Below are positions 1-56,950 of a stretch of DNA of 56,950 nt, piece by piece. The notes beneath the pieces are model-generated. The model ran no database searches and was not told the origin of the DNA. It worked only from the letters and a program-made list of their open reading frames with translations. Origin of the DNA: Planctomycetota bacterium (lineage in GTDB: Bacteria > Planctomycetota > Phycisphaerae > Phycisphaerales > SM1A02). The position numbers and the translations under genes are program-made. Positions within the stretch are counted from its first letter, which is position 1. Each line of letters begins with the position of its first letter. The DNA lies in the NCBI GenBank assembly GCA_016873255.1, contig VGXR01000012.1:1-56950 (forward strand). The letters are read 5' to 3'.

Positions 1-405
1 GTTCCTGGTTCGTTTGCCACCAATTGATCTCTCCGGAGAAGTCGCGGGGACATGCCGATCGCGTGGTGCGATGCGGCGCGAACCTGGACGCCTCGGCGAC
101 CGGCGGTGGGGGCGGTTGCTCGGCGTAGTGCGTACCTGGACGCCTCGGCGAACGGCGGTGGGGGCGGTTGCTCGGCGTAGTGCGTACCTGGACGCCTCGG
201 CGACCGGTGGTGGCTCGGGGCGTTGAACGTCGGGAGGCGGTCGGATTCGGGCGCCTTCCGTCATTCGGCGAGCGCCCCGCAGTGAGCACGGGATCCGGGC
301 GCAGCGAAGGGGCGCGGCCACCGCAGGAACCCCCTCTCGCCCACCCCCAACGCCCCTCCACCGATTTCACTGGAGAAAACAGCTGGTGGCAAACGAACCA
401 GGAAC
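1..405. repeat. Non-coding element bounded by long inverted repeats
   Basis: Bases 1-40 and 366-405 are imperfect inverted repeats: 34 of 40 positions match, and the outermost 21 bases (1-21 against 385-405) match perfectly. The roughly 325 bases between them hold no convincing gene and include a 52-bp tandem repeat. This architecture (terminal inverted repeats, no coding capacity) resembles a non-autonomous mobile element or a dispersed intergenic repeat, but no target-site duplication can be tested because the left flank lies outside the window. The right end stops five bases before the stop codon of the YhaM-like gene. Identity with a known family was not established. Confidence 0.6.
82..213. 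repeat. 52-bp tandem repeat, about 2.5 copies
   Basis: Unit 1 is 82-133 and unit 2 is 134-185; they differ at one position. A third copy starts at 186, matches for about 22 bases and then decays by about 213. The unit is G-rich and 52 bp is not a multiple of three, so it is unlikely to be translated. It sits inside the inverted-repeat element at 1-405. Confidence 0.85.
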
Positions 406-409
406 GGAC

Positions 410-1423
410 TTACGCCAGCGGGTCGGGGCGGAAGATCCGCGTGTCGAGGCTCCACACGCGGTCGGTGAACTCCTGGCCGGGCTGGATCGGCTTGTGGCGC
501 TGCGCGGACTGCACGGCCACGGTGGTCTTGGCGTCGAGGTTGTCGAGCATGGCCACGAAGATCGCCTCGGGGGTGGACGGCAGCTTCACGGCGCCGAACT
601 CCAGCGAACCGTGGTGCGACACGACGATGTGCTGCAGCACGAGCAGCGCATCGGGCGGGATGGGCGCGCCTGTCTCGCGCGCGACCTTGGCGGCCATCGC
701 GCTGAGCATGATGACGCCCTTCACGGTGTGGCCGATCAGGTTGCCCTCGGCGGTGTAGCTGAACCCGCGCTCCCAGGTCAGCTCCGACGTCTTGCCGAGG
801 TCATGCAGGAAGAGCCCCATCAGCACGATGTCGCGGTTGAGGTCGGGGTAGCACGGCAGCATCACCTCGGCAAGCCGCAGGAGCTGCAGCGTGTGCTCGA
901 GCAGCCCGCCGATCCACGCGTGGTGGACGCTGACCGCGGCGGGCGCCTGGCGCACGCGCGACATGAAGGCCTCGTTCGAGAGGTACCCGTCCGCGAGCGC
1001 GCGCATGGAAGGATGCGCGAGCGAGCCCATGATGCGGCGGAGCTCCTGCTCCATGGCCGCGATGTCGTGGCGCGAGGACGGCAGCAGGCGCGCGAGGTCC
1101 TCGACCTCGACCTCGACCGCCGAGATGGACTCGACGATCACCTGCACCTGGCCGTTGTACTCCTGCGCCTGCCCGCCGAGCCACACGAAGCCGGTGCGCG
1201 AGAGCTCGCCGATCTGCGCGTCGTCGAAGGTCCACTGGCGGATGGCGATCTCGCCCGTGGCATCGCGGATGAGCCCCTTGAGGAAGTGCTTGCCGTTCTT
1301 GGCCGTGCCGACCTGCGGGTTGACGATCGAGTAGATGCCGTCCACGTAGGTGTGCGGGCGGATCTGGTCGACGGGCACGTGCGGCGGTCGCTTGCCGACG
1401 GGAGTTGCCGCTTCCTGGTTCAT
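410..1423 (-). CDS. YhaM-like 3'-5' exoribonuclease (OB fold + HD domain)
   Basis: 337 aa cytoplasmic protein. Residues about 20-105 look like an OB-type nucleic-acid-binding domain, followed by an HD phosphohydrolase domain from about 160. Metal-ligand candidates are the HHAW and LLEHT histidines (167-177), the HD pair at 207-208 in LFLHDLGK, the SHH motif near 270 and D294. This order and length match the YhaM family, metal-dependent 3'-5' exoribonucleases of RNA turnover. The ATG at 1423 overlaps the stop of nnrD (ATGA), so it is the last, translationally coupled gene of the lysS operon. Family assignment is good; the exact substrate is inferred from the family. Downstream is the inverted-repeat element. 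Confidence 0.85.
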   Translation of the reverse strand: MNQEAATPVGKRPPHVPVDQIRPHTYVDGIYSIVNPQVGTAKNGKHFLKGLIRDATGEIAIRQWTFDDAQIGELSRTGFVWLGGQAQEYNGQVQVIVESISAVEVEVEDLARLLPSSRHDIAAMEQELRRIMGSLAHPSMRALADGYLSNEAFMSRVRQAPAAVSVHHAWIGGLLEHTLQLLRLAEVMLPCYPDLNRDIVLMGLFLHDLGKTSELTWERGFSYTAEGNLIGHTVKGVIMLSAMAAKVARETGAPIPPDALLVLQHIVVSHHGSLEFGAVKLPSTPEAIFVAMLDNLDAKTTVAVQSAQRHKPIQPGQEFTDRVWSLDTRIFRPDPLA

Positions 1424-2328
1424 GGGCGCACGAGTGTACGCATCGCGCCGAGCGCGGCAGGGATGCCGGCGGCGATCTCCGCGGCGAGCATGCCCGCGGT
1501 GCCGCCCTCGCGCGCCGCCCAGTCGTCGCCGGCCATCGCGTGCGCCTCCACGGCCAGGCGCGCGCAGCCGTAGAGGCCGAGCGCGCGTCCATGCTGCGCG
1601 AGGAGCCCCGCGACCACCCCGGCGAGCACGTCGCCGCTGCCTCCGACGGCGAGCGCATCGCTGCCGCGCGCGCACGTCCAGGTCCGCGTCCCGTCGCTCA
1701 CCACCGTGCCGTGGCCCTTCAGCACCACCACGCATCCGAGCCGCTGCGCAAGCCGCTCCGCCGCATGCGGCCGCGCCACCGGATCGAACGGGTCGGCGTC
1801 GATGCGAAGCGCCGCCGCGAGCCGCGCGTACTCGCCGGGGTGCGGCGTCAGCACCATCGGTGCGCGCAGGTCGAGCTGGAAGCCGTCGGTGGCGGCCAGG
1901 CAGTTGAGCGCGTCCGCGTCGACCACCACGGGGCGCCCGTCGTCCTGCGCGAGGATGCGGACGACCACCTGCGACTCCGCGTGGCCCGTGCCGAGCCCCG
2001 GGCCCACCACCAGGACGCCGGCCTTCCGTGCGTGCGTGTCGAGCGCCTCCGCCACCGCGTGCGGCACCAGCCGCCCCTCGCCGTCCACGGGCAGCGGGAG
2101 CCCGGTGGCCGAGGGGTTGGCAGCGAGGATGGCGGGAACGAGCGGCGCGGGCGCCGCCACGATGCACAGGGCGGCCCCCGCGCGGAGCGCGCCAAGCGAC
2201 GAGAGCACCACGCTCCCGAGCATGGTGACGGGCGGGGCCGCATGGCCTCCGACCACGCACACCGTGCCGAAGGTGCCCTTGTGCCCCGCGGGGTCGCGCG
2301 AAGGAAGCGGGGGAAGCGGCTCGCTCAC
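1420..2328 (-). CDS. nnrD: ADP/ATP-dependent NAD(P)H-hydrate dehydratase
   Basis: 302 aa, the stand-alone C-terminal (carbohydrate kinase-like) part of the Nnr repair system, which dehydrates hydrated NAD(P)H using ADP or ATP. Visible family motifs are HKGTFGTV near residue 16, VVGPGLG at about 107, the TPHPGE motif at 161-166 and GGSGDVL at 229-235 with the presumed catalytic Asp 233. The N-terminal NnrE epimerase domain found in the fused form is absent here. The start is taken as GTG 2328, which overlaps the upstream stop as GTGA; longer in-frame extensions give low-complexity Arg-rich sequence and are rejected. Confidence 0.9.
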   Translation of the reverse strand: MSEPLPPLPSRDPAGHKGTFGTVCVVGGHAAPPVTMLGSVVLSSLGALRAGAALCIVAAPAPLVPAILAANPSATGLPLPVDGEGRLVPHAVAEALDTHARKAGVLVVGPGLGTGHAESQVVVRILAQDDGRPVVVDADALNCLAATDGFQLDLRAPMVLTPHPGEYARLAAALRIDADPFDPVARPHAAERLAQRLGCVVVLKGHGTVVSDGTRTWTCARGSDALAVGGSGDVLAGVVAGLLAQHGRALGLYGCARLAVEAHAMAGDDWAAREGGTAGMLAAEIAAGIPAALGAMRTLVRP

Positions 2329-3902
2329 GGCGGCTGCCCCGCGCCGAACCGCACGCCGTCGGCGGACACCGGCTCGATGACGAGGTCGCCCATCAGGTCC
2401 ACGATGCGCGCAAGGTCGGTGTCGACGGCGGCACCGTCGGCCTTGCTCAGCCCCACGAGGAGCCGCGCGGCATCGAAGCGCGGACCGCCCGGCGCGATGG
2501 TCGCGTCGAGGTCGATCCACCTGCCGCCCACGATCGCCTGCGTCCACATGTGCCAGCCGTAGGCGTTGCGGATGCCGCCGCCCTCAGCCACGTACACCAG
2601 CCCGCTGGCCACGCGCGCCGGGATGCCCTGCGTGCGAAGCAGCGCACAGAGGAGCGCGGCGTGCTCGGTGCAGTCGCCGGCCCGCGCGCGGACAGTCTCG
2701 CTCGCCGTCGCGAAGCCGCTCGCAAGGTCCTTGCGCGCGACGTGCCGGTTGACCGCGGCACGAAGCAGCTCGGCACGCGCGAGCATGTCCCCGGGCGCCC
2801 CGCGCAGCGCGCGCTCGGCCAGGGCGCGCACCTCGGCATCGTCCGCGTCGGCGAACACGCTGGCCCGCAGCAGCGCCTGGTCGGCGCGGTCCGCGCCGGA
2901 CGCCTCGCTGCCGCCGTCGGCGTCGATCCGAAGCGCCGCGGCGCCCTTGCCCGAGCGCTCGAACCGCTGGCTTGCGGCGGAAGGCAGGTCCGGCAGCTCG
3001 CCGTCCCTGGCCCGCACCGAGAGCTCCGCGCGCCGCGAGCCCGCGAGCGAGCGGGCGTCGACCGCGAGCGGCACGAAGGTCCGCGCCATGATCTCGACCG
3101 GCGCGACCCGTGCCGACGCGGCCTCGCGCGTGGACAGGCGGCTCTCGAGGATGCCGACCCCGAGGTCCGTGGTGCTGCGCACGACCACCGCATCGGCCGA
3201 CAGGAGCTCGACGGACGGCTTCTCGATGAGCGAGTTCCGCGTGCGCCACTCCGTGAGCGCGACCGAGCGCCCATCGACCGTGCCGGACGACTCGCCCGTC
3301 CGCACGCTCTCGATGCGCACCGCGTCCGGGCCGCTGGCGGGGTCGAGCGTGACGTACGCGAACTCGCGCGCACCCGCGGCGAGCCGCGCCTTCACGAACT
3401 CGCGCGCCGCGCGCGGCGTCAGCCACCCCGCCGGCGGCAGCGGCCTGCGCTGCGCGGTGACGCGGCCGCCCTGCTCCTCGCGGACCTCGATCCCGTCGGC
3501 GCGGAACTCCCATGACGACTCGACCGGCGCGGCGCCCGCCTCGCGGCGGACCCGAGCGCGCAGCGGCACGCCCGCGCCGCTCTCCTCGAAGGTGCCGAGC
3601 GTCCGGATGCGCACGCCCTGCCCCATGCGCCCCACGGTCATCTCCGTCTCGGCGGTGGTGCGCACGGCGTCGCCCGAGCGCTCCACCAACTCGTGCACGA
3701 ACCCGCACCGCGCCCCGCCGAGCCACAGCTCGAACCACCTGTCCTCGACGACCTTCCACGCCTCGGCGGCGGCGGCCTGCGCGCCAAGCATCGCGCACGC
3801 GGCGAGGGCGGCGCACGCCAGGAACGCGCGGCGCGCGAGCCGCACGGCGCGCGAGCCGCGCGGCGGCTCACTCCGGTCGCATGAGCGGGAAGAGGATGAC
3901 AT
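2325..3902 (-). CDS. Secreted transglutaminase-like superfamily protein
   Basis: 525 aa if started at ATG 3902, which overlaps lysS by 35 bp and has a GGAG about 10 nt upstream; GTG 3845 (residue 20) gives a cleaner signal peptide and is a real alternative. A hydrophobic stretch (about residues 24-46, ending in a run of Ala) predicts export. The C-terminal transglutaminase core shows Cys 411 (RAGDCTEH), His 451 (YGWHMW) and Asp 466 (WIDLDAT), the usual Cys-His-Asp triad. The 350-residue N-terminal part is not recognised. The family includes proteases and amide-bond-forming enzymes; the substrate is unknown. It lies between lysS and nnrD with overlapping ends, implying co-expression. Confidence 0.75.
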   Translation of the reverse strand: MSSSSRSCDRSEPPRGSRAVRLARRAFLACAALAACAMLGAQAAAAEAWKVVEDRWFELWLGGARCGFVHELVERSGDAVRTTAETEMTVGRMGQGVRIRTLGTFEESGAGVPLRARVRREAGAAPVESSWEFRADGIEVREEQGGRVTAQRRPLPPAGWLTPRAAREFVKARLAAGAREFAYVTLDPASGPDAVRIESVRTGESSGTVDGRSVALTEWRTRNSLIEKPSVELLSADAVVVRSTTDLGVGILESRLSTREAASARVAPVEIMARTFVPLAVDARSLAGSRRAELSVRARDGELPDLPSAASQRFERSGKGAAALRIDADGGSEASGADRADQALLRASVFADADDAEVRALAERALRGAPGDMLARAELLRAAVNRHVARKDLASGFATASETVRARAGDCTEHAALLCALLRTQGIPARVASGLVYVAEGGGIRNAYGWHMWTQAIVGGRWIDLDATIAPGGPRFDAARLLVGLSKADGAAVDTDLARIVDLMGDLVIEPVSADGVRFGAGQPP

Positions 3903-5469
3903 CGCGGATCGACTCCGAGTTGGTCATGAACATCACCAGGCGGTCGATCCCCATGCCCATGCCTCCGGCCGGGGGCATGCCCACGCGCAGGCTCTCCACG
4001 AAGTCGTGGTCGAGCGTGCGGAAGGTGCTCTCCTCGTCGTCGGCGCCGGCAAGCTGCTCGGTGAACTTGGAGAGCTGGATGTCGGGGTCGTTGAGCTCGG
4101 TGTAGGCCGGGCCGAGCTCCATGCCCGCCACGAAGAGGTCCCAGCGCTCGGCCAGCTCGGGGCGCTCGCGGTTCGGGCGGGTGAGCGGGCTGATGGCGCT
4201 CGGGTAGTCGAGGACGAACGTCGGCCGGCTCGGGTCGATGAGCGCCTCGGCCTTCTCCTCGAACAGCTCGTTCACGAGCAGCCAGTGGTCGAGCGTCGCG
4301 GCCTTCTCGATGCGGTGCTCCCGGCCGGCCGCGCGCACCCTTGCCTCGTCGCGCATGTCGAAGCCGAAGGCGCGCATGAAGAGCTCCTCGTAGCGCACGC
4401 GCTCGAAGGGCTTGCGGTAGTCGATCCGCAGCTCGCCGAACGGGAGCACCGGGCCATCGCCGCCCTCGGGGCAGCCGGCCACCGCGCACGCCACGTGGTG
4501 CACCAGGCTCTCCACCATCTCGAGCATGGTCATGTAGTCGCCGAAGGCCTCGTAGGCCTCCATCGCGGTGAACTCGGGGTTGTGGCTGCGGTCCACGCCC
4601 TCGTTGCGGAAGTTGCGGTTGATCTCGAAGACCCTGCGCATGCCGCCGACCACCAGGCGCTTGAGGTACAGCTCCGGCGCGATGCGCATGAAGAGCTGCA
4701 TGTCCAGCGCGTTGTGCCTGGTCACGAACGGCCGGGCCGCGGCGCCGCCCGCGATGGGCTGCAACATCGGCGTCTCCACCTCGAGGTAGCCGCGCGACTC
4801 CATGAAGCGCCGCACCAGGCTCACGATGCGCGAGCGCTGCTCGAACACCTTCACCGTCTGCGGGTTGGAGTACATGTCGACGTATCGCCTGCGGTAGCGG
4901 GTCTCGGCGTCCTCAAGCCCGTGCCACTTGCCGGGGGGCGGCGCGAGGCTCTTGCACGCGAGCTCGATGCCCGAGGCCCACACGCACGTCTCGCCCTTGT
5001 TGGTGCGGCCGATGGGCCCCTCCGCGACAACCACGTCGCCGTAGTCGAGCATCTTGGCCAGCGCGAAGTCGCGCTCCGCGACGTTGGCCTTGCTGACGGT
5101 CACCTGCAGGTCGCCCGAGGCGTCGCGCAGCCAGAAGAAGACGAGCTTGCCGAGGTCACGGTGCTGCATCACGCGGCCGGCGAAGCGGACGCGGGCGCGG
5201 CGGTCGACCGCCGCGGCGGCGGGATCCGCCTTGCGGGCCTGCTGCGATGCCTCGAACTCCGCGTGCGCGGCCTCGTCGAACCGCGCACGGGCATCCGCGG
5301 CCTGCATCAGCTCGTCGGCGCGCCGCCCGTAGGGCTCGATGCCGAGGGTTCCGCGCAGCTCGGCAAGCTTCGCGCGCCGGGCGGCGACGAGGGCGCCCTC
5401 GTCCTCGGGTGCGGGCTGGGCGGAGGCGTCGGGGTTCTGCTGCATCGGGGGGGTGGCGTGCGTGCTCAC
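3868..5469 (-). CDS. lysS: Lysine--tRNA ligase, class II
   Basis: 533 aa. Charges tRNA-Lys with lysine in the cytosol. An OB-fold anticodon-binding domain (about 90-190) precedes the class II catalytic core. Motif 2 is seen as RNEGVDRSHNPEFT, and motif 3 as GMGMGIDRLVMF near the C-terminus. Length is slightly above the usual ~500 aa because of a charged N-terminal extension of about 25 residues. The start is GTG 5469. A TACGAT hexamer lies 12 nt upstream and the gene is divergent from phosphofructokinase. It heads a four-gene operon whose members overlap at each junction. Confidence 0.96.
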   Translation of the reverse strand: MSTHATPPMQQNPDASAQPAPEDEGALVAARRAKLAELRGTLGIEPYGRRADELMQAADARARFDEAAHAEFEASQQARKADPAAAAVDRRARVRFAGRVMQHRDLGKLVFFWLRDASGDLQVTVSKANVAERDFALAKMLDYGDVVVAEGPIGRTNKGETCVWASGIELACKSLAPPPGKWHGLEDAETRYRRRYVDMYSNPQTVKVFEQRSRIVSLVRRFMESRGYLEVETPMLQPIAGGAAARPFVTRHNALDMQLFMRIAPELYLKRLVVGGMRRVFEINRNFRNEGVDRSHNPEFTAMEAYEAFGDYMTMLEMVESLVHHVACAVAGCPEGGDGPVLPFGELRIDYRKPFERVRYEELFMRAFGFDMRDEARVRAAGREHRIEKAATLDHWLLVNELFEEKAEALIDPSRPTFVLDYPSAISPLTRPNRERPELAERWDLFVAGMELGPAYTELNDPDIQLSKFTEQLAGADDEESTFRTLDHDFVESLRVGMPPAGGMGMGIDRLVMFMTNSESIRDVILFPLMRPE

Positions 5470-5481
5470 GGGTCTGGGGCC

Positions 5482-5487
5482 ATCGTA
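5482..5487 (-). promoter_or_regulatory. Predicted -10 element (TACGAT) of lysS operon
   Basis: TAnnnT hexamer 12 nt upstream of the lysS GTG start, in the 76-bp divergent space with phosphofructokinase. Confidence 0.5.
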
Positions 5488-5518
5488 GCGGCCGCCGTTG
5501 CGGCGATGGACGCATCGC

Positions 5519-5524
5519 TATCCT
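5519..5524 (+). promoter_or_regulatory. Predicted -10 element (TATCCT) of phosphofructokinase
   Basis: TATCCT 21 nt upstream of ATG 5546. The same hexamer recurs before atpD, efp, the ExbD-like gene and the first STAS gene. Confidence 0.5.
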
Positions 5525-5545
5525 TGCCGGACTCCACGGAACACC

Positions 5546-6703
5546 ATGGCAGAACACATCAAGCGCATCGGAGTCCTCACAGGCGGCGGCGACTGCCCCG
5601 GCCTCAACGCCGTCATCCGCGCGGTCACCAAGACCGCCATCTGGCAGCACGGGATCGAGGTGGTCGGAATCGAGGACGGGTTCCAGGGCCTCATCGAGGA
5701 CCGCGTCCGCCCGCTCTCCGCGCGCGACGCGAGCGGCATCCTCACCCGCGGCGGCACGATCCTCGGCTCCAACAACCGCTGCAACCCCAAGCGCTACTGC
5801 GTGCGCGTCGACCCGGCCACCGGCCCGGTGTGGGAGAACGTGACCGGCCAGTGTGTGGACACCGCCAGGCGCCACGGGATCGATGCCATCATCGTGATCG
5901 GCGGCGACGGCACCATGGCCAGCGCCGCGCCGCTCGTCGAGGCGGGCGTGAACATCATCGGCGTCCCGAAGACGATCGACAACGACATCGTCGGCACCGA
6001 GATCACCTTCGGGTTCCTCACGGCGGTGAACACCGCCACCGAGGCGCTCGACAAGCTGCACTCCACCGCCGACAGCCACCACCGCGTCATGGTGTGCGAG
6101 GTGATGGGCCGCAACGCGGGCTGGATCGCCCTCACCGCGGGCGTCGCCAGCGGCAGCGACATCATCCTGCTGCCGGAGATCCCCTTCGACCTCGACCATC
6201 TCGCGGAGAACATCCGCTTCCGCATGCGCAAGGGCGGCCCGGGATTCGCGATCATCGTGGCAGCGGAAGGCGCCAGACCGAGGGAAGGGCAGCAGATCGT
6301 CGACCGCGTCGACCCGACCTCGCCTGACCCGATCCGCCTCGGCGGCATCGGACGCTGGGTCGCCGACGAGATCGCCGCGCGAACCGGCATCGAGACGCGG
6401 TCGAGCGCGCTCGGCCACATCCAGCGCGGCGGCGGACCGATCCCGGCAGACCGCATCCTCGCGACGCACTTCGGCTACCACTCCATCAAGATTCTGATGG
6501 AGGGCAAGCGGGGCCGAATGGTCGTCCGCCAGGGCAACGTGTTCGGCGACGTCGACCTGCTCTTCGCCGCCGGCAAGCAGCGCCTGGTGCCGCCGCACCA
6601 CCCGCTCATCGAGGCCGCGCGCGCCATCGGCACCGGCTTCGGGGACGGCAAGACGCGCGAGCCCGCGCTGGATTCCGAGGCGATGGACTCCGTGGTGGTG
6701 TGA
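5546..6703 (+). CDS. pfkA: 6-phosphofructokinase, mixed ATP/PPi group
   Basis: 385 aa; the glycolytic enzyme that phosphorylates fructose 6-phosphate to the 1,6-bisphosphate. Motifs: GGGDCPGLNA at 13-22, GGTILGSNN at about 69-77, GGDGT at 119-123 and PKTIDND at 141-147, with MGRNAGW further on. Gly in GGDGT (E. coli position 104) is the ATP-type residue, whereas Lys in PKTIDND (position 124) is the residue typical of PPi-type and of some ATP-type enzymes, so this belongs to the mixed-substrate subgroup and the phosphate donor cannot be read directly. ATG 5546 is chosen because upstream sequence lacks conservation and the core motif begins at once. Confidence 0.93.
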   Translation: MAEHIKRIGVLTGGGDCPGLNAVIRAVTKTAIWQHGIEVVGIEDGFQGLIEDRVRPLSARDASGILTRGGTILGSNNRCNPKRYCVRVDPATGPVWENVTGQCVDTARRHGIDAIIVIGGDGTMASAAPLVEAGVNIIGVPKTIDNDIVGTEITFGFLTAVNTATEALDKLHSTADSHHRVMVCEVMGRNAGWIALTAGVASGSDIILLPEIPFDLDHLAENIRFRMRKGGPGFAIIVAAEGARPREGQQIVDRVDPTSPDPIRLGGIGRWVADEIAARTGIETRSSALGHIQRGGGPIPADRILATHFGYHSIKILMEGKRGRMVVRQGNVFGDVDLLFAAGKQRLVPPHHPLIEAARAIGTGFGDGKTREPALDSEAMDSVVV

Positions 6704-6784
6704 GCGCGGGGCGGGAAGCACGGCCGCCCAAGGCACCGCGCCCGAGGCGCGTGGCCCCGGGCGCGTGAAGCTTGCGCGATGCAG

Positions 6785-6798
6785 GGCGGAAAGCCGCC
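6785..6798 (-). terminator. Small hairpin after the PEP-CTERM gene stop
   Basis: A 5-bp stem (6785-6789 with 6794-6798) and a 4-nt loop abut the stop codon of the PEP-CTERM gene, in the space convergent with phosphofructokinase. No T-tract, so terminator function is uncertain. Confidence 0.3.
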
Positions 6799-7377
6799 TC
6801 ATCGCCGCCGGCGGGCGCCGGCGATGCCGGCCACGCCGAGCAGCGCGAGCGCGCCGGGGGCGGGCACGGGCGAGGAACGGAACTCGAAGTCGTCGATCGA
6901 GACGGAGCCGGTGCCTCCGGAATACGAGAGCCCGATCCCGCCGATACCCTCGCCACTGGCCATCGAGGAGGAGATGAAGCCCGGCTCGTTCGAGACCACG
7001 GCGTCGATCTGGTCGAAGGTGATCCAGACGTATCCGTCGTTGACGTAGCCGTTCAGGGGGACGTTCATCGCGGTGAAGCCGGAAGAGCTGCCGACGATGG
7101 AAAGCTCGAGCGTGCCGCTTCCGAGGTCACTGACCTTGAGGGAGATCCCGGAGAACGCCGACGCGTCGTAGCCCGCGGCCGAGAGGTACCCGAACCCGCT
7201 GCCGGAGGACAGGCTGCCCGACCCGCCGGAGACCGACGCGTCGCCCGAGGCCTGGCGCGTGAACCCGAGGCCGGGACCGCCCGGACCGAAATCGTCGATC
7301 ACCGCGTTCGAGAGGAACCCGGCGGACGAGGACCCGCAGACGAGACCGGCGGCGACGATGGCAATCACGCCTTGCAT
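6799..7377 (-). CDS. PEP-CTERM-like exported protein
   Basis: 192 aa, Gly/Ser-rich. A short signal peptide (residues 1-19, MQGVIAIVAAGLVCGSSSAG region) is followed by a beta-sandwich-like segment with many Ser, Gly, Asp and aromatic residues. The C-terminus has the tripartite sorting signal: a VPAP motif, a hydrophobic stretch (GALALLGVAGIAGA) and four terminal Arg. Such tails are recognised by exosortase-type systems and direct the protein to the surface or matrix; no exosortase gene is in this window. A strong Shine-Dalgarno (AAGGAG at 7384-7389, 6 nt before ATG 7377) fixes the start. A 19-bp palindrome lies in the leader. The function of the main domain is not recognised. Confidence 0.8.
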   Translation of the reverse strand: MQGVIAIVAAGLVCGSSSAGFLSNAVIDDFGPGGPGLGFTRQASGDASVSGGSGSLSSGSGFGYLSAAGYDASAFSGISLKVSDLGSGTLELSIVGSSSGFTAMNVPLNGYVNDGYVWITFDQIDAVVSNEPGFISSSMASGEGIGGIGLSYSGGTGSVSIDDFEFRSSPVPAPGALALLGVAGIAGARRRR

Positions 7378-7399
7378 CTTGAACTCCTTGGAGAACGCT

Positions 7400-7418
7400 G
7401 TGGGACCGATCGTCCCAC
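7400..7418 (-). promoter_or_regulatory. Operator-like palindrome / leader hairpin upstream of PEP-CTERM gene
   Basis: Seven-base arms 7400-7406 and 7412-7418 are perfectly complementary around a 5-nt centre. It lies 22 nt upstream of the start codon, just above the Shine-Dalgarno, so it could be a regulator site or an mRNA stem-loop. Confidence 0.5.
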
Positions 7419-7541
7419 CGAAAGTGAGTGCGGCGCGCCGAGACTCTTCGCCCGCATCTCCGGTTCATCAACCCAAAGGCAAACGGGACACACCGGCCAT
7501 CATGGTTCCCTCTGATTTCCCGGTCTTTCGCGCCCTCGGGC

Positions 7542-7547
7542 TAGACT
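7542..7547 (+). promoter_or_regulatory. Predicted -10 element (TAGACT) of plsY
   Basis: TAGACT 9 nt upstream of ATG 7557, leaving room for at most a few nucleotides of leader. Confidence 0.5.
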
Positions 7548-7556
7548 CCGGCCCCC

Positions 7557-8276
7557 ATGCCTCCCCACGCCTGGTCCGCCTGGCTCCTCGCCGCCCTCGC
7601 CGCGTTCGCCTGCGGCAGCGTCCCGTTCGGGCCCCTCGTGGCCCGGGCCAAGGGGGTGGACCTGCGGAAGGTGGGCAGCGGCAACATCGGCGCCACCAAC
7701 GTGAGCCGGGCGCTCGGCTGGAAGTGGGGGGTGCTCGTCTACCTGCTGGACGCGGCGAAGGGCGCGGCCCCGGTCCTGGCGGCGGGTGCCTGGAGCGGCG
7801 CGCTCGGGCGCGACCCCGCGGAGGTGCCGCGCGCGGACATGTGGTGGTGGCTCCTCCTCCCCGTCGCGGCCGTGCTCGGGCACATATTCAGCCCGTTCGT
7901 CGGCTTCAAGGGCGGCAAGGGGGTGGCGACCGGGAGCGGCGCGATGCTCGCCGTCTACCCCGTCCTCACCGGTCCGCTGCTGGTGGCGATCGGGCTGTGG
8001 GCGGTGCTCCTGGCCGCGACGCGCTACATGAGCATCGCGAGCATGGCGGCAGCGATCTCCATCCCGCTCACGGTCGCGGCGGCTGCCATCCTCCGCACCG
8101 GCGATGGAACGCCCGACGGCGAGCTTCCGGTGGCGCACGCAATGCCCGCCATCGCGGTCACTGCCGCCGTGGCGTTCCTGGTGGTGCTCAAGCATCGCGG
8201 CAACATCGAACGCCTGCTCGCAGGCACCGAGAACCGGCTCGGGCGCAAGGGGAACGCGCCCGCTCCGCGCGGCTGA
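7557..8276 (+). CDS. plsY: Acyl-phosphate--glycerol-3-phosphate acyltransferase
   Basis: 239 aa integral membrane enzyme that transfers an acyl group from acyl-phosphate to glycerol 3-phosphate, the first step of phospholipid synthesis. Family motifs are all present: CGSVPFGPLVARA at the N-terminus, GSGNIGATNVSR (about 41-52), FKGGKGVATG (about 119-128) and KHRGNIERLLAGTENRLG near the C-terminus. Several hydrophobic helices are visible, as expected for PlsY. The ATG at 7557 follows a predicted -10 element by 9 nt. purB begins 19 nt downstream on the same strand. Confidence 0.96.
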   Translation: MPPHAWSAWLLAALAAFACGSVPFGPLVARAKGVDLRKVGSGNIGATNVSRALGWKWGVLVYLLDAAKGAAPVLAAGAWSGALGRDPAEVPRADMWWWLLLPVAAVLGHIFSPFVGFKGGKGVATGSGAMLAVYPVLTGPLLVAIGLWAVLLAATRYMSIASMAAAISIPLTVAAAAILRTGDGTPDGELPVAHAMPAIAVTAAVAFLVVLKHRGNIERLLAGTENRLGRKGNAPAPRG

Positions 8277-8283
8277 ATTTCCC

Positions 8284-8289
8284 TACGAT
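8284..8289 (+). promoter_or_regulatory. Predicted -10 element (TACGAT) of purB
   Basis: TACGAT exactly 6 nt before the purB GTG, in the 19-nt gap after plsY; suggests an additional leaderless promoter inside the cluster. Confidence 0.45.
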
Positions 8290-8295
8290 CCCCGC

Positions 8296-9738
8296 GTGGC
8301 AACCGACCCGAACGCCGGCTACCGATCGCCGCTGGAGACCCGCAACGCGAGCGCGGCGATGCGCGCCGCATGGAGCGCGCAGCGCAAGTTCGGCACGTGG
8401 CGGCGCATCTGGACGGCGCTCGCGGAGTCGCAGCACGCCGTCGGCCTGCCCGTCACCGCCGCGCAGGCGGCCGAGCTGCGCGCGCACCTCGACGACATCG
8501 ACTTCGCCGCCGCGGCCGCGCACGAGAAGCGCCTGCGCCACGACGTGATGGCCCACGTGCATGCCTACGGCGATGCCGCACCCGGCGCGCGCGCCATCAT
8601 CCACCTCGGCGCCACCAGCCAGGACGTGGTGTGCAACGCCGACACGCTGATCCTGCGCGATGCGCTCGCGCTCGTCGCCGGCAAGCTCGCGCGCGCCATC
8701 GACCGCGCGGCCGCGTTCGCCGCCGCGCACCGCGCGCTGCCGACGCTCGGCTTCACGCACTACCAGCCGGCGCAGCCGACCACGGTGGGCAAGCGCGCCA
8801 CGCTCTGGGCGCAGGACCTGGCCATCGCGCTCGAGGAGGTGGAGCTGCGGCTTGCCGCGCTGCGCCTGCGCGGGCTGCGCGGCGCCACGGGGACGCAGGC
8901 CTCCTACCTGGGCCTCTGCGGCGGCGACCCGCGCAGGGTGGACGAGCTCGAGCGCCGCTTCGCCGCCGCGCTCGGCTGGCCCGCCGACCGCCTCTGGAGC
9001 GTGTGCGGCCAGACCTACCCGCGGCTCGTCGATGCGCAGGTGCTCGGCTCGCTCGCCGTGTCCGCCGCCGCCATCCACAAGTGCTGCAACGACCTGCGCC
9101 TCCTCGCCAACCTCAAGGAGGTGGAGGAGCCGTTCGAGAAGGACCAGATCGGCTCGAGCGCCATGGCCTACAAGCGCAACCCCATGCGCTGCGAGCGCGC
9201 CACGGGCCTCGCGCGCTTCGTGATGAACCTCTCCGGGAACGCACTCGACACCGCCGCCACGCAGTGGTTCGAGCGCACGCTCGACGACAGCGCCAACCGC
9301 CGCCTCTCGCTGCCCGAGGCGTTCCTTGCCCTCGACGGCGCGCTCGACATCCTGGCGAACGTGCTCGGCGGGCTCGTGGTGCACCCGGCGATCATCCGCG
9401 CGCACCTGGAGGCGGAACTCCCGTTCATGGCGAGCGAGGACATCCTGCTGGCGGCCGCCGCGCGCGGCGCGGACCGGCAGGAGGCGCACGAGGCCATCCG
9501 GCGCCACAGCCTGGAGGCCGGCCGCCGCGTGAAGGAGCACGGTGCGGCCAACGACCTGCTCGAACGCCTCAAGGGCGACCCGATGTTCGCGGGCCTCGAC
9601 TGGGGTGCCGTCAGCGATCCCGCGCGCCACGTCGGGCGCGCGCCGGAGCAGGTGGACAGGTTCATCGCCGAGGTCGTCGCCCCGATCCGCGCCCGGCACG
9701 CGGGCGCCCTTGCCGAGGAGCCGGCACTCGAGGTCTGA
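8296..9738 (+). CDS. purB: Adenylosuccinate lyase
   Basis: 480 aa. Splits SAICAR to AICAR plus fumarate and adenylosuccinate to AMP plus fumarate in purine synthesis. The fumarase/aspartase superfamily signature is seen as GSSAMAYKRNPMRCE, with the catalytic Ser in its flexible loop, and a TSQDV motif (HLGATSQDVV) supplies the substrate-binding region, followed by TLGFTHYQPAQPTT with the catalytic His. Start is GTG 8296 (VATDPNAGYRSP), directly after plsY and 6 nt after a TACGAT box; upstream in-frame extension runs into plsY. A 3-nt gap... two bases separate its stop from the next ATG, implying co-transcription. Confidence 0.95.
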   Translation: MATDPNAGYRSPLETRNASAAMRAAWSAQRKFGTWRRIWTALAESQHAVGLPVTAAQAAELRAHLDDIDFAAAAAHEKRLRHDVMAHVHAYGDAAPGARAIIHLGATSQDVVCNADTLILRDALALVAGKLARAIDRAAAFAAAHRALPTLGFTHYQPAQPTTVGKRATLWAQDLAIALEEVELRLAALRLRGLRGATGTQASYLGLCGGDPRRVDELERRFAAALGWPADRLWSVCGQTYPRLVDAQVLGSLAVSAAAIHKCCNDLRLLANLKEVEEPFEKDQIGSSAMAYKRNPMRCERATGLARFVMNLSGNALDTAATQWFERTLDDSANRRLSLPEAFLALDGALDILANVLGGLVVHPAIIRAHLEAELPFMASEDILLAAAARGADRQEAHEAIRRHSLEAGRRVKEHGAANDLLERLKGDPMFAGLDWGAVSDPARHVGRAPEQVDRFIAEVVAPIRARHAGALAEEPALEV

Positions 9739-9740
9739 GC

Positions 9741-10310
9741 ATGGCACTGCCCCGGATGAAGCCAGAGTCCACCGCCCTGCTCGTGGTCGACGTGCAGGAG
9801 CGGCTGATGCCGACCATCGCCGATGCCGCACGGATGCAGGCCAATTGCGCGCTGCTGGCGCGCGCGGCGGGGGTGCTGGGGATGCCCGTGATCTGCACCG
9901 AGCAGTACGTGAAGGGGCTGGGCCACACGGTGCCGGCCGTGCGCGAGGCGCTGCCGGCGACGGCGCACGTGATCGAGAAGACGCGCTTCAGCGCGTTGGT
10001 GGACGGCGTCCGCGCGGCGCTGCGCACCCACCGCACCCCGAACGTCCTGGTGTGCGGCGTCGAGGCCCACGTGTGCGTGCTGCAGACGGTGCTCGACCTC
10101 GTGGGCGCGGGCTGGACGGTCTTCCACGCGACGGACGCGATCTCGGCGGGCCAGCCCGACCAGGTGGCGCCGGCCTTCCGCCGGATGGAGCGCGCGGGCG
10201 CACTTCCCTCCGGCACGCTCGGGGCCATGTACGAACTCGTCTCCGACGCCGCGGATCCCCGTTTCCGCGACATCCTGGCGCTCGCGAAGCAGGTCGCGAA
10301 AGAGAGCTGA
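9741..10310 (+). CDS. Isochorismatase-family cysteine hydrolase
   Basis: 189 aa. Alpha/beta hydrolase of the isochorismatase/nicotinamidase superfamily: N-terminal ALLVVDVQERLMP carries the catalytic Asp, the ICTEQYVKGLG segment the middle motif, and VLVCGVEAHVCVLQT the nucleophile Cys preceded by the cis-peptide-like motif. This form resembles YcaC-type hydrolases; the true substrate cannot be deduced. It follows purB by two bases, so it is likely co-transcribed. Its stop codon is embedded in the 5' arm of a strong 12-bp hairpin that probably terminates the plsY-purB cluster. Confidence 0.88.
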   Translation: MALPRMKPESTALLVVDVQERLMPTIADAARMQANCALLARAAGVLGMPVICTEQYVKGLGHTVPAVREALPATAHVIEKTRFSALVDGVRAALRTHRTPNVLVCGVEAHVCVLQTVLDLVGAGWTVFHATDAISAGQPDQVAPAFRRMERAGALPSGTLGAMYELVSDAADPRFRDILALAKQVAKES

Positions 10311-10334
10311 CGCGCCCGCACGGGGCGCGTCAGC
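10306..10334. terminator. Strong bidirectional terminator-like hairpin
   Basis: A perfect 12-bp GC-rich stem (10306-10317 with 10323-10334) and a 5-nt loop. The stop codon of the isochorismatase-like gene lies inside the stem. It separates convergent genes. No T-tract follows on either strand, so it may act with Rho or as an mRNA end-stabiliser. Confidence 0.65.
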
Positions 10335-10376
10335 GGTCCATCGATTCGGCGTCGGCGCCCCGCGGCGGGCAGGCGC

Positions 10377-10565
10377 TCAGGCCTGGCCGCCCTCGGACGC
10401 ATCGCGCAGGTTGAGCACGGCCTGCCGCACGGACTGCGCGCATTCCTTGATTTCCTGCATGGTCTTGCGGACCCGGGTGCCAGCGGCCTTGTTGCCGCCG
10501 ATGGCCTTCTTGATGTCCTCGTCGCACTCCACGATCAGCTTCTTCATGCGCTCGTATGCGTCCAT
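10377..10565 (-). CDS. Histone H1-like (Hc1 family) small DNA-binding protein
   Basis: 62 aa. It matches the conserved N-terminal domain of the Hc1 family (chlamydial histone-like protein and its relatives in Bacteroidetes and planctomycetes), including the hallmark GGNKAAGTRVRK at residues 23-34 followed by a helical MQEIKE segment. Unlike chlamydial Hc1 it has no Lys/Ala-rich tail, so it is a minimal form; net charge is only mildly positive. Expected role: nucleoid association. ATG 10565 has a good Shine-Dalgarno (AGGAG, 7 nt spacing), and a TACGCT box at 10668-10673 suggests a leader of about 95 nt, unusually long for this window. Confidence 0.85.
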   Translation of the reverse strand: MDAYERMKKLIVECDEDIKKAIGGNKAAGTRVRKTMQEIKECAQSVRQAVLNLRDASEGGQA

Positions 10566-10667
10566 GGATGGTCTCCTGTCTGCGAGTTGCCCGGCACGCG
10601 GAAGGGCCGCACCGGGGGAAGTGGTCGAACGCGAGGGGGCAGATCCTCCGCCACGCCGATCGGTCGG

Positions 10668-10673
10668 AGCGTA
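10668..10673 (-). promoter_or_regulatory. Predicted -10 element (TACGCT) of Hc1-like gene
   Basis: TACGCT about 102 nt upstream of the Hc1-like ATG, in the 244-bp divergent region with the FabZ-like gene. That region holds no other feature I can name besides this and the TATGCT box. Confidence 0.35.
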
Positions 10674-10772
10674 CCCGCGCCGGGCAGGTCTCGGGAGCCC
10701 TGATCCAGAAATACCCGCATTGAGCGCCCCCAAACGGGGTTTTATGCCCAATGAGTACCCCGCAGGCAGGGG

Positions 10773-10778
10773 TATGCT
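10773..10778 (+). promoter_or_regulatory. Predicted -10 element (TATGCT) of FabZ-like gene
   Basis: TATGCT 31 nt upstream of GTG 10810; the predicted leader then contains an AAGGA Shine-Dalgarno 6 nt before the GTG. Confidence 0.45.
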
Positions 10779-10809
10779 CCCCGCCGGTCTCAACCCCCAA
10801 GGAACCCTC

Positions 10810-11283
10810 GTGGCCACTGAACTGGTTCTTGACCTCGACTCGCTCGACCTCTCGAGGGTCCTGTTTGGGCCCGAGGAACTGAACGACTCGCTCCCGCAGA
10901 CCGGGCACATGCGCCACTGCGACGAGGTCCTCTGGCACAACCCGGACTTCACGGCAGGCGTCGGCCACAAGCTGGTGCGGCCCGACGAATTCTGGGTGCC
11001 AGGCCACATCCCGGGCCGGCCGCTCCTGCCGGGGGTGCTGATGATCGAGGCGGCCGCGCAGATGGCCAGCTTCCTGAACACCAAGAGCGGGCGGGTGAAG
11101 GGGTTCCTCGGGTTCACCCGTTGCGACGAGGTCAGCTTCCGCGGGCAGGTGGTTCCCGGTGACCGACTGCTCCTGCTGGCCAACCTGATCGACTACAACC
11201 GCCGCCGCTTCGTGTCCCACTGCCAGGGGGTCGTGGACGGCAAGCTGGTGTTCGACGGCAAGATCACGGGCATGACCCTGTGA
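10810..11283 (+). CDS. FabZ-like 3-hydroxyacyl-ACP dehydratase (hotdog fold)
   Basis: 157 aa. The signature GHIPGRPLLPGVLMIEAAAQ (residues 65-84) matches the FabZ active-site helix, with catalytic His 66 and Glu 80; in FabZ the third residue is usually Phe (HFPG), here Ile. The length fits FabZ (about 150 aa). FabZ dehydrates 3-hydroxyacyl-ACP in fatty-acid elongation. It stands alone rather than beside lpx or fab genes, so it could be a paralogue with a specialised lipid role. GTG 10810 is chosen on an AAGGA at 6 nt and family length; ATG 10744 would add 22 unsupported residues. Confidence 0.82.
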   Translation: MATELVLDLDSLDLSRVLFGPEELNDSLPQTGHMRHCDEVLWHNPDFTAGVGHKLVRPDEFWVPGHIPGRPLLPGVLMIEAAAQMASFLNTKSGRVKGFLGFTRCDEVSFRGQVVPGDRLLLLANLIDYNRRRFVSHCQGVVDGKLVFDGKITGMTL

Positions 11284-11303
11284 CGCCCGCGAGGCCGGAC
11301 GCG

Positions 11304-11309
11304 TAGCGT
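11304..11309 (+). promoter_or_regulatory. Possible -10 element (TAGCGT) of manA
   Basis: TAGCGT 7 nt before ATG 11317. Weakest match of the series but at the same distance as others. Confidence 0.3.
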
Positions 11310-11316
11310 GACATCC

Positions 11317-12380
11317 ATGCCGCTGCCCCCGCTGAGGTTTGCCCCGATCCTGAAGTCCCGCGCCTGGGGCGGGCGTTCGCTGGCGCAGTTCGGCAAGCCC
11401 GTGCCGCCCGCCCCCGCGCCGCCGACCGGCGAGAGCTGGGAGATCGCCGACCTCGCGCCGCCCGTGGCGGACGGCGTCTCGCGCGTGCACGGCGGGCCCT
11501 TCGACGGCCGCTCCGTCTCGGAACTCATCGACACGCACCGCGCCGCGATGCTCGGCAGGGCCAGCCGGCCCGGGGAGCGGTTCCCGCTCCTGATCAAGTA
11601 CCTCGACGCCGCGGAGAACCTGTCCGTGCAGGTGCACCCGACCGCCGCGTACGCAGCACGCCACCCGGGCTCGCACCTCAAGACCGAGGCGTGGTTCGTG
11701 CTGCACGCGCAGCCCGGGGCACTGATCTACCGGGGCCTCCGCCCGGACGTCACGCCCGCCGAGTTCCGCCGCGCCATCGAAGCCGGCACCGCGGTCGATT
11801 GCCTGGTGCAGGAAGCCGTGCGGCCCGGCGACTGCATCCCGCTCGAGAGCGGGCTGTGCCACGCGCTGGGAGCGGGCGTGCTGGTGGCGGAGGTTCAGAC
11901 GCCGAGCGACACCACCTTCCGCGTCTACGACTGGAACCGCAACGACCCGGCACGGCCGCTCCACGTGGAGCAGGCCATGGACTGCATCCTCTTCGGCGCC
12001 GAGCAGCGGCTCGCGCAGGCGCCGATCACCGGGCTCGAGCGCGCCAACGCCCCGTGGAGCGACGGCCTGCGCACCGCCCTCCTCTGCCGAAACGCGCACT
12101 TCGCGATCGAGGCCGTCGAGGCGTCGCCTTCGGGGGACGCGGCACCCATCTCCTGCTCGAGCGACGGCGCCCCGTGCGTGCTGATGCTCGTGCGCGGCGA
12201 GGCGGTGATGGAATCCGAGGGCCATCGCCCGGAGCGCCTCGCGGCGGGCGACACGGTGCTGCTTCCCGCGGACCTCGCCGCAACCACCGTCGACCTCAGT
12301 CCGGGCGCGGTGATGCTGCAGGCGTCGACCGCGGGCCTCGGGATCGCCCCTGACGCGCCGCGCGCCGGAGAGCGCTCCGC

Positions 12381-12384
<4 letters not shown>
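11317..12384 (+). CDS. manA: Mannose-6-phosphate isomerase, class I
   Basis: 355 aa cupin-fold zinc enzyme that interconverts mannose 6-phosphate and fructose 6-phosphate, feeding GDP-mannose and surface polysaccharides. Zinc-site motifs are visible: the paired Gln/His in SVQVHPTAAYA, Glu in KTEAWFVL, and His in GLCHALGAGVLVAEVQTPSDTT; an invariant Arg follows in the VYDWNR motif. N-terminal KSRAWGG also matches the family. ATG 11317 is preferred to GTG 11308. The stop overlaps the next ATG (ATGA), so translation of the secreted beta-helix protein is coupled to it. No other sugar-nucleotide genes are adjacent. Confidence 0.9.
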
Positions 12385-15276
<2,892 letters not shown>

Positions 15277-15308
15277 CGGCCGGGCGCCCGGCATCCACGA
15301 GACCACCC

Positions 15309-15345
15309 CGCTCGGGGGCGCTCCGGCGCCCCCGAGCGCGATTTT
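15309..15345 (+). terminator. Rho-independent terminator after atpD
   Basis: Perfect 13-bp GC-rich stem (15309-15321 with 15326-15338) with a 4-nt loop, followed by a short ATTTT run. The clearest intrinsic terminator in the window. Confidence 0.85.
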
Positions 15346-15358
15346 GCGCAGGCACTGG

Positions 15359-15364
15359 TACAGT
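15359..15364 (+). promoter_or_regulatory. Predicted -10 element (TACAGT)
   Basis: TACAGT exactly 6 nt before ATG 15371, directly after the atpD terminator. Confidence 0.5.
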
Positions 15365-15370
15365 GACGGC

Positions 15371-15850
15371 ATGCTCGCACCGGCACTGCTCGCGGCCCTC
15401 GCCCTGCAGAACGCGCCCGCCCCTGCACCCGCCCCGCCGGTGCCGCCCGCGCAGCGACCGAAGCTCCTGGAGCGGTCGACGCTGCGGCCGACGCGGTCCG
15501 GCGAAGCCCGGCAGAACCATGCGCGGGAAGCCGCGCCGGAAACTGCGGCCGAGGAAGCTCCCCCGGCAGAAGCCCGCGCGGACACCGCGGCACAGGACGC
15601 GGCCGCGGTCGAGGCGGCGCAGCAGCCCGCGCCGGAGCCGGCACAGGGCGCGGTGCGCATCGCGCCGTCGGCCGTGGCACCGCAAGCACCCGCGGCCAGC
15701 GCCCCGGCCGCAGGTGCCGCCGGAGCGCGCAAGCCGTTCCCGCTGGGGAAGCTGGTCCCCGTGGCGGCGCTTGCCATCCTTGTCGGGCCCGCCATCGGCG
15801 CGATCTGGTTCCTCGGCCGCGTCGGCCCGCCGCGTGCGGCGCAGGGCTGA
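15371..15850 (+). CDS. Ala/Pro-rich protein with C-terminal membrane segment, unknown function
   Basis: 159 aa, not recognised. A short hydrophobic N-terminus (residues 2-12) may be a signal or anchor. Residues 14-120 are low-complexity Ala, Pro and Glu, likely disordered. A hydrophobic helix at about 128-150 (LVPVAALAILVGPAIGAIWFLG) predicts a transmembrane segment close to the end. It starts 6 nt after a TACAGT box and is convergent with the BamE-like lipoprotein gene, whose stop is 5 bases away. High GC and extreme composition mean a spurious ORF cannot be excluded, but the promoter-like element and membrane segment argue for a real gene. Confidence 0.6.
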   Translation: MLAPALLAALALQNAPAPAPAPPVPPAQRPKLLERSTLRPTRSGEARQNHAREAAPETAAEEAPPAEARADTAAQDAAAVEAAQQPAPEPAQGAVRIAPSAVAPQAPAASAPAAGAAGARKPFPLGKLVPVAALAILVGPAIGAIWFLGRVGPPRAAQG

Positions 15851-15855
15851 GACGC

Positions 15856-16281
15856 TCACTCCGCCGGCGTGGCGCGTGCGCGCACTGCGTCACCGAGCGC
15901 CTGCGGCTCCATGCTCCGGTGGCCCGTCGCCCACGCCGGCGGACGGAACCCGCTGACGCGGCCGTCGGCGCCGAAGAACACGCACCAGGCGCGCTCGTCG
16001 GCCTCGTCGGGGAACATCGCCCGCGTCGCCATGCTCGACAGCGTGTCGCCGAACTGCCAGCGCTCCATGGGCACGGCCGAAGGGCGTTCGCGCTCGGCGG
16101 CGTCGGGAGGAGGCGGCGCGTACGTGGACGACGGCCTGCCGAGGAGCGCCTCCACCTCCGCGTGGTCCATGCCCGCGCGCAGCCGGTTCCAGTTGGTCTC
16201 GTACGCAGGCGACTGGCACGCAGCCGAAGACAACACGGCCCCCGCCAGCGCCATCCGGGCACCAAGCCGCGCGGGGCGCAT
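15856..16281 (-). CDS. BamE/SmpA-like outer-membrane lipoprotein
   Basis: 141 aa. A signal peptide ends in a lipobox-like ...SSAAC with Cys 22. Residues about 30-55 (NWNRLRAGMDHAEVEALLGRP) match the SmpA/OmlA (BamE) motif in which a helix with 'G-M-...-V-..-LLG-P' packs on a small beta sheet; such domains occur in BamE and in other small envelope proteins. The rest is not distinctive. Its ATG 16281 shares a base with the stop of the DUF1573 gene (TGATG), so the two are co-translated. Confidence 0.65.
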   Translation of the reverse strand: MRPARLGARMALAGAVLSSAACQSPAYETNWNRLRAGMDHAEVEALLGRPSSTYAPPPPDAAERERPSAVPMERWQFGDTLSSMATRAMFPDEADERAWCVFFGADGRVSGFRPPAWATGHRSMEPQALGDAVRARATPAE

Positions 16282-17393
16282 CAGCGCGCGTCGCCGCCGG
16301 CCGCCGGAGCGGGCGCCTTGGTGGGGTTGCAGCCGTCGCAGCCGGCCGCGTCCGGCGCGCGCACGGTGCCGAAGAGCGTGAGCTGCTGGTCGCGTTCGCG
16401 GCCGAAGAGGCGCACGGGCGCGTAGATCATGCCCGTGCGCGGCCCCTTCGGGGTGACGCGCAGGTTGACCGTCCGGATGCCGTCCTTCACGGTCTGCCCG
16501 AGGAGCTCGACCTGGATCTCGGGCGAGCCGCACTCCACCGCGAGGATCTCCTCGCCGGGATCGTCCATCTCCGAGGAGAGGTCCGCCGATCCGCCCACGG
16601 AGATGCGGCCGGCATTGAGCCGGTAGTCCTTCATGCGGAACACCGAGTGCGGGATGGTGTCCTCGCTGCGCACCCACACGTCGAAGACCGGGCAATCGGG
16701 CCGATCGGTCTCGATCACGAGGTACGAGGGATGCTTCGGCTGCCACGCATCGAGGTCGTACTTGAGGAGGTACTGCGCGCGCGGGGCGGCGCCGGCCTCG
16801 AAGCCGATGTACTGCGGCTCCTGCCCGCCGACGGCGCACACGCGGAACGGCTTCTTGTCGAGGCTCTCGACGACGATCCGTCCCTGGCGCGGCTTGCCCT
16901 CGACCGCGTTGATGATCGACGGCACGCTCCGCACCGGCATTGCCGTCTCGCCGCGCAGCTGCACCTCGAGCACGCGCGCGTACCCGTCGATGGCGACCTT
17001 GATCGTGGCGCGGTGGAGCTGCGGCATGGACGCACCCTCCAGCACCGCCTCGAGCGTCTCGCTGCCGCCCGGGGGGATGACCTTGCCCGCGAGCGCGGTG
17101 GTGGTGGTGCACTTGCAGCTGGGGGTCACGGCCGCGATGGTGAGGGGCGCGGTCCCGGTGTTGCGGAGGGTGACCGACCCCTTTCCGCCTGCCCGCGGGG
17201 CCATGAACCCGAGGTCAAGGACCGCGGGCTCGATGGCGATGGGCGGCAGGTCGGCGGCCGACGCGGTTGCGGGCGCAGCGGGCGCCGGGGCCGGGGGGAC
17301 AGGAGCCTGCGCTCGGGCCACGGGCAGGCAGGCGGTTGCCATCAGCACCGGGAACAGCAGCGAACGGACGGCCGAGGATGCAGGGTGTCGCAT
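16281..17393 (-). CDS. Exported DUF1573-domain protein
   Basis: 370 aa. A signal peptide (about residues 1-30) precedes a Pro/Ala linker and a DUF1573-like immunoglobulin-type domain (about 50-130) with the family pattern LDLGFMAPRAGGKGSVTLRN and PSCKCTT. Further beta-rich segments follow, and the C-terminus has a CDGC pair. DUF1573 proteins are envelope proteins of unknown function and are abundant in planctomycetes and Bacteroidetes. The long upstream ORF extension is rejected: ATG 17393 begins the signal peptide and a TACACT box lies 11 nt upstream. Confidence 0.8.
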   Translation of the reverse strand: MRHPASSAVRSLLFPVLMATACLPVARAQAPVPPAPAPAAPATASAADLPPIAIEPAVLDLGFMAPRAGGKGSVTLRNTGTAPLTIAAVTPSCKCTTTTALAGKVIPPGGSETLEAVLEGASMPQLHRATIKVAIDGYARVLEVQLRGETAMPVRSVPSIINAVEGKPRQGRIVVESLDKKPFRVCAVGGQEPQYIGFEAGAAPRAQYLLKYDLDAWQPKHPSYLVIETDRPDCPVFDVWVRSEDTIPHSVFRMKDYRLNAGRISVGGSADLSSEMDDPGEEILAVECGSPEIQVELLGQTVKDGIRTVNLRVTPKGPRTGMIYAPVRLFGRERDQQLTLFGTVRAPDAAGCDGCNPTKAPAPAAGGDAR

Positions 17394-17404
17394 GGGAGAT
17401 CCCG

Positions 17405-17410
17405 AGTGTA
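17405..17410 (-). promoter_or_regulatory. Predicted -10 element (TACACT) of DUF1573 operon
   Basis: TACACT 11 nt upstream of ATG 17393. Confidence 0.45.
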
Positions 17411-17701
17411 GACCCCCCGGAAGGCAGCTTCGCCACGGGCTGCACCCCAGAGCCAAGGTTTCCGGACGCTGATTGCAGCGAGGGCAGGCTGATTCGGACC
17501 CAAATGAAATCCCGTTCCTTCCCATGATGCATTCGAGGGCTACTTTGCGACTGTACTTGAGGAAGAAGGCCACGGCGCATGGCGTACGGCGCCCGACCGA
17601 ACTCCAGACAAGACCTCGAGACCTGGCGATGCCTCACGGCATTTCCCGTCTCGGGCGCGCCCGAAAGGGCGTGACCTACCAAGCCCTTTTCCCTCCCTCC
17701 G

Positions 17702-17735
17702 CCCCCAGGTCCTCACGGACTTGGGGGTATTTCCT
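17702..17735 (+). terminator. Terminator-like hairpin upstream of efp
   Basis: An 11-bp stem with one G-T pair (17702-17712 with 17717-17727), a 4-nt loop and a following TATTTCCTT. There is no plus-strand gene upstream for it to terminate, which suggests either a small RNA or insulation of efp. Confidence 0.55.
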
Positions 17736-17742
17736 TACCCGC

Positions 17743-17748
17743 TATCCT
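17743..17748 (+). promoter_or_regulatory. Predicted -10 element (TATCCT) of efp
   Basis: TATCCT 28 nt upstream of GTG 17777; a TTGGGG at 17722-17727 gives a candidate -35 with a spacer of about 15 bp. Confidence 0.45.
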
Positions 17749-17776
17749 CCCCTCCCCCGAACCAGGAGATCGCTGA

Positions 17777-18331
17777 GTGAAGTCCACCGACCTGCGCCCC
17801 AACATGGGCATCAAGCTCGACAGCCGCCTCTACCTCATCACCAAGGTGGAGCACCGGACGCCGGGCAACCTGCGGGCGTTCGTCCAGGTCACCATCCGCG
17901 ACCTCAACAGCGGCTCGATCATCGAGAAGCGCCTGCGCTCCGGCGAGGAAGTCGAGCAGGTCGACCTCGACCGCCGCGGCATGGAGTACCTCTACGAGCA
18001 GGGCGGCAAGCACGTGTTCATGGACCTCGAGTCCTACGAGCAGGTGGAGCTCTCCAAGGACTTCGTCGCCGACCTGCCGCTCTACGTGCTTCCCAACACG
18101 CAGGTGGTGGTCCTCTGGTGCGACGGCAAGCCGATCTCGGTGGAACTGCCGCTCACGGCCATCCTGACCGTGACCGACACCCCGCCCGGCATCAAGGGCG
18201 CCACGGCCACCAACCAGCTCAAGGAAGCCACCTGCGAGACCGGCCTCAAGACCCGGGTCCCGCCGTTCATCACGACCGGCGAGAAGATCGTGGTGAGCAC
18301 CGAGGACGGCTCGTACCGCGAGCGCGCCTGA
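17777..18331 (+). CDS. efp: Elongation factor P
   Basis: 184 aa, three beta-barrel domains; relieves ribosome stalling at polyproline stretches. The tip of the first domain reads HRTPGNLRAF (residues 26-35): the residue aligned to the modified Lys 34 of E. coli EF-P (PGKG) is Asn 31, so neither lysine beta-lysylation nor simple hydroxylation is possible at that site; Arg 33 lies two residues on. GTG 17777 has an AGGAG Shine-Dalgarno at 8 nt. The window encodes many Pro-rich proteins (TonB-like, ExbD tail, 159-aa protein) that would need EF-P. It is convergent with transketolase. Confidence 0.92.
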   Translation: MKSTDLRPNMGIKLDSRLYLITKVEHRTPGNLRAFVQVTIRDLNSGSIIEKRLRSGEEVEQVDLDRRGMEYLYEQGGKHVFMDLESYEQVELSKDFVADLPLYVLPNTQVVVLWCDGKPISVELPLTAILTVTDTPPGIKGATATNQLKEATCETGLKTRVPPFITTGEKIVVSTEDGSYRERA

Positions 18332-18370
18332 CGGCAAGTCGGTCCCCCGCCCCGGTTTCGGTTGCCGATC

Positions 18371-20488
18371 TCACGATCGGGAGATGCCGGCCATCGCGGC
18401 ATCGGCCACCGCGTCGGCGGTGAATCCGAAGTGCGCGATCACCTTCCCGGCGGGGCCGCTCTCGCCGAACGTGCGCATGGCGATGACGGTGCCGTCGATC
18501 CCCGCGTAGTCGCCCCAGCCGAGGGGGCTTCCCATCTCGACGGCCACGCGGCGGCGGACCGACGGCGGGAGCACCGAGTCGCGGTACTCCTTCGGCTGCG
18601 CGTCGAAGACGTGCGTGCACGGCATGCTCACCACGCGCGCGCGGACGCCCCTTGCCGCGAGCTTCGCATGAGCGTCGACGCAGAGCGACACCTCGCTGCC
18701 GGTGGCGATGAGGATCGCCTCGGGTGCCCCGCCCTCCGCGTCGAGCAGCACGTAGCCCCCGCGCGAGGCGCCGGAGGCCGGCGCGCACCTCGAGCGGTCG
18801 AGCGTCGGCACGTTCTGGCGCGTCAGCGCGATGGCGCTCGGCGTTCCGCGCGAGGACATCGCCCATCGGTAGGCCTCGAGCACCTCGTTGGCATCGCACG
18901 GGCGCCACACCGCGAGGTTCGGCACCGCGCGCAGCCCGGCGAGCTGCTCGATCGGCTGGTGCGTCGGGCCGTCCTCGCCCACGCCGATCGAGTCGTGCGT
19001 GAACACCCAGAGCGACGGGATGCGCATCAGCGCGCTCAGCCGGATGGGCGTGCGCATGTAGTCGGCGAAGATCAGGAAGCCCGCGCCGAACGCGCGCAGC
19101 CCCGAGAGCACCATGCCGTTGACCACCGCGCCCATGGCGTGCTCGCGGATGCCGAAGTGCATGTTGCGCCCGCCGTAGGTTCCGCCGAACTCGGGCGCGT
19201 TGAAGGTGCCCGCGCCCTTGAGGGCGGTCTTGTTGCTCGGGCTCAGGTCGGCGCTGCCGCCCATCATCCAAGGCACGCGCTCCATGATGGAGCTGAGCGC
19301 CTTGCCGCCGGAGCCGCGCGTGGCGTCGCCCTTCGGGTCGGCAGGCGCCGGCACGAGCCCCGCGTCCCAGCCTGCGGGCAGCTCGCCGCGCCACAGCGTC
19401 TCGAGCTCGGCCGCGAGGTCGGGGTGCGCGGCCGAGTACCGCTTCCACGTCTCCTGCCACGCCGCGTGCGCCGCCGCGCCGCGCGCGCCCATGCGCTCCG
19501 CGAACCGCTCGCGCACGCCGGCCGGAACAAGGAAGCGCGGCTCCGCCGGCCACCGGTACGCGGCCTTCGTGCGCGCAAGCTCCGCCTCGCCGAGCGGCTC
19601 GCCGTGCGCCTTGGCCTTGTCCTGCACCTCGGGCGAGCCCCAGCCGATGTGGCCGTCCACCACGATGATCGTCGGCCGGCCCGTCGTGGCGCGCGCGTTC
19701 GCGTAGGCCGCGGCGAGCGCGTCCACGTCGTTGCAGTCCTTCACGTGCTGCACGTTCCACCCATAGCCGTGGAAGCGCGCCGTCACGTAGTCCGAGCACG
19801 AGAGGTCGGTGCTGCCGTCGATCGTGATGCGGTTGCTGTCGAAGATCCAGCAGAGGTTGCCCAGGCGCATGTGGCCGGCCATGCTGGCCGCCTCGTGCGA
19901 GATGCCCTCCATCAGGCAGCCGTCGCCGCAGATGGCCCAGGTGTGCCAGCCGAACAGCTCGAGCCCGGGACGGTTGTAGCGCTCCGCGAGGAAACGGGCG
20001 GCGATCGCCATGCCCACCGAGTTCGCCAGCCCCTGCCCAAGCGGGCCGGTGGTCGTCTCGACGCCGGGGGTCAGCCCGAACTCCGGATGGCCCGGGCATC
20101 GCGAGCCCACCTGCCGGAACGCACGGATGTCGTCGAGCGTCACCGCGGCGCGCCCGGTCGCGCGGCCGGCGGCATCGGTCTCCGCCACGCCCGCGAGGTG
20201 CAGGAGCGAGTAGAGCAGCATGCATGCGTGGCCGTTGGAGAGGACGAAGCGATCGCGGTTGGGCCATCTCGGCGCGGCGGGGTCGTAGGTGAGCGCGTCC
20301 TGCCACAGCGAGTAGCCGACCGCGGCGAGCCCCATCGGCGCGCCCGGGTGGCCGCTGTTGGCCTGCTGCACCGCGTCCATCGAGAGCGCGCGGATGGTCG
20401 TGATGGCGATGCGGTCGACGAGCGGCACCCCCGAGGGCGTGCCGGCATTCGGGTCGAGCGCGACGGGAGCGGCGGGCGCGGCGGTCAT
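18371..20488 (-). CDS. tkt: Transketolase
   Basis: 705 aa, thiamine-diphosphate enzyme of the pentose phosphate pathway that moves two-carbon units between sugar phosphates. Motifs: SGHPGAPMG near residue 40, the ThDP/metal-binding GDGCLMEGISHEA, and the central HDSIGVGEDGPTHQP with active-site His. Length fits bacterial transketolase. ATG 20488 is preceded by TACCCT with exactly 6 nt spacing, so it probably has its own leaderless promoter rather than reading from the TVP38-like gene 61 nt upstream. Confidence 0.96.
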   Translation of the reverse strand: MTAAPAAPVALDPNAGTPSGVPLVDRIAITTIRALSMDAVQQANSGHPGAPMGLAAVGYSLWQDALTYDPAAPRWPNRDRFVLSNGHACMLLYSLLHLAGVAETDAAGRATGRAAVTLDDIRAFRQVGSRCPGHPEFGLTPGVETTTGPLGQGLANSVGMAIAARFLAERYNRPGLELFGWHTWAICGDGCLMEGISHEAASMAGHMRLGNLCWIFDSNRITIDGSTDLSCSDYVTARFHGYGWNVQHVKDCNDVDALAAAYANARATTGRPTIIVVDGHIGWGSPEVQDKAKAHGEPLGEAELARTKAAYRWPAEPRFLVPAGVRERFAERMGARGAAAHAAWQETWKRYSAAHPDLAAELETLWRGELPAGWDAGLVPAPADPKGDATRGSGGKALSSIMERVPWMMGGSADLSPSNKTALKGAGTFNAPEFGGTYGGRNMHFGIREHAMGAVVNGMVLSGLRAFGAGFLIFADYMRTPIRLSALMRIPSLWVFTHDSIGVGEDGPTHQPIEQLAGLRAVPNLAVWRPCDANEVLEAYRWAMSSRGTPSAIALTRQNVPTLDRSRCAPASGASRGGYVLLDAEGGAPEAILIATGSEVSLCVDAHAKLAARGVRARVVSMPCTHVFDAQPKEYRDSVLPPSVRRRVAVEMGSPLGWGDYAGIDGTVIAMRTFGESGPAGKVIAHFGFTADAVADAAMAGISRS

Positions 20489-20494
20489 GGCCGC

Positions 20495-20500
20495 AGGGTA
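20495..20500 (-). promoter_or_regulatory. Predicted -10 element (TACCCT) of tkt
   Basis: TACCCT exactly 6 nt upstream of ATG 20488. Confidence 0.55.
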
Positions 20501-20549
20501 CTGGCCGAGGGCGCGCGCCCGGCCCCGTGATCCACGGGCAGTGCGCGCG

Positions 20550-21257
20550 TCAGCCGATGCCGGCGGCACGCAGCGCGCGCTTGCCGATCTGCTGCATCAC
20601 CGCGAGCGCCGCGACGAGGAGCACCACGCCGATGACGATGGCCATCGGCCCCTGCTTCTTCATGAGTTCCGCGAGGTCCTTGGCGCCGGTGGAGGCGGCC
20701 TGCGCACCCACCCAGCACGCCACCGCCGTGCGCGGCAGCATGCCGGCGATGCTGCCGGCGATCATCGGCAGGAACCGCACGCCCGTGGCCGCGAGCACCA
20801 GGTTGGTGAACGCGAAGGGCGAGTTCGGGGGGAAGCGCAGGAGCGCCACCAGGAACGCCGTCCTCGGCGCGCTGGCCTCGACGAGCGCCGCGCGCACCAC
20901 GCCCCATCGCGGCTGCCGGTCGATGAGCGCGCGCACCGAGTCGCCCGCGACGAGCCGCGAGAAGGACCAGCCGATCAGCGCGCCGCCGACGTAGCCGGCC
21001 ACCGACACGCCCGTCCCGGTGGCGAAGCCGAACACCCAACCCATGAGCACCGCCTGCGCGTACGTGGGGAGCAGTCCGATGCCCGCCGCGACGGCGAACG
21101 CGCCCGCGCCGACGAACGCCCCCATGCTGCCGTGGCCGCGGAGCCAGTCGCTCACCTCGCCGAGGTGCGCGAAGAGCAGGATGCTCACCCCGAGCGGCAG
21201 CGTGAACCACGCTGCCGCGAGAGCGGCCGTCATCACCACGCGCGGATCGCGCTTCAC
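20550..21257 (-). CDS. TVP38/TMEM64 (DedA-superfamily) membrane protein
   Basis: 235 aa with about five hydrophobic helices. The central region with GYVGGALIGWSFSRLVAG and the RFPPNSPFAFTNLVLAATGVRF segment match the TVP38/VTT domain, where the F/G-rich re-entrant motif and the 'R-x-x-P-..-N' motif are conserved. Members are linked to lipid or small-molecule transport; the exact substrate here is unknown. Its GTG 21257 overlaps the preceding lipoprotein stop (GTGA). It is the last gene of the nusA operon as laid out. Confidence 0.8.
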   Translation of the reverse strand: MKRDPRVVMTAALAAAWFTLPLGVSILLFAHLGEVSDWLRGHGSMGAFVGAGAFAVAAGIGLLPTYAQAVLMGWVFGFATGTGVSVAGYVGGALIGWSFSRLVAGDSVRALIDRQPRWGVVRAALVEASAPRTAFLVALLRFPPNSPFAFTNLVLAATGVRFLPMIAGSIAGMLPRTAVACWVGAQAASTGAKDLAELMKKQGPMAIVIGVVLLVAALAVMQQIGKRALRAAGIG

Positions 21258-21787
21258 GGCGCTGCCAGGCCGCCCTCGGGCGGCTTCGCGGGCGCCGCGC
21301 CGGGCGCCTCGGGATCGCGAGCACCCGCACCCGCGCCGCCCATCGGGTCGCCGGGGGGCGGCGTCACGGGGCCCATCTCGCCCAGCCGCATGCGCACCTG
21401 CGCCATGAAGTGGTCGGCTTCCTCCCAGAAGTGGCCGGGCACGGACCAGTCGGGCGTGGAGAAGCGCACCGCCACCGGCGGGCCGTCCATCACCTCCGCC
21501 ATGAAGCGCCACTGGCGCTCCTCGCGGCGCGGGCTGAGCCCGGCGTCGACCACGTCGCGGCGGATGTCGCGCAGCACGGTGACGCGGTGCTGGGCGTCGT
21601 CCACCTTCACCTTGTTGTCGATGACGATCCAGCCCGGGTACCGCGGGGCGCGCGATGCCTGCACCACGGCCATCCAGACGTCGTCGCGCGGGCGATCGTC
21701 GAACTCGCAGGTCTGCTGGTGGCCGCAGCCGGCCAGGCCGGCCAGCGCCAGCGCCCCGGCGGCAAGGAAGCTGCTCCGCTCACGCAT
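21254..21787 (-). CDS. Small lipoprotein of unknown function
   Basis: 177 aa. A classical lipobox LAGC with Cys 21 after a hydrophobic signal. Residues about 25-140 form an alpha/beta segment with many charged residues (WMAVVQASRAPRYPGWIVIDNKV; WSVPGHFWEEADHF) that I do not recognise. The C-terminal 40 residues are Gly/Pro/Ala-rich. The ATG overlaps the yebC stop by 8 bases, so translation is coupled. Likely membrane-anchored. Confidence 0.7.
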   Translation of the reverse strand: MRERSSFLAAGALALAGLAGCGHQQTCEFDDRPRDDVWMAVVQASRAPRYPGWIVIDNKVKVDDAQHRVTVLRDIRRDVVDAGLSPRREERQWRFMAEVMDGPPVAVRFSTPDWSVPGHFWEEADHFMAQVRMRLGEMGPVTPPPGDPMGGAGAGARDPEAPGAAPAKPPEGGLAAP

Positions 21788-22508
21788 CGGGGATCTCCGC
21801 GTTCACATGGACCTTCTGCACGTCGTCATGCTCCTCGAGCGCGGCCACCAGGCGGGCGCAGCGCGCCGCCGCGTCAGCATCGACATCGACCATCGACACC
21901 GGGATGAATGAGGTTTCCGCCCCCTCGAAGGCGATTCCCGAGGCCTCCAGGGCATCGCGGACCCGGGCAAGGTCGGCCGGGGCGCAGGTCACCTGCCAGC
22001 CCTCATCGCCGCCCGCCACGTCGTCGGCGCCCGCGGCGAGCACCACGTCGAAGAGGCGCTCCTCGGTGATGCCGCCGGCCGGCACCAGCACCACGCCCCT
22101 GTGGCTGAAGCCGTAGGTGACGCTCCCGGGCACTCCCAGGTTGCCGCCGTTCTTGTCGAAGATCGTCCGGATCTCCGGGGCGGTCTTGTTGACGTTGGCG
22201 ACCAGGCAGTCGGCGATGATGGCCACGCCGCCCGGGCCGTAGCCCTCGTAGCGCACGGCCTCGAAGGTCTCGCCGTCGCCGTCGCCGGCGCCCTTCTTGA
22301 CGGCCTTCTCGATGGTGTCGCGCGGCATGTTCGCGGCCTTCGCGGCGTCGATGGCGATGCGCAGCAGGGCGTTGAACTTGGGGTCGCCGCCGCCGGACCT
22401 CGCCGCCACGATGATGGCGCGCGAGCACTTCGACCAGATCTTGCCGCGCTTGGCGTCGACTGCGGCCTTGCGGTGCTTGATGTTCTTCCAGGCGCTGTGT
22501 CCAGCCAT
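21780..22508 (-). CDS. yebC: YebC/TACO1-family translational regulator
   Basis: 242 aa. N-terminal MAGHSAWKNIKHRKAAVDAKRGK is the strong YebC signature, followed by NMPRDTIEKAVKKG and YEGYGPGGVAIIADCLVANVNKT. Family members bind DNA and, in several bacteria and in mitochondria (TACO1), help ribosomes through polyproline-type stalls. Placement downstream of nusA-infB-rbfA and the presence of an unusual EF-P in the same window fit a translation role. An AAGGAA lies 8 nt before ATG 22508. Confidence 0.94.
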   Translation of the reverse strand: MAGHSAWKNIKHRKAAVDAKRGKIWSKCSRAIIVAARSGGGDPKFNALLRIAIDAAKAANMPRDTIEKAVKKGAGDGDGETFEAVRYEGYGPGGVAIIADCLVANVNKTAPEIRTIFDKNGGNLGVPGSVTYGFSHRGVVLVPAGGITEERLFDVVLAAGADDVAGGDEGWQVTCAPADLARVRDALEASGIAFEGAETSFIPVSMVDVDADAAARCARLVAALEEHDDVQKVHVNAEIPDA

Positions 22509-22526
22509 GACGTGCGTTCCTTCCGT

Positions 22527-25500
22527 TCAGCGTTCCGCCGCCCCGGGCGCGAACGGCGCCACGGGAGGCTCGGCACCGCCGTCGAGCGCGGCCAGCCGGG
22601 CCGCGGCCGCGGCGGCGACCGATCCGTCATTCTCGTCGTGATACCGCGCCACGTCCACCGCCGCCAGCCCGACCTGGCGCCGGAACACCTCGCGCAGCAC
22701 CTCCAGGCTGCGCTCGCGGGTCATGCCGCCCTCGGAGAGCCGGCGTGCGTCGACCCACGCGCGGCGCGCGCCGTCGCGATCGCCGCCGCGCCACCGCGCG
22801 TCGCCCAGGTGCAGCTGCTGCACGCCGCTGACGGAGCGCCCTGCGGCGGACACGGCACGTTCCAGGAGCGCCAGCGCCCCGGGCGCGGGATCGGCGCCGG
22901 CAACCCTGCCCTGCCGGTAGCGCAGCCAGCCGAGCGAGTCGAGCGCGCTCGGGTCCGAAGGCCGCGCGCGCACGGCCCGCTCGAGGAGCGACTCGGTGCG
23001 AGCATCGACCAGCCCGCGCTCGAGGCGCGCGTAGCCCAGGTTGTTGAGGAGCGCGGCATCGGTCGGGTCCACCGACAGGCCCGCCTCCATGATCGCCTCC
23101 GCGCCGTCGCGGTCGCCCACGAGCGTGTGGATGCCGGCGATCGCCTCGTACGCGCTCGAGGGCCCCGACTCGGTCCCGAAGGCGGCGTGGCCGAGCGACG
23201 CAAGGTGCGATGCGAGCGCAAGCGACTCGGCGGCCCGCCCGCGCGCCGCCGCATCGCAGGCGACGGCGGCGCGCGCGAGGGTGCGCACCGCGTCGGCAGG
23301 CAGGCCGTCCGGGTCCGCCAGGCGCGCGCGAAGGAACTCGGCGGCCGCGAGCGGCTGGCCCTGCGAGAGCAGGAAGTCCGCGCAGGCACGCCAGCGCTCG
23401 GGATCGCCGCGCAGCTCGGGAACCGCCGCCGCGGCCGCGGCGATGCGCGCGACGGCCGGCATCCCCGCGTCGGGCGTGCCCGGGGCGGCGGTCACGGCGC
23501 CGAGCGCATCGAACGCGTGGAACTCGAGTGACGATCGCGGATCGGCGAGGACCGCGTCCCGCGCGATCGAGCGCATCGCCGCGGAGCGCCCCGCGGTGCC
23601 CGCGGGGATTCGCCGGGCGATGTCGAGCGCACGCGCGCGCATCGCGGCCGGCGGCAGGAACGCGGACTGCGCGAGCCGCCCCAGCGCGTCCACGGCGCCC
23701 GTCGCATCGCCCGCGGCGAGCGCGAGCTCGGCCTCGGCGAGCGGCCGGCGCGCGCCCGGCGGCAAGGCCGCGATCCGCAGCCGGGCCGCGGCCAGCGACT
23801 CCTGCGCCCGGCCCGCCGCGCGCAGGAGCTGCTCGCGCACCTCGAGGACGAGCGTGTCGGCGGGGTCGGCCGCAAGCCGGCGCTCGATGCGTGCGAGGAG
23901 GTCCGGGGCGGTGCCCGATGCGGCGGCGGATGCGGCGGCCGCCCGCCAGGCCCGCGGGTCGTTGGGTCGACGCTCGAGCTCCGCCGTCACCCACGCCGCC
24001 GCGGCACGGGGACCCTCGGAGCGCATGAACGACGCCACGAGCGCCTCGAAAGCCTCGTCGTCGCCCGGATCGAGCGCGTGCGCGAGGAGCAGTTCCCCGG
24101 TGGCGCGCACGGGATCGCGCGACGCCGCGGCGGCCTCGGCGCGCGCCCGGGCCGAGCCCGCGATCGCGCTGCCGTCCACCGCGGCACGCGCCTGCGCGAT
24201 GGACCGCTCGACCGCGGCGCCCGCGCCGCGGCCGTCGTCGCCGGCCCGCAGCATGGCGCGCGCGAGCGACTGCTCCGCCTCGAACGAGGCGCCCGTGTCC
24301 GCGAACGCCCGCGCAAGCGATGCATGCCAGCCGCCGTCGGCATCGAACGCCGGCGGCGCCAGCCCGGCGGCACGCGCGACGAGCGCCGGGTCGTCCGCCG
24401 ACACCGCCGCAAGCAGGAGCGCCTCGAGCGCCATCCGCGACGGCGCTCGCTCGACGGACGCCGCGGCGCGCTCCCAGGCCTCTCCCGGGCTGCCGGCGAC
24501 GGCAAGCACCCCGGCGGCGAGGCACTCGCGGACCTCGCCGTCCGGCAGCTCGGCGAGCCCCGCCCGCACGGCCGGAAGCTCGCGAGAGGAGAGCACCAGC
24601 GCCCTGCACGCCTCGCGCAGGCGCTCGGGCGACGAATCGACGATGTCGGCAGCGGCGGCCGGCGCGGCGCGGTCGCCCGCGGCGCGGAACGACCACTCGA
24701 GCGCCCGCGGATCCACCGCGCCGTCGTCGATGGCGGCCTGCACCGCGACCGCGCCCGACGGCGGGTCGCCCGCCGCGGCCGTCAGCATCCCGATGCGGGC
24801 GCGGACGTCGGGGGGCTGCGACCCGTCGCGGGAGAGCCGCCCGTCGGCGGCGATCGCCGCCACCGCGAGCTGCTCGCGCGCGGCCGCATCGCCCGCAAGC
24901 GCTTCCAGCAGCCACTCGGCAAGGAGCGAGTCGGTCGGGTCAAGCCACGGGTCGGCGGCGATCAGCGCACCGAGCGACCCACGGGCTCCCTGCGCGTCGC
25001 CCGACGCCAGCTGCGCGTAGGCCGCGAGCGCCACCGTTGCGGCATCGGGACGCAGGTCGTGGCTGCGGGCGAACAGGCTGAAGGCAGCATCGGGCCGCAG
25101 GCAACGCAGCGCGGCCTCGCCCGTCTCGAGCGCCAGCTGCGCGGCGGCGCGCCGGGCGGGCTCGATCCCGTCGCCGCGCTGCGCCGCGACGGCCTCCGGA
25201 GGGACCTCGAGCGCCGGCAGCGCCACCTGGATTCCCGCCTCCAGGAAGCCGAGCCGGTACAGGCTGCGCGAGAGCGCGGACCCGATGGCGAAGCGGCCGG
25301 CATCGGTGAAGCCCTCGAAGTCGTCGGCGGCGAGCGCGGGCCATGCACGGCCGAGGAGCGCCGCGCACCGCGCGAACCCGCCCACCTCGAACGAAGCCAT
25401 CCCGACGGCGACCAGCGAATCGATGTCGTCGGGGTCGCGCGCGAGCACCTCGCCCCACTCCTCGAGCGCGCGCCCGAGGTCACCTCCGAGGCGGGCTGCC

Positions 25501-25871
25501 TCGGCGCGCGCGGAGTGGAGCGCCGGCGACCCGGGGTCGAGCCGGAGCGCCGCGTCAAAGTCCTCGCCCGCGGCGCGGTACTGGCCGTCGAGCATGCGCG
25601 CGCGCCCGCGCGCGTAGCGGCGCAGCGCCTCGGCCTCCGTGTAGCCGCCCGCCTCGGGCGCCTCCTGCCGCGCGGCCACCGCACGCGCCGGCTCCGTCAC
25701 CGCGCGCAGCGCGGCCTCGAGCCCGATCGGCGGGCGCTCGAGCGCCGTCACCAGGCTCGGAGCCACGCCCGGCGGGGGCGGCGGCGCCGACGAAGCGAAG
25801 GCACACAGCCACGCCGCGAGCGCCGCGGCGACGCATGACGCCGTCAGGGGGACGGGCGCACGCGCGCGCAT
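22527..25871 (-). CDS. Large exported tetratricopeptide-repeat protein
   Basis: 1114 aa. A signal or anchor segment (about 8-28) is followed by TPR-like helical repeats: an N-terminal set at about 85-170 (ARGRARMLDGQYRAAGEDFDAALRLDPGSP), a long Ala-rich solenoid, and a clear C-terminal set near 930-1010 (GLSVDPTDAALLNNLGYARLERG). TPR solenoids scaffold protein complexes. It starts 4 nt after the Nth-like gene, with an AGAGGTGA Shine-Dalgarno partly in the upstream coding region, and 18 nt before yebC. Size and export make it an unexpected member of a nusA-infB operon. Function unknown. Confidence 0.78.
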   Translation of the reverse strand: MRARAPVPLTASCVAAALAAWLCAFASSAPPPPPGVAPSLVTALERPPIGLEAALRAVTEPARAVAARQEAPEAGGYTEAEALRRYARGRARMLDGQYRAAGEDFDAALRLDPGSPALHSARAEAARLGGDLGRALEEWGEVLARDPDDIDSLVAVGMASFEVGGFARCAALLGRAWPALAADDFEGFTDAGRFAIGSALSRSLYRLGFLEAGIQVALPALEVPPEAVAAQRGDGIEPARRAAAQLALETGEAALRCLRPDAAFSLFARSHDLRPDAATVALAAYAQLASGDAQGARGSLGALIAADPWLDPTDSLLAEWLLEALAGDAAAREQLAVAAIAADGRLSRDGSQPPDVRARIGMLTAAAGDPPSGAVAVQAAIDDGAVDPRALEWSFRAAGDRAAPAAAADIVDSSPERLREACRALVLSSRELPAVRAGLAELPDGEVRECLAAGVLAVAGSPGEAWERAAASVERAPSRMALEALLLAAVSADDPALVARAAGLAPPAFDADGGWHASLARAFADTGASFEAEQSLARAMLRAGDDGRGAGAAVERSIAQARAAVDGSAIAGSARARAEAAAASRDPVRATGELLLAHALDPGDDEAFEALVASFMRSEGPRAAAAWVTAELERRPNDPRAWRAAAASAAASGTAPDLLARIERRLAADPADTLVLEVREQLLRAAGRAQESLAAARLRIAALPPGARRPLAEAELALAAGDATGAVDALGRLAQSAFLPPAAMRARALDIARRIPAGTAGRSAAMRSIARDAVLADPRSSLEFHAFDALGAVTAAPGTPDAGMPAVARIAAAAAAVPELRGDPERWRACADFLLSQGQPLAAAEFLRARLADPDGLPADAVRTLARAAVACDAAARGRAAESLALASHLASLGHAAFGTESGPSSAYEAIAGIHTLVGDRDGAEAIMEAGLSVDPTDAALLNNLGYARLERGLVDARTESLLERAVRARPSDPSALDSLGWLRYRQGRVAGADPAPGALALLERAVSAAGRSVSGVQQLHLGDARWRGGDRDGARRAWVDARRLSEGGMTRERSLEVLREVFRRQVGLAAVDVARYHDENDGSVAAAAAARLAALDGGAEPPVAPFAPGAAER

Positions 25872-25875
25872 CGCG

Positions 25876-26841
25876 TCACCTCTTCCTCGCGCCGCCCTTG
25901 GCGACCGTCGCGGCGGCCTTGGCGGGCTTGGGCGCGGGCCGCGCCACCTTGGCCTTGGCCTTGGACTTGGCGTCCGCCACCTTCGCGCCGGCCTTCGACG
26001 AACCGCCCTTGGCGAGCTTGGCCTCCCTGGCCTTCAGCGCCGCCTTCTCGCGGCGCATCTCCTCGCGGCGCGCGGCGCGCTCGGCCATCAGCGCGGCACG
26101 CTCGGCGGCGAGCTGCGCCTCCACCAGCGCCCGCGCGGCGGCGCGCGCCTCCTCGAGCGGCTTGGGCGGAGCCATCTCCGCTGGCTTGGTGGCGCTCTTC
26201 GGGAGCTTCGGCGGGCTGGTCTCCCACATGTTGTCCACCGCCGCGGTGAGCGCGCGGTGCGCGTCGCGCGCCTCCTCGGCCTTCACGTGGCGGCTCACCC
26301 AGCCCTGCGCCTCGGAGAGGCTCATGCCCTGCGGGATGGCGCCGTGCTGCACCAGCAGCTGCAGGCCGAACTCCTCGAGCGGGACTGAGTGGAAGTCGAC
26401 GCCCACCAGCAGCACGCGGCTCGAGACGAAGGGCAGCATGCCCGGCAGCGTCTCCATGTAGCTGACGGCATCCTTCTTCATGAGCGTGCGCAGGCGGTCG
26501 AGGCACACCTTGTGCTCGCGCCGGTACACGGCGTTCATCGCGTCGCGCAGCTTCGCCACGCGGTCTCCGGCGCGCCAGTAGCGGTGCCCGATGGCATCGA
26601 TGATGTCGCTCGTCAGGCTGACGCGCATGTCGTTCCAGTCGAAGAACGCCGCCTTCAGCCGCTTGAGCGCCTGGTTGGCGTCCGCCGAGGGCGCCTGCCA
26701 CAGCAGGTACGCGTGCACGAACAGGTCCACCAGGTCGATGCCCCCGGGCTCGGTGGCGGCGTGCAGCGCGTTGCCGGCGGCATGGTGCTTGCGGATGAGC
26801 GAAGCGAGCTTCGCGGGATTGGCCTCTTGCTTGGCGGTCAT
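25876..26841 (-). CDS. Nth-like HhH-GPD-fold pseudoenzyme with Lys/Ala-rich tail
   Basis: 321 aa. Residues about 37-205 align without gaps around the helix-hairpin-helix of endonuclease III: LVDLFVHAYLLWQAPSADAN, then TLPGMLPF (131-138) and the VPLEEFGLQLL block (153-163). The catalytic Lys position (LPGVGRK in E. coli Nth) is Phe 138 and the catalytic Asp position (VDTH) is Glu 156; the C-terminal 4Fe-4S cysteines are absent. Residues about 227-321 form a charged coiled segment and a histone-H1-like Lys/Ala/Pro tail. So it is probably a non-enzymatic DNA- or RNA-binding protein. It lies 7 nt after rbfA, with GAGGAA before ATG 26841. Confidence 0.72.
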   Translation of the reverse strand: MTAKQEANPAKLASLIRKHHAAGNALHAATEPGGIDLVDLFVHAYLLWQAPSADANQALKRLKAAFFDWNDMRVSLTSDIIDAIGHRYWRAGDRVAKLRDAMNAVYRREHKVCLDRLRTLMKKDAVSYMETLPGMLPFVSSRVLLVGVDFHSVPLEEFGLQLLVQHGAIPQGMSLSEAQGWVSRHVKAEEARDAHRALTAAVDNMWETSPPKLPKSATKPAEMAPPKPLEEARAAARALVEAQLAAERAALMAERAARREEMRREKAALKAREAKLAKGGSSKAGAKVADAKSKAKAKVARPAPKPAKAAATVAKGGARKR

Positions 26842-26848
26842 GTCTTCC

Positions 26849-27274
26849 TCACGTTGCGGCCCCGGGGCCGGTTCCATCGTCGTCCTGGCCGTGCGCGGCA
26901 TCCGCGTCCGCGGCCTCGCGCATCGCGGCCTCGAGGGCCGCCGCGCGCTTCAGCGAGTCGTCGAGCACGAACCGCAGGCGCGGCGCGTGCCGCACCCGCG
27001 ACTCCTTGAGCACCGTCCGCCGCAGGTGCGCCGCGGCGTGCGAGAGCGCCTTCACCGAGAGCGGCCCGAACTCCGCCGGCAGCACCGAGACGCGCACGCA
27101 CGCGTCCTCCAGGTCCGGCGCCACGTCGACGCCGATGACGGTCACCAGCCCGCGCATGCGCGGGTCCGACAGCCCGCGCTGGATCTCCGTCTGGACGATC
27201 CGCTGCACCAGGCTGGCAAGCTGCGCGGGGCGATGGCCGCCGCCGCGCGGGTTCGCGTCTGGGGTGTCGGTCAC
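26849..27274 (-). CDS. rbfA: 30S ribosome-binding factor A
   Basis: 141 aa with the single KH-like domain of RbfA: LVQRIVQTEIQRGLSDPRM at the N-terminus, VTVIGVDVAPDLEDACVRVSV in the core and LRFVLDDSLKRA at the end. It assists maturation of the 30S subunit. GTG 27274 lies 8 nt after the infB stop. The canonical nusA-infB-rbfA order supports the assignment. The last 20 residues are an acidic, likely disordered tail. Confidence 0.93.
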   Translation of the reverse strand: MTDTPDANPRGGGHRPAQLASLVQRIVQTEIQRGLSDPRMRGLVTVIGVDVAPDLEDACVRVSVLPAEFGPLSVKALSHAAAHLRRTVLKESRVRHAPRLRFVLDDSLKRAAALEAAMREAADADAAHGQDDDGTGPGAAT

Positions 27275-27282
27275 GTGCGCGG

Positions 27283-30174
<2,892 letters not shown>

Positions 30175-30234
30175 TCGTTGCTCCTCAGTGGTTCGTCAAT
30201 GCCCCAACGCCGCCACGCACTCCGCCCCGCCCCG

Positions 30235-31545
30235 TCAGCCGCCGCCCAGGATCGAGTCCGCGGCGCTCTCCGACTGCGCGTCCGTCTCGACCGCCGGCCC
30301 GCCGCCGAGCAGGTGGTCGGTGGCCGCGGCCTCCTCGGCCTTGCGCACCGCCTCGGCCTCGGCCGCGATGCGCTGCTCCTCGGCGATGACCTTGCCCTTC
30401 TCGCCGCAGGCCACCACCACGCGCTCGGCCAGGTCCTCGGCCATGCCGAGTTCCTGCATGAGCACGGGCATGCCCACCTCCTCGATGTCGAACACGCTGA
30501 TGAGGCCCAGGGCGCCCATCTTGTCGAGCATCTCGTCGGTGAAGCCCTCGATGGGCGTCAGCGTCTCCTGGATGGCCTGCAGGTTGCGGTCGAACTCCGC
30601 GGGCGTCAGGATGTCGATGTCCCAGCCGGTGAGGCGCGCCGCGAGGCGCACGTTCTGGCCGCGACGGCCGATGGCCAGCGACAGCTGGTCCTCGCGCACG
30701 ATGATGGTGCCGCGGCCGAGCTCGAAGCAGAGGCTGACCTCCTCGACCTCGGCGGGCTTGAGCGCGTTGGCGATGAGCACCTGGCTCGACTCGTTCCAGC
30801 GGACGATGTCGATCTTCTCGCCGCCGAGCTCGTCCACGATGTTGCGGATGCGGCTGCCGCGCACGCCGACGCACGCGCCGACGGGGTCGACCTTGCTGTC
30901 GACGCTCGACACGGCCAGCTTGGTGCGGAACCCGGGCTCGCGGCTCATCGCCTTGATCTCGATGACGCGCTCGGCGACCTCGGGCACCTCCGCCTCGAAG
31001 AGCTTGCGGATGAAGTCGGGGTGCGCGCGGCTGAGCACGATCTTCACCTGGTTGATCGAGTCGCGCACGTCGAGGATCAGGCAGCGCACGCGGTCGCCGG
31101 GCTGGAACTGCTCGCCCGGGATCTGCTCGCTGCGGGGCATGAAGCCCTCGATGCGGTCGATCTGCACGATGAGGGCGCCGCCCTCGTAGCGCGCCGCGGT
31201 GCCGGTGACCAGCTCGCCCTGGCGCTTGCCGAACTCCTCGAGCAGCGAGTTGCGCTCGTCCTCGCGGAACTTCTGGATCATGACCTGCTTGGCAGTCTGC
31301 GCCGGGATGCGGCCGAGCGACTTCAGGTCGATGGGCTCCCTGCTTCCGTCCTCGAGCTCGCGCCACAGCGTGATGCCGCCGGAGAGGCGGTCGATCTCGC
31401 ACCCGAACTCCTCGGTATCGAGGGAGTTGAAGTGCTTGCGCGCGGCGCTGACCATGGCCTGCTCGAGATCGTGGATGAGGAGCTCGCGATCGATGTTGCG
31501 CTCGCGGGCGATGGAGTCGAGGATGGCAAGGGTCTCGCGATTCAT
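30235..31545 (-). CDS. nusA: Transcription termination/antitermination factor NusA
   Basis: 436 aa. N-terminal RNAP-binding domain (about 1-125), an S1 domain (about 130-200, TGTAARYEGGALIVQIDRIEG), and two KH domains with VGVRGSRIRNIVDELGGEKID and SLAIGRRGQNVRLAARLTGW. The C-terminus has a helix-hairpin-helix-like segment and a disordered acidic tail. It modulates RNA polymerase pausing and couples to rRNA antitermination. ATG 31545 has a GGAG at 6 nt; upstream in-frame sequence is rejected as leader. The rimP gene that usually precedes nusA is not here; a long leader with a possible small ORF takes its place. Confidence 0.95.
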   Translation of the reverse strand: MNRETLAILDSIARERNIDRELLIHDLEQAMVSAARKHFNSLDTEEFGCEIDRLSGGITLWRELEDGSREPIDLKSLGRIPAQTAKQVMIQKFREDERNSLLEEFGKRQGELVTGTAARYEGGALIVQIDRIEGFMPRSEQIPGEQFQPGDRVRCLILDVRDSINQVKIVLSRAHPDFIRKLFEAEVPEVAERVIEIKAMSREPGFRTKLAVSSVDSKVDPVGACVGVRGSRIRNIVDELGGEKIDIVRWNESSQVLIANALKPAEVEEVSLCFELGRGTIIVREDQLSLAIGRRGQNVRLAARLTGWDIDILTPAEFDRNLQAIQETLTPIEGFTDEMLDKMGALGLISVFDIEEVGMPVLMQELGMAEDLAERVVVACGEKGKVIAEEQRIAAEAEAVRKAEEAAATDHLLGGGPAVETDAQSESAADSILGGG

Positions 31546-31682
31546 GGTGTGCTCCGTGTGAGTGCCTGGTTGGCTGGATGTGCGGTCGGACGGGATGTGC
31601 AGGCAGGCCGGGAAACGACGCGGGCCACGCGTCCGGTCGACGCATGGCCCGCCCTGGCGGCCGAGGAACCCTGGCGCGGGGG

Positions 31683-31808
31683 TCAGCCCATCAGGGCAGC
31701 CTCCGAGCGGGCGCTCGACGCGCGCTCCATGCATCCGACGCCGGCGCACGCGGCGCCGACGACCAGCGAACTGACCAGCGAACCGAACATGACGCGGGTG
31801 GGCGTCAT
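31683..31808 (-). CDS. Possible 41-aa small lipoprotein in nusA leader
   Basis: 41 aa: a basic start (MTPTR), a hydrophobic stretch (residues 7-25) and cysteines at 21 and 26 in VGAACAGVGC, then a short polar tail. It looks like a minimal lipoprotein, although neither Cys has an ideal Leu at -3. It lies within the predicted nusA transcript, 137 nt before nusA. No Shine-Dalgarno is evident. It could be a leader peptide, a real small lipoprotein or chance. Confidence 0.35.
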   Translation of the reverse strand: MTPTRVMFGSLVSSLVVGAACAGVGCMERASSARSEAALMG

Positions 31809-31915
31809 GGCGTGCGGCTGGAGCCGGGGATCAGGATCGACGGACGGACGATCATGACGGCGGAGGCAAGGAGGCGGACCGGAGGCCACAAAGGGCCCCA
31901 GGACCAGGACGGACG

Positions 31916-31934
31916 GCCCCGGACCATCCGGGGC
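31916..31934 (-). promoter_or_regulatory. 5' stem-loop at the start of the nusA transcript
   Basis: Perfect 7-bp stem (31916-31922 with 31928-31934), 5-nt loop, starting about 9 nt after the predicted -10 box. Same placement as the atpD leader hairpin. Confidence 0.4.
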
Positions 31935-31943
31935 GGGCTGCGT

Positions 31944-31949
31944 ATTGTA
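31944..31949 (-). promoter_or_regulatory. Predicted -10 element (TACAAT) of nusA operon
   Basis: Near-consensus TACAAT on the minus strand, giving a predicted nusA leader of about 390 nt. Confidence 0.5.
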
Positions 31950-32021
31950 GCGAGAATCCCGCAAAAATCCACCCCCACCCCCACCCGCGTTTGGGCGCTC
32001 GGAACCGCGTCCGGACGGTGT

Positions 32022-32027
32022 TACCCT
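32022..32027 (+). promoter_or_regulatory. Predicted -10 element (TACCCT) of DsbD-like gene
   Basis: TACCCT 11 nt upstream of ATG 32039. Confidence 0.45.
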
Positions 32028-32038
32028 TGCCGGTGACG

Positions 32039-33982
32039 ATGAACGACGCCAGCGCCCCAGGCCCCCGGTTCCCCGCCCTCCGCCGCACGGCGGTCGCCGT
32101 GCTGGCAATGCTGGCCGCGCTCGCCGGGACGCAGCCCGCGCTGGCGCAGGCCTCCTCCGAGCTCAAGGTCGGCATCCGCGCCGCGTCGGCGCTCGTCAAG
32201 GCAGCGCCCGGCGACACCTTCCCCCTCGCGGTGGAGTTCGACATCGCGCCCGAGTGGCACGTGTGGACGAGCGAGGCACAGCTGCGCAGCCTGCCCAAGG
32301 GCCTGACCGGCTACGCCGACGCGATCTTCACCGCCATCGACGTCTCCGTGGACCCACCCGCGGCGGCCACGGCGGCGGTGGCAAACATCCAGTGGCCCGA
32401 GCCGCACGGCGCGAAGATCGACGTCGGCGAGGGGCCGAGGGAGTTTGCCGTCTACGAGGGGAAGGCGACAGCGTTCGTGCCGGTGGTCCTCTCCGCATCG
32501 GCATCCGGCACCGTCACGTTCCGCATCACCATGGACTTCCAGGCGTGCAGCACCACCTGCCTCGGGCCCGCGTCCGTGGAGCGGACGGTCACCGTCGAGG
32601 TGGCCGCGGGCGCGCGCGAGTCGTCGGGCCCCGCCGAGACGCCGATGTTCGCCGGCTTCGATCCGACCGTGTTCAGCCGCATCGGGGCCAATCCCGGGAT
32701 GGGCGCGCCGTCGGGCGCCGCCGCCGCCAGGCCGCTGCGCATCCCGCTGTTCGGCTGGGACTTCGAGCTGGACCAGGAGGGCGCGGCGTTCTTCCCGATC
32801 ATGCTGGTGCTTGCCTTCGTCGGCGGCGCCATCCTGAACTTCACGCCGTGCGTGCTGCCGGTGGTGCCGCTCAAGGTCATGGGGCTTGCGGGTGCGGCCG
32901 GCGGGGACCGGCGGCGCACGCTCCTCCTCGGCGCGGCCATGACCGCGGGAGTCGTCGCCTTCTGGCTGGCGCTCGGCGTGCTCCTCAGCAGCGTCAAGGG
33001 CTTCGGGCAGTCGAACCAGCTGTTCCAGTACCCGGTCTTCACGATCGCCGTGGGCGTCTTCATCGCCGCGATGGCCATCGGGATGGCGGGGTTCTTCACG
33101 GTCGGGCTTCCGCAGTGGGTCTACGCGGTCGAGACCAAGAACGAGACGGTCCTCGGCAGCGTCATCTTCGGCGTGATGACGGCGGTGCTGTCCACGCCCT
33201 GCACCGCGCCGCTCATGGGTGCCGCCGCCGGCTGGGCGGTCACCACCAAGAGCGCATTCACCATCCTCGCCGTGTTCCTCGCCATCGGCCTGGGCATGGG
33301 CGCGCCGTACCTGGTGCTGAGCGCGTACCCGCAGCTGGCGCGCAGGTTGCCCAAGAGCGGGCCCGCGAGCGACGTGCTGAAGCAGGTGATGGGGCTCCTG
33401 CTCCTGGCCGCGGCGATCTACTTCATCGGCGCCGGCGTGAACGGCCTGCTGCCGCACCCGGCGGTGGTGCACTGGTGGCTGATCGGGCTGACGGGCGCGG
33501 CGGCCGGCCTGTGGCTCGTGCGGCGCACGCTGCAGATCGCGAAGACCCCCGGCGCCAAGGCGACCTTCGTCGCGGTGGGGCTGCTCATCGCCGGCATCTC
33601 CGCGGCCATCCCGCCCGTGCTCGCGGTCGAAAGGCTGCCGTGGCGCCCGTACACGGAGGAGGCGCTCGCGGCGGCATGCCGCGACGGCAAGGTGGTGGTG
33701 CTCGACTTCACCGCGGAGTGGTGCATCAACTGCAAGACGTTCGAGAAGACCATCCTCGAGGCCGATTCGGTGGCCACGGTGCTGCGCGAGCCCGGGGTGA
33801 CGCTGCTCAAGGCCGACATCACCAGCAAGGACGCGCCGGGCAAGGCGAAGCTCGCGGAGCTCGGCCGCGTCACCATCCCGCTGCTCGTGGTGTATGCCCC
33901 CAGCGGTGCCGAGGTCCTCAAGAGCGAGGCCTACACGCGCGAGCAGGTCATCGAGGCGGTGCGCTCGGCGCAGGGGAGATGA
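32039..33982 (+). CDS. dsbD: Thiol:disulfide interchange protein DsbD-like
   Basis: 647 aa. A signal peptide (about 12-37) is followed by a periplasmic DsbD-alpha-like domain (to about 205, with a Cys pair in FQACSTTC), then a polytopic membrane core with the two redox motifs TPCVLP and TPCTAP, and a C-terminal thioredoxin domain with WCINC at 561-565. It passes electrons from cytosolic thioredoxin across the membrane to the periplasm, for cytochrome c assembly or disulfide repair. ATG 32039 starts the signal peptide; the TTG upstream is rejected. Its 3' end overlaps the convergent O-antigen ligase-like gene by 35 bp. Confidence 0.92.
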   Translation: MNDASAPGPRFPALRRTAVAVLAMLAALAGTQPALAQASSELKVGIRAASALVKAAPGDTFPLAVEFDIAPEWHVWTSEAQLRSLPKGLTGYADAIFTAIDVSVDPPAAATAAVANIQWPEPHGAKIDVGEGPREFAVYEGKATAFVPVVLSASASGTVTFRITMDFQACSTTCLGPASVERTVTVEVAAGARESSGPAETPMFAGFDPTVFSRIGANPGMGAPSGAAAARPLRIPLFGWDFELDQEGAAFFPIMLVLAFVGGAILNFTPCVLPVVPLKVMGLAGAAGGDRRRTLLLGAAMTAGVVAFWLALGVLLSSVKGFGQSNQLFQYPVFTIAVGVFIAAMAIGMAGFFTVGLPQWVYAVETKNETVLGSVIFGVMTAVLSTPCTAPLMGAAAGWAVTTKSAFTILAVFLAIGLGMGAPYLVLSAYPQLARRLPKSGPASDVLKQVMGLLLLAAAIYFIGAGVNGLLPHPAVVHWWLIGLTGAAAGLWLVRRTLQIAKTPGAKATFVAVGLLIAGISAAIPPVLAVERLPWRPYTEEALAAACRDGKVVVLDFTAEWCINCKTFEKTILEADSVATVLREPGVTLLKADITSKDAPGKAKLAELGRVTIPLLVVYAPSGAEVLKSEAYTREQVIEAVRSAQGR

Positions 33983-36251
33983 CCTCGCCGCCGGCGATGG
34001 CGCGCAGGCGCTCGCGCTCCCCGGCCGGGATGCGGCGCAGCGGGTCGAGTTCGTAGGAATCGTCGGCGGCGAGCGCGCGCGCGGCGGCGGCCTGCGCCGC
34101 GGACGCATCGCCAGCGCGCACGCGCCACTCGGCGAGCCGCGCCCACCCGCGAACGCTGCGCGGGTTGCACGCCACCTGGCGCTCGGCGGCCGAGCGCAGG
34201 AACCCTTCCACCCAGGCGCGGTCGGCGCACTCGGCAGGCTGCGCGAGCACCGCCTCGGCGACGAGCGCCGCGGCCGACGCGACGCGCTCGGGAGCGTCGG
34301 CACGGAACCCCACCACGGCAAGTCCCAGCACCAAGCGGCAGCGCGCCGAGCGCGCCTCGATCGATGCGTCGGCGCCCTGCCCGGACACGGAGGACGCCGC
34401 CTGCTCGAGCGCCGCGGCCACGAGCGACGGACGTGCCATCCATCGGTCCTCGCCGCCGCGGAGGAGCCCCGACGCAGCCTGGAAGCGCGCGTGGTCCACC
34501 GGCAGCACGCGCGGCACGTCCTCCCCGAGGCGTGCACGCGCATGGAGGGCGAGCGGCAGCGCGGCGTCCATGACCTGCCTCTCGGCGCGGCGCGCGGCCT
34601 CGAAGGAGGCGAAGCCCATGGCGGCAACGCCGCCGGCAAGCGCCGCGGCCGTCACGGCGGCGCCCGCGCCACCGCGCGAGGCCTGCGGCCGCACGGTGGG
34701 GTCGACCGCCGCGGCGCCGAGCAGCAGAGCCACCCACGCCACGGCACCGGGCCACCAGAGCAGCATCTCCACCTGCGCGTGCATGGCGACGAGCAGCGCC
34801 GCCGAGGCGATGCACGCCGACCACAGCCTCCCGCCGACGAGCGCCGCGCGCACCGAGGCGCCCGCGAGGCTTGCGCCGAGGAGCGCCGCGAGCACCCGCA
34901 CCGCAAGCGACCGCTCGTCGAGCGCGTGGGCCTCGGGCACGATGGCCACCACCGACGCCGCCAGCACCGCGAGCGCCGCCACCAGCGGCCCGCGCGTCCA
35001 TGCTGTGGCGCCGTCGCGCGGCAGCTCGCCGCGGTGCACCGAGCCGAGCGCGGCGATCGACACCAGCGCCGCGAGCAGCGCGATCCACGCTGCGCCGGCG
35101 ATGCCGAGCGACGCAAGCCAGTCGGCCCATGCGGCGTGCGCGCTCTGCACCTCCTCGGGGGATCGGTCGGGACGCACGGCGAGGTAGGCATCGGCGAAGC
35201 CCGCGGGGCCGACCCCCGTGAGCGGGTGCGCGACGAATGCGCGCGCGGCGCCGTCGGCGTAGTGCGAGCGGAACAGGAGGCTGCGCTCGGCCGCTCCCTC
35301 GCCAACCGCGCCCCGCAGCGCCACCGCGGCGACCACTGCGGCGACCATCGCCACCGCCACCCATGCGCGCGTGCGGCCCTGCGGCGAGCGCAGCGCGCAC
35401 CAGGCGCCGAATGCGCACGCGAGGCCGAGGGCACCGATGGCTCCCTTCGAACCGTTGACCGCCACCAGGGCGGCGCACAGGATCCCGGCGCCGCCGAGCA
35501 GCACCGTGCCGAGCGGACGCAGCCGCCGAAGCGCAAGCGCCCCGCCCGCAAGGGCGAGCGCCGCCGCGGCAAGCACGCCGCTCGCCACGTTCGACATGCC
35601 GAACCACGCCGTGGCCTCGGGCTGCATGACGCGGCGCTCGTAGGTCAGCGCCTGCGGCGATCCCTCGGACCAGCCGTGGCCCGCCAGCACCTCCGCCTTG
35701 TGCAGGCGGAACTGCTCGACCATCGCCGGGTGCTCCTGCCACAGCTGCATGGCACCGCGCACCGCCATCGGCACCGCCGCCCCGGCGAGGATCCCGACGA
35801 GCACCGCGCGCAGGACGCGCGCGCGCGAGGCGGGCAGCGCGCGCACGGCCGCGGCGATGGCCGCGGCGCCGAACATCGCCGAGCACCACTGCAGCCCGCG
35901 CAACGCGTCGTCCGCGCCGCGCGACGCATGCCAGCCCGCGGCGAGCACACCGACCGCGGCAAGGGCCACGAGCACCGCGCCCACGCGGTCGACGCCCCGG
36001 CGGACGCCGATCACGGCCAGCGCCGAGAGCGCGAGCGAGAGGGAATCGAGGAGCAGGCCGGTGGACGGGGCGATGCCCGCGAACGGGTTCGGGTCCGCGG
36101 CCGGGTCGACGTCGAACCACAGGTTGGGAGGGTGCGACACCAGTGCCTGGCCGGCCGCGATCGCGGCGATCCCGATGCAGGCGACGGTCGCGACGACGCC
36201 TCCGCGGCGGCTCGCACCCGACGGCGCCGCGGCGGGCGCATCCGCGTTCAC
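33948..36251 (-). CDS. O-antigen ligase-like (Wzy_C) membrane protein with helical C-terminal domain
   Basis: 767 aa. Around a dozen hydrophobic helices fill residues 20-530. The Wzy_C/WaaL-type signature is seen in VNGSKGAIGALGLACAF and in the loop HPLTGVGPAGFADAY followed by AHAAWADWLASLGIAG. The last ~200 residues are soluble, Ala-rich and helical, like TPR repeats that accompany many such ligases. Expected role: transfer or polymerisation of undecaprenyl-linked glycans on the outer face of the inner membrane. GTG 36251 overlaps the WecA-like stop (GTGA), so the two act in one pathway. Confidence 0.78.
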   Translation of the reverse strand: MNADAPAAAPSGASRRGGVVATVACIGIAAIAAGQALVSHPPNLWFDVDPAADPNPFAGIAPSTGLLLDSLSLALSALAVIGVRRGVDRVGAVLVALAAVGVLAAGWHASRGADDALRGLQWCSAMFGAAAIAAAVRALPASRARVLRAVLVGILAGAAVPMAVRGAMQLWQEHPAMVEQFRLHKAEVLAGHGWSEGSPQALTYERRVMQPEATAWFGMSNVASGVLAAAALALAGGALALRRLRPLGTVLLGGAGILCAALVAVNGSKGAIGALGLACAFGAWCALRSPQGRTRAWVAVAMVAAVVAAVALRGAVGEGAAERSLLFRSHYADGAARAFVAHPLTGVGPAGFADAYLAVRPDRSPEEVQSAHAAWADWLASLGIAGAAWIALLAALVSIAALGSVHRGELPRDGATAWTRGPLVAALAVLAASVVAIVPEAHALDERSLAVRVLAALLGASLAGASVRAALVGGRLWSACIASAALLVAMHAQVEMLLWWPGAVAWVALLLGAAAVDPTVRPQASRGGAGAAVTAAALAGGVAAMGFASFEAARRAERQVMDAALPLALHARARLGEDVPRVLPVDHARFQAASGLLRGGEDRWMARPSLVAAALEQAASSVSGQGADASIEARSARCRLVLGLAVVGFRADAPERVASAAALVAEAVLAQPAECADRAWVEGFLRSAAERQVACNPRSVRGWARLAEWRVRAGDASAAQAAAARALAADDSYELDPLRRIPAGERERLRAIAGGEVISPAPSAPPR

Positions 36252-37423
36252 CGGCGTTCCCCGGCGCGCATGCGTGCGAGCATCGGCTGCTCGAGCGCCG
36301 CGAGCGCGCCGAGCACCAGCGCCGTCTGCAGGCCGATGAGCGCCGCCTGCCAGGGCTCCGCGGTCCCGAGCAGCAGCCCGCCGACGCCGCACACCGCGCC
36401 CAGCGCGCAGATGAGGAGCACCGCGCCGCGCTGCGAGAGCCCGCGCATCACGAGGCGGTGCGAGAAGTGCTGGTGGTCGCCCACCATGGGGCTCTTGCCC
36501 TGCGAGAGCCGCAGGAGCGTCACCACCACCGAGTCGTAGAGCGGCACGGCCAGCACCACGAGCGGCGCCAGCGCGCCGTACCAGCGCGAGCCGAGCGCAT
36601 AGCCCGGGTCCTCGGGCGCGGTGAAGGTGATCTGCACCGCGAGCGTCGCCAGCAGGAACCCGACCGGCAGCGATCCGCCGTCGCCCATGAAGATGCGGGC
36701 GCGCTGCCCCGCCCGCCACGGGAAGTTGAACGCGAGGAACCCGAGCAGCCCGCCGCACAGGAGCGCGAGCACGCCCGCCGTCGCCCACTGCCGCGCGACG
36801 CACGCGGCCACGCAGAGCGCCGCGGCGGCGATCGCCGACACGCCGCCCGAGAGGCCGTCCATGTTGTCGAGGAAGTTCACGGCGTTCACCAGCGCCACGA
36901 TGAAGGCGGCGGTGAGCAGCACGGAGAGCCACGGCCCGCCGACCGACGCATCGAGGAGGGTCAGCGCGCGGATGTCGCCCAGCCACGCCGCGCCCGTGGC
37001 CACGCCCACCTGCACCGCGCGCTTGGGGAGCGGCGGGAGCGCGCGCCGGTCATCGAGCACCCCGGTGACGTGCAGCACCAGCGCGCCGAGGAGGATGGCG
37101 AGCGCCGGCCGCGCGGTGGCCTCGAGGCGCCGGGCGCTCTCGGCGAGCGGCGGAGCCCACTCCGCGAGCCGGTCGAGGCCGGCGCCCGCGGCCAGCGCCA
37201 GCGCCGCGGCCAGCGGCAGCAGCACCGCGGCCGCAATCGCCACGCCGCCGATGTTCGGCACGGGACGCAGCTCCTTCACGTGCCCGGCGGCACCGGCCGA
37301 GTCCAGCGCCCCGGCGCGGTGCCCCGCGGCGACCAGCGCGCGCGTCAGGACCGCCGACGCCGCCCACGCGGCCACGAAGGCGGCGATCACGGGGGCCACG
37401 GCGCTCGCGGCGGGAGGAGCCAC
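36248..37423 (-). CDS. MraY/WecA-family undecaprenyl-phosphate glycosyl-1-phosphate transferase
   Basis: 391 aa polytopic membrane enzyme. Family motifs: NAVNFLDNMDGLSGG (Mg-binding Asp residues), FNFPWRAGQRARIFMGDGGSLPVGF and the cytoplasmic GDHQHFSHRL motif typical of the WecA branch rather than MraY. It would prime glycan synthesis by loading a sugar-1-phosphate on undecaprenyl phosphate. GTG 37423 follows TACGCT by exactly 6 nt; the longer ORF start is rejected. Operon with the O-antigen ligase-like gene. Confidence 0.9.
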   Translation of the reverse strand: MAPPAASAVAPVIAAFVAAWAASAVLTRALVAAGHRAGALDSAGAAGHVKELRPVPNIGGVAIAAAVLLPLAAALALAAGAGLDRLAEWAPPLAESARRLEATARPALAILLGALVLHVTGVLDDRRALPPLPKRAVQVGVATGAAWLGDIRALTLLDASVGGPWLSVLLTAAFIVALVNAVNFLDNMDGLSGGVSAIAAAALCVAACVARQWATAGVLALLCGGLLGFLAFNFPWRAGQRARIFMGDGGSLPVGFLLATLAVQITFTAPEDPGYALGSRWYGALAPLVVLAVPLYDSVVVTLLRLSQGKSPMVGDHQHFSHRLVMRGLSQRGAVLLICALGAVCGVGGLLLGTAEPWQAALIGLQTALVLGALAALEQPMLARMRAGERR

Positions 37424-37429
37424 GCCGCA

Positions 37430-37435
37430 AGCGTA
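37430..37435 (-). promoter_or_regulatory. Predicted -10 element (TACGCT) of WecA-like gene
   Basis: TACGCT exactly 6 nt before GTG 37423, in a 49-bp divergent space. Confidence 0.55.
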
Positions 37436-37459
37436 TCCGCGGCGCTCGGCGGAATCGGG

Positions 37460-37465
37460 GATACT
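37460..37465 (+). promoter_or_regulatory. Possible -10 element (GATACT) of LOG gene
   Basis: GATACT 7 nt before ATG 37473; first base departs from consensus. Confidence 0.35.
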
Positions 37466-37472
37466 CCCCGCA

Positions 37473-38093
37473 ATGCGAACGGTCACCGTCTACTGCTCCT
37501 CGAGCGGCGCGCTCGAGCCGCACTTCTCGCAGGGCGCCCGCGACCTCGGGCACGCCATCGCGGAGCGCGGCATCGTGCTCGTCTACGGAGGCGGCTCGAT
37601 CGGGCTGATGGGCGAATGCGCCCGTGCCGCCAAGGAGCGCGGCGGCACCGTGGTCGGGATCATCACGCGCAAGCTCCTCGACCTCGAGCAGGGGTGGAAG
37701 GGCTGCGACGAGCTGATCGTGGTCGACACCATGCAGCAGCGCCGGCGGCTCCTCATGGACCGCGCCGACGGGTTCGTCGTGCTGCCCGGCGGGCTCGGAA
37801 CCTACGAGGAGTTCTTCGAGGTGCTGGTGGCGCGCCAGCTCGGCGACCACCGGAAGCCGATCGCCATCGTCAACCACGACGGCTACTACGACCCGCTGCT
37901 GGCGATGATCGAGCATGGCATCGAGCACCGCTTCGTGCGGCCCGCGGTGCGCAGCGTGATGAGCGTGGTGACGGACGGGGCCGCGGCCATCGACGAGCTC
38001 CTCGCGCACGAGCCGAGCCCGCACGACCCGGCCGACTTCCTGCCGATGCACGCCGGGCGCGACCGTGCCGGCAACGGGGGCGCGGGCGCGTGA
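37473..38093 (+). CDS. LOG-family phosphoribohydrolase-like protein (Rossman fold TIGR00730 type)
   Basis: 206 aa. The two hallmark motifs are GGGSIGLMG (39-47) and PGGLGTYEE (105-113), which form the nucleotide-binding site of cytokinin-activating LOG proteins; bacterial members hydrolyse nucleoside 5'-monophosphates to base plus ribose 5-phosphate. Physiological substrate in bacteria is often unknown. Its stop overlaps the lpxI GTG (GTGA), so it is co-translated with lipid A and RNA methyltransferase-like genes. Confidence 0.9.
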   Translation: MRTVTVYCSSSGALEPHFSQGARDLGHAIAERGIVLVYGGGSIGLMGECARAAKERGGTVVGIITRKLLDLEQGWKGCDELIVVDTMQQRRRLLMDRADGFVVLPGGLGTYEEFFEVLVARQLGDHRKPIAIVNHDGYYDPLLAMIEHGIEHRFVRPAVRSVMSVVTDGAAAIDELLAHEPSPHDPADFLPMHAGRDRAGNGGAGA

Positions 38094-38932
38094 GCGCGCG
38101 GGTCGGCATCATCGCCGGCCAGGGGCTCCTCCCCTTCCTGGTGGCGCGCGGCATGCGCGCGCAGGGACGCGCCACGCTGTGCCTGGGCCTGCGCGGCCAG
38201 TGGGCCGAGGGGCTTCCGGGCGAGTGCGACGAGTTCCGCGAGGCAGGCGTGCTGCAGCTCGGCAAGTGGATCCGCACCTTCCGCCGCGCGGGCGTCACGG
38301 AGGTGACGATGGTGGGCCGCGTGAGCAAGAAGCGGATGCACGACCCGTGGATGATCCTGAAGGCGCTCCGCGACCTCCCCGACTGGCGCACCGCGGACCT
38401 CTGGTTCCGCAAGCTCCGGCACGACCGCCGCAGCGCTACCCTCTTGCGCACCGTGGCCGACGACCTGGCCGCGCACGGAGTGGTGCTCATCGATTCCACG
38501 CGCTACATCCCCGAGCACATGGCCTCCGAGGGCACCATGGGCCAAGTGCACCCCGACGCGCGCGCGCAGGGCGACATCGCCTTCGGCTGGCCCCTCCTGC
38601 AGAAGGTGGGCGGCCTCGACATCGGCCAGGCCATCAGCGTGCACGACCGCGACGTGATCGCGGTCGAGGCCGTCGAGGGCACCGACGCCATGATCCGCCG
38701 CAGCGGCGAGCTCTGCCGCGCGAGCGGCTGGACGCTCCTCAAGACGGCGCGCCCCGGGCACGACATGCGCGCGGACGTCCCCACCATCGGCGTGCAGACC
38801 ATCGAGGGCCTTGCGGCCGCGGGCGCGCGCTGCGTGGCCGTGGGCGTCGGGCGCGTGATCCTGGTCGACCGCCCGGCGGTGATCGCCGCGGCCGACCGCG
38901 CCGGCATCGCCGTGGTGGGCGTGAAGGACTGA
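38090..38932 (+). CDS. lpxI: UDP-2,3-diacylglucosamine pyrophosphatase LpxI
   Basis: 280 aa. Matches the LpxI (former DUF1009) family: N-terminal VGIIAGQGLLPFLVARGMR, the central GWPLLQKVGGLDIGQAISVHDRDVIAVEAVEGTDAMI and C-terminal DMRADVPTIGVQTIEGLAAAGARCVAVGVGR. It cleaves UDP-2,3-diacylglucosamine to lipid X, replacing LpxH, and so implies a lipid A pathway and an outer membrane. GTG 38090 overlaps the LOG stop. No other lpx genes are nearby. Confidence 0.93.
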   Translation: MSARVGIIAGQGLLPFLVARGMRAQGRATLCLGLRGQWAEGLPGECDEFREAGVLQLGKWIRTFRRAGVTEVTMVGRVSKKRMHDPWMILKALRDLPDWRTADLWFRKLRHDRRSATLLRTVADDLAAHGVVLIDSTRYIPEHMASEGTMGQVHPDARAQGDIAFGWPLLQKVGGLDIGQAISVHDRDVIAVEAVEGTDAMIRRSGELCRASGWTLLKTARPGHDMRADVPTIGVQTIEGLAAAGARCVAVGVGRVILVDRPAVIAAADRAGIAVVGVKD

Positions 38933-38934
38933 CG

Positions 38935-39534
38935 GTGGCCGAGGCGCCCTGCCCCTTCGTGTCTCGCGCGGGGCTCAAGCTCGCGCACGCGCTCGAGGCC
39001 TTCGGCATCGACCCGGCCGGGCTGCGCTGCGCGGACTTCGGCTGCAACGTCGGCGGGTTCACCGACTGCCTGCTGCAGCGCGGCGCGGCACGCGTGACGG
39101 CCATCGACACGGGCTACGGCGCGCTCGCCTGGAAGCTGCGGCAGGACCCGCGCGTCGAGACCCGCGAACGCACGAACGCGCTGCACGCGGAGCCGCCCGC
39201 GGAAGGCGTGGACCTCGTCGTGGTCGACCTGGCGTGGACGCCGCAGCGGCTCGCGGTGCCGGCCGCGCTGCGCTGGCTTGCGGCGGGCGGGCGCATCGTC
39301 ACGCTGGTGAAGCCGCACTACGAGCTGCGCGACGAGGAGAAGGCATGGCTCGACCGCGGCTTCCTGCCGCACGAACGCGTGCCCGGCGTGGTGGCGCGCG
39401 CGGAGGCGCAGATGCCCGCGCTGGGGGCGCGCGTCCTGGGCGGGACGCAGAGCCCGCTCGTCGGCGGCAAGACCAGCCGCAAGGCCGGGGTGCCGGGGAA
39501 CCTCGAGTGGCTGACGCTGCTTGAGAAGGCCTGA
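38935..39534 (+). CDS. TlyA/FtsJ-like RNA methyltransferase lacking the S4 domain
   Basis: 199 aa. Begins with FVSRAGLKLAHAL (8-20), the SRxGLKL segment characteristic of TlyA-type 2'-O rRNA methyltransferases, then the SAM-binding DFGCNVGGFTDCLL (34-47), a VVVDLAW motif and LVKPHYE with the catalytic-type Lys. The N-terminal S4 RNA-binding domain of TlyA is missing, so it is a minimal catalytic form. GTG 38935 lies 2 nt after lpxI. Its stop codon is inside a terminator-like hairpin. Confidence 0.8.
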   Translation: MAEAPCPFVSRAGLKLAHALEAFGIDPAGLRCADFGCNVGGFTDCLLQRGAARVTAIDTGYGALAWKLRQDPRVETRERTNALHAEPPAEGVDLVVVDLAWTPQRLAVPAALRWLAAGGRIVTLVKPHYELRDEEKAWLDRGFLPHERVPGVVARAEAQMPALGARVLGGTQSPLVGGKTSRKAGVPGNLEWLTLLEKA

Positions 39535-39546
39535 AAATCAGGCCTT
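39526..39546 (+). terminator. Terminator-like hairpin overlapping the TlyA-like stop codon
   Basis: Perfect 9-bp stem (39526-39534 with 39538-39546) and a 3-nt AAA loop; the TGA stop forms the top of the 5' arm. The 3' arm ends in TT but no longer T-run follows. Confidence 0.6.
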
Positions 39547-39597
39547 CCGCGGGCATGCCGAACCGCGCGGTTTCCGCCGTGGCACCGCGTTCGCGGG

Positions 39598-39603
39598 TAC
39601 AAT
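39598..39603 (+). promoter_or_regulatory. Predicted -10 element (TACAAT) of gyrA
   Basis: Near-consensus TACAAT 19 nt upstream of ATG 39623. Confidence 0.55.
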
Positions 39604-39622
39604 TCGCGCCTCGGAAAACCGC

Positions 39623-42250
39623 ATGGCAGCCACCCCCGAAAGCACCGTCCCGCCGGTCGATCGCCTCGTCGACATCGACATCGAGCGGGAGCTGCACGAC
39701 AGCTACCTGACCTACGCGATGAGCACCATCATGGACCGGGCGCTGCCCGATGTCCGTGACGGCCTGAAGCCCTCGCAGCGCCGCATCCTGGTGGCGATGC
39801 ACGACCTGAACCTGACGCCCGGGCGCAAGCAGATCAAGTGCGCCAAGATCTGCGGCGACACCAGCGGCAACTACCACCCGCACGGCGAGAGCGTGATCTA
39901 CCCGACGCTCGTCAACATGGGCCAGGCGTGGAAGACACGCGCCCTCCTGGTGGACAAGCAGGGCAACTTCGGCTCGATCGAGGGCGACCCGCCGGCGGCG
40001 ATGCGATACACCGAGGCGCGCATGACGGCGGCCGCGGTCGCGCTGCTCGAGGACCTCGACAAGGACACCGTCGACTTCAAGCCGAACTACGACGACCGCC
40101 TGCAGGAGCCGACCGTGCTCCCGGCGAAGTTCCCCAACCTCCTCGTCAACGGATCCAGCGGCATCGCCGTGGGCATGTCGAGCAGCATGCCGCCGCACAA
40201 CCTCGGCGAGGTGTGCGATGCCATCGTGGCCGTGATCGACGACCCGTCGATCGGCCTCGAGGAGCTGCTGAAGCGCGTCCCCGGGCCGGACTTCCCGACC
40301 GGCGGCGTGATCATGGGCCGCCGCGGCATCGTCGAGGCCTACGCCACCGGGCGCGGCCGCCTCGCCGTGCGCGGCAAGGTGCACCTGGAGAAGGACGGCA
40401 CGCGCGACGCGATCGTCATCGACGAGATCCCGTACCAGGTGGTGCAGTCGAACCTCATCGAGAAGATCGTCGAGGCCAGCCGCAACGACCGCATCCCCGA
40501 CATCGCGGACGTCAAGAACCACTCCGGCCGCGACGCGCAGACGCGCATCGTGGTGGTGCTCAAGAAGAACGCCGACCCGGCGGTGGTCGAGAAGCAGCTG
40601 TACGAGTTCACGCCGCTGCAGGACACCTTCAGCATCATCAACATCGCGCTGGTCAACGGCCAGCCGCGCACGCTGCCGCTGCGCAGCCTGATCGACAGCT
40701 ACGTCGACCACCGCAAGCAGGTGATCCGCCGGCGCACCGCGTTCCTGCTGCGCCAGGCCAAGCAGCAGGCGCACAAGCTCGAGGCGCTGATCTACGCGGT
40801 GTGCGACATCGACGAGGTGATCCGCATCATCCGCGCGGCGCGCACCCGCGAGGAGGCGATCGAGGGGCTGATGGCCCGCGCCTTCCGCATCGCCCGCGAC
40901 CACCGGCACGCGCCGCTGGTGCCGGAGAGCGTCATCGCCAAGACCGAGCCCTCGGGCGTGCGCCTCACGCGCGTGCAGGCCGAGGCCATCGGCGCGCTCC
41001 GCCTGATCCAGCTGACGGGCCTGGAGATCGAGAAGCTCACCTCCGAGCTGACGAAGCTCGTCGAGGAGATCGAGGGCCTCGAGGCGATCCTGGCCGACGA
41101 GCAGCTGGTGCTCGACATCATCCGCGAGGACACGCTCGAGCTGAAGGAGCGCTTCGGCGACGCGCGCCGCACGCTGATCGAGGGCGCCGAGGCCGAGGAC
41201 TTCGAGATGGCCGACCTGATCCCGGAGCACGAGGTCGTGCTGACGGTGAGCAGGCGCGGCTACGTGAAGCGCCTGCCGGCGGACACCTACCGGGTGCAGG
41301 GGCGCGGCGGCAAGGGCGTGATCGGGGCCAAGAGCTCCACCGGCGCCGACGAGGAGGACCAGGACTTCGTGGAGCAGCTCCACGCCTGCTCGAGCCACGA
41401 CGACCTGCTCTGCTTCACCAACACGGGACGCGTCTTCAAGCTCAAGGTCTGGCAGATCCCCGAGGCAGCGCGCACGGCGAAGGGCCGCGCCATCCAGAAC
41501 CTGCTCGAGCTCCGCAAGGACGAGCGCATCTGCGCCTGGCGCCCGGTGGCCAGGTTCGAGCAGCGCGAGGACTTCCTGTTCTTCCTGACCGCCAACGGGC
41601 ACGTGAAGCGCACGGCGCTCCAGGAGTACCGCAACGTCAACAAGTCCGGCATCATCGCGCTGGGGCTCAAGGAGGGCGACCGCCTCGTGGACGTGCTGGT
41701 CACGAGCGGCACCGAGCACGTGCTCCTCTCCACCGCCACGGGCATGTCGATCCGCTTCGACGAGAACGACGCCCGCGTCATGGGCCGCTCCGCGGCGGGC
41801 GTGATCGGCATCGACCTCGCCGAGGGCGACGAGGTGGTCGGCGGCGTGGTCTGCTTCGACACGCTCGACCTCTTCACCGCCTGCGCGTCGGGCTACGGCA
41901 AGCGCACGCCGATGCGCGAGTACCTGGTGCAGAGCGAGGACGGCACGACGCGCGCGCAGAGCCGCGGCGGCAAGGGCCGCATCGACATCCGCACCGAGGG
42001 CCGCAACGGCCGCGTGATCGCGGTCAACAGCGTCCGCGACACCGACTCCCTGATCTTCTCCACGAAGGGCGGCATGGTGGTGCGCATCCGCGCAGCCGAC
42101 GTCCGGCAGGTGGGGCGCGCCACGCAGGGCGTGCGCCTGGTCACGCTGGACGCGGGCGATGCGCTCGGGTCGGTGGCCAAGGTCGCGGGCGACGACGCGG
42201 ACGTTGCTGCGCAGGTCCCGCCGCCGGAAGCCCCCGCTGACGGCGGCTGA
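39623..42250 (+). CDS. gyrA: DNA gyrase subunit A
   Basis: 875 aa. The breakage-reunion domain is intact: the [22 protein letters not shown] opening, the quinolone-region [12 protein letters not shown], and [10 protein letters not shown] with the active-site Tyr. Six beta-pinwheel blades follow, with the GyrA-box-like [14 protein letters not shown] that distinguishes gyrase from topoisomerase IV. At the position of E. coli Asp 87 there is Pro (IYPTL), and Asp 82 is Glu. gyrB is not adjacent. ATG 39623 is chosen over the longer ORF because it lies after the predicted promoter. The end is followed by a 10-bp tandem repeat. Confidence 0.95.
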
Positions 42251-42310
42251 CGGCGGGTGACGGCGGGTGAGGGTAGGTGACGGCAGGTGAGGGTAGGTGA
42301 CGGCAGGTGA
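42241..42310. repeat. 10-bp tandem repeat at the gyrA 3' end
   Basis: Seven consecutive 10-bp units, all but the first ending GGTGA (the first GCTGA), of two alternating flavours (CGGCGGGTGA/CGGCAGGTGA and GGGTAGGTGA). The first unit overlaps the gyrA stop codon. It fills the gap to the convergent STAS gene. Confidence 0.9.
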
Positions 42311-42325
42311 CGGCTGCCGATCCCG

Positions 42326-42700
42326 TCAGCGGCCGCGCGCCATCTGCATGGCCGCAAGCGCGGTGGTCACGTCCTCGCTGAACTCGAAGATGCGGTCGAG
42401 GTCGGTGGCCAGCAGGATGCCCCAGATGCGGTCGCTCACCGAGCAGATCCGAAGCTGCGCGCCGGCGAGGTAGGCCAGCTTGCGCACGCGCAGGAACTGC
42501 GCGATGTTCGACGAGTTCAGGAACTGCACGTGCCGGAGGTCGAGGATGGCATCTCGGACGCGCAGGTCGGCCCGGCCGGACTTGCGCTCGTCGGCGGCCC
42601 GCTGGTACGAGGCGACGAGCGACGCCATGTCCTCCGCGAACGACGGATCGTTCTGGAGCTCTGCGATCTGGATGGACTCCGACCATTCGGTGATTGGCAC
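42326..42700 (-). CDS. STAS-domain protein (anti-sigma factor antagonist type)
   Basis: 124 aa, one STAS domain: central strand AILDLRHVQFLNSSNIAQFL (51-70) with Ser 63/64 at the phosphorylation-site position of SpoIIAA-like proteins, then LRVRKLAYLAGAQLRICSVS. Such proteins are switched by phosphorylation by anti-sigma/serine kinases, but no kinase or PP2C gene is in the window. GTG 42700 follows TATCCT by exactly 6 nt. Divergent from the ExbD-like gene. Confidence 0.82.
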   Translation of the reverse strand: MPITEWSESIQIAELQNDPSFAEDMASLVASYQRAADERKSGRADLRVRDAILDLRHVQFLNSSNIAQFLRVRKLAYLAGAQLRICSVSDRIWGILLATDLDRIFEFSEDVTTALAAMQMARGR

Positions 42701-42706
42701 GCAGGC

Positions 42707-42712
42707 AGGATA
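42707..42712 (-). promoter_or_regulatory. Predicted -10 element (TATCCT) of first STAS gene
   Basis: TATCCT exactly 6 nt before GTG 42700. Confidence 0.6.
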
Positions 42713-42739
42713 GCGGACGCGGGACCGAGGCGCCGTGCG

Positions 42740-42745
42740 TATCCT
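42740..42745 (+). promoter_or_regulatory. Predicted -10 element (TATCCT) of ExbD-like gene
   Basis: TATCCT 9 nt before ATG 42755; shares a 54-bp divergent space with the STAS promoter. Confidence 0.55.
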
Positions 42746-42754
42746 TGGCCTCCC

Positions 42755-43234
42755 ATGCGCAGGCTCCGTCGCACGCCCATCCATCCGCGGATCGAGCTGA
42801 TCCCGCTGATCGACGTGATGACCTTCCTGCTCACCTACTTCATCTACGCCACCGCCACCCTGATGCGCGTCGACCTGGTGCCCATGCAGCTGCGGCAGTT
42901 CACCAGCGGCACGGCCGCCACCGCCGCCCCCGCCGTGACCATCGCCGTCGACCTCGACGGCAACGTCTACGTCGACCGCGAGCAGGTCGCGCTCCCGCAG
43001 ATGGTGGAGAAGGTCCGCGAGAAGGTGTCCAAGGACCGCAAGACCGTCGTCTACCTCGCCATCGCCGAGGGACAGGGCAAGGTCGACCGCGCGCCGCTCC
43101 TGCAGGAACTCTGGGACCGCCTCCGGCCGCTCAACATGACCGTCAACCTGGTGGGCCGCCCCGGGGCGGCCTCGGCCAACCGCCCGGCAGGTGCGCCGGT
43201 CCCCGCCCCTGCCCCGGCCCCGCCGGCACCCTGA
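42755..43234 (+). CDS. exbD: ExbD/TolR-family proton-motive-force coupling protein
   Basis: 159 aa. A short cytoplasmic basic N-terminus, one transmembrane helix (about 14-36) containing the protonatable Asp 20 in IPLIDVMTFLL, a periplasmic domain with YVDREQVALPQMVEKVREKV, and a Pro/Ala tail. It would use proton flow with an ExbB/TolQ partner to energise a TonB- or TolA-like protein. The TonB-like gene follows by 14 nt; no ExbB gene is in the window. Confidence 0.88.
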   Translation: MRRLRRTPIHPRIELIPLIDVMTFLLTYFIYATATLMRVDLVPMQLRQFTSGTAATAAPAVTIAVDLDGNVYVDREQVALPQMVEKVREKVSKDRKTVVYLAIAEGQGKVDRAPLLQELWDRLRPLNMTVNLVGRPGAASANRPAGAPVPAPAPAPPAP

Positions 43235-43236
43235 AC

Positions 43237-43242
43237 TACGCT
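43237..43242 (+). promoter_or_regulatory. Predicted -10 element (TACGCT) of TonB-like gene
   Basis: TACGCT exactly 6 nt before ATG 43249, in the 14-nt gap after exbD. Confidence 0.4.
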
Positions 43243-43248
43243 GCTCGC

Positions 43249-44736
43249 ATGGGCGCGCCGACCCCGGCACCCGAACGCGTGGGCCAGGCTCTCCTCTGGG
43301 GGCTCGGCTTCTCCGTGGCGTTCCACGTCATCCTCTTCTCCCCGCAGCTGGCGGCGCTGCTTGACCCGGAGCAGCGCCACGAGGCGGTCGCCGTGACGCA
43401 GTCCGCGGCCGAGCGCAAGGCGGCCGAGGCGCGCAAGGACCCCGCGCGCGACGAGCGCAGGCCCGACGAGCCGAAGCCGCCCGATGCGCCGAAGCCGCCG
43501 GACGCGCAGGCGGAGCGTCCTCCCGATGCACCGCCGCCGGAGGAGCGCCCGAAGGGTGAGCAGCCGCCGGCCCCGCCGGCGCTCCCGCCCGAACTGACGC
43601 CGCAGCCGGTCCCCGCGTACCCCGATGTCGAGGACGTGGCCATCGGCCAGGACGAGGGCGACCCGATGAGCGTGGTCATCATCGGCCGCGACGACTACGA
43701 GGAGCACATGGCGCAGCTGAGCGTCGTGAGCCAGGCCGGGTTCAAGATGAGTGACGCCGGGGGCGACGGCACCGTCGGATACGGGCGCGGCGATCGCGGC
43801 GACGACGGCGGCGGCGGCGGCAGCGCACCCAACGCCACGGCCACGACCGTTGCGGCCGCCACGCCGGGCACCCCCACGCTCCCGGACTCCACGCGCACGG
43901 AGAGCACCGCACCGGCGCCGCAGCCGGATGGGCCGGCACAGCCGGACATGCCGGCCACCCCGCCCGATGCGCCCGTCACGCCGCTCGCTCGGCCGGAGCC
44001 GAAGCCCGAGCCCGCCCCGCCGGCGCTGCCCGCGCCCCCGCAGCCGCCCGCCGAATCTCCGCCGCCGGCCGAGCCCGTCCCCGCGCCCGCGCCGGAACCG
44101 CCGACCGCACCCGCCGAGGACGGCAAGCCGCCGATCCCCGTGCCGCCGGTCGAGCAGCCGAAGCCCGCGCCCGTCACGCCCGCGCCGCCCGCGGCGCCGG
44201 CGGCCCCGGCCGAGCCGAAGCCGGCACCGCAGGCGCCCGCCAACCAACCGCCCGCGGCACAGCCCGGAGGCGGCATCGCAAGCACCGAACGCCCGAAGGA
44301 CGGCGCGAAGTCCGATGCGCCGGGCGAGGCCGGCAAGGCAGGCGGCAGCGGCCCGAGTCCGACGCCCGGCACCGGCGGCAAGGGCCAGCTCAGCGACCTC
44401 GAGAGCCCCGCCACCAGCGTGACGGCAGTGGATGCGAAGCTCTGGAAGAACGGCCGCCTGGTGGCGGCGCAGGGGGTCCAGCTGAAGCCGCGCCAGCCGC
44501 AGTTCACCACGCTGCAGATCGTCAGCCTGCTGCCGGGATGCCGGCCGCCGGTGGTGTCACTCACCTTCGACCGCACCGGCAAGTGCATCGACGTGTTCTT
44601 CAACCTGTCGAGCGGCGACTCCGAGATCGACGGCGTCATCCGCAACTCGCTCTTCTTCTGGCGAGCCGCGGGCAAGAAGATCGAGCAGCTCAAGGACGGC
44701 GAGAAGGTGCGCGTGACGCTGCAGCTCCTGCTCTGA
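43249..44736 (+). CDS. TonB/TolA-like periplasm-spanning protein
   Basis: 495 aa. One N-terminal transmembrane helix (about 13-38), then more than 300 residues of Pro/Ala/Glu/Lys-rich linker (for example PDEPKPPDAPKPPD), broken by a small Gly/Asp-rich segment near 165-205, and a folded C-terminal domain (about 395-495, with two Cys in LLPGCRPP and TGKCIDV and the VIRNSLFFWRAAGKKIEQL segment). This layout matches TonB/TolA energy transducers that reach across the periplasm. Placement after exbD supports it. The C-terminal domain is divergent. Confidence 0.75.
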   Translation: MGAPTPAPERVGQALLWGLGFSVAFHVILFSPQLAALLDPEQRHEAVAVTQSAAERKAAEARKDPARDERRPDEPKPPDAPKPPDAQAERPPDAPPPEERPKGEQPPAPPALPPELTPQPVPAYPDVEDVAIGQDEGDPMSVVIIGRDDYEEHMAQLSVVSQAGFKMSDAGGDGTVGYGRGDRGDDGGGGGSAPNATATTVAAATPGTPTLPDSTRTESTAPAPQPDGPAQPDMPATPPDAPVTPLARPEPKPEPAPPALPAPPQPPAESPPPAEPVPAPAPEPPTAPAEDGKPPIPVPPVEQPKPAPVTPAPPAAPAAPAEPKPAPQAPANQPPAAQPGGGIASTERPKDGAKSDAPGEAGKAGGSGPSPTPGTGGKGQLSDLESPATSVTAVDAKLWKNGRLVAAQGVQLKPRQPQFTTLQIVSLLPGCRPPVVSLTFDRTGKCIDVFFNLSSGDSEIDGVIRNSLFFWRAAGKKIEQLKDGEKVRVTLQLLL

Positions 44737-44752
44737 GCGCGGCAATCCGCGC
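44737..44752. terminator. Small hairpin between convergent TonB-like and surE genes
   Basis: A 6-bp GC stem (44737-44742 with 44747-44752) with a CAAT loop directly after the TonB-like stop. No T-tract. Confidence 0.35.
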
Positions 44753-44763
44753 GCGGCGCGCCG

Positions 44764-45564
44764 TCAGCGCTCCAGCCGCGTGCGCCAGGAGCCGATCGTG
44801 CCGTGCTCGCTCAGGTCATACCAGAGCGGGGTCACGGTCAAGAACCGCTGCGTGAGCGCCTCGACGTCCGTCTCCTCGGCGGTGTGGAGGAACTCCATGC
44901 CGTTGCCGTCCGGCCAGTAGTAGGTGCGCCCGTCGGGCGAGACCCTTCGCTCGTAGCCGTCGATCCCCGCGGCGACGTTCATCTTCACCACGCGGATCGG
45001 CGGCACGGGCGCGTCGGCGCTCTCGGTGCGCGGCACGTTCACGTTCATCACGCGGTGCGCGTCGAGCGGGTGCTCGAGGATGCGGTCGATGGCCACCCGC
45101 GCGATCTCGGCGCCGCGCACGAAGTGCGTGCGCGAGCGGTCCCCGAGGTGCAGGCTGACCGCGATCGACGGGATGCCGAGGAACGCGCCCTCGACCGCCG
45201 CGCCCACCGTGCCCGAGTAGATCACGTTGATGCCGACGTTGGCGCCTGCGTTCATGCCGCTCACCACCAGGTCCGGCCGCGAGCCGGGGCCGTACCACTC
45301 CTGCCACAGCGAGCGCGCGCCGAGCTTCACGCAGTCGGCGGGCCGTCCCTCCACCGCGATGCCGCGCATGCGTGCGTTCGGCTGCGCCTCGCGCACCATG
45401 AGCGGCCGGTGGAACGTGATGCCGTGGCTCGAGGCGCTCTGCATGTCCGCGGGCGCCACCACGCGGATCTCGCCGAGCCCCTGCAGCGCGTCGAAGAGCG
45501 CCGCGATGCCGGGTGCGTCGATGCCGTCGTCGTTGGTGAGGAGGATTCGCATGGGTTGGCTCAT
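44764..45564 (-). CDS. surE: 5'-nucleotidase SurE
   Basis: 266 aa. MRILLTNDDGIDAPG at residues 5-19 carries the metal-binding Asp pair; SGMNAGANVG and IYSGTVGAAVEGAFLGIPSIAVSL are further SurE hallmarks. It dephosphorylates nucleoside monophosphates and related esters. ATG 45564 overlaps the glycosyltransferase stop (ATGA) and adds MSQP before the canonical MRILL start; ATG 45552 is the alternative. Confidence 0.94.
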   Translation of the reverse strand: MSQPMRILLTNDDGIDAPGIAALFDALQGLGEIRVVAPADMQSASSHGITFHRPLMVREAQPNARMRGIAVEGRPADCVKLGARSLWQEWYGPGSRPDLVVSGMNAGANVGINVIYSGTVGAAVEGAFLGIPSIAVSLHLGDRSRTHFVRGAEIARVAIDRILEHPLDAHRVMNVNVPRTESADAPVPPIRVVKMNVAAGIDGYERRVSPDGRTYYWPDGNGMEFLHTAEETDVEALTQRFLTVTPLWYDLSEHGTIGSWRTRLER

Positions 45565-46790
45565 CGGTCGGTCGGCTCGAGCACGTACTCGCGCCCGCCC
45601 CAGCGCACGGGGACCCGGGCGCGGAGGTCGCGGGCGCCCTCGAGCAGGATGCGGACGATCGCCGCGCCCGCCAGCGGGAATGCCAGGGCCGGCGCGGGCC
45701 CGAACCCGCTGAGGCGGTAGATCACGGCGACCACCGCGGTCCGCCAGCACCAGGCGAGCGCCGCCGCGCAGGCCGCCGCCACCGCAAGCGCACGCGCGCC
45801 CGCATCGATGCCGTCGCCGCCCACGGCCGCCGCCGGCAGCGCAAGGAGCCCGGAGAGGAGGCTGAGGGCCGGCAGGAACAGCGTGATCACCGAGAGCTGC
45901 AGGGCCTGCGCGCGCAGCCGGTCCGGGTTGCGCACGCACGACTCGATGTAGATGCGCTTCCAGCCCGTGCGGAACGCGGGCCACGTGTCGTACATCGACA
46001 CGGTGAGCATGCCGTCGGCGATGGCGGATTCCTGGCGCAGCCCCTTGTCGCGCATGCCGCGCGCGAAGGCGAGGTCCTCGAGGAGGTCGTCCTTCACCGC
46101 CGCGTGGCCGCCGAAGGCCTCGTACGCGGAGCGCTCGAACAGCATGAACTGCCCGTTGGCGAACGGCCGCCGCTGCAGCCTGCCGTCCATGCGCCGCATG
46201 GGGAAGAGCTTGAGCATCATGATGGCGGCCACCGGCTGCACGATGCGCTCGAACCAGTGCTGCTGCGTCGGCGAGCTCCACAGCGAGAGCATGCCCAGCC
46301 CGCGCCGGCGCAGGAACGCGACCGACGCACGCAGGAGCCGCGGGTCGAAGCGCGTGTCTGCGTCGGCGAAGAGCACCAGCGCGCCGGAGGCGCGCGCCGC
46401 GCCCACGCGCGCGGCATTGCACTTGCCGGCCCAGTCCGGCGGGCAGCTCCCGTTGTCGACGATCACCAGCCGCGGGTCCGCGGCCGCGATCGGCTCCAGC
46501 AGCGCGCGCGTGCGGTCGGTGCAGCGGTCGAGCACGAACACCAGCTCCAGGCGCGGGTAGTCGCTTGCCAGCACGCTGCGCGCGCACTCCGCGGCCACGC
46601 GCTCCTCGTTGTGCGCGGGGATGACGACCGAGAGCGCCGGCAGCTCGACGGGCTCGCCCTCGAGCCCCTCGCGCACGAACGGGCTGCGGCGCCATTCCTT
46701 CCACGCCCGCACCGCGAAGACCGTCCACGCCGCCAGCTCGCCGACGGACGCGGCGGAGAGGACCAAGGCGACGATGAGCAGCGCGCGCAC
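45561..46790 (-). CDS. Membrane glycosyltransferase family 2
   Basis: 409 aa. N-terminal transmembrane helix, then a GT-A domain: SVVIPAHNEERVAAECARSVL, VFVLDRCTDRT, the DxD motif in LFADADTRFDP, and a DDLLEDLAFARGM motif carrying the catalytic-type Glu-Asp. Several C-terminal helices (about 285-385). The WAGKCNAARVGAARA segment resembles carotenoid/hopanoid-type glycosyltransferases, so a lipid acceptor is possible. GTG 46790 follows a TAGCCT box by 9 nt. Coupled to surE. Confidence 0.82.
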   Translation of the reverse strand: MRALLIVALVLSAASVGELAAWTVFAVRAWKEWRRSPFVREGLEGEPVELPALSVVIPAHNEERVAAECARSVLASDYPRLELVFVLDRCTDRTRALLEPIAAADPRLVIVDNGSCPPDWAGKCNAARVGAARASGALVLFADADTRFDPRLLRASVAFLRRRGLGMLSLWSSPTQQHWFERIVQPVAAIMMLKLFPMRRMDGRLQRRPFANGQFMLFERSAYEAFGGHAAVKDDLLEDLAFARGMRDKGLRQESAIADGMLTVSMYDTWPAFRTGWKRIYIESCVRNPDRLRAQALQLSVITLFLPALSLLSGLLALPAAAVGGDGIDAGARALAVAAACAAALAWCWRTAVVAVIYRLSGFGPAPALAFPLAGAAIVRILLEGARDLRARVPVRWGGREYVLEPTDR

Positions 46791-46799
46791 GGGCGTCCA

Positions 46800-46805
46800 A
46801 GGCTA
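46800..46805 (-). promoter_or_regulatory. Predicted -10 element (TAGCCT) of glycosyltransferase-surE
   Basis: TAGCCT 9 nt before GTG 46790, divergent with the LolC-like promoter. Confidence 0.5.
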
Positions 46806-46831
46806 CCTGCGCCCCGCGGGCCCCGCGCGAC

Positions 46832-46837
46832 TACGAT
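46832..46837 (+). promoter_or_regulatory. Predicted -10 element (TACGAT) of LolC-like gene
   Basis: TACGAT 9 nt before TTG 46847; helps decide that TTG start. Confidence 0.5.
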
Positions 46838-46846
46838 CCCGCCGCC

Positions 46847-48499
46847 TTGGGCGTCTACGTCTCGCTCCTCGTCCGCCGCTACCTCACGACGCGCATCATC
46901 CCGCTCATCGCGGTGGGCGCGGTGGCGCTGTGCGTGGCGCTGGTGACCGTGGTGGTGAGCGTGATGAGCGGGTTCCTGGAGAACCTGCGCAACTCCGGGC
47001 GCACGCTCATGGGCGACGTGGTGGTGTCGTACCCGGTGCAGGGCATCCCCTGGTACGAGGACCTGATCGCCGACATCGAGCGGCTGCCCGGCGCGGAGGC
47101 GGCGACGCCGCTCGTCGACACGTACGGCCTGGTGCGCATGCCCTACCCCGACGGCGGCAACAAGGACGTGGTCACCGCGCAGGTGTGGGCCATCGAGCCG
47201 GACAGCTTCGCGCGCGTCACCGAGTTCGACCGCACCATCTGGTGGAAGCCGGCCGACGCCGCGCAGGCACTGGCCATGGCCCCCGACGACCCGCGGCGCA
47301 CGCTCACCGGCAAGGAGTACGGCAACGCCAAGGCGATGCGCGACGCCGACACGGGTGCGCCCGGCGCGCTCCTGGGCATGCACGTGAGCGTGGTCAACCA
47401 GCGCCAGCGCGACGGCAGCTACCGGCCGCGCGTGGACCGGTGGTGGATGCCCAGCCACGAGGTCACCGTGACGCTGGTGCCGATCAGCGAGAAGGGCCAG
47501 GTCTCGCAGTCCAACAGCCGCGTGTTCAAGGTGGTCAACGAGGTGATGTCGGGCGTGTTCCAGGTGGACCGCAACCGCATCTTCATCCCGCTGAAGGACG
47601 GGCAGGAGCTGCTGCGGCTCGACGAGGCGCCCGTGGTCGACACCGACGCCGAGCCGGACGCGCAGGGCAACCTGCCGGTGATCGGCACCTCGCCCGCGCG
47701 CGCGACGCAGGTGCTGGTGCGCGCCAAGCCGGGGGTCACGCCGCGCGAGCTGCGCGACCAGGTCACCGAGGCCTACGCCGCGTTCTGGGGGCGCAAGGCC
47801 GCGGACCGCTCCGTGCGCGTGCGGCCGCCCGCCCCCGACTACGTCACCGTGCAGACGTGGGAGGAGCGCCTGCGCGACATCATCGCGCCGGTGGAGCGCG
47901 AGCGGCAGATGATGCGCATCCTGTTCTCGCTCACGTACCTCGTGTGCGCCGGGCTGATCCTCGCGATCTTCTGGTCGATCGTCAGCGAGAAGACCCGCGA
48001 CGTCGGCATCCTGCGCGCCGTGGGCGCAGGGCGTCTCGGGGTGCTCCGCATCTTCCTGGCGTACGGGCTGGTGATCGGTGCCGTCGGCTCGCTCGCGGGC
48101 GCAGGCCTCGGATGGCTGATCATCCGCAACATCAACGACATCCACATGGCCCTCGGAGAGGACGCGCCCGCGTGGTCGTGGATCGCGGCCTACCTGCTTG
48201 CCGCGCTCGCGGGCACCATGGCGCTGCGCGCCCTCGTCGCCTCGCGCGTCCTGGCCACGCTCCTGCACTCGGTGGCGGCGCTGGTGCTTGCCGGCATCGG
48301 CACGGGCCTGTACCTGCACCAGGGGTTCCTCATGTGGGACCCGGCCGTCTACTACTTCGCCACCATCCCCAGCCAGATGGACTGGACGAACGCGGTGGTG
48401 ACCTGCATCGGCGCCACGGTGTTCAGCGTGCTCGGCGCCGCCGTGCCCGCCGCGCGGGCCGCCGACATCGACCCCGTGCGCGCGCTGCGCTACGAATGA
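46847..48499 (+). CDS. LolC/E- or MacB-type ABC transporter permease
   Basis: 550 aa. A first transmembrane helix at about 15-40, a large periplasmic domain (about 40-355) and three C-terminal helices (about 360-380, 400-430, 505-530), the four-helix FtsX/MacB layout. The C-terminus ends with the typical AAVPAARAADIDPVRALRYE. Such permeases extract lipoproteins or drive periplasmic mechanical work rather than classical transport. The start is TTG 46847, 9 nt after a TACGAT box. The ATPase gene follows 7 nt after the stop. Confidence 0.85.
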   Translation: MGVYVSLLVRRYLTTRIIPLIAVGAVALCVALVTVVVSVMSGFLENLRNSGRTLMGDVVVSYPVQGIPWYEDLIADIERLPGAEAATPLVDTYGLVRMPYPDGGNKDVVTAQVWAIEPDSFARVTEFDRTIWWKPADAAQALAMAPDDPRRTLTGKEYGNAKAMRDADTGAPGALLGMHVSVVNQRQRDGSYRPRVDRWWMPSHEVTVTLVPISEKGQVSQSNSRVFKVVNEVMSGVFQVDRNRIFIPLKDGQELLRLDEAPVVDTDAEPDAQGNLPVIGTSPARATQVLVRAKPGVTPRELRDQVTEAYAAFWGRKAADRSVRVRPPAPDYVTVQTWEERLRDIIAPVERERQMMRILFSLTYLVCAGLILAIFWSIVSEKTRDVGILRAVGAGRLGVLRIFLAYGLVIGAVGSLAGAGLGWLIIRNINDIHMALGEDAPAWSWIAAYLLAALAGTMALRALVASRVLATLLHSVAALVLAGIGTGLYLHQGFLMWDPAVYYFATIPSQMDWTNAVVTCIGATVFSVLGAAVPAARAADIDPVRALRYE

Positions 48500-48506
48500 A
48501 CGCGCG

Positions 48507-49241
48507 ATGACCTCCTCCGGCCACCAGCCCCACGCACCCGCCGCGCCCGTCGCGGGGGGCCCCATCCTCGAGGCGCGCGACGTGCACCGCACCTACCGCC
48601 TGGGACGCGTCGAGGTGCCGGTCCTCAAGGGAGCTTCCATCGCGGTGCATCCCGGCGAGTGGGTGTCCATCCTCGGGTCGAGCGGCAGCGGAAAGAGCAC
48701 CCTGCTCCACATCCTCGGCGGACTCGACCGCGCCGACCGCGGCCACGTCGCGTTCCGCGGCGAGGAGATCGTGGGCTACTCCCCGCGCCGCCTCGACCGC
48801 TACCGCAACGACCACGTGGGCTTCGTGTTCCAGTTCTACCACCTGCTTCCCGAGCTCACGGTGCTCGAGAACGCGATGCTGCCGGCGACGGTCGGCGTGG
48901 GCATGATCGAGTGGTCGCGGCGCCGGCACGAGGTCCGCGAGCGTGCGCGCGCGCTCCTCGACCGCCTCGGCCTGTCGCACCGCTTCCGCCACCGGCCCGC
49001 GGAGCTCTCCGGCGGCGAGCGCCAGCGGGTGGCGATCGCGCGCGCGCTGATGCGAAACCCCGAGGTGCTGCTCGCCGACGAGCCCACCGGCAACCTCGAC
49101 GCCAGGAGCGGCGAGTCGCTGCTCGAGGTGATCGCCGAGCAGCACCGCGCCGGGCTGGCGGTGGTGATGGTCACGCACGACCAGTGGGTGGCCGCGCGCG
49201 CCGACCGCACCGTGCACCTGGCCGACGGCCGCGTGGCCTGA
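48507..49241 (+). CDS. LolD-type ABC transporter ATP-binding protein
   Basis: 244 aa. Walker A GSSGSGKST (57-65), Q-loop VFQFYHLLPELT, signature LSGGERQR, Walker B VLLADEPTGNLD and the H-loop MVTHD. The YHLLPELTVLENAMLPA pattern is typical of LolD/MacB ATPases that pair with FtsX-type permeases. An N-terminal Pro/Ala extension of about 18 residues precedes the domain. Ends 9 nt from the convergent peptidase gene. Confidence 0.93.
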   Translation: MTSSGHQPHAPAAPVAGGPILEARDVHRTYRLGRVEVPVLKGASIAVHPGEWVSILGSSGSGKSTLLHILGGLDRADRGHVAFRGEEIVGYSPRRLDRYRNDHVGFVFQFYHLLPELTVLENAMLPATVGVGMIEWSRRRHEVRERARALLDRLGLSHRFRHRPAELSGGERQRVAIARALMRNPEVLLADEPTGNLDARSGESLLEVIAEQHRAGLAVVMVTHDQWVAARADRTVHLADGRVA

Positions 49242-49250
49242 CGGCGCGGA

Positions 49251-51512
49251 TCAGGCAGTCCAGGCGCCGAGGAGCAGCCCGAGGTCGGACCCGTTGACCG
49301 TGCCGTCGCCGTTGACATCCGCTGCGGGCAGCCCGCCGCTTCCCCACGCGCCGAGCAGCAGGCCCAGGTCCGAGCCGTCGATCCGCCCGTCGCGGTTGAT
49401 GTCGGCGGGCGCGTGCTGGCAGCCCGTGCGCTCGACGCGCACGTCGTCCACCCCGGCCTCCACCACCGAGCCCGCACCGAGGTCGCGCGCGCGGAACCGG
49501 ACGCGGAACGCGCCGGGCGCCGGCAGGAACGAAGCCAGCGACCGCCGCACCTCGACCCACGCGCCCGCGTTCGCCGTGACGTCCTCGAGCAAGGACCATG
49601 TGCTGCCGTCGGACGACCACTCCACGGGCATCGAGTCCTCGTTGGGCGCCGCGCCCTGGCTGTTGGAGTACCAGCGCCAGTACACGAGCTCCGCCGAGAG
49701 GTCGGAGCCATCGAGCGCAGGCGAGACAAGGGTCGTGATGCCGCCGTCGACGTCCGCCGCCCCCACCGCCCCGCCGGCAACGCCCTGACCGGTGACCCAG
49801 CAGCGCGTTCCGGGCGCGGGAGTTCGGTCGTCCTCCGGCTGCGCGGCGGTGCCGACCGGGTCCACGAGCACCCAGAGGCCTGCGGTCGCGTTGTCGCCCG
49901 CCGCCCCCACGGACCATGCCGGGGTTCCCGCGGCGTCGAACGTGTCCTCGAAGCGCACGATGCGTTCCTGCGCAAGCGCCGCAAGCACGGCCGCCGGCGC
50001 CCCGGACGGATAGGCCACGGTGCCCTCCGAGCACGCCACCTCGAACCAGTACTCCACGGTCCGGCCGCACGGCGCGGCCGGGATCGATGCGGTGAACGTG
50101 CCCGCGCCGGCCGACATGGGAATCGCGGAGAAGGCGGACTCGCCGGCGTACCGCACGCGCAGCGAAGCACCGATCACCGCGCCGGTGGTCGGCGTGACGG
50201 CGATCGACACGGTCGTCGGCTGGCCGGCAGCGAGCACCGACGGCAGGTCGCCGTTCGGCGCCACGATCGCGGGGTCGAGCGTCGCCTCCATCATCGCCAG
50301 CGCCGCGTCGAGGTTCTCGCGCGCGTTGGGGAGGATCTCCGCGGGGGGCATCACGAACCCGTACGTGCCGGTGTCGCGCACCTCGATGGTGTAGCTCAGC
50401 ACGCCCTGGTCGCCGTACGACCAGTCAACCGAGCCGCCCGACGCGGGATAGATGGTGGAGTAGATCGGGCCCGGGGCGTAGGAACGCCCGGAGACCGCGG
50501 CGATCGCGTCGCGCATCGCCAGGCCGACCGCGCGGTGGGCGGCATCGTCGGGGCACGGGTCGCCCGTCCAGCCCCACGGCCAGAGCAGGAGCTGGCTGTA
50601 CGAATGGAAGTCGATCGACGCCAGGATCTGCGGGCGTGCGACATAGAAGTCGCGCATCGCCGCGACTTCGGGCGACGAGAACGGCGCGGTCCCGCGATAG
50701 GTGTCGTTGCCCGGCACGGCGCTCGCGCCGACGCCTCCCCATCCGTATCCCCAGTTGCGGTTGGGGTCGGTCCCGACGGACCCGTCCGCGTTGGGCTGCC
50801 GGTTCTTGCGCCACAGCCGATTGGCCGTCGATGCCCACGAGTGCACGTATCCGTCGGCGTTCACGACAGGCACCAGGTAGACGGCCGAGCGCTGCAGCAG
50901 GTCCGCGAGCCTCGGATCCGAGAACGCGCCCTCCACCAGCCGGTCGGCGATGTACATCACGGTCATGGGAGTGGCCCACTCGCGGGCGTGCTGGCATCCG
51001 TTGAACAGGAACGCCGGGGCGCTCGCGGGATCGGCGGCACGCGAGATGCGGATGCCGCGGATCGTGCGGCCCTCGAAGGTGGTGCCCACTGCCACGGGCT
51101 GCACGAGCGCCGGGTTCGCGGCCACGTACGCGTCGAGGCGCGCATTGACCGCGGCGAGGTCCTTGAAGTCGAGGAACCATGCGTCGTCCGCCACCCCGCC
51201 CTCGGGCGGGCGCGAGAGCCGCGCGTGCTCGGCGTCGATGCGTGCCTCCAGGTCGGGGATCAGCACCTCGTGGCGGATGCCCGCGGCCTCGAGCGCCTTG
51301 CGCTGCGCGGGCGCGACGCGCATGTCGAACGTGCCGATGCCGGCACCGTGCGACCACAGGTCGTCGGTCAGCGCAAGCGCCGCCTGCACCTCGCGCACGG
51401 AGGCCGCGTGCACCCGGACGACCACGTGGTCGCGGAACGGGCGTCCCGCGTCGGAGGACAGGGCCGAAGCCGCCAGGACGGAGGAGGCCAGAGCGGCGGC
51501 AGGGAGCGGCAT
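49251..51512 (-). CDS. Secreted M14 zinc carboxypeptidase with dockerin-like C-terminal repeats
   Basis: 753 aa. Signal peptide (about 1-20), a propeptide-like segment, then an M14 catalytic domain: NGCQHAREWATP supplies the His/Glu zinc ligands, IDFHSYSQLLLWPWG the third ligand and YTIEVRDTGTYGFVMP the catalytic Glu. A beta-sandwich region follows, and residues about 704-753 hold two EF-hand-like repeats, DINRDGRIDGSDLG and DVNGDGTVNGSDLG, each followed by LLLGAW. These repeats are a Phycisphaerales hallmark. ATG 51512 follows TACCGT by exactly 6 nt. Confidence 0.92.
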   Translation of the reverse strand: MPLPAAALASSVLAASALSSDAGRPFRDHVVVRVHAASVREVQAALALTDDLWSHGAGIGTFDMRVAPAQRKALEAAGIRHEVLIPDLEARIDAEHARLSRPPEGGVADDAWFLDFKDLAAVNARLDAYVAANPALVQPVAVGTTFEGRTIRGIRISRAADPASAPAFLFNGCQHAREWATPMTVMYIADRLVEGAFSDPRLADLLQRSAVYLVPVVNADGYVHSWASTANRLWRKNRQPNADGSVGTDPNRNWGYGWGGVGASAVPGNDTYRGTAPFSSPEVAAMRDFYVARPQILASIDFHSYSQLLLWPWGWTGDPCPDDAAHRAVGLAMRDAIAAVSGRSYAPGPIYSTIYPASGGSVDWSYGDQGVLSYTIEVRDTGTYGFVMPPAEILPNARENLDAALAMMEATLDPAIVAPNGDLPSVLAAGQPTTVSIAVTPTTGAVIGASLRVRYAGESAFSAIPMSAGAGTFTASIPAAPCGRTVEYWFEVACSEGTVAYPSGAPAAVLAALAQERIVRFEDTFDAAGTPAWSVGAAGDNATAGLWVLVDPVGTAAQPEDDRTPAPGTRCWVTGQGVAGGAVGAADVDGGITTLVSPALDGSDLSAELVYWRWYSNSQGAAPNEDSMPVEWSSDGSTWSLLEDVTANAGAWVEVRRSLASFLPAPGAFRVRFRARDLGAGSVVEAGVDDVRVERTGCQHAPADINRDGRIDGSDLGLLLGAWGSGGLPAADVNGDGTVNGSDLGLLLGAWTA

Positions 51513-51518
51513 CCCCGA

Positions 51519-51524
51519 ACGGTA
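51519..51524 (-). promoter_or_regulatory. Predicted -10 element (TACCGT) of M14 peptidase
   Basis: TACCGT exactly 6 nt before ATG 51512. Confidence 0.55.
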
Positions 51525-51566
51525 ACACCAAAGTCGTGCGGCGCCACCCGCAGCCTGACCGAGACC

Positions 51567-51572
51567 TACACT
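51567..51572 (+). promoter_or_regulatory. Predicted -10 element (TACACT) of ChaN-like gene
   Basis: TACACT 10 nt before ATG 51583, in a 70-bp divergent space. Confidence 0.5.
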
Positions 51573-51582
51573 CCCGGGCCCG

Positions 51583-52644
51583 ATGCGCCGCCTCCCTCGC
51601 GCCATCCTCGCAGCCGCCGCCCTCTGCGCGGCCGCCTCGTGCACGCGCAACCCCTACGACGACCCCTTCTGGTACTGGGCGCCGGAGCCCGGTTCCACGC
51701 TGACCCCGCGCGTGCAGAGCGGGCCGCGCAGCCTGGCGATGTTCCGCGGCGACACCGGCACCCCGGTCGACTGGAACTCGCTCGCCGTCGGCATCCGCTG
51801 GGCGGACATCGTCATCGTCGGCGAGCAGCACGACGACGCCAACGCGCACCTCGTGCAGCAGGCGGTGGTGGCCGAGATCATCGCCACGTGGCCGGGCAGC
51901 GCGGTGTCGCTCGAGATGCTCGAGCGCGACGAGCAGCCCATCGTCGATGCGTACCTGCGCGGCGAGATCACGAAGGACGAGTTCGTCGACCGCACCGAGA
52001 GCCGCAACTGGGCCTCGAAGGGTTCGTGGGACGGCTTCTACCAGCCCGTCATCGAGTCGGCGCGCGCCAACCATTGCCCGGTCGTGGCCGCAAACGCCCC
52101 GCGCGAGTACGTGCGCATGGCGCGCACCGAGGGCTACGAGGCGCTCGAGGCGCTGCCCGCGGAGCAGCGCGCGCTCTTCTCGCTGCCCGAACGCGACCCG
52201 CCCGAGACCTACCGGGCGCGCTTCAAGGACTTCATGACCGGCGACGGCGAGCCGCCCGCCGACGAGCGCGTCGACGAGGTGCTTCGCTCGCAGCGGCTGT
52301 GGGACGCCACGATGGCCGATTCGGTGGTGCGCGCCATGCGGGACCTGCCCTCCGGCGCCAAGGTCGTGCACCTCGTGGGCCAGTTCCACTCGGAATACGA
52401 CGGCGGGCTGGTCAGCGAGATCCAGGCACGCGCCCCGCTCACCCGCATCCTCACCGTCACCGTGCAGAAGGGCGAGGCGCGCGCGCTGCGCCCGGAGGAC
52501 CGCGGCAAGGCGGACATCGTGGTGTACGGCGTGCGTCTCGCCCCGGAGTGGCGGATGTTCCGCGCCAGCCAGACGTTCGACGCGGCCAAGTCCACCAAGA
52601 CCCTCCCCGAGGGCGACCTCCCGAGTTGGGGCTTCGCGTACTGA
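51583..52644 (+). CDS. ChaN-family heme-binding-type lipoprotein
   Basis: 353 aa. Signal peptide with Cys 20 in an Ala-rich lipobox-like site. The ChaN (Cofac_haem_bdg) domain is seen as ADIVIVGEQHDDANAHLVQQAV, VSLEMLERDEQPIVDAYLRGEI and VVHLVGQFHSEYDGGL. ChaN proteins bind heme in iron uptake, and relatives may be hydrolases. The last 70 residues are not distinctive. Monocistronic as far as seen. Confidence 0.85.
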   Translation: MRRLPRAILAAAALCAAASCTRNPYDDPFWYWAPEPGSTLTPRVQSGPRSLAMFRGDTGTPVDWNSLAVGIRWADIVIVGEQHDDANAHLVQQAVVAEIIATWPGSAVSLEMLERDEQPIVDAYLRGEITKDEFVDRTESRNWASKGSWDGFYQPVIESARANHCPVVAANAPREYVRMARTEGYEALEALPAEQRALFSLPERDPPETYRARFKDFMTGDGEPPADERVDEVLRSQRLWDATMADSVVRAMRDLPSGAKVVHLVGQFHSEYDGGLVSEIQARAPLTRILTVTVQKGEARALRPEDRGKADIVVYGVRLAPEWRMFRASQTFDAAKSTKTLPEGDLPSWGFAY

Positions 52645-52710
52645 GCGGCGCGGGAAGGCCGGGGCGGGGGCGCGTGCCGCGTCCACCGGCCGGGCATCAG
52701 CCGGCGTCGT

Positions 52711-53085
52711 TCACTTGCCGATGATCTTCGCGAGGTCGGCCTGCGAGTCGACGACCTTGAAGAGCTTGTCCATCTTCATCATGGCCATCAGGCTCTTCAG
52801 GTCCTTGTTGAGCCCGTAGAGGACGGGCTGCGCGCCGACGGCCGCGGCGGCGTTGCGCGCGCCGATGAACATGCTCAGGCCCATCGAGCTCATGAAGCTC
52901 ACGGCGCTCAGGTCGAGCACCAGGAACTTGATGGTCTTGAGCTTGAGGTAGGGCCCGATGTCCTCCTGGATGATCGGCGTCTCGCGCTGGCCGATGTTCG
53001 GGCCGGCGAACTTGATCTGGACGACGGGACCGTCCCACGCGACCTCGACGAGCGGGGACTTCTTCCTGTTCGGGGGGAGTTCCAT
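52711..53085 (-). CDS. Second STAS-domain protein
   Basis: 124 aa, the same length as the STAS protein at 42700. STAS core IKFLVLDLSAVSFMSSMGLSMF (52-73) with Ser 66/67 at the phosphorylation position. Sequence outside the core differs from the first, so it is a paralogue not a recent copy. It begins with a Lys/Pro-rich segment. No kinase/phosphatase partner nearby. A TATAAC box lies 11 nt upstream. Confidence 0.85.
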   Translation of the reverse strand: MELPPNRKKSPLVEVAWDGPVVQIKFAGPNIGQRETPIIQEDIGPYLKLKTIKFLVLDLSAVSFMSSMGLSMFIGARNAAAAVGAQPVLYGLNKDLKSLMAMMKMDKLFKVVDSQADLAKIIGK

Positions 53086-53096
53086 GGACGCGCGGA

Positions 53097-53102
53097 GTTA
53101 TA
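53097..53102 (-). promoter_or_regulatory. Possible -10 element (TATAAC) of second STAS gene
   Basis: TATAAC 11 nt before ATG 53085. Confidence 0.4.
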
Positions 53103-53138
53103 CCACGCCCCCGGGGCGCGACGGCTGCCCGCCGCGGC

Positions 53139-53624
53139 TCAGCGACGCAGCATGCCCGGCACCAGGAGCCCCGCGAGCGCCATGGCCCCGGGCTCGCCGC
53201 GAAGCCACGCGACAGCGCCCTTGCGGAACTCGAGCCGAAGCGCACCGCCGCCCCCGCAGAGCGACGCAACCACCTCGCCGAGCATGGGTTCGTGGCCCAC
53301 GAGCGCGATGCGGGCATCGGCCGGCTGCTCGGAGAGGAACGCGACCGCCGCCGCCGCGGCGCCGGCACCCTCGGCCTCGAGGAGCTTGGTCCGCACGGGC
53401 TTCGGCCACCCGGCCTTGGCGCGCACGATGCGCGCGGTGTCCCACGCGCGCACGTGCCCGCTCGAGAGGAGCATGTCGACCGACCCGCGCCAGCGCCCGA
53501 GCTGCCGTGCCACGCGCTCGAACTCGCGCGCGCCGTCGCGCGTGAGCGGGCGCTCCGCGTCGTCGGGCCACGCCTCGGGGTCGCGTTCCTCGGCCTTGGC
53601 ATGGCGGATGACGAAGATCTCCAT
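53139..53624 (-). CDS. sixA: SixA-like phosphohistidine phosphatase
   Basis: 161 aa histidine-phosphatase fold. RHAKAEERDPEAWPDDAERPLT at the N-terminus carries the catalytic Arg-His and the SixA-type insert; VGHEPMLGEVV supplies the second His. SixA removes phosphate from phosphohistidine, for example on Hpt or PTS proteins. ATG 53624 follows TACCAT by exactly 6 nt. Divergent from hutI with only 22 bp between the start codons. Confidence 0.9.
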   Translation of the reverse strand: MEIFVIRHAKAEERDPEAWPDDAERPLTRDGAREFERVARQLGRWRGSVDMLLSSGHVRAWDTARIVRAKAGWPKPVRTKLLEAEGAGAAAAAVAFLSEQPADARIALVGHEPMLGEVVASLCGGGGALRLEFRKGAVAWLRGEPGAMALAGLLVPGMLRR

Positions 53625-53630
53625 GCGTTC

Positions 53631-53636
53631 ATGGTA
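53631..53636 (-). promoter_or_regulatory. Predicted -10 element (TACCAT) of sixA
   Basis: TACCAT exactly 6 nt before ATG 53624; shares two bases with the oppositely directed hutI box. Confidence 0.55.
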
Positions 53637-53640
53637 GTGT
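53635..53640 (+). promoter_or_regulatory. Predicted -10 element (TAGTGT) of hutI
   Basis: TAGTGT exactly 6 nt before ATG 53647; overlaps the sixA box by two bases. Confidence 0.5.
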
Positions 53641-53646
53641 CGAGGC

Positions 53647-54882
53647 ATGGCCGAGGGCCCGATCGCCATCGAGAACGCGCGCATCGTCACGTGCGAGCCT
53701 CCCGCCGACGGCGGCGCGCGCCGCGGCGGCGCGATGCGCGAGCTGCGTACGCTCGCGCGCGGGCACGTGATCGTGGAGGGCGGCCGCATCGCGGCCGTCG
53801 GCGACGGCCCCGCCGTGTCGCGCGCCGCGGCCATGCGGCTCGATGCCCGGGGCCGCGTGCTGATGCCTGCCGCGGTCGACTGCCACACGCACGCCTGCTG
53901 GGCGGGCGAGCGCTGGGGCGAATGGGAACTGAAGCGCGCGGGCGCCTCGTACCTCGAGATCCTGAAGGCGGGCGGCGGCATCCTGAGCACCGTGGCCGCG
54001 GTGCGCGCCGCGCCGCGCGATGCGCTCGCGTCGCGGCTGGCCGAGCGCCTGGCCGAGATGCGCGCCACGGGCACGGGCGCCGTCGAGGTGAAGACCGGCT
54101 ACGGGCTCGATGCCGCCACCGAGCTCAAGATGCTGGAGGCCATCCTCGCGGTGCGCCGCGTGTGGCCGGCGCCGGTGGTGCCGACGCTCCTCCTCGGGCA
54201 TGCGCTCGACAAGGACAGTCCCGCGCAGCTCGAGGACATGTGCGCGCTGCTCGAGCGCATCGCCGACCGCGTGCCGGGCATGGCGGTCGACTGCTACTGC
54301 GAGGAAGGCGCATGGACCGTCGAGATGTGCAGGACGCTCCTCGCAAAGGGGCGGCGCCTCGGCTTCGACGTGCGGATCCACGCCGACCAGTTCAACGCGC
54401 TCGGCGGGCTGGAGCTGGCGCTCGAGCTCGGGGCGCGCAGCGTCGATCACCTGGAGGCGAGCACGCCGCAGGGGATCGCCGCGCTTGCGGCAAGCCGCGC
54501 CATCGGCGTGGCGCTCCCGGTGTGCGGGTTCGCGCTCGACGGCCGCTTCGCCGACGGGCGATCGCTCATCGACCAAGGCGGCGCGCTGGCGGTGGCGAGC
54601 AACTGGAACCCGGGCAGCGCACCCAGCCCGAGCGCGCAGTTCGCGGCAGCGCTGGCCGGCCGCCACATGCGCCTCACCGCCGCCGAGGCGATCTGCGCCG
54701 TCACCTGGAACGCCGCGTGCGTCCTCGGCCTGCAGCACGAGACGGGCGCCATCCTGCCCGGCATGCGCGCGGACCTGCAGCTCCTGCCGCACCGCGACGA
54801 GCGCGCCTACGCCCACGAGGTCTCGGGCCCGGGCCCCGACGTCACCGTCCTCGGCGGCGACGTGTCCGTGCGCGTGGCCTGA
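53647..54882 (+). CDS. hutI: Imidazolonepropionase
   Basis: 411 aa amidohydrolase of histidine degradation that opens imidazolone-5-propionate to formiminoglutamate. Motifs: VDCHTHACWAGERWGEWELKRAGASY (metal His pair), KAGGGILSTV, VKTGYGL, IHADQFNALGG and SVDHLE. C-terminal MRADLQLL closes the amidohydrolase fold. No hutH, hutU or hutG is in the window. Start is 6 nt after a TAGTGT box. The map gene begins 21 nt downstream with its own -10-like box. Confidence 0.93.
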   Translation: MAEGPIAIENARIVTCEPPADGGARRGGAMRELRTLARGHVIVEGGRIAAVGDGPAVSRAAAMRLDARGRVLMPAAVDCHTHACWAGERWGEWELKRAGASYLEILKAGGGILSTVAAVRAAPRDALASRLAERLAEMRATGTGAVEVKTGYGLDAATELKMLEAILAVRRVWPAPVVPTLLLGHALDKDSPAQLEDMCALLERIADRVPGMAVDCYCEEGAWTVEMCRTLLAKGRRLGFDVRIHADQFNALGGLELALELGARSVDHLEASTPQGIAALAASRAIGVALPVCGFALDGRFADGRSLIDQGGALAVASNWNPGSAPSPSAQFAAALAGRHMRLTAAEAICAVTWNAACVLGLQHETGAILPGMRADLQLLPHRDERAYAHEVSGPGPDVTVLGGDVSVRVA

Positions 54883-54887
54883 ACCCG

Positions 54888-54893
54888 TAGCAT
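54888..54893 (+). promoter_or_regulatory. Predicted -10 element (TAGCAT) of map
   Basis: TAGCAT 10 nt before GTG 54904, in the 21-nt gap after hutI. Confidence 0.45.
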
Positions 54894-54903
54894 CCCGCGC
54901 CCC

Positions 54904-55719
54904 GTGATCATCACCGACCCGAAGGACATCGCCCATGCAGAGGCCGCCGCGGAACGCGTGGTGGAGGTGCACCGCCGCCTCGCGGGGTTCCTGCGCACCG
55001 GGCTGACGCTCGCGGAGATCGACTCGTTCGTGGGCAGCGCGCTCACGGACCTCGGGTGCGAGAGCTGCTTCCTCGGCTACCAGGTGCGCGGCCACCCGCC
55101 CTACCCGAGCCACGCCTGCCTCAGCCCGAACGCGTGCGTCGTCCACGGCACGCACACCATGACGCGCGACCCCGTGCAGGCGGGCGACCTGCTCTCCATC
55201 GACATCGGCGTCCGCCACAGGGGCTGGATCGGCGACGCCGCGTGGACCTACTCGTTCGGCGAGCCCGACAAGCTGGTGCGCGCGCTGATGGAGAGCGGCA
55301 AGGAGAGCCTCCGCCGCGGCATCGCCGCGATGCAGCCGCGCCGGCCGCTCATCGACTGGGCAAAGGCGGTGCAGCAGCACGTGGAGAAGGAGTGCGGCTT
55401 CCACCTGGTGCGCGGGCTCGGCGGGCACGGCATCGGCCGCAGCCTGCACGGCCCGCCGTTCGTCTCCAACGTGGTGCCCACGTATCCCGGCGAATGGGGC
55501 GAGGCCTGGAAGCCCTGGCAGCCCGGCATGATCGTGGCGGTGGAGCCCATGATCGCCGTCGGCACCACCGAGACCCGCACCAAGGGCCGCGAGTGGCCCA
55601 TCTGGACCGCCGACGGATCGCTCGCCGTCCACTACGAGGCCGACGTCCTCGTCACCGAGCGGGGGCCGCGCAACCTGACGGCCGGGCTGTTCGAGATGCC
55701 GGACGTGATCGCGGGGTGA
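54904..55719 (+). CDS. map: Methionine aminopeptidase, type I
   Basis: 271 aa. All five metal ligands are recognisable: Asp in LLSIDIGVRHRGW and GDAAWTYSFG, His in GLGGHGIGRSLHGPP, Glu in IVAVEPMI and Glu in VHYEADVLVTE. It removes the initiator Met from nascent proteins. Type I without insertion. GTG 54904. The SCFLGYQVRGHPPYPSHACLSPN segment forms the S1 region. Confidence 0.95.
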   Translation: MIITDPKDIAHAEAAAERVVEVHRRLAGFLRTGLTLAEIDSFVGSALTDLGCESCFLGYQVRGHPPYPSHACLSPNACVVHGTHTMTRDPVQAGDLLSIDIGVRHRGWIGDAAWTYSFGEPDKLVRALMESGKESLRRGIAAMQPRRPLIDWAKAVQQHVEKECGFHLVRGLGGHGIGRSLHGPPFVSNVVPTYPGEWGEAWKPWQPGMIVAVEPMIAVGTTETRTKGREWPIWTADGSLAVHYEADVLVTERGPRNLTAGLFEMPDVIAG

Positions 55720-55760
55720 GGGGGGCCCCAATCTCGTTGACCGAGGCCCCGCTCGGCCGC

Positions 55761-55766
55761 TAGCAT
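55761..55766 (+). promoter_or_regulatory. Predicted -10 element (TAGCAT) of GspF-like gene
   Basis: TAGCAT 26 nt before ATG 55793; it excludes GTG 55769 as start and leaves a short leader with AAGGA. Confidence 0.5.
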
Positions 55767-55792
55767 TCGTGGCCGAAGCAAGGAATTCCGAG

Positions 55793-56776
55793 ATGCCAAC
55801 CTTCCAATACCGGGCGTACGACTGCACGGGCGTCGAGGTCTGCGATTCCACAGAAGCTGCCTCGATGGCCGAAGTCGAGGAGTGGCTCCAAAGCTACGGA
55901 CTCGAAGTGCACGAGATCGAAGCGCTCCGTCCGATCCCGAACACGAATCACGCCCCGCCGGACCACCGCGACGCACGGGCCGAGCCGGCTCCATCATTCA
56001 TGCAGGAGCAGTCGCAGGAGCGACAGTGGGCCCGGTACAGCGACTCGCTCGACAGGTCCATCGACAGGTCCATCGACAAGTCCATCGACCGCGACGTCGA
56101 CGACCACGATGCGTTCACCGCGGCCTGGTACCTCCGGACTTCCGGTCTGGCCGAGGTCCGCCGCGGGACCCGAAGCGGCGATCGTGCGCTCACCATGCTC
56201 GAGACGCTGCTCTCGAGACGGATCAGCTTCCAGGCAGCGGTGAACGACCTCGCGGCCTCGGGTTTCAGGCGATCGGTCGGCCATGCGTTTGCGTGCCTCG
56301 CGATCGATGTGAACGGTGGCACCTCGATGCTTGACGCCATACGGCGTCATCGACGGCTGTTTGGCGACATGTCGATCGAGTACATCAGGCTCGGCGAGCC
56401 GAATTTCGGCGTCTCGGAGGCGCTGAGGCAGTACCTCCTGATGCGCCAGGCCCAGCAGTCCGTGGCTGGGCTCCGTCCCAGCGCAGCCTTCAGGGGAACC
56501 ACCCGCAGGTTTGCGCTTGCGTTTGCCGGGGCCCAGGCGCTGAGCGGCGACGTCCTCGGCAGCCTTCGTTGCGCCGCCATCGAGCTCCGCCGCCCGCTTC
56601 GCACTCGCGTCGCGAAGTCGCTGCGGGCGCTTCAAGAGGGGCAATTCCTCGCGGACGCGCTTCCGGCCCGATCGCTGTTCCGGGCCGGGTTCGAGCCCGC
56701 CTTCATCGGGCTCGTGCGCGCCGGACAGTCGAACTCGGCGCTCACCGAGGTGCTCCGGCTCGCGGCCCGGGCCTGA
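55793..56776 (+). CDS. GspF/PilC-like tandem-domain protein without transmembrane segments
   Basis: 327 aa. The opening MPTFQYRAYDCTGVEVCDSTEA... (first 45 residues) matches the N-terminus of type II secretion/type IV pilus inner-membrane platform proteins (GspF/PilC). Two helical F-domain-like cores follow: about 130-220 (LTMLETLLSRRISFQAAVNDL; HRRLFGDMSIEYIRLGE) and about 238-327 (LALAFAGAQALSG; RSLFRAGFEPAFIGLVRAGQ), both with the characteristic (A/L)GE or AGQ end. Normal GspF has hydrophobic helices after each core; none is seen, and the protein ends at the second core. Residues 85-100 are SIDR-type repeats. Start ATG 55793 with AAGGA at 8 nt. Confidence 0.7.
   Translation: MPTFQYRAYDCTGVEVCDSTEAASMAEVEEWLQSYGLEVHEIEALRPIPNTNHAPPDHRDARAEPAPSFMQEQSQERQWARYSDSLDRSIDRSIDKSIDRDVDDHDAFTAAWYLRTSGLAEVRRGTRSGDRALTMLETLLSRRISFQAAVNDLAASGFRRSVGHAFACLAIDVNGGTSMLDAIRRHRRLFGDMSIEYIRLGEPNFGVSEALRQYLLMRQAQQSVAGLRPSAAFRGTTRRFALAFAGAQALSGDVLGSLRCAAIELRRPLRTRVAKSLRALQEGQFLADALPARSLFRAGFEPAFIGLVRAGQSNSALTEVLRLAARA
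56051..56089 (+). repeat. In-frame 12-bp repeats encoding SIDR/SIDK
   Basis: Three 12-bp units (56051-56062, 56063-56074, 56075-56086), the third with one change, encode a Ser-Ile-Asp-Arg/Lys repeat in the linker of the GspF-like protein. Confidence 0.85.
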
Positions 56777-56795
56777 TTGCCTCCCGGACTTGGCG

Positions 56796-56801
56796 TACCT
56801 T
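56796..56801 (+). promoter_or_regulatory. Predicted -10 element (TACCTT) of oligopeptidase gene
   Basis: TACCTT exactly 6 nt before ATG 56808. Confidence 0.5.
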
Positions 56802-56807
56802 GGGCGC

Positions 56808-56950
56808 ATGCTGATCACCGCAACACTCGCCGCAACGTTCGCCATCCCGCCGCAAACCAAGGCCGCGCCCGTCACCGACGACTACGCCGGCACCAAGGTC
56901 ACCGACGACTACCGCTGGCTGGAGCCGCTCGAGAAGGACTCGCCCGAGGT
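56808..56950 (+). CDS. Prolyl oligopeptidase family protein (S9), partial
   Basis: Only the first 47 residues are in the window; the gene runs off the right end. A short hydrophobic N-terminus (MLITATLAATFA) may be a signal peptide. It is followed by PVTDDYAGTKVTDDYRWLEP, which matches the N-terminal motif of prolyl oligopeptidases (usually DDYHG...V.DPYRWLED). Catalytic residues lie outside. The start follows TACCTT by 6 nt. Confidence 0.75.
   Translation, partial: MLITATLAATFAIPPQTKAAPVTDDYAGTKVTDDYRWLEPLEKDSPE

Follow-up and report, generated by a model that had tools for sequence, protein, structure and literature searches.

Few essential components of type IV filament machines are as poorly understood as the GspF/PilC platform proteins of type II secretion and type IV pili, in part because membrane embedding makes their cytoplasmic (Cyto) domains difficult to study. 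Platform genes are usually, although not strictly, encoded with their ATPase and pilins. In the published PulF model, three platform chains form a ring of six Cyto domains in which Cyto1 alternates with Cyto2, and each of them binds a single N2 domain (N2D) of the six in the ATPase hexamer (PMC10790770). Cytosolic protein inhibitors of the ATPase PilB are known, namely Tip, Aqs1, Zip and CpiA (PMC11656802). The open literature searched yielded no description of a membrane-free platform form consisting of the N-domain, Cyto1 and Cyto2; such a protein, a variant of the known family that lacks transmembrane (TM) segments, is encoded by a selectively maintained, real gene of a freshwater bacterium of the Phycisphaerales.

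The gene (positions 55793 to 56776, forward strand; ATG at 55793, stop codon at 56774-56776, 327 amino acids; identified by Pfam match and orthologues) is located in a window of 56,950 nucleotides, which is one whole contig, ending at 56950, of a 2.78-Mb draft genome that is 97.5% complete. The Shine-Dalgarno sequence and promoter box pointed out in the first-pass annotation are present: AAGGAA (55780-55785, forward strand) is located 7 bases 5' of the ATG, and a promoter-like box TTGACC-18-TAGCAT (55737-55766, forward strand), a consensus match only, was found once against 0.2 expected from shuffles. The neighbours are hutI, an M24 peptidase gene (map-like) and a prolyl oligopeptidase gene; among the neighbour genes examined there is no adjoining secretion or pilus gene, as the same annotation had stated. 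The gene is near the right end of the contig but uncut, because the prolyl oligopeptidase gene begins directly after it at 56808; truncation through a frameshift or the contig end is ruled out by this next gene and by orthologues that share the end point. Very long wrong-strand open frames are also found in the window between 48836 and 55851 (e.g., 740 amino acids at 53629-55851, minus strand); these are by-products of high GC content, and therefore length by itself says little about whether an open frame here is a gene.

Alignment of the predicted protein against a set of 30 canonical GspF/PilC sequences, taken from this genome and related ones, delimits an N-domain (residues 1-47; 55793-55933, forward strand, as are all features of the gene), for which the model and a YkzG-like match also indicate the beta-beta-alpha-beta arrangement of GspF/PilC; a long, low-complexity linker rich in Ser, Ile and Asp (residues 48-126; 55934-56170) that is the least conserved part and probably disordered, with a pLDDT mostly below 50; Cyto1, the first GspF six-helix domain (residues 127-222; 56171-56458), recognised by Pfam and by a model of Cyto1 alone; a short joint (residues 223-234; 56459-56494) at the place of the canonical TM1-TM2 hairpin of approximately 100 residues; and Cyto2, the second six-helix domain and the most conserved part (residues 235-327; 56495-56773). 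The linker contains a 12-bp tandem repeat (56049-56089) that codes for Ser-Ile-Asp-Arg/Lys units, and similar acidic Ser-Ile-Asp repeats occur in the orthologues of genomes G404 and G128. The T2SSF family (PF00482) matches the whole protein with an E value of 1.4e-9 (38.4 bits versus a cut-off of 25.2) in two stretches that correspond to the two cores, which bears out the earlier alignment of both cores with GspF/PilC. The TM1-TM2 block (approximately 100 residues) and the C-terminal TM3 block are absent at the domain borders, the C-terminus being the point where canonical TM3 would start, so the chain does stop at the second core, as previously described. No membrane segment was found in the window protein, of which the Kyte-Doolittle 19-residue windows peak at 1.27 (threshold mean 1.6); every canonical homologue compared, whether from this genome or a related one, shows two to four segments over the threshold and a hydropathy maximum of at least 2.75.

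Structure prediction agrees with this domain plan. The model of the full protein, built from three sequences, is of moderate overall quality (pLDDT 57), and its N-domain (pLDDT 62-76) matches YkzG with Z 5.0, at moderate model confidence; YkzG is the relative also described for the N-domain of PulF (PMC10790770). Cyto2 of this model fits the PilC domain 2whn best, with Z 11.1 and 1.8 A over 91 residues, OutF, EpsF and TcpE ranking beneath it, and Cyto1 modelled alone (pLDDT 73) matches EpsF (Z 11.7), OutF (11.6), PilC (11.1) and TcpE (10.3), the first unrelated fold being at Z 5.5. Helical bundles may reach such Z scores by chance, but here the top ranks are held by one family, in agreement with the sequence match, and both cores superpose on solved PilC, EpsF and OutF domains at Z about 11. 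Thus hydropathy, alignment, predicted structure and orthologues of like shape agree with the first-pass annotation that this is a soluble tandem F-domain protein without membrane helices.

A profile search found the short form in 6 of the 181 genomes of the taxonomic family: the host's own genome, G128 and G404 of the same genus, G133, G142, and a broken copy in G126, which is of the same genus as G142. No further members were found outside the taxonomic family in samples of 400 order-level, 397 class-level and 392 phylum-level genomes; these wide searches fully scored only five candidates per genome, and therefore very divergent members may escape. Weaker order-level matches are short stretches in long frames, and those that were read are canonical platform proteins. 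A search of named genomes with the window protein itself gave no match; named records reached via the M24 peptidase gene place the genus among freshwater Phycisphaerales metagenome-assembled genomes, many of them lake-derived. The form consisting of N-domain, Cyto1 and Cyto2 is a small new branch of the known GspF/PilC family, rare and patchy in distribution.

The G404 orthologue (316 amino acids) occupies the same place as in the window, with the M24 peptidase gene on one side and the prolyl oligopeptidase gene on the other, and the G128 orthologue (360 amino acids, GTG start) lies across the peptidase gene from this place, with hutI as its other neighbour; both have the same domain plan and end point as the window protein. 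Membrane segments are absent by hydropathy and alignment from G404, G128 and a G133 member, which also shares the end point, its N-terminus being cut by the contig; hence the window copy is not a mere truncation of a gene that retains TM segments in its orthologues or in the homologue from another genus. G133 has two distinct short-family members (L079:1-924 and L080:3-572), each cut by a contig end, and the linker of one of them is built from Asp-Asn-His-Gly repeats. The G142 member (L078; L012:1501-2571, minus strand) has kept both cores but has no recognisable N-domain; because of one hydrophobic segment (Kyte-Doolittle 2.48, VLVVPVLIVLTPIWFPFFL) before Cyto1, off the canonical TM positions, this branch may be single-pass and membrane-anchored. 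The G126 copy (L077; positions 7450-8308 of contig G126:C32), which adjoins the same neighbour as the G142 gene, is a pseudogene with a 2-base deletion and a TAG codon in the second core, and therefore the short gspF gene can be lost.

Phylogenetic analysis indicates that the short family is monophyletic (100%) on a long stem branch (length 2.1), and descent from one of the three platform genes of the host's own genome, considered as an origin, is not seen in the tree. The nearest sister, weakly supported (58%), is a clade of gspF paralogues found beside gspE in related genera (L197, L198 and L199), with a TFQYRA-type start and, in L198 and L199, several pseudopilin-like genes. With support of only 58%, this sister platform paralogue, which was not seen in the host's own genome, is a possible source of the short form.

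The search for complete gspF/pilC genes proposed in the first-pass annotation revealed three in the host's own genome, all of them away from the window gene: a pilB-pilT-pilB-pilC operon (C57), a gspE-gspF-pseudopilin operon (C19) and a gspE-gspF pair (C3), named by family and position. Complete platforms and motor ATPases are present, and so possible targets exist for a platform-derived protein. In the proposed mechanism, an ancestral GspF/PilC platform protein would have lost all three membrane segments, leaving N-domain, linker, Cyto1 and Cyto2 as a soluble cytoplasmic protein, which would act in trans on the ATPase or platform of a type IV filament machine. The likeliest route is that the N2 domains in a hexamer of a GspE/PilB-type ATPase would serve as docking sites for its Cyto domains; otherwise the short protein would be taken up into the ring that Cyto1 and Cyto2 form in a genuine platform oligomer. 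Having no membrane part, it presumably could not move pilins, and the outcome would be that assembly is damped or gated.

The residues lost from the two cores temper this proposal, as does the gene's lack of linkage to a secretion operon in any carrier. The AGxP turn is gone (Pro96 and Gly94 in own_C57 numbering), as are the invariant or nearly invariant canonical Cyto residues Ala151, Gly156, Gly306, Gly321 and Glu364; the family-consistent substitutes at canonical invariant sites include Arg143, Arg218, Ser251 and Glu301. The GE motif of Cyto1 is retained in four of five short-family members and the Glu of the Cyto2 GE in one of five. With these invariant residues replaced, canonical interfaces may be altered, their loss would speak against a simple platform mimic, and a new partner becomes a serious rival reading, according to which the pair of F domains would be a neofunctionalised scaffold for another cytoplasmic partner, the ATPase and oligomer surfaces having gone out of use. 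The family-specific conserved residues that stand in for the canonical ones are consistent with such a scaffold, as are the long stem branch, the lack of secretion-operon linkage of the gene in any carrier, and the precedent of SpoIIIAB, a protein with a GspF-like domain outside the ordinary type II system (PMC2703783), the domain of which (PDB 6bs9) was matched in the fold searches at Z 6.6 and 7.8; but the N-domain, both cores and their order have been retained, as though the full cytoplasmic side of GspF remained important, and the neighbourhood points to no alternative partner. In view of the lost residues and their family-conserved substitutes, action of the GspF-derived soluble protein in trans on a secretion or pilus ATPase or platform can be proposed only tentatively, and a new partner is possible but somewhat doubtful.

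The short proteins diverge much faster than the products of neighbouring genes: identity among the window, G404 and G128 proteins is 35-46%, compared to 77-92% for flanking genes, with hutI at 75-82% and the M24 peptidase at 87-90% among the same three species. Such low identity would fit an old truncated gspF paralogue, dispensable and either slowly decaying or near-neutral, and the broken G126 copy with its deletion and TAG, the GC3 of 0.80-0.85 in short gspF genes (versus a mean of about 0.93 in the coding-like ORFs of the window) and the patchy distribution, in which a close relative of every same-genus carrier lacks the gene (G119, G081 and G025), point the same way. Absence is certain only in G119 and G025, in which the hutI, peptidase and oligopeptidase genes visibly adjoin, the drafts being incomplete. 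Against a remnant of this kind, clean domain borders are unexpected in a decaying membrane protein, and in four species the frames are open and stop at a common point, at identities of 23-46%. Between the window and G404, identity at third codon positions is 0.42 (0.35 expected from composition) and at second positions 0.68 (0.25 expected), i.e., conservation above chance is 0.11 at third versus 0.57 at second positions; residue identity is 60% in Cyto2, 44% in Cyto1 and 31% in the linker, and 4-fold sites are 45% identical. NG86 ratios are 0.41-0.74, crude values on near-saturated sites. Since third positions are almost saturated but second positions are retained, the codon pattern indicates that the short protein is under purifying selection, most strongly in the second core. 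The earlier suggestion of a decaying gene is therefore unsupported for the window copy, given its codon-position constraint and open frames in several species, although the G126 copy is a pseudogene. Rapid divergence, scattered occurrence and the pseudogene fit a dispensable gene, but a mere remnant is improbable.

Both gaps around the M24 peptidase gene are variable spots in the genus; in G081 (L085:6954-8849), two LuxR-family regulators of 314 and 317 amino acids occupy the gap from the M24 peptidase gene to the prolyl oligopeptidase gene. The different sites of the short gene (hutI-gene-map in G128, map-gene-prolyl oligopeptidase in the window and G404), the LuxR-type genes or nothing in the same gaps of other species, and the lower GC3 could fit an accessory gene that is rapidly exchanged as part of a mobile or defence-like pool, for example one that switches pili off against pilus-binding phages, but this is very improbable, as phage, plasmid and viral collections, also considered for its origin, gave no match, no mobile-element gene was seen beside the short gene, and, the deep species-tree nodes being weak (56-59%), gene and species trees are not in clear conflict. 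The gene tree groups the window and G404 members at 96% support; a clear conflict with the species tree was considered and dropped for the same weak nodes.

Returning to the proposal of action in trans, the short protein might represent a novel class of regulators of pili or secretion, which would sit on ATPase N2 domains or disrupt the Cyto1/Cyto2 ring and which species would quickly gain and lose, although in this specific form the idea is unlikely. If the protein does regulate, it would provide the cell with a new route to control pili or secretion; a natural membrane-free protein composed of N-domain, Cyto1 and Cyto2 would be a ready soluble probe of the contact between platform and ATPase.

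Compared with the GspF/PilC/PulF platform proteins (PF00482), the window protein shares the N-domain, Cyto1 and Cyto2 as well as their order, and has six-helix folds that match the solved domains of PilC, EpsF, OutF and TcpE, but it is without TM1, TM2 and TM3, several canonical invariant residues are replaced, and its gene has no ATPase or pilin genes beside it. It falls outside the platform proteins proper, because none of their three TM segments was found when looked for. With SpoIIIAB of the Bacillus sporulation channel it has in common a GspF-like helical domain outside the ordinary type II system; SpoIIIAB, however, has a single such domain, is a predicted integral membrane protein and is encoded in the spoIIIA operon (PMC2703783), whereas the window protein has two F domains and an N-domain, no membrane segment, and unrelated neighbours. 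With Tip, Aqs1, Zip and CpiA it would share the role proposed for it here, that of a soluble protein acting on a motor ATPase; those four are described as inhibitory peptides (PMC11656802), whereas the inhibitor proposed here would be derived from the platform itself.
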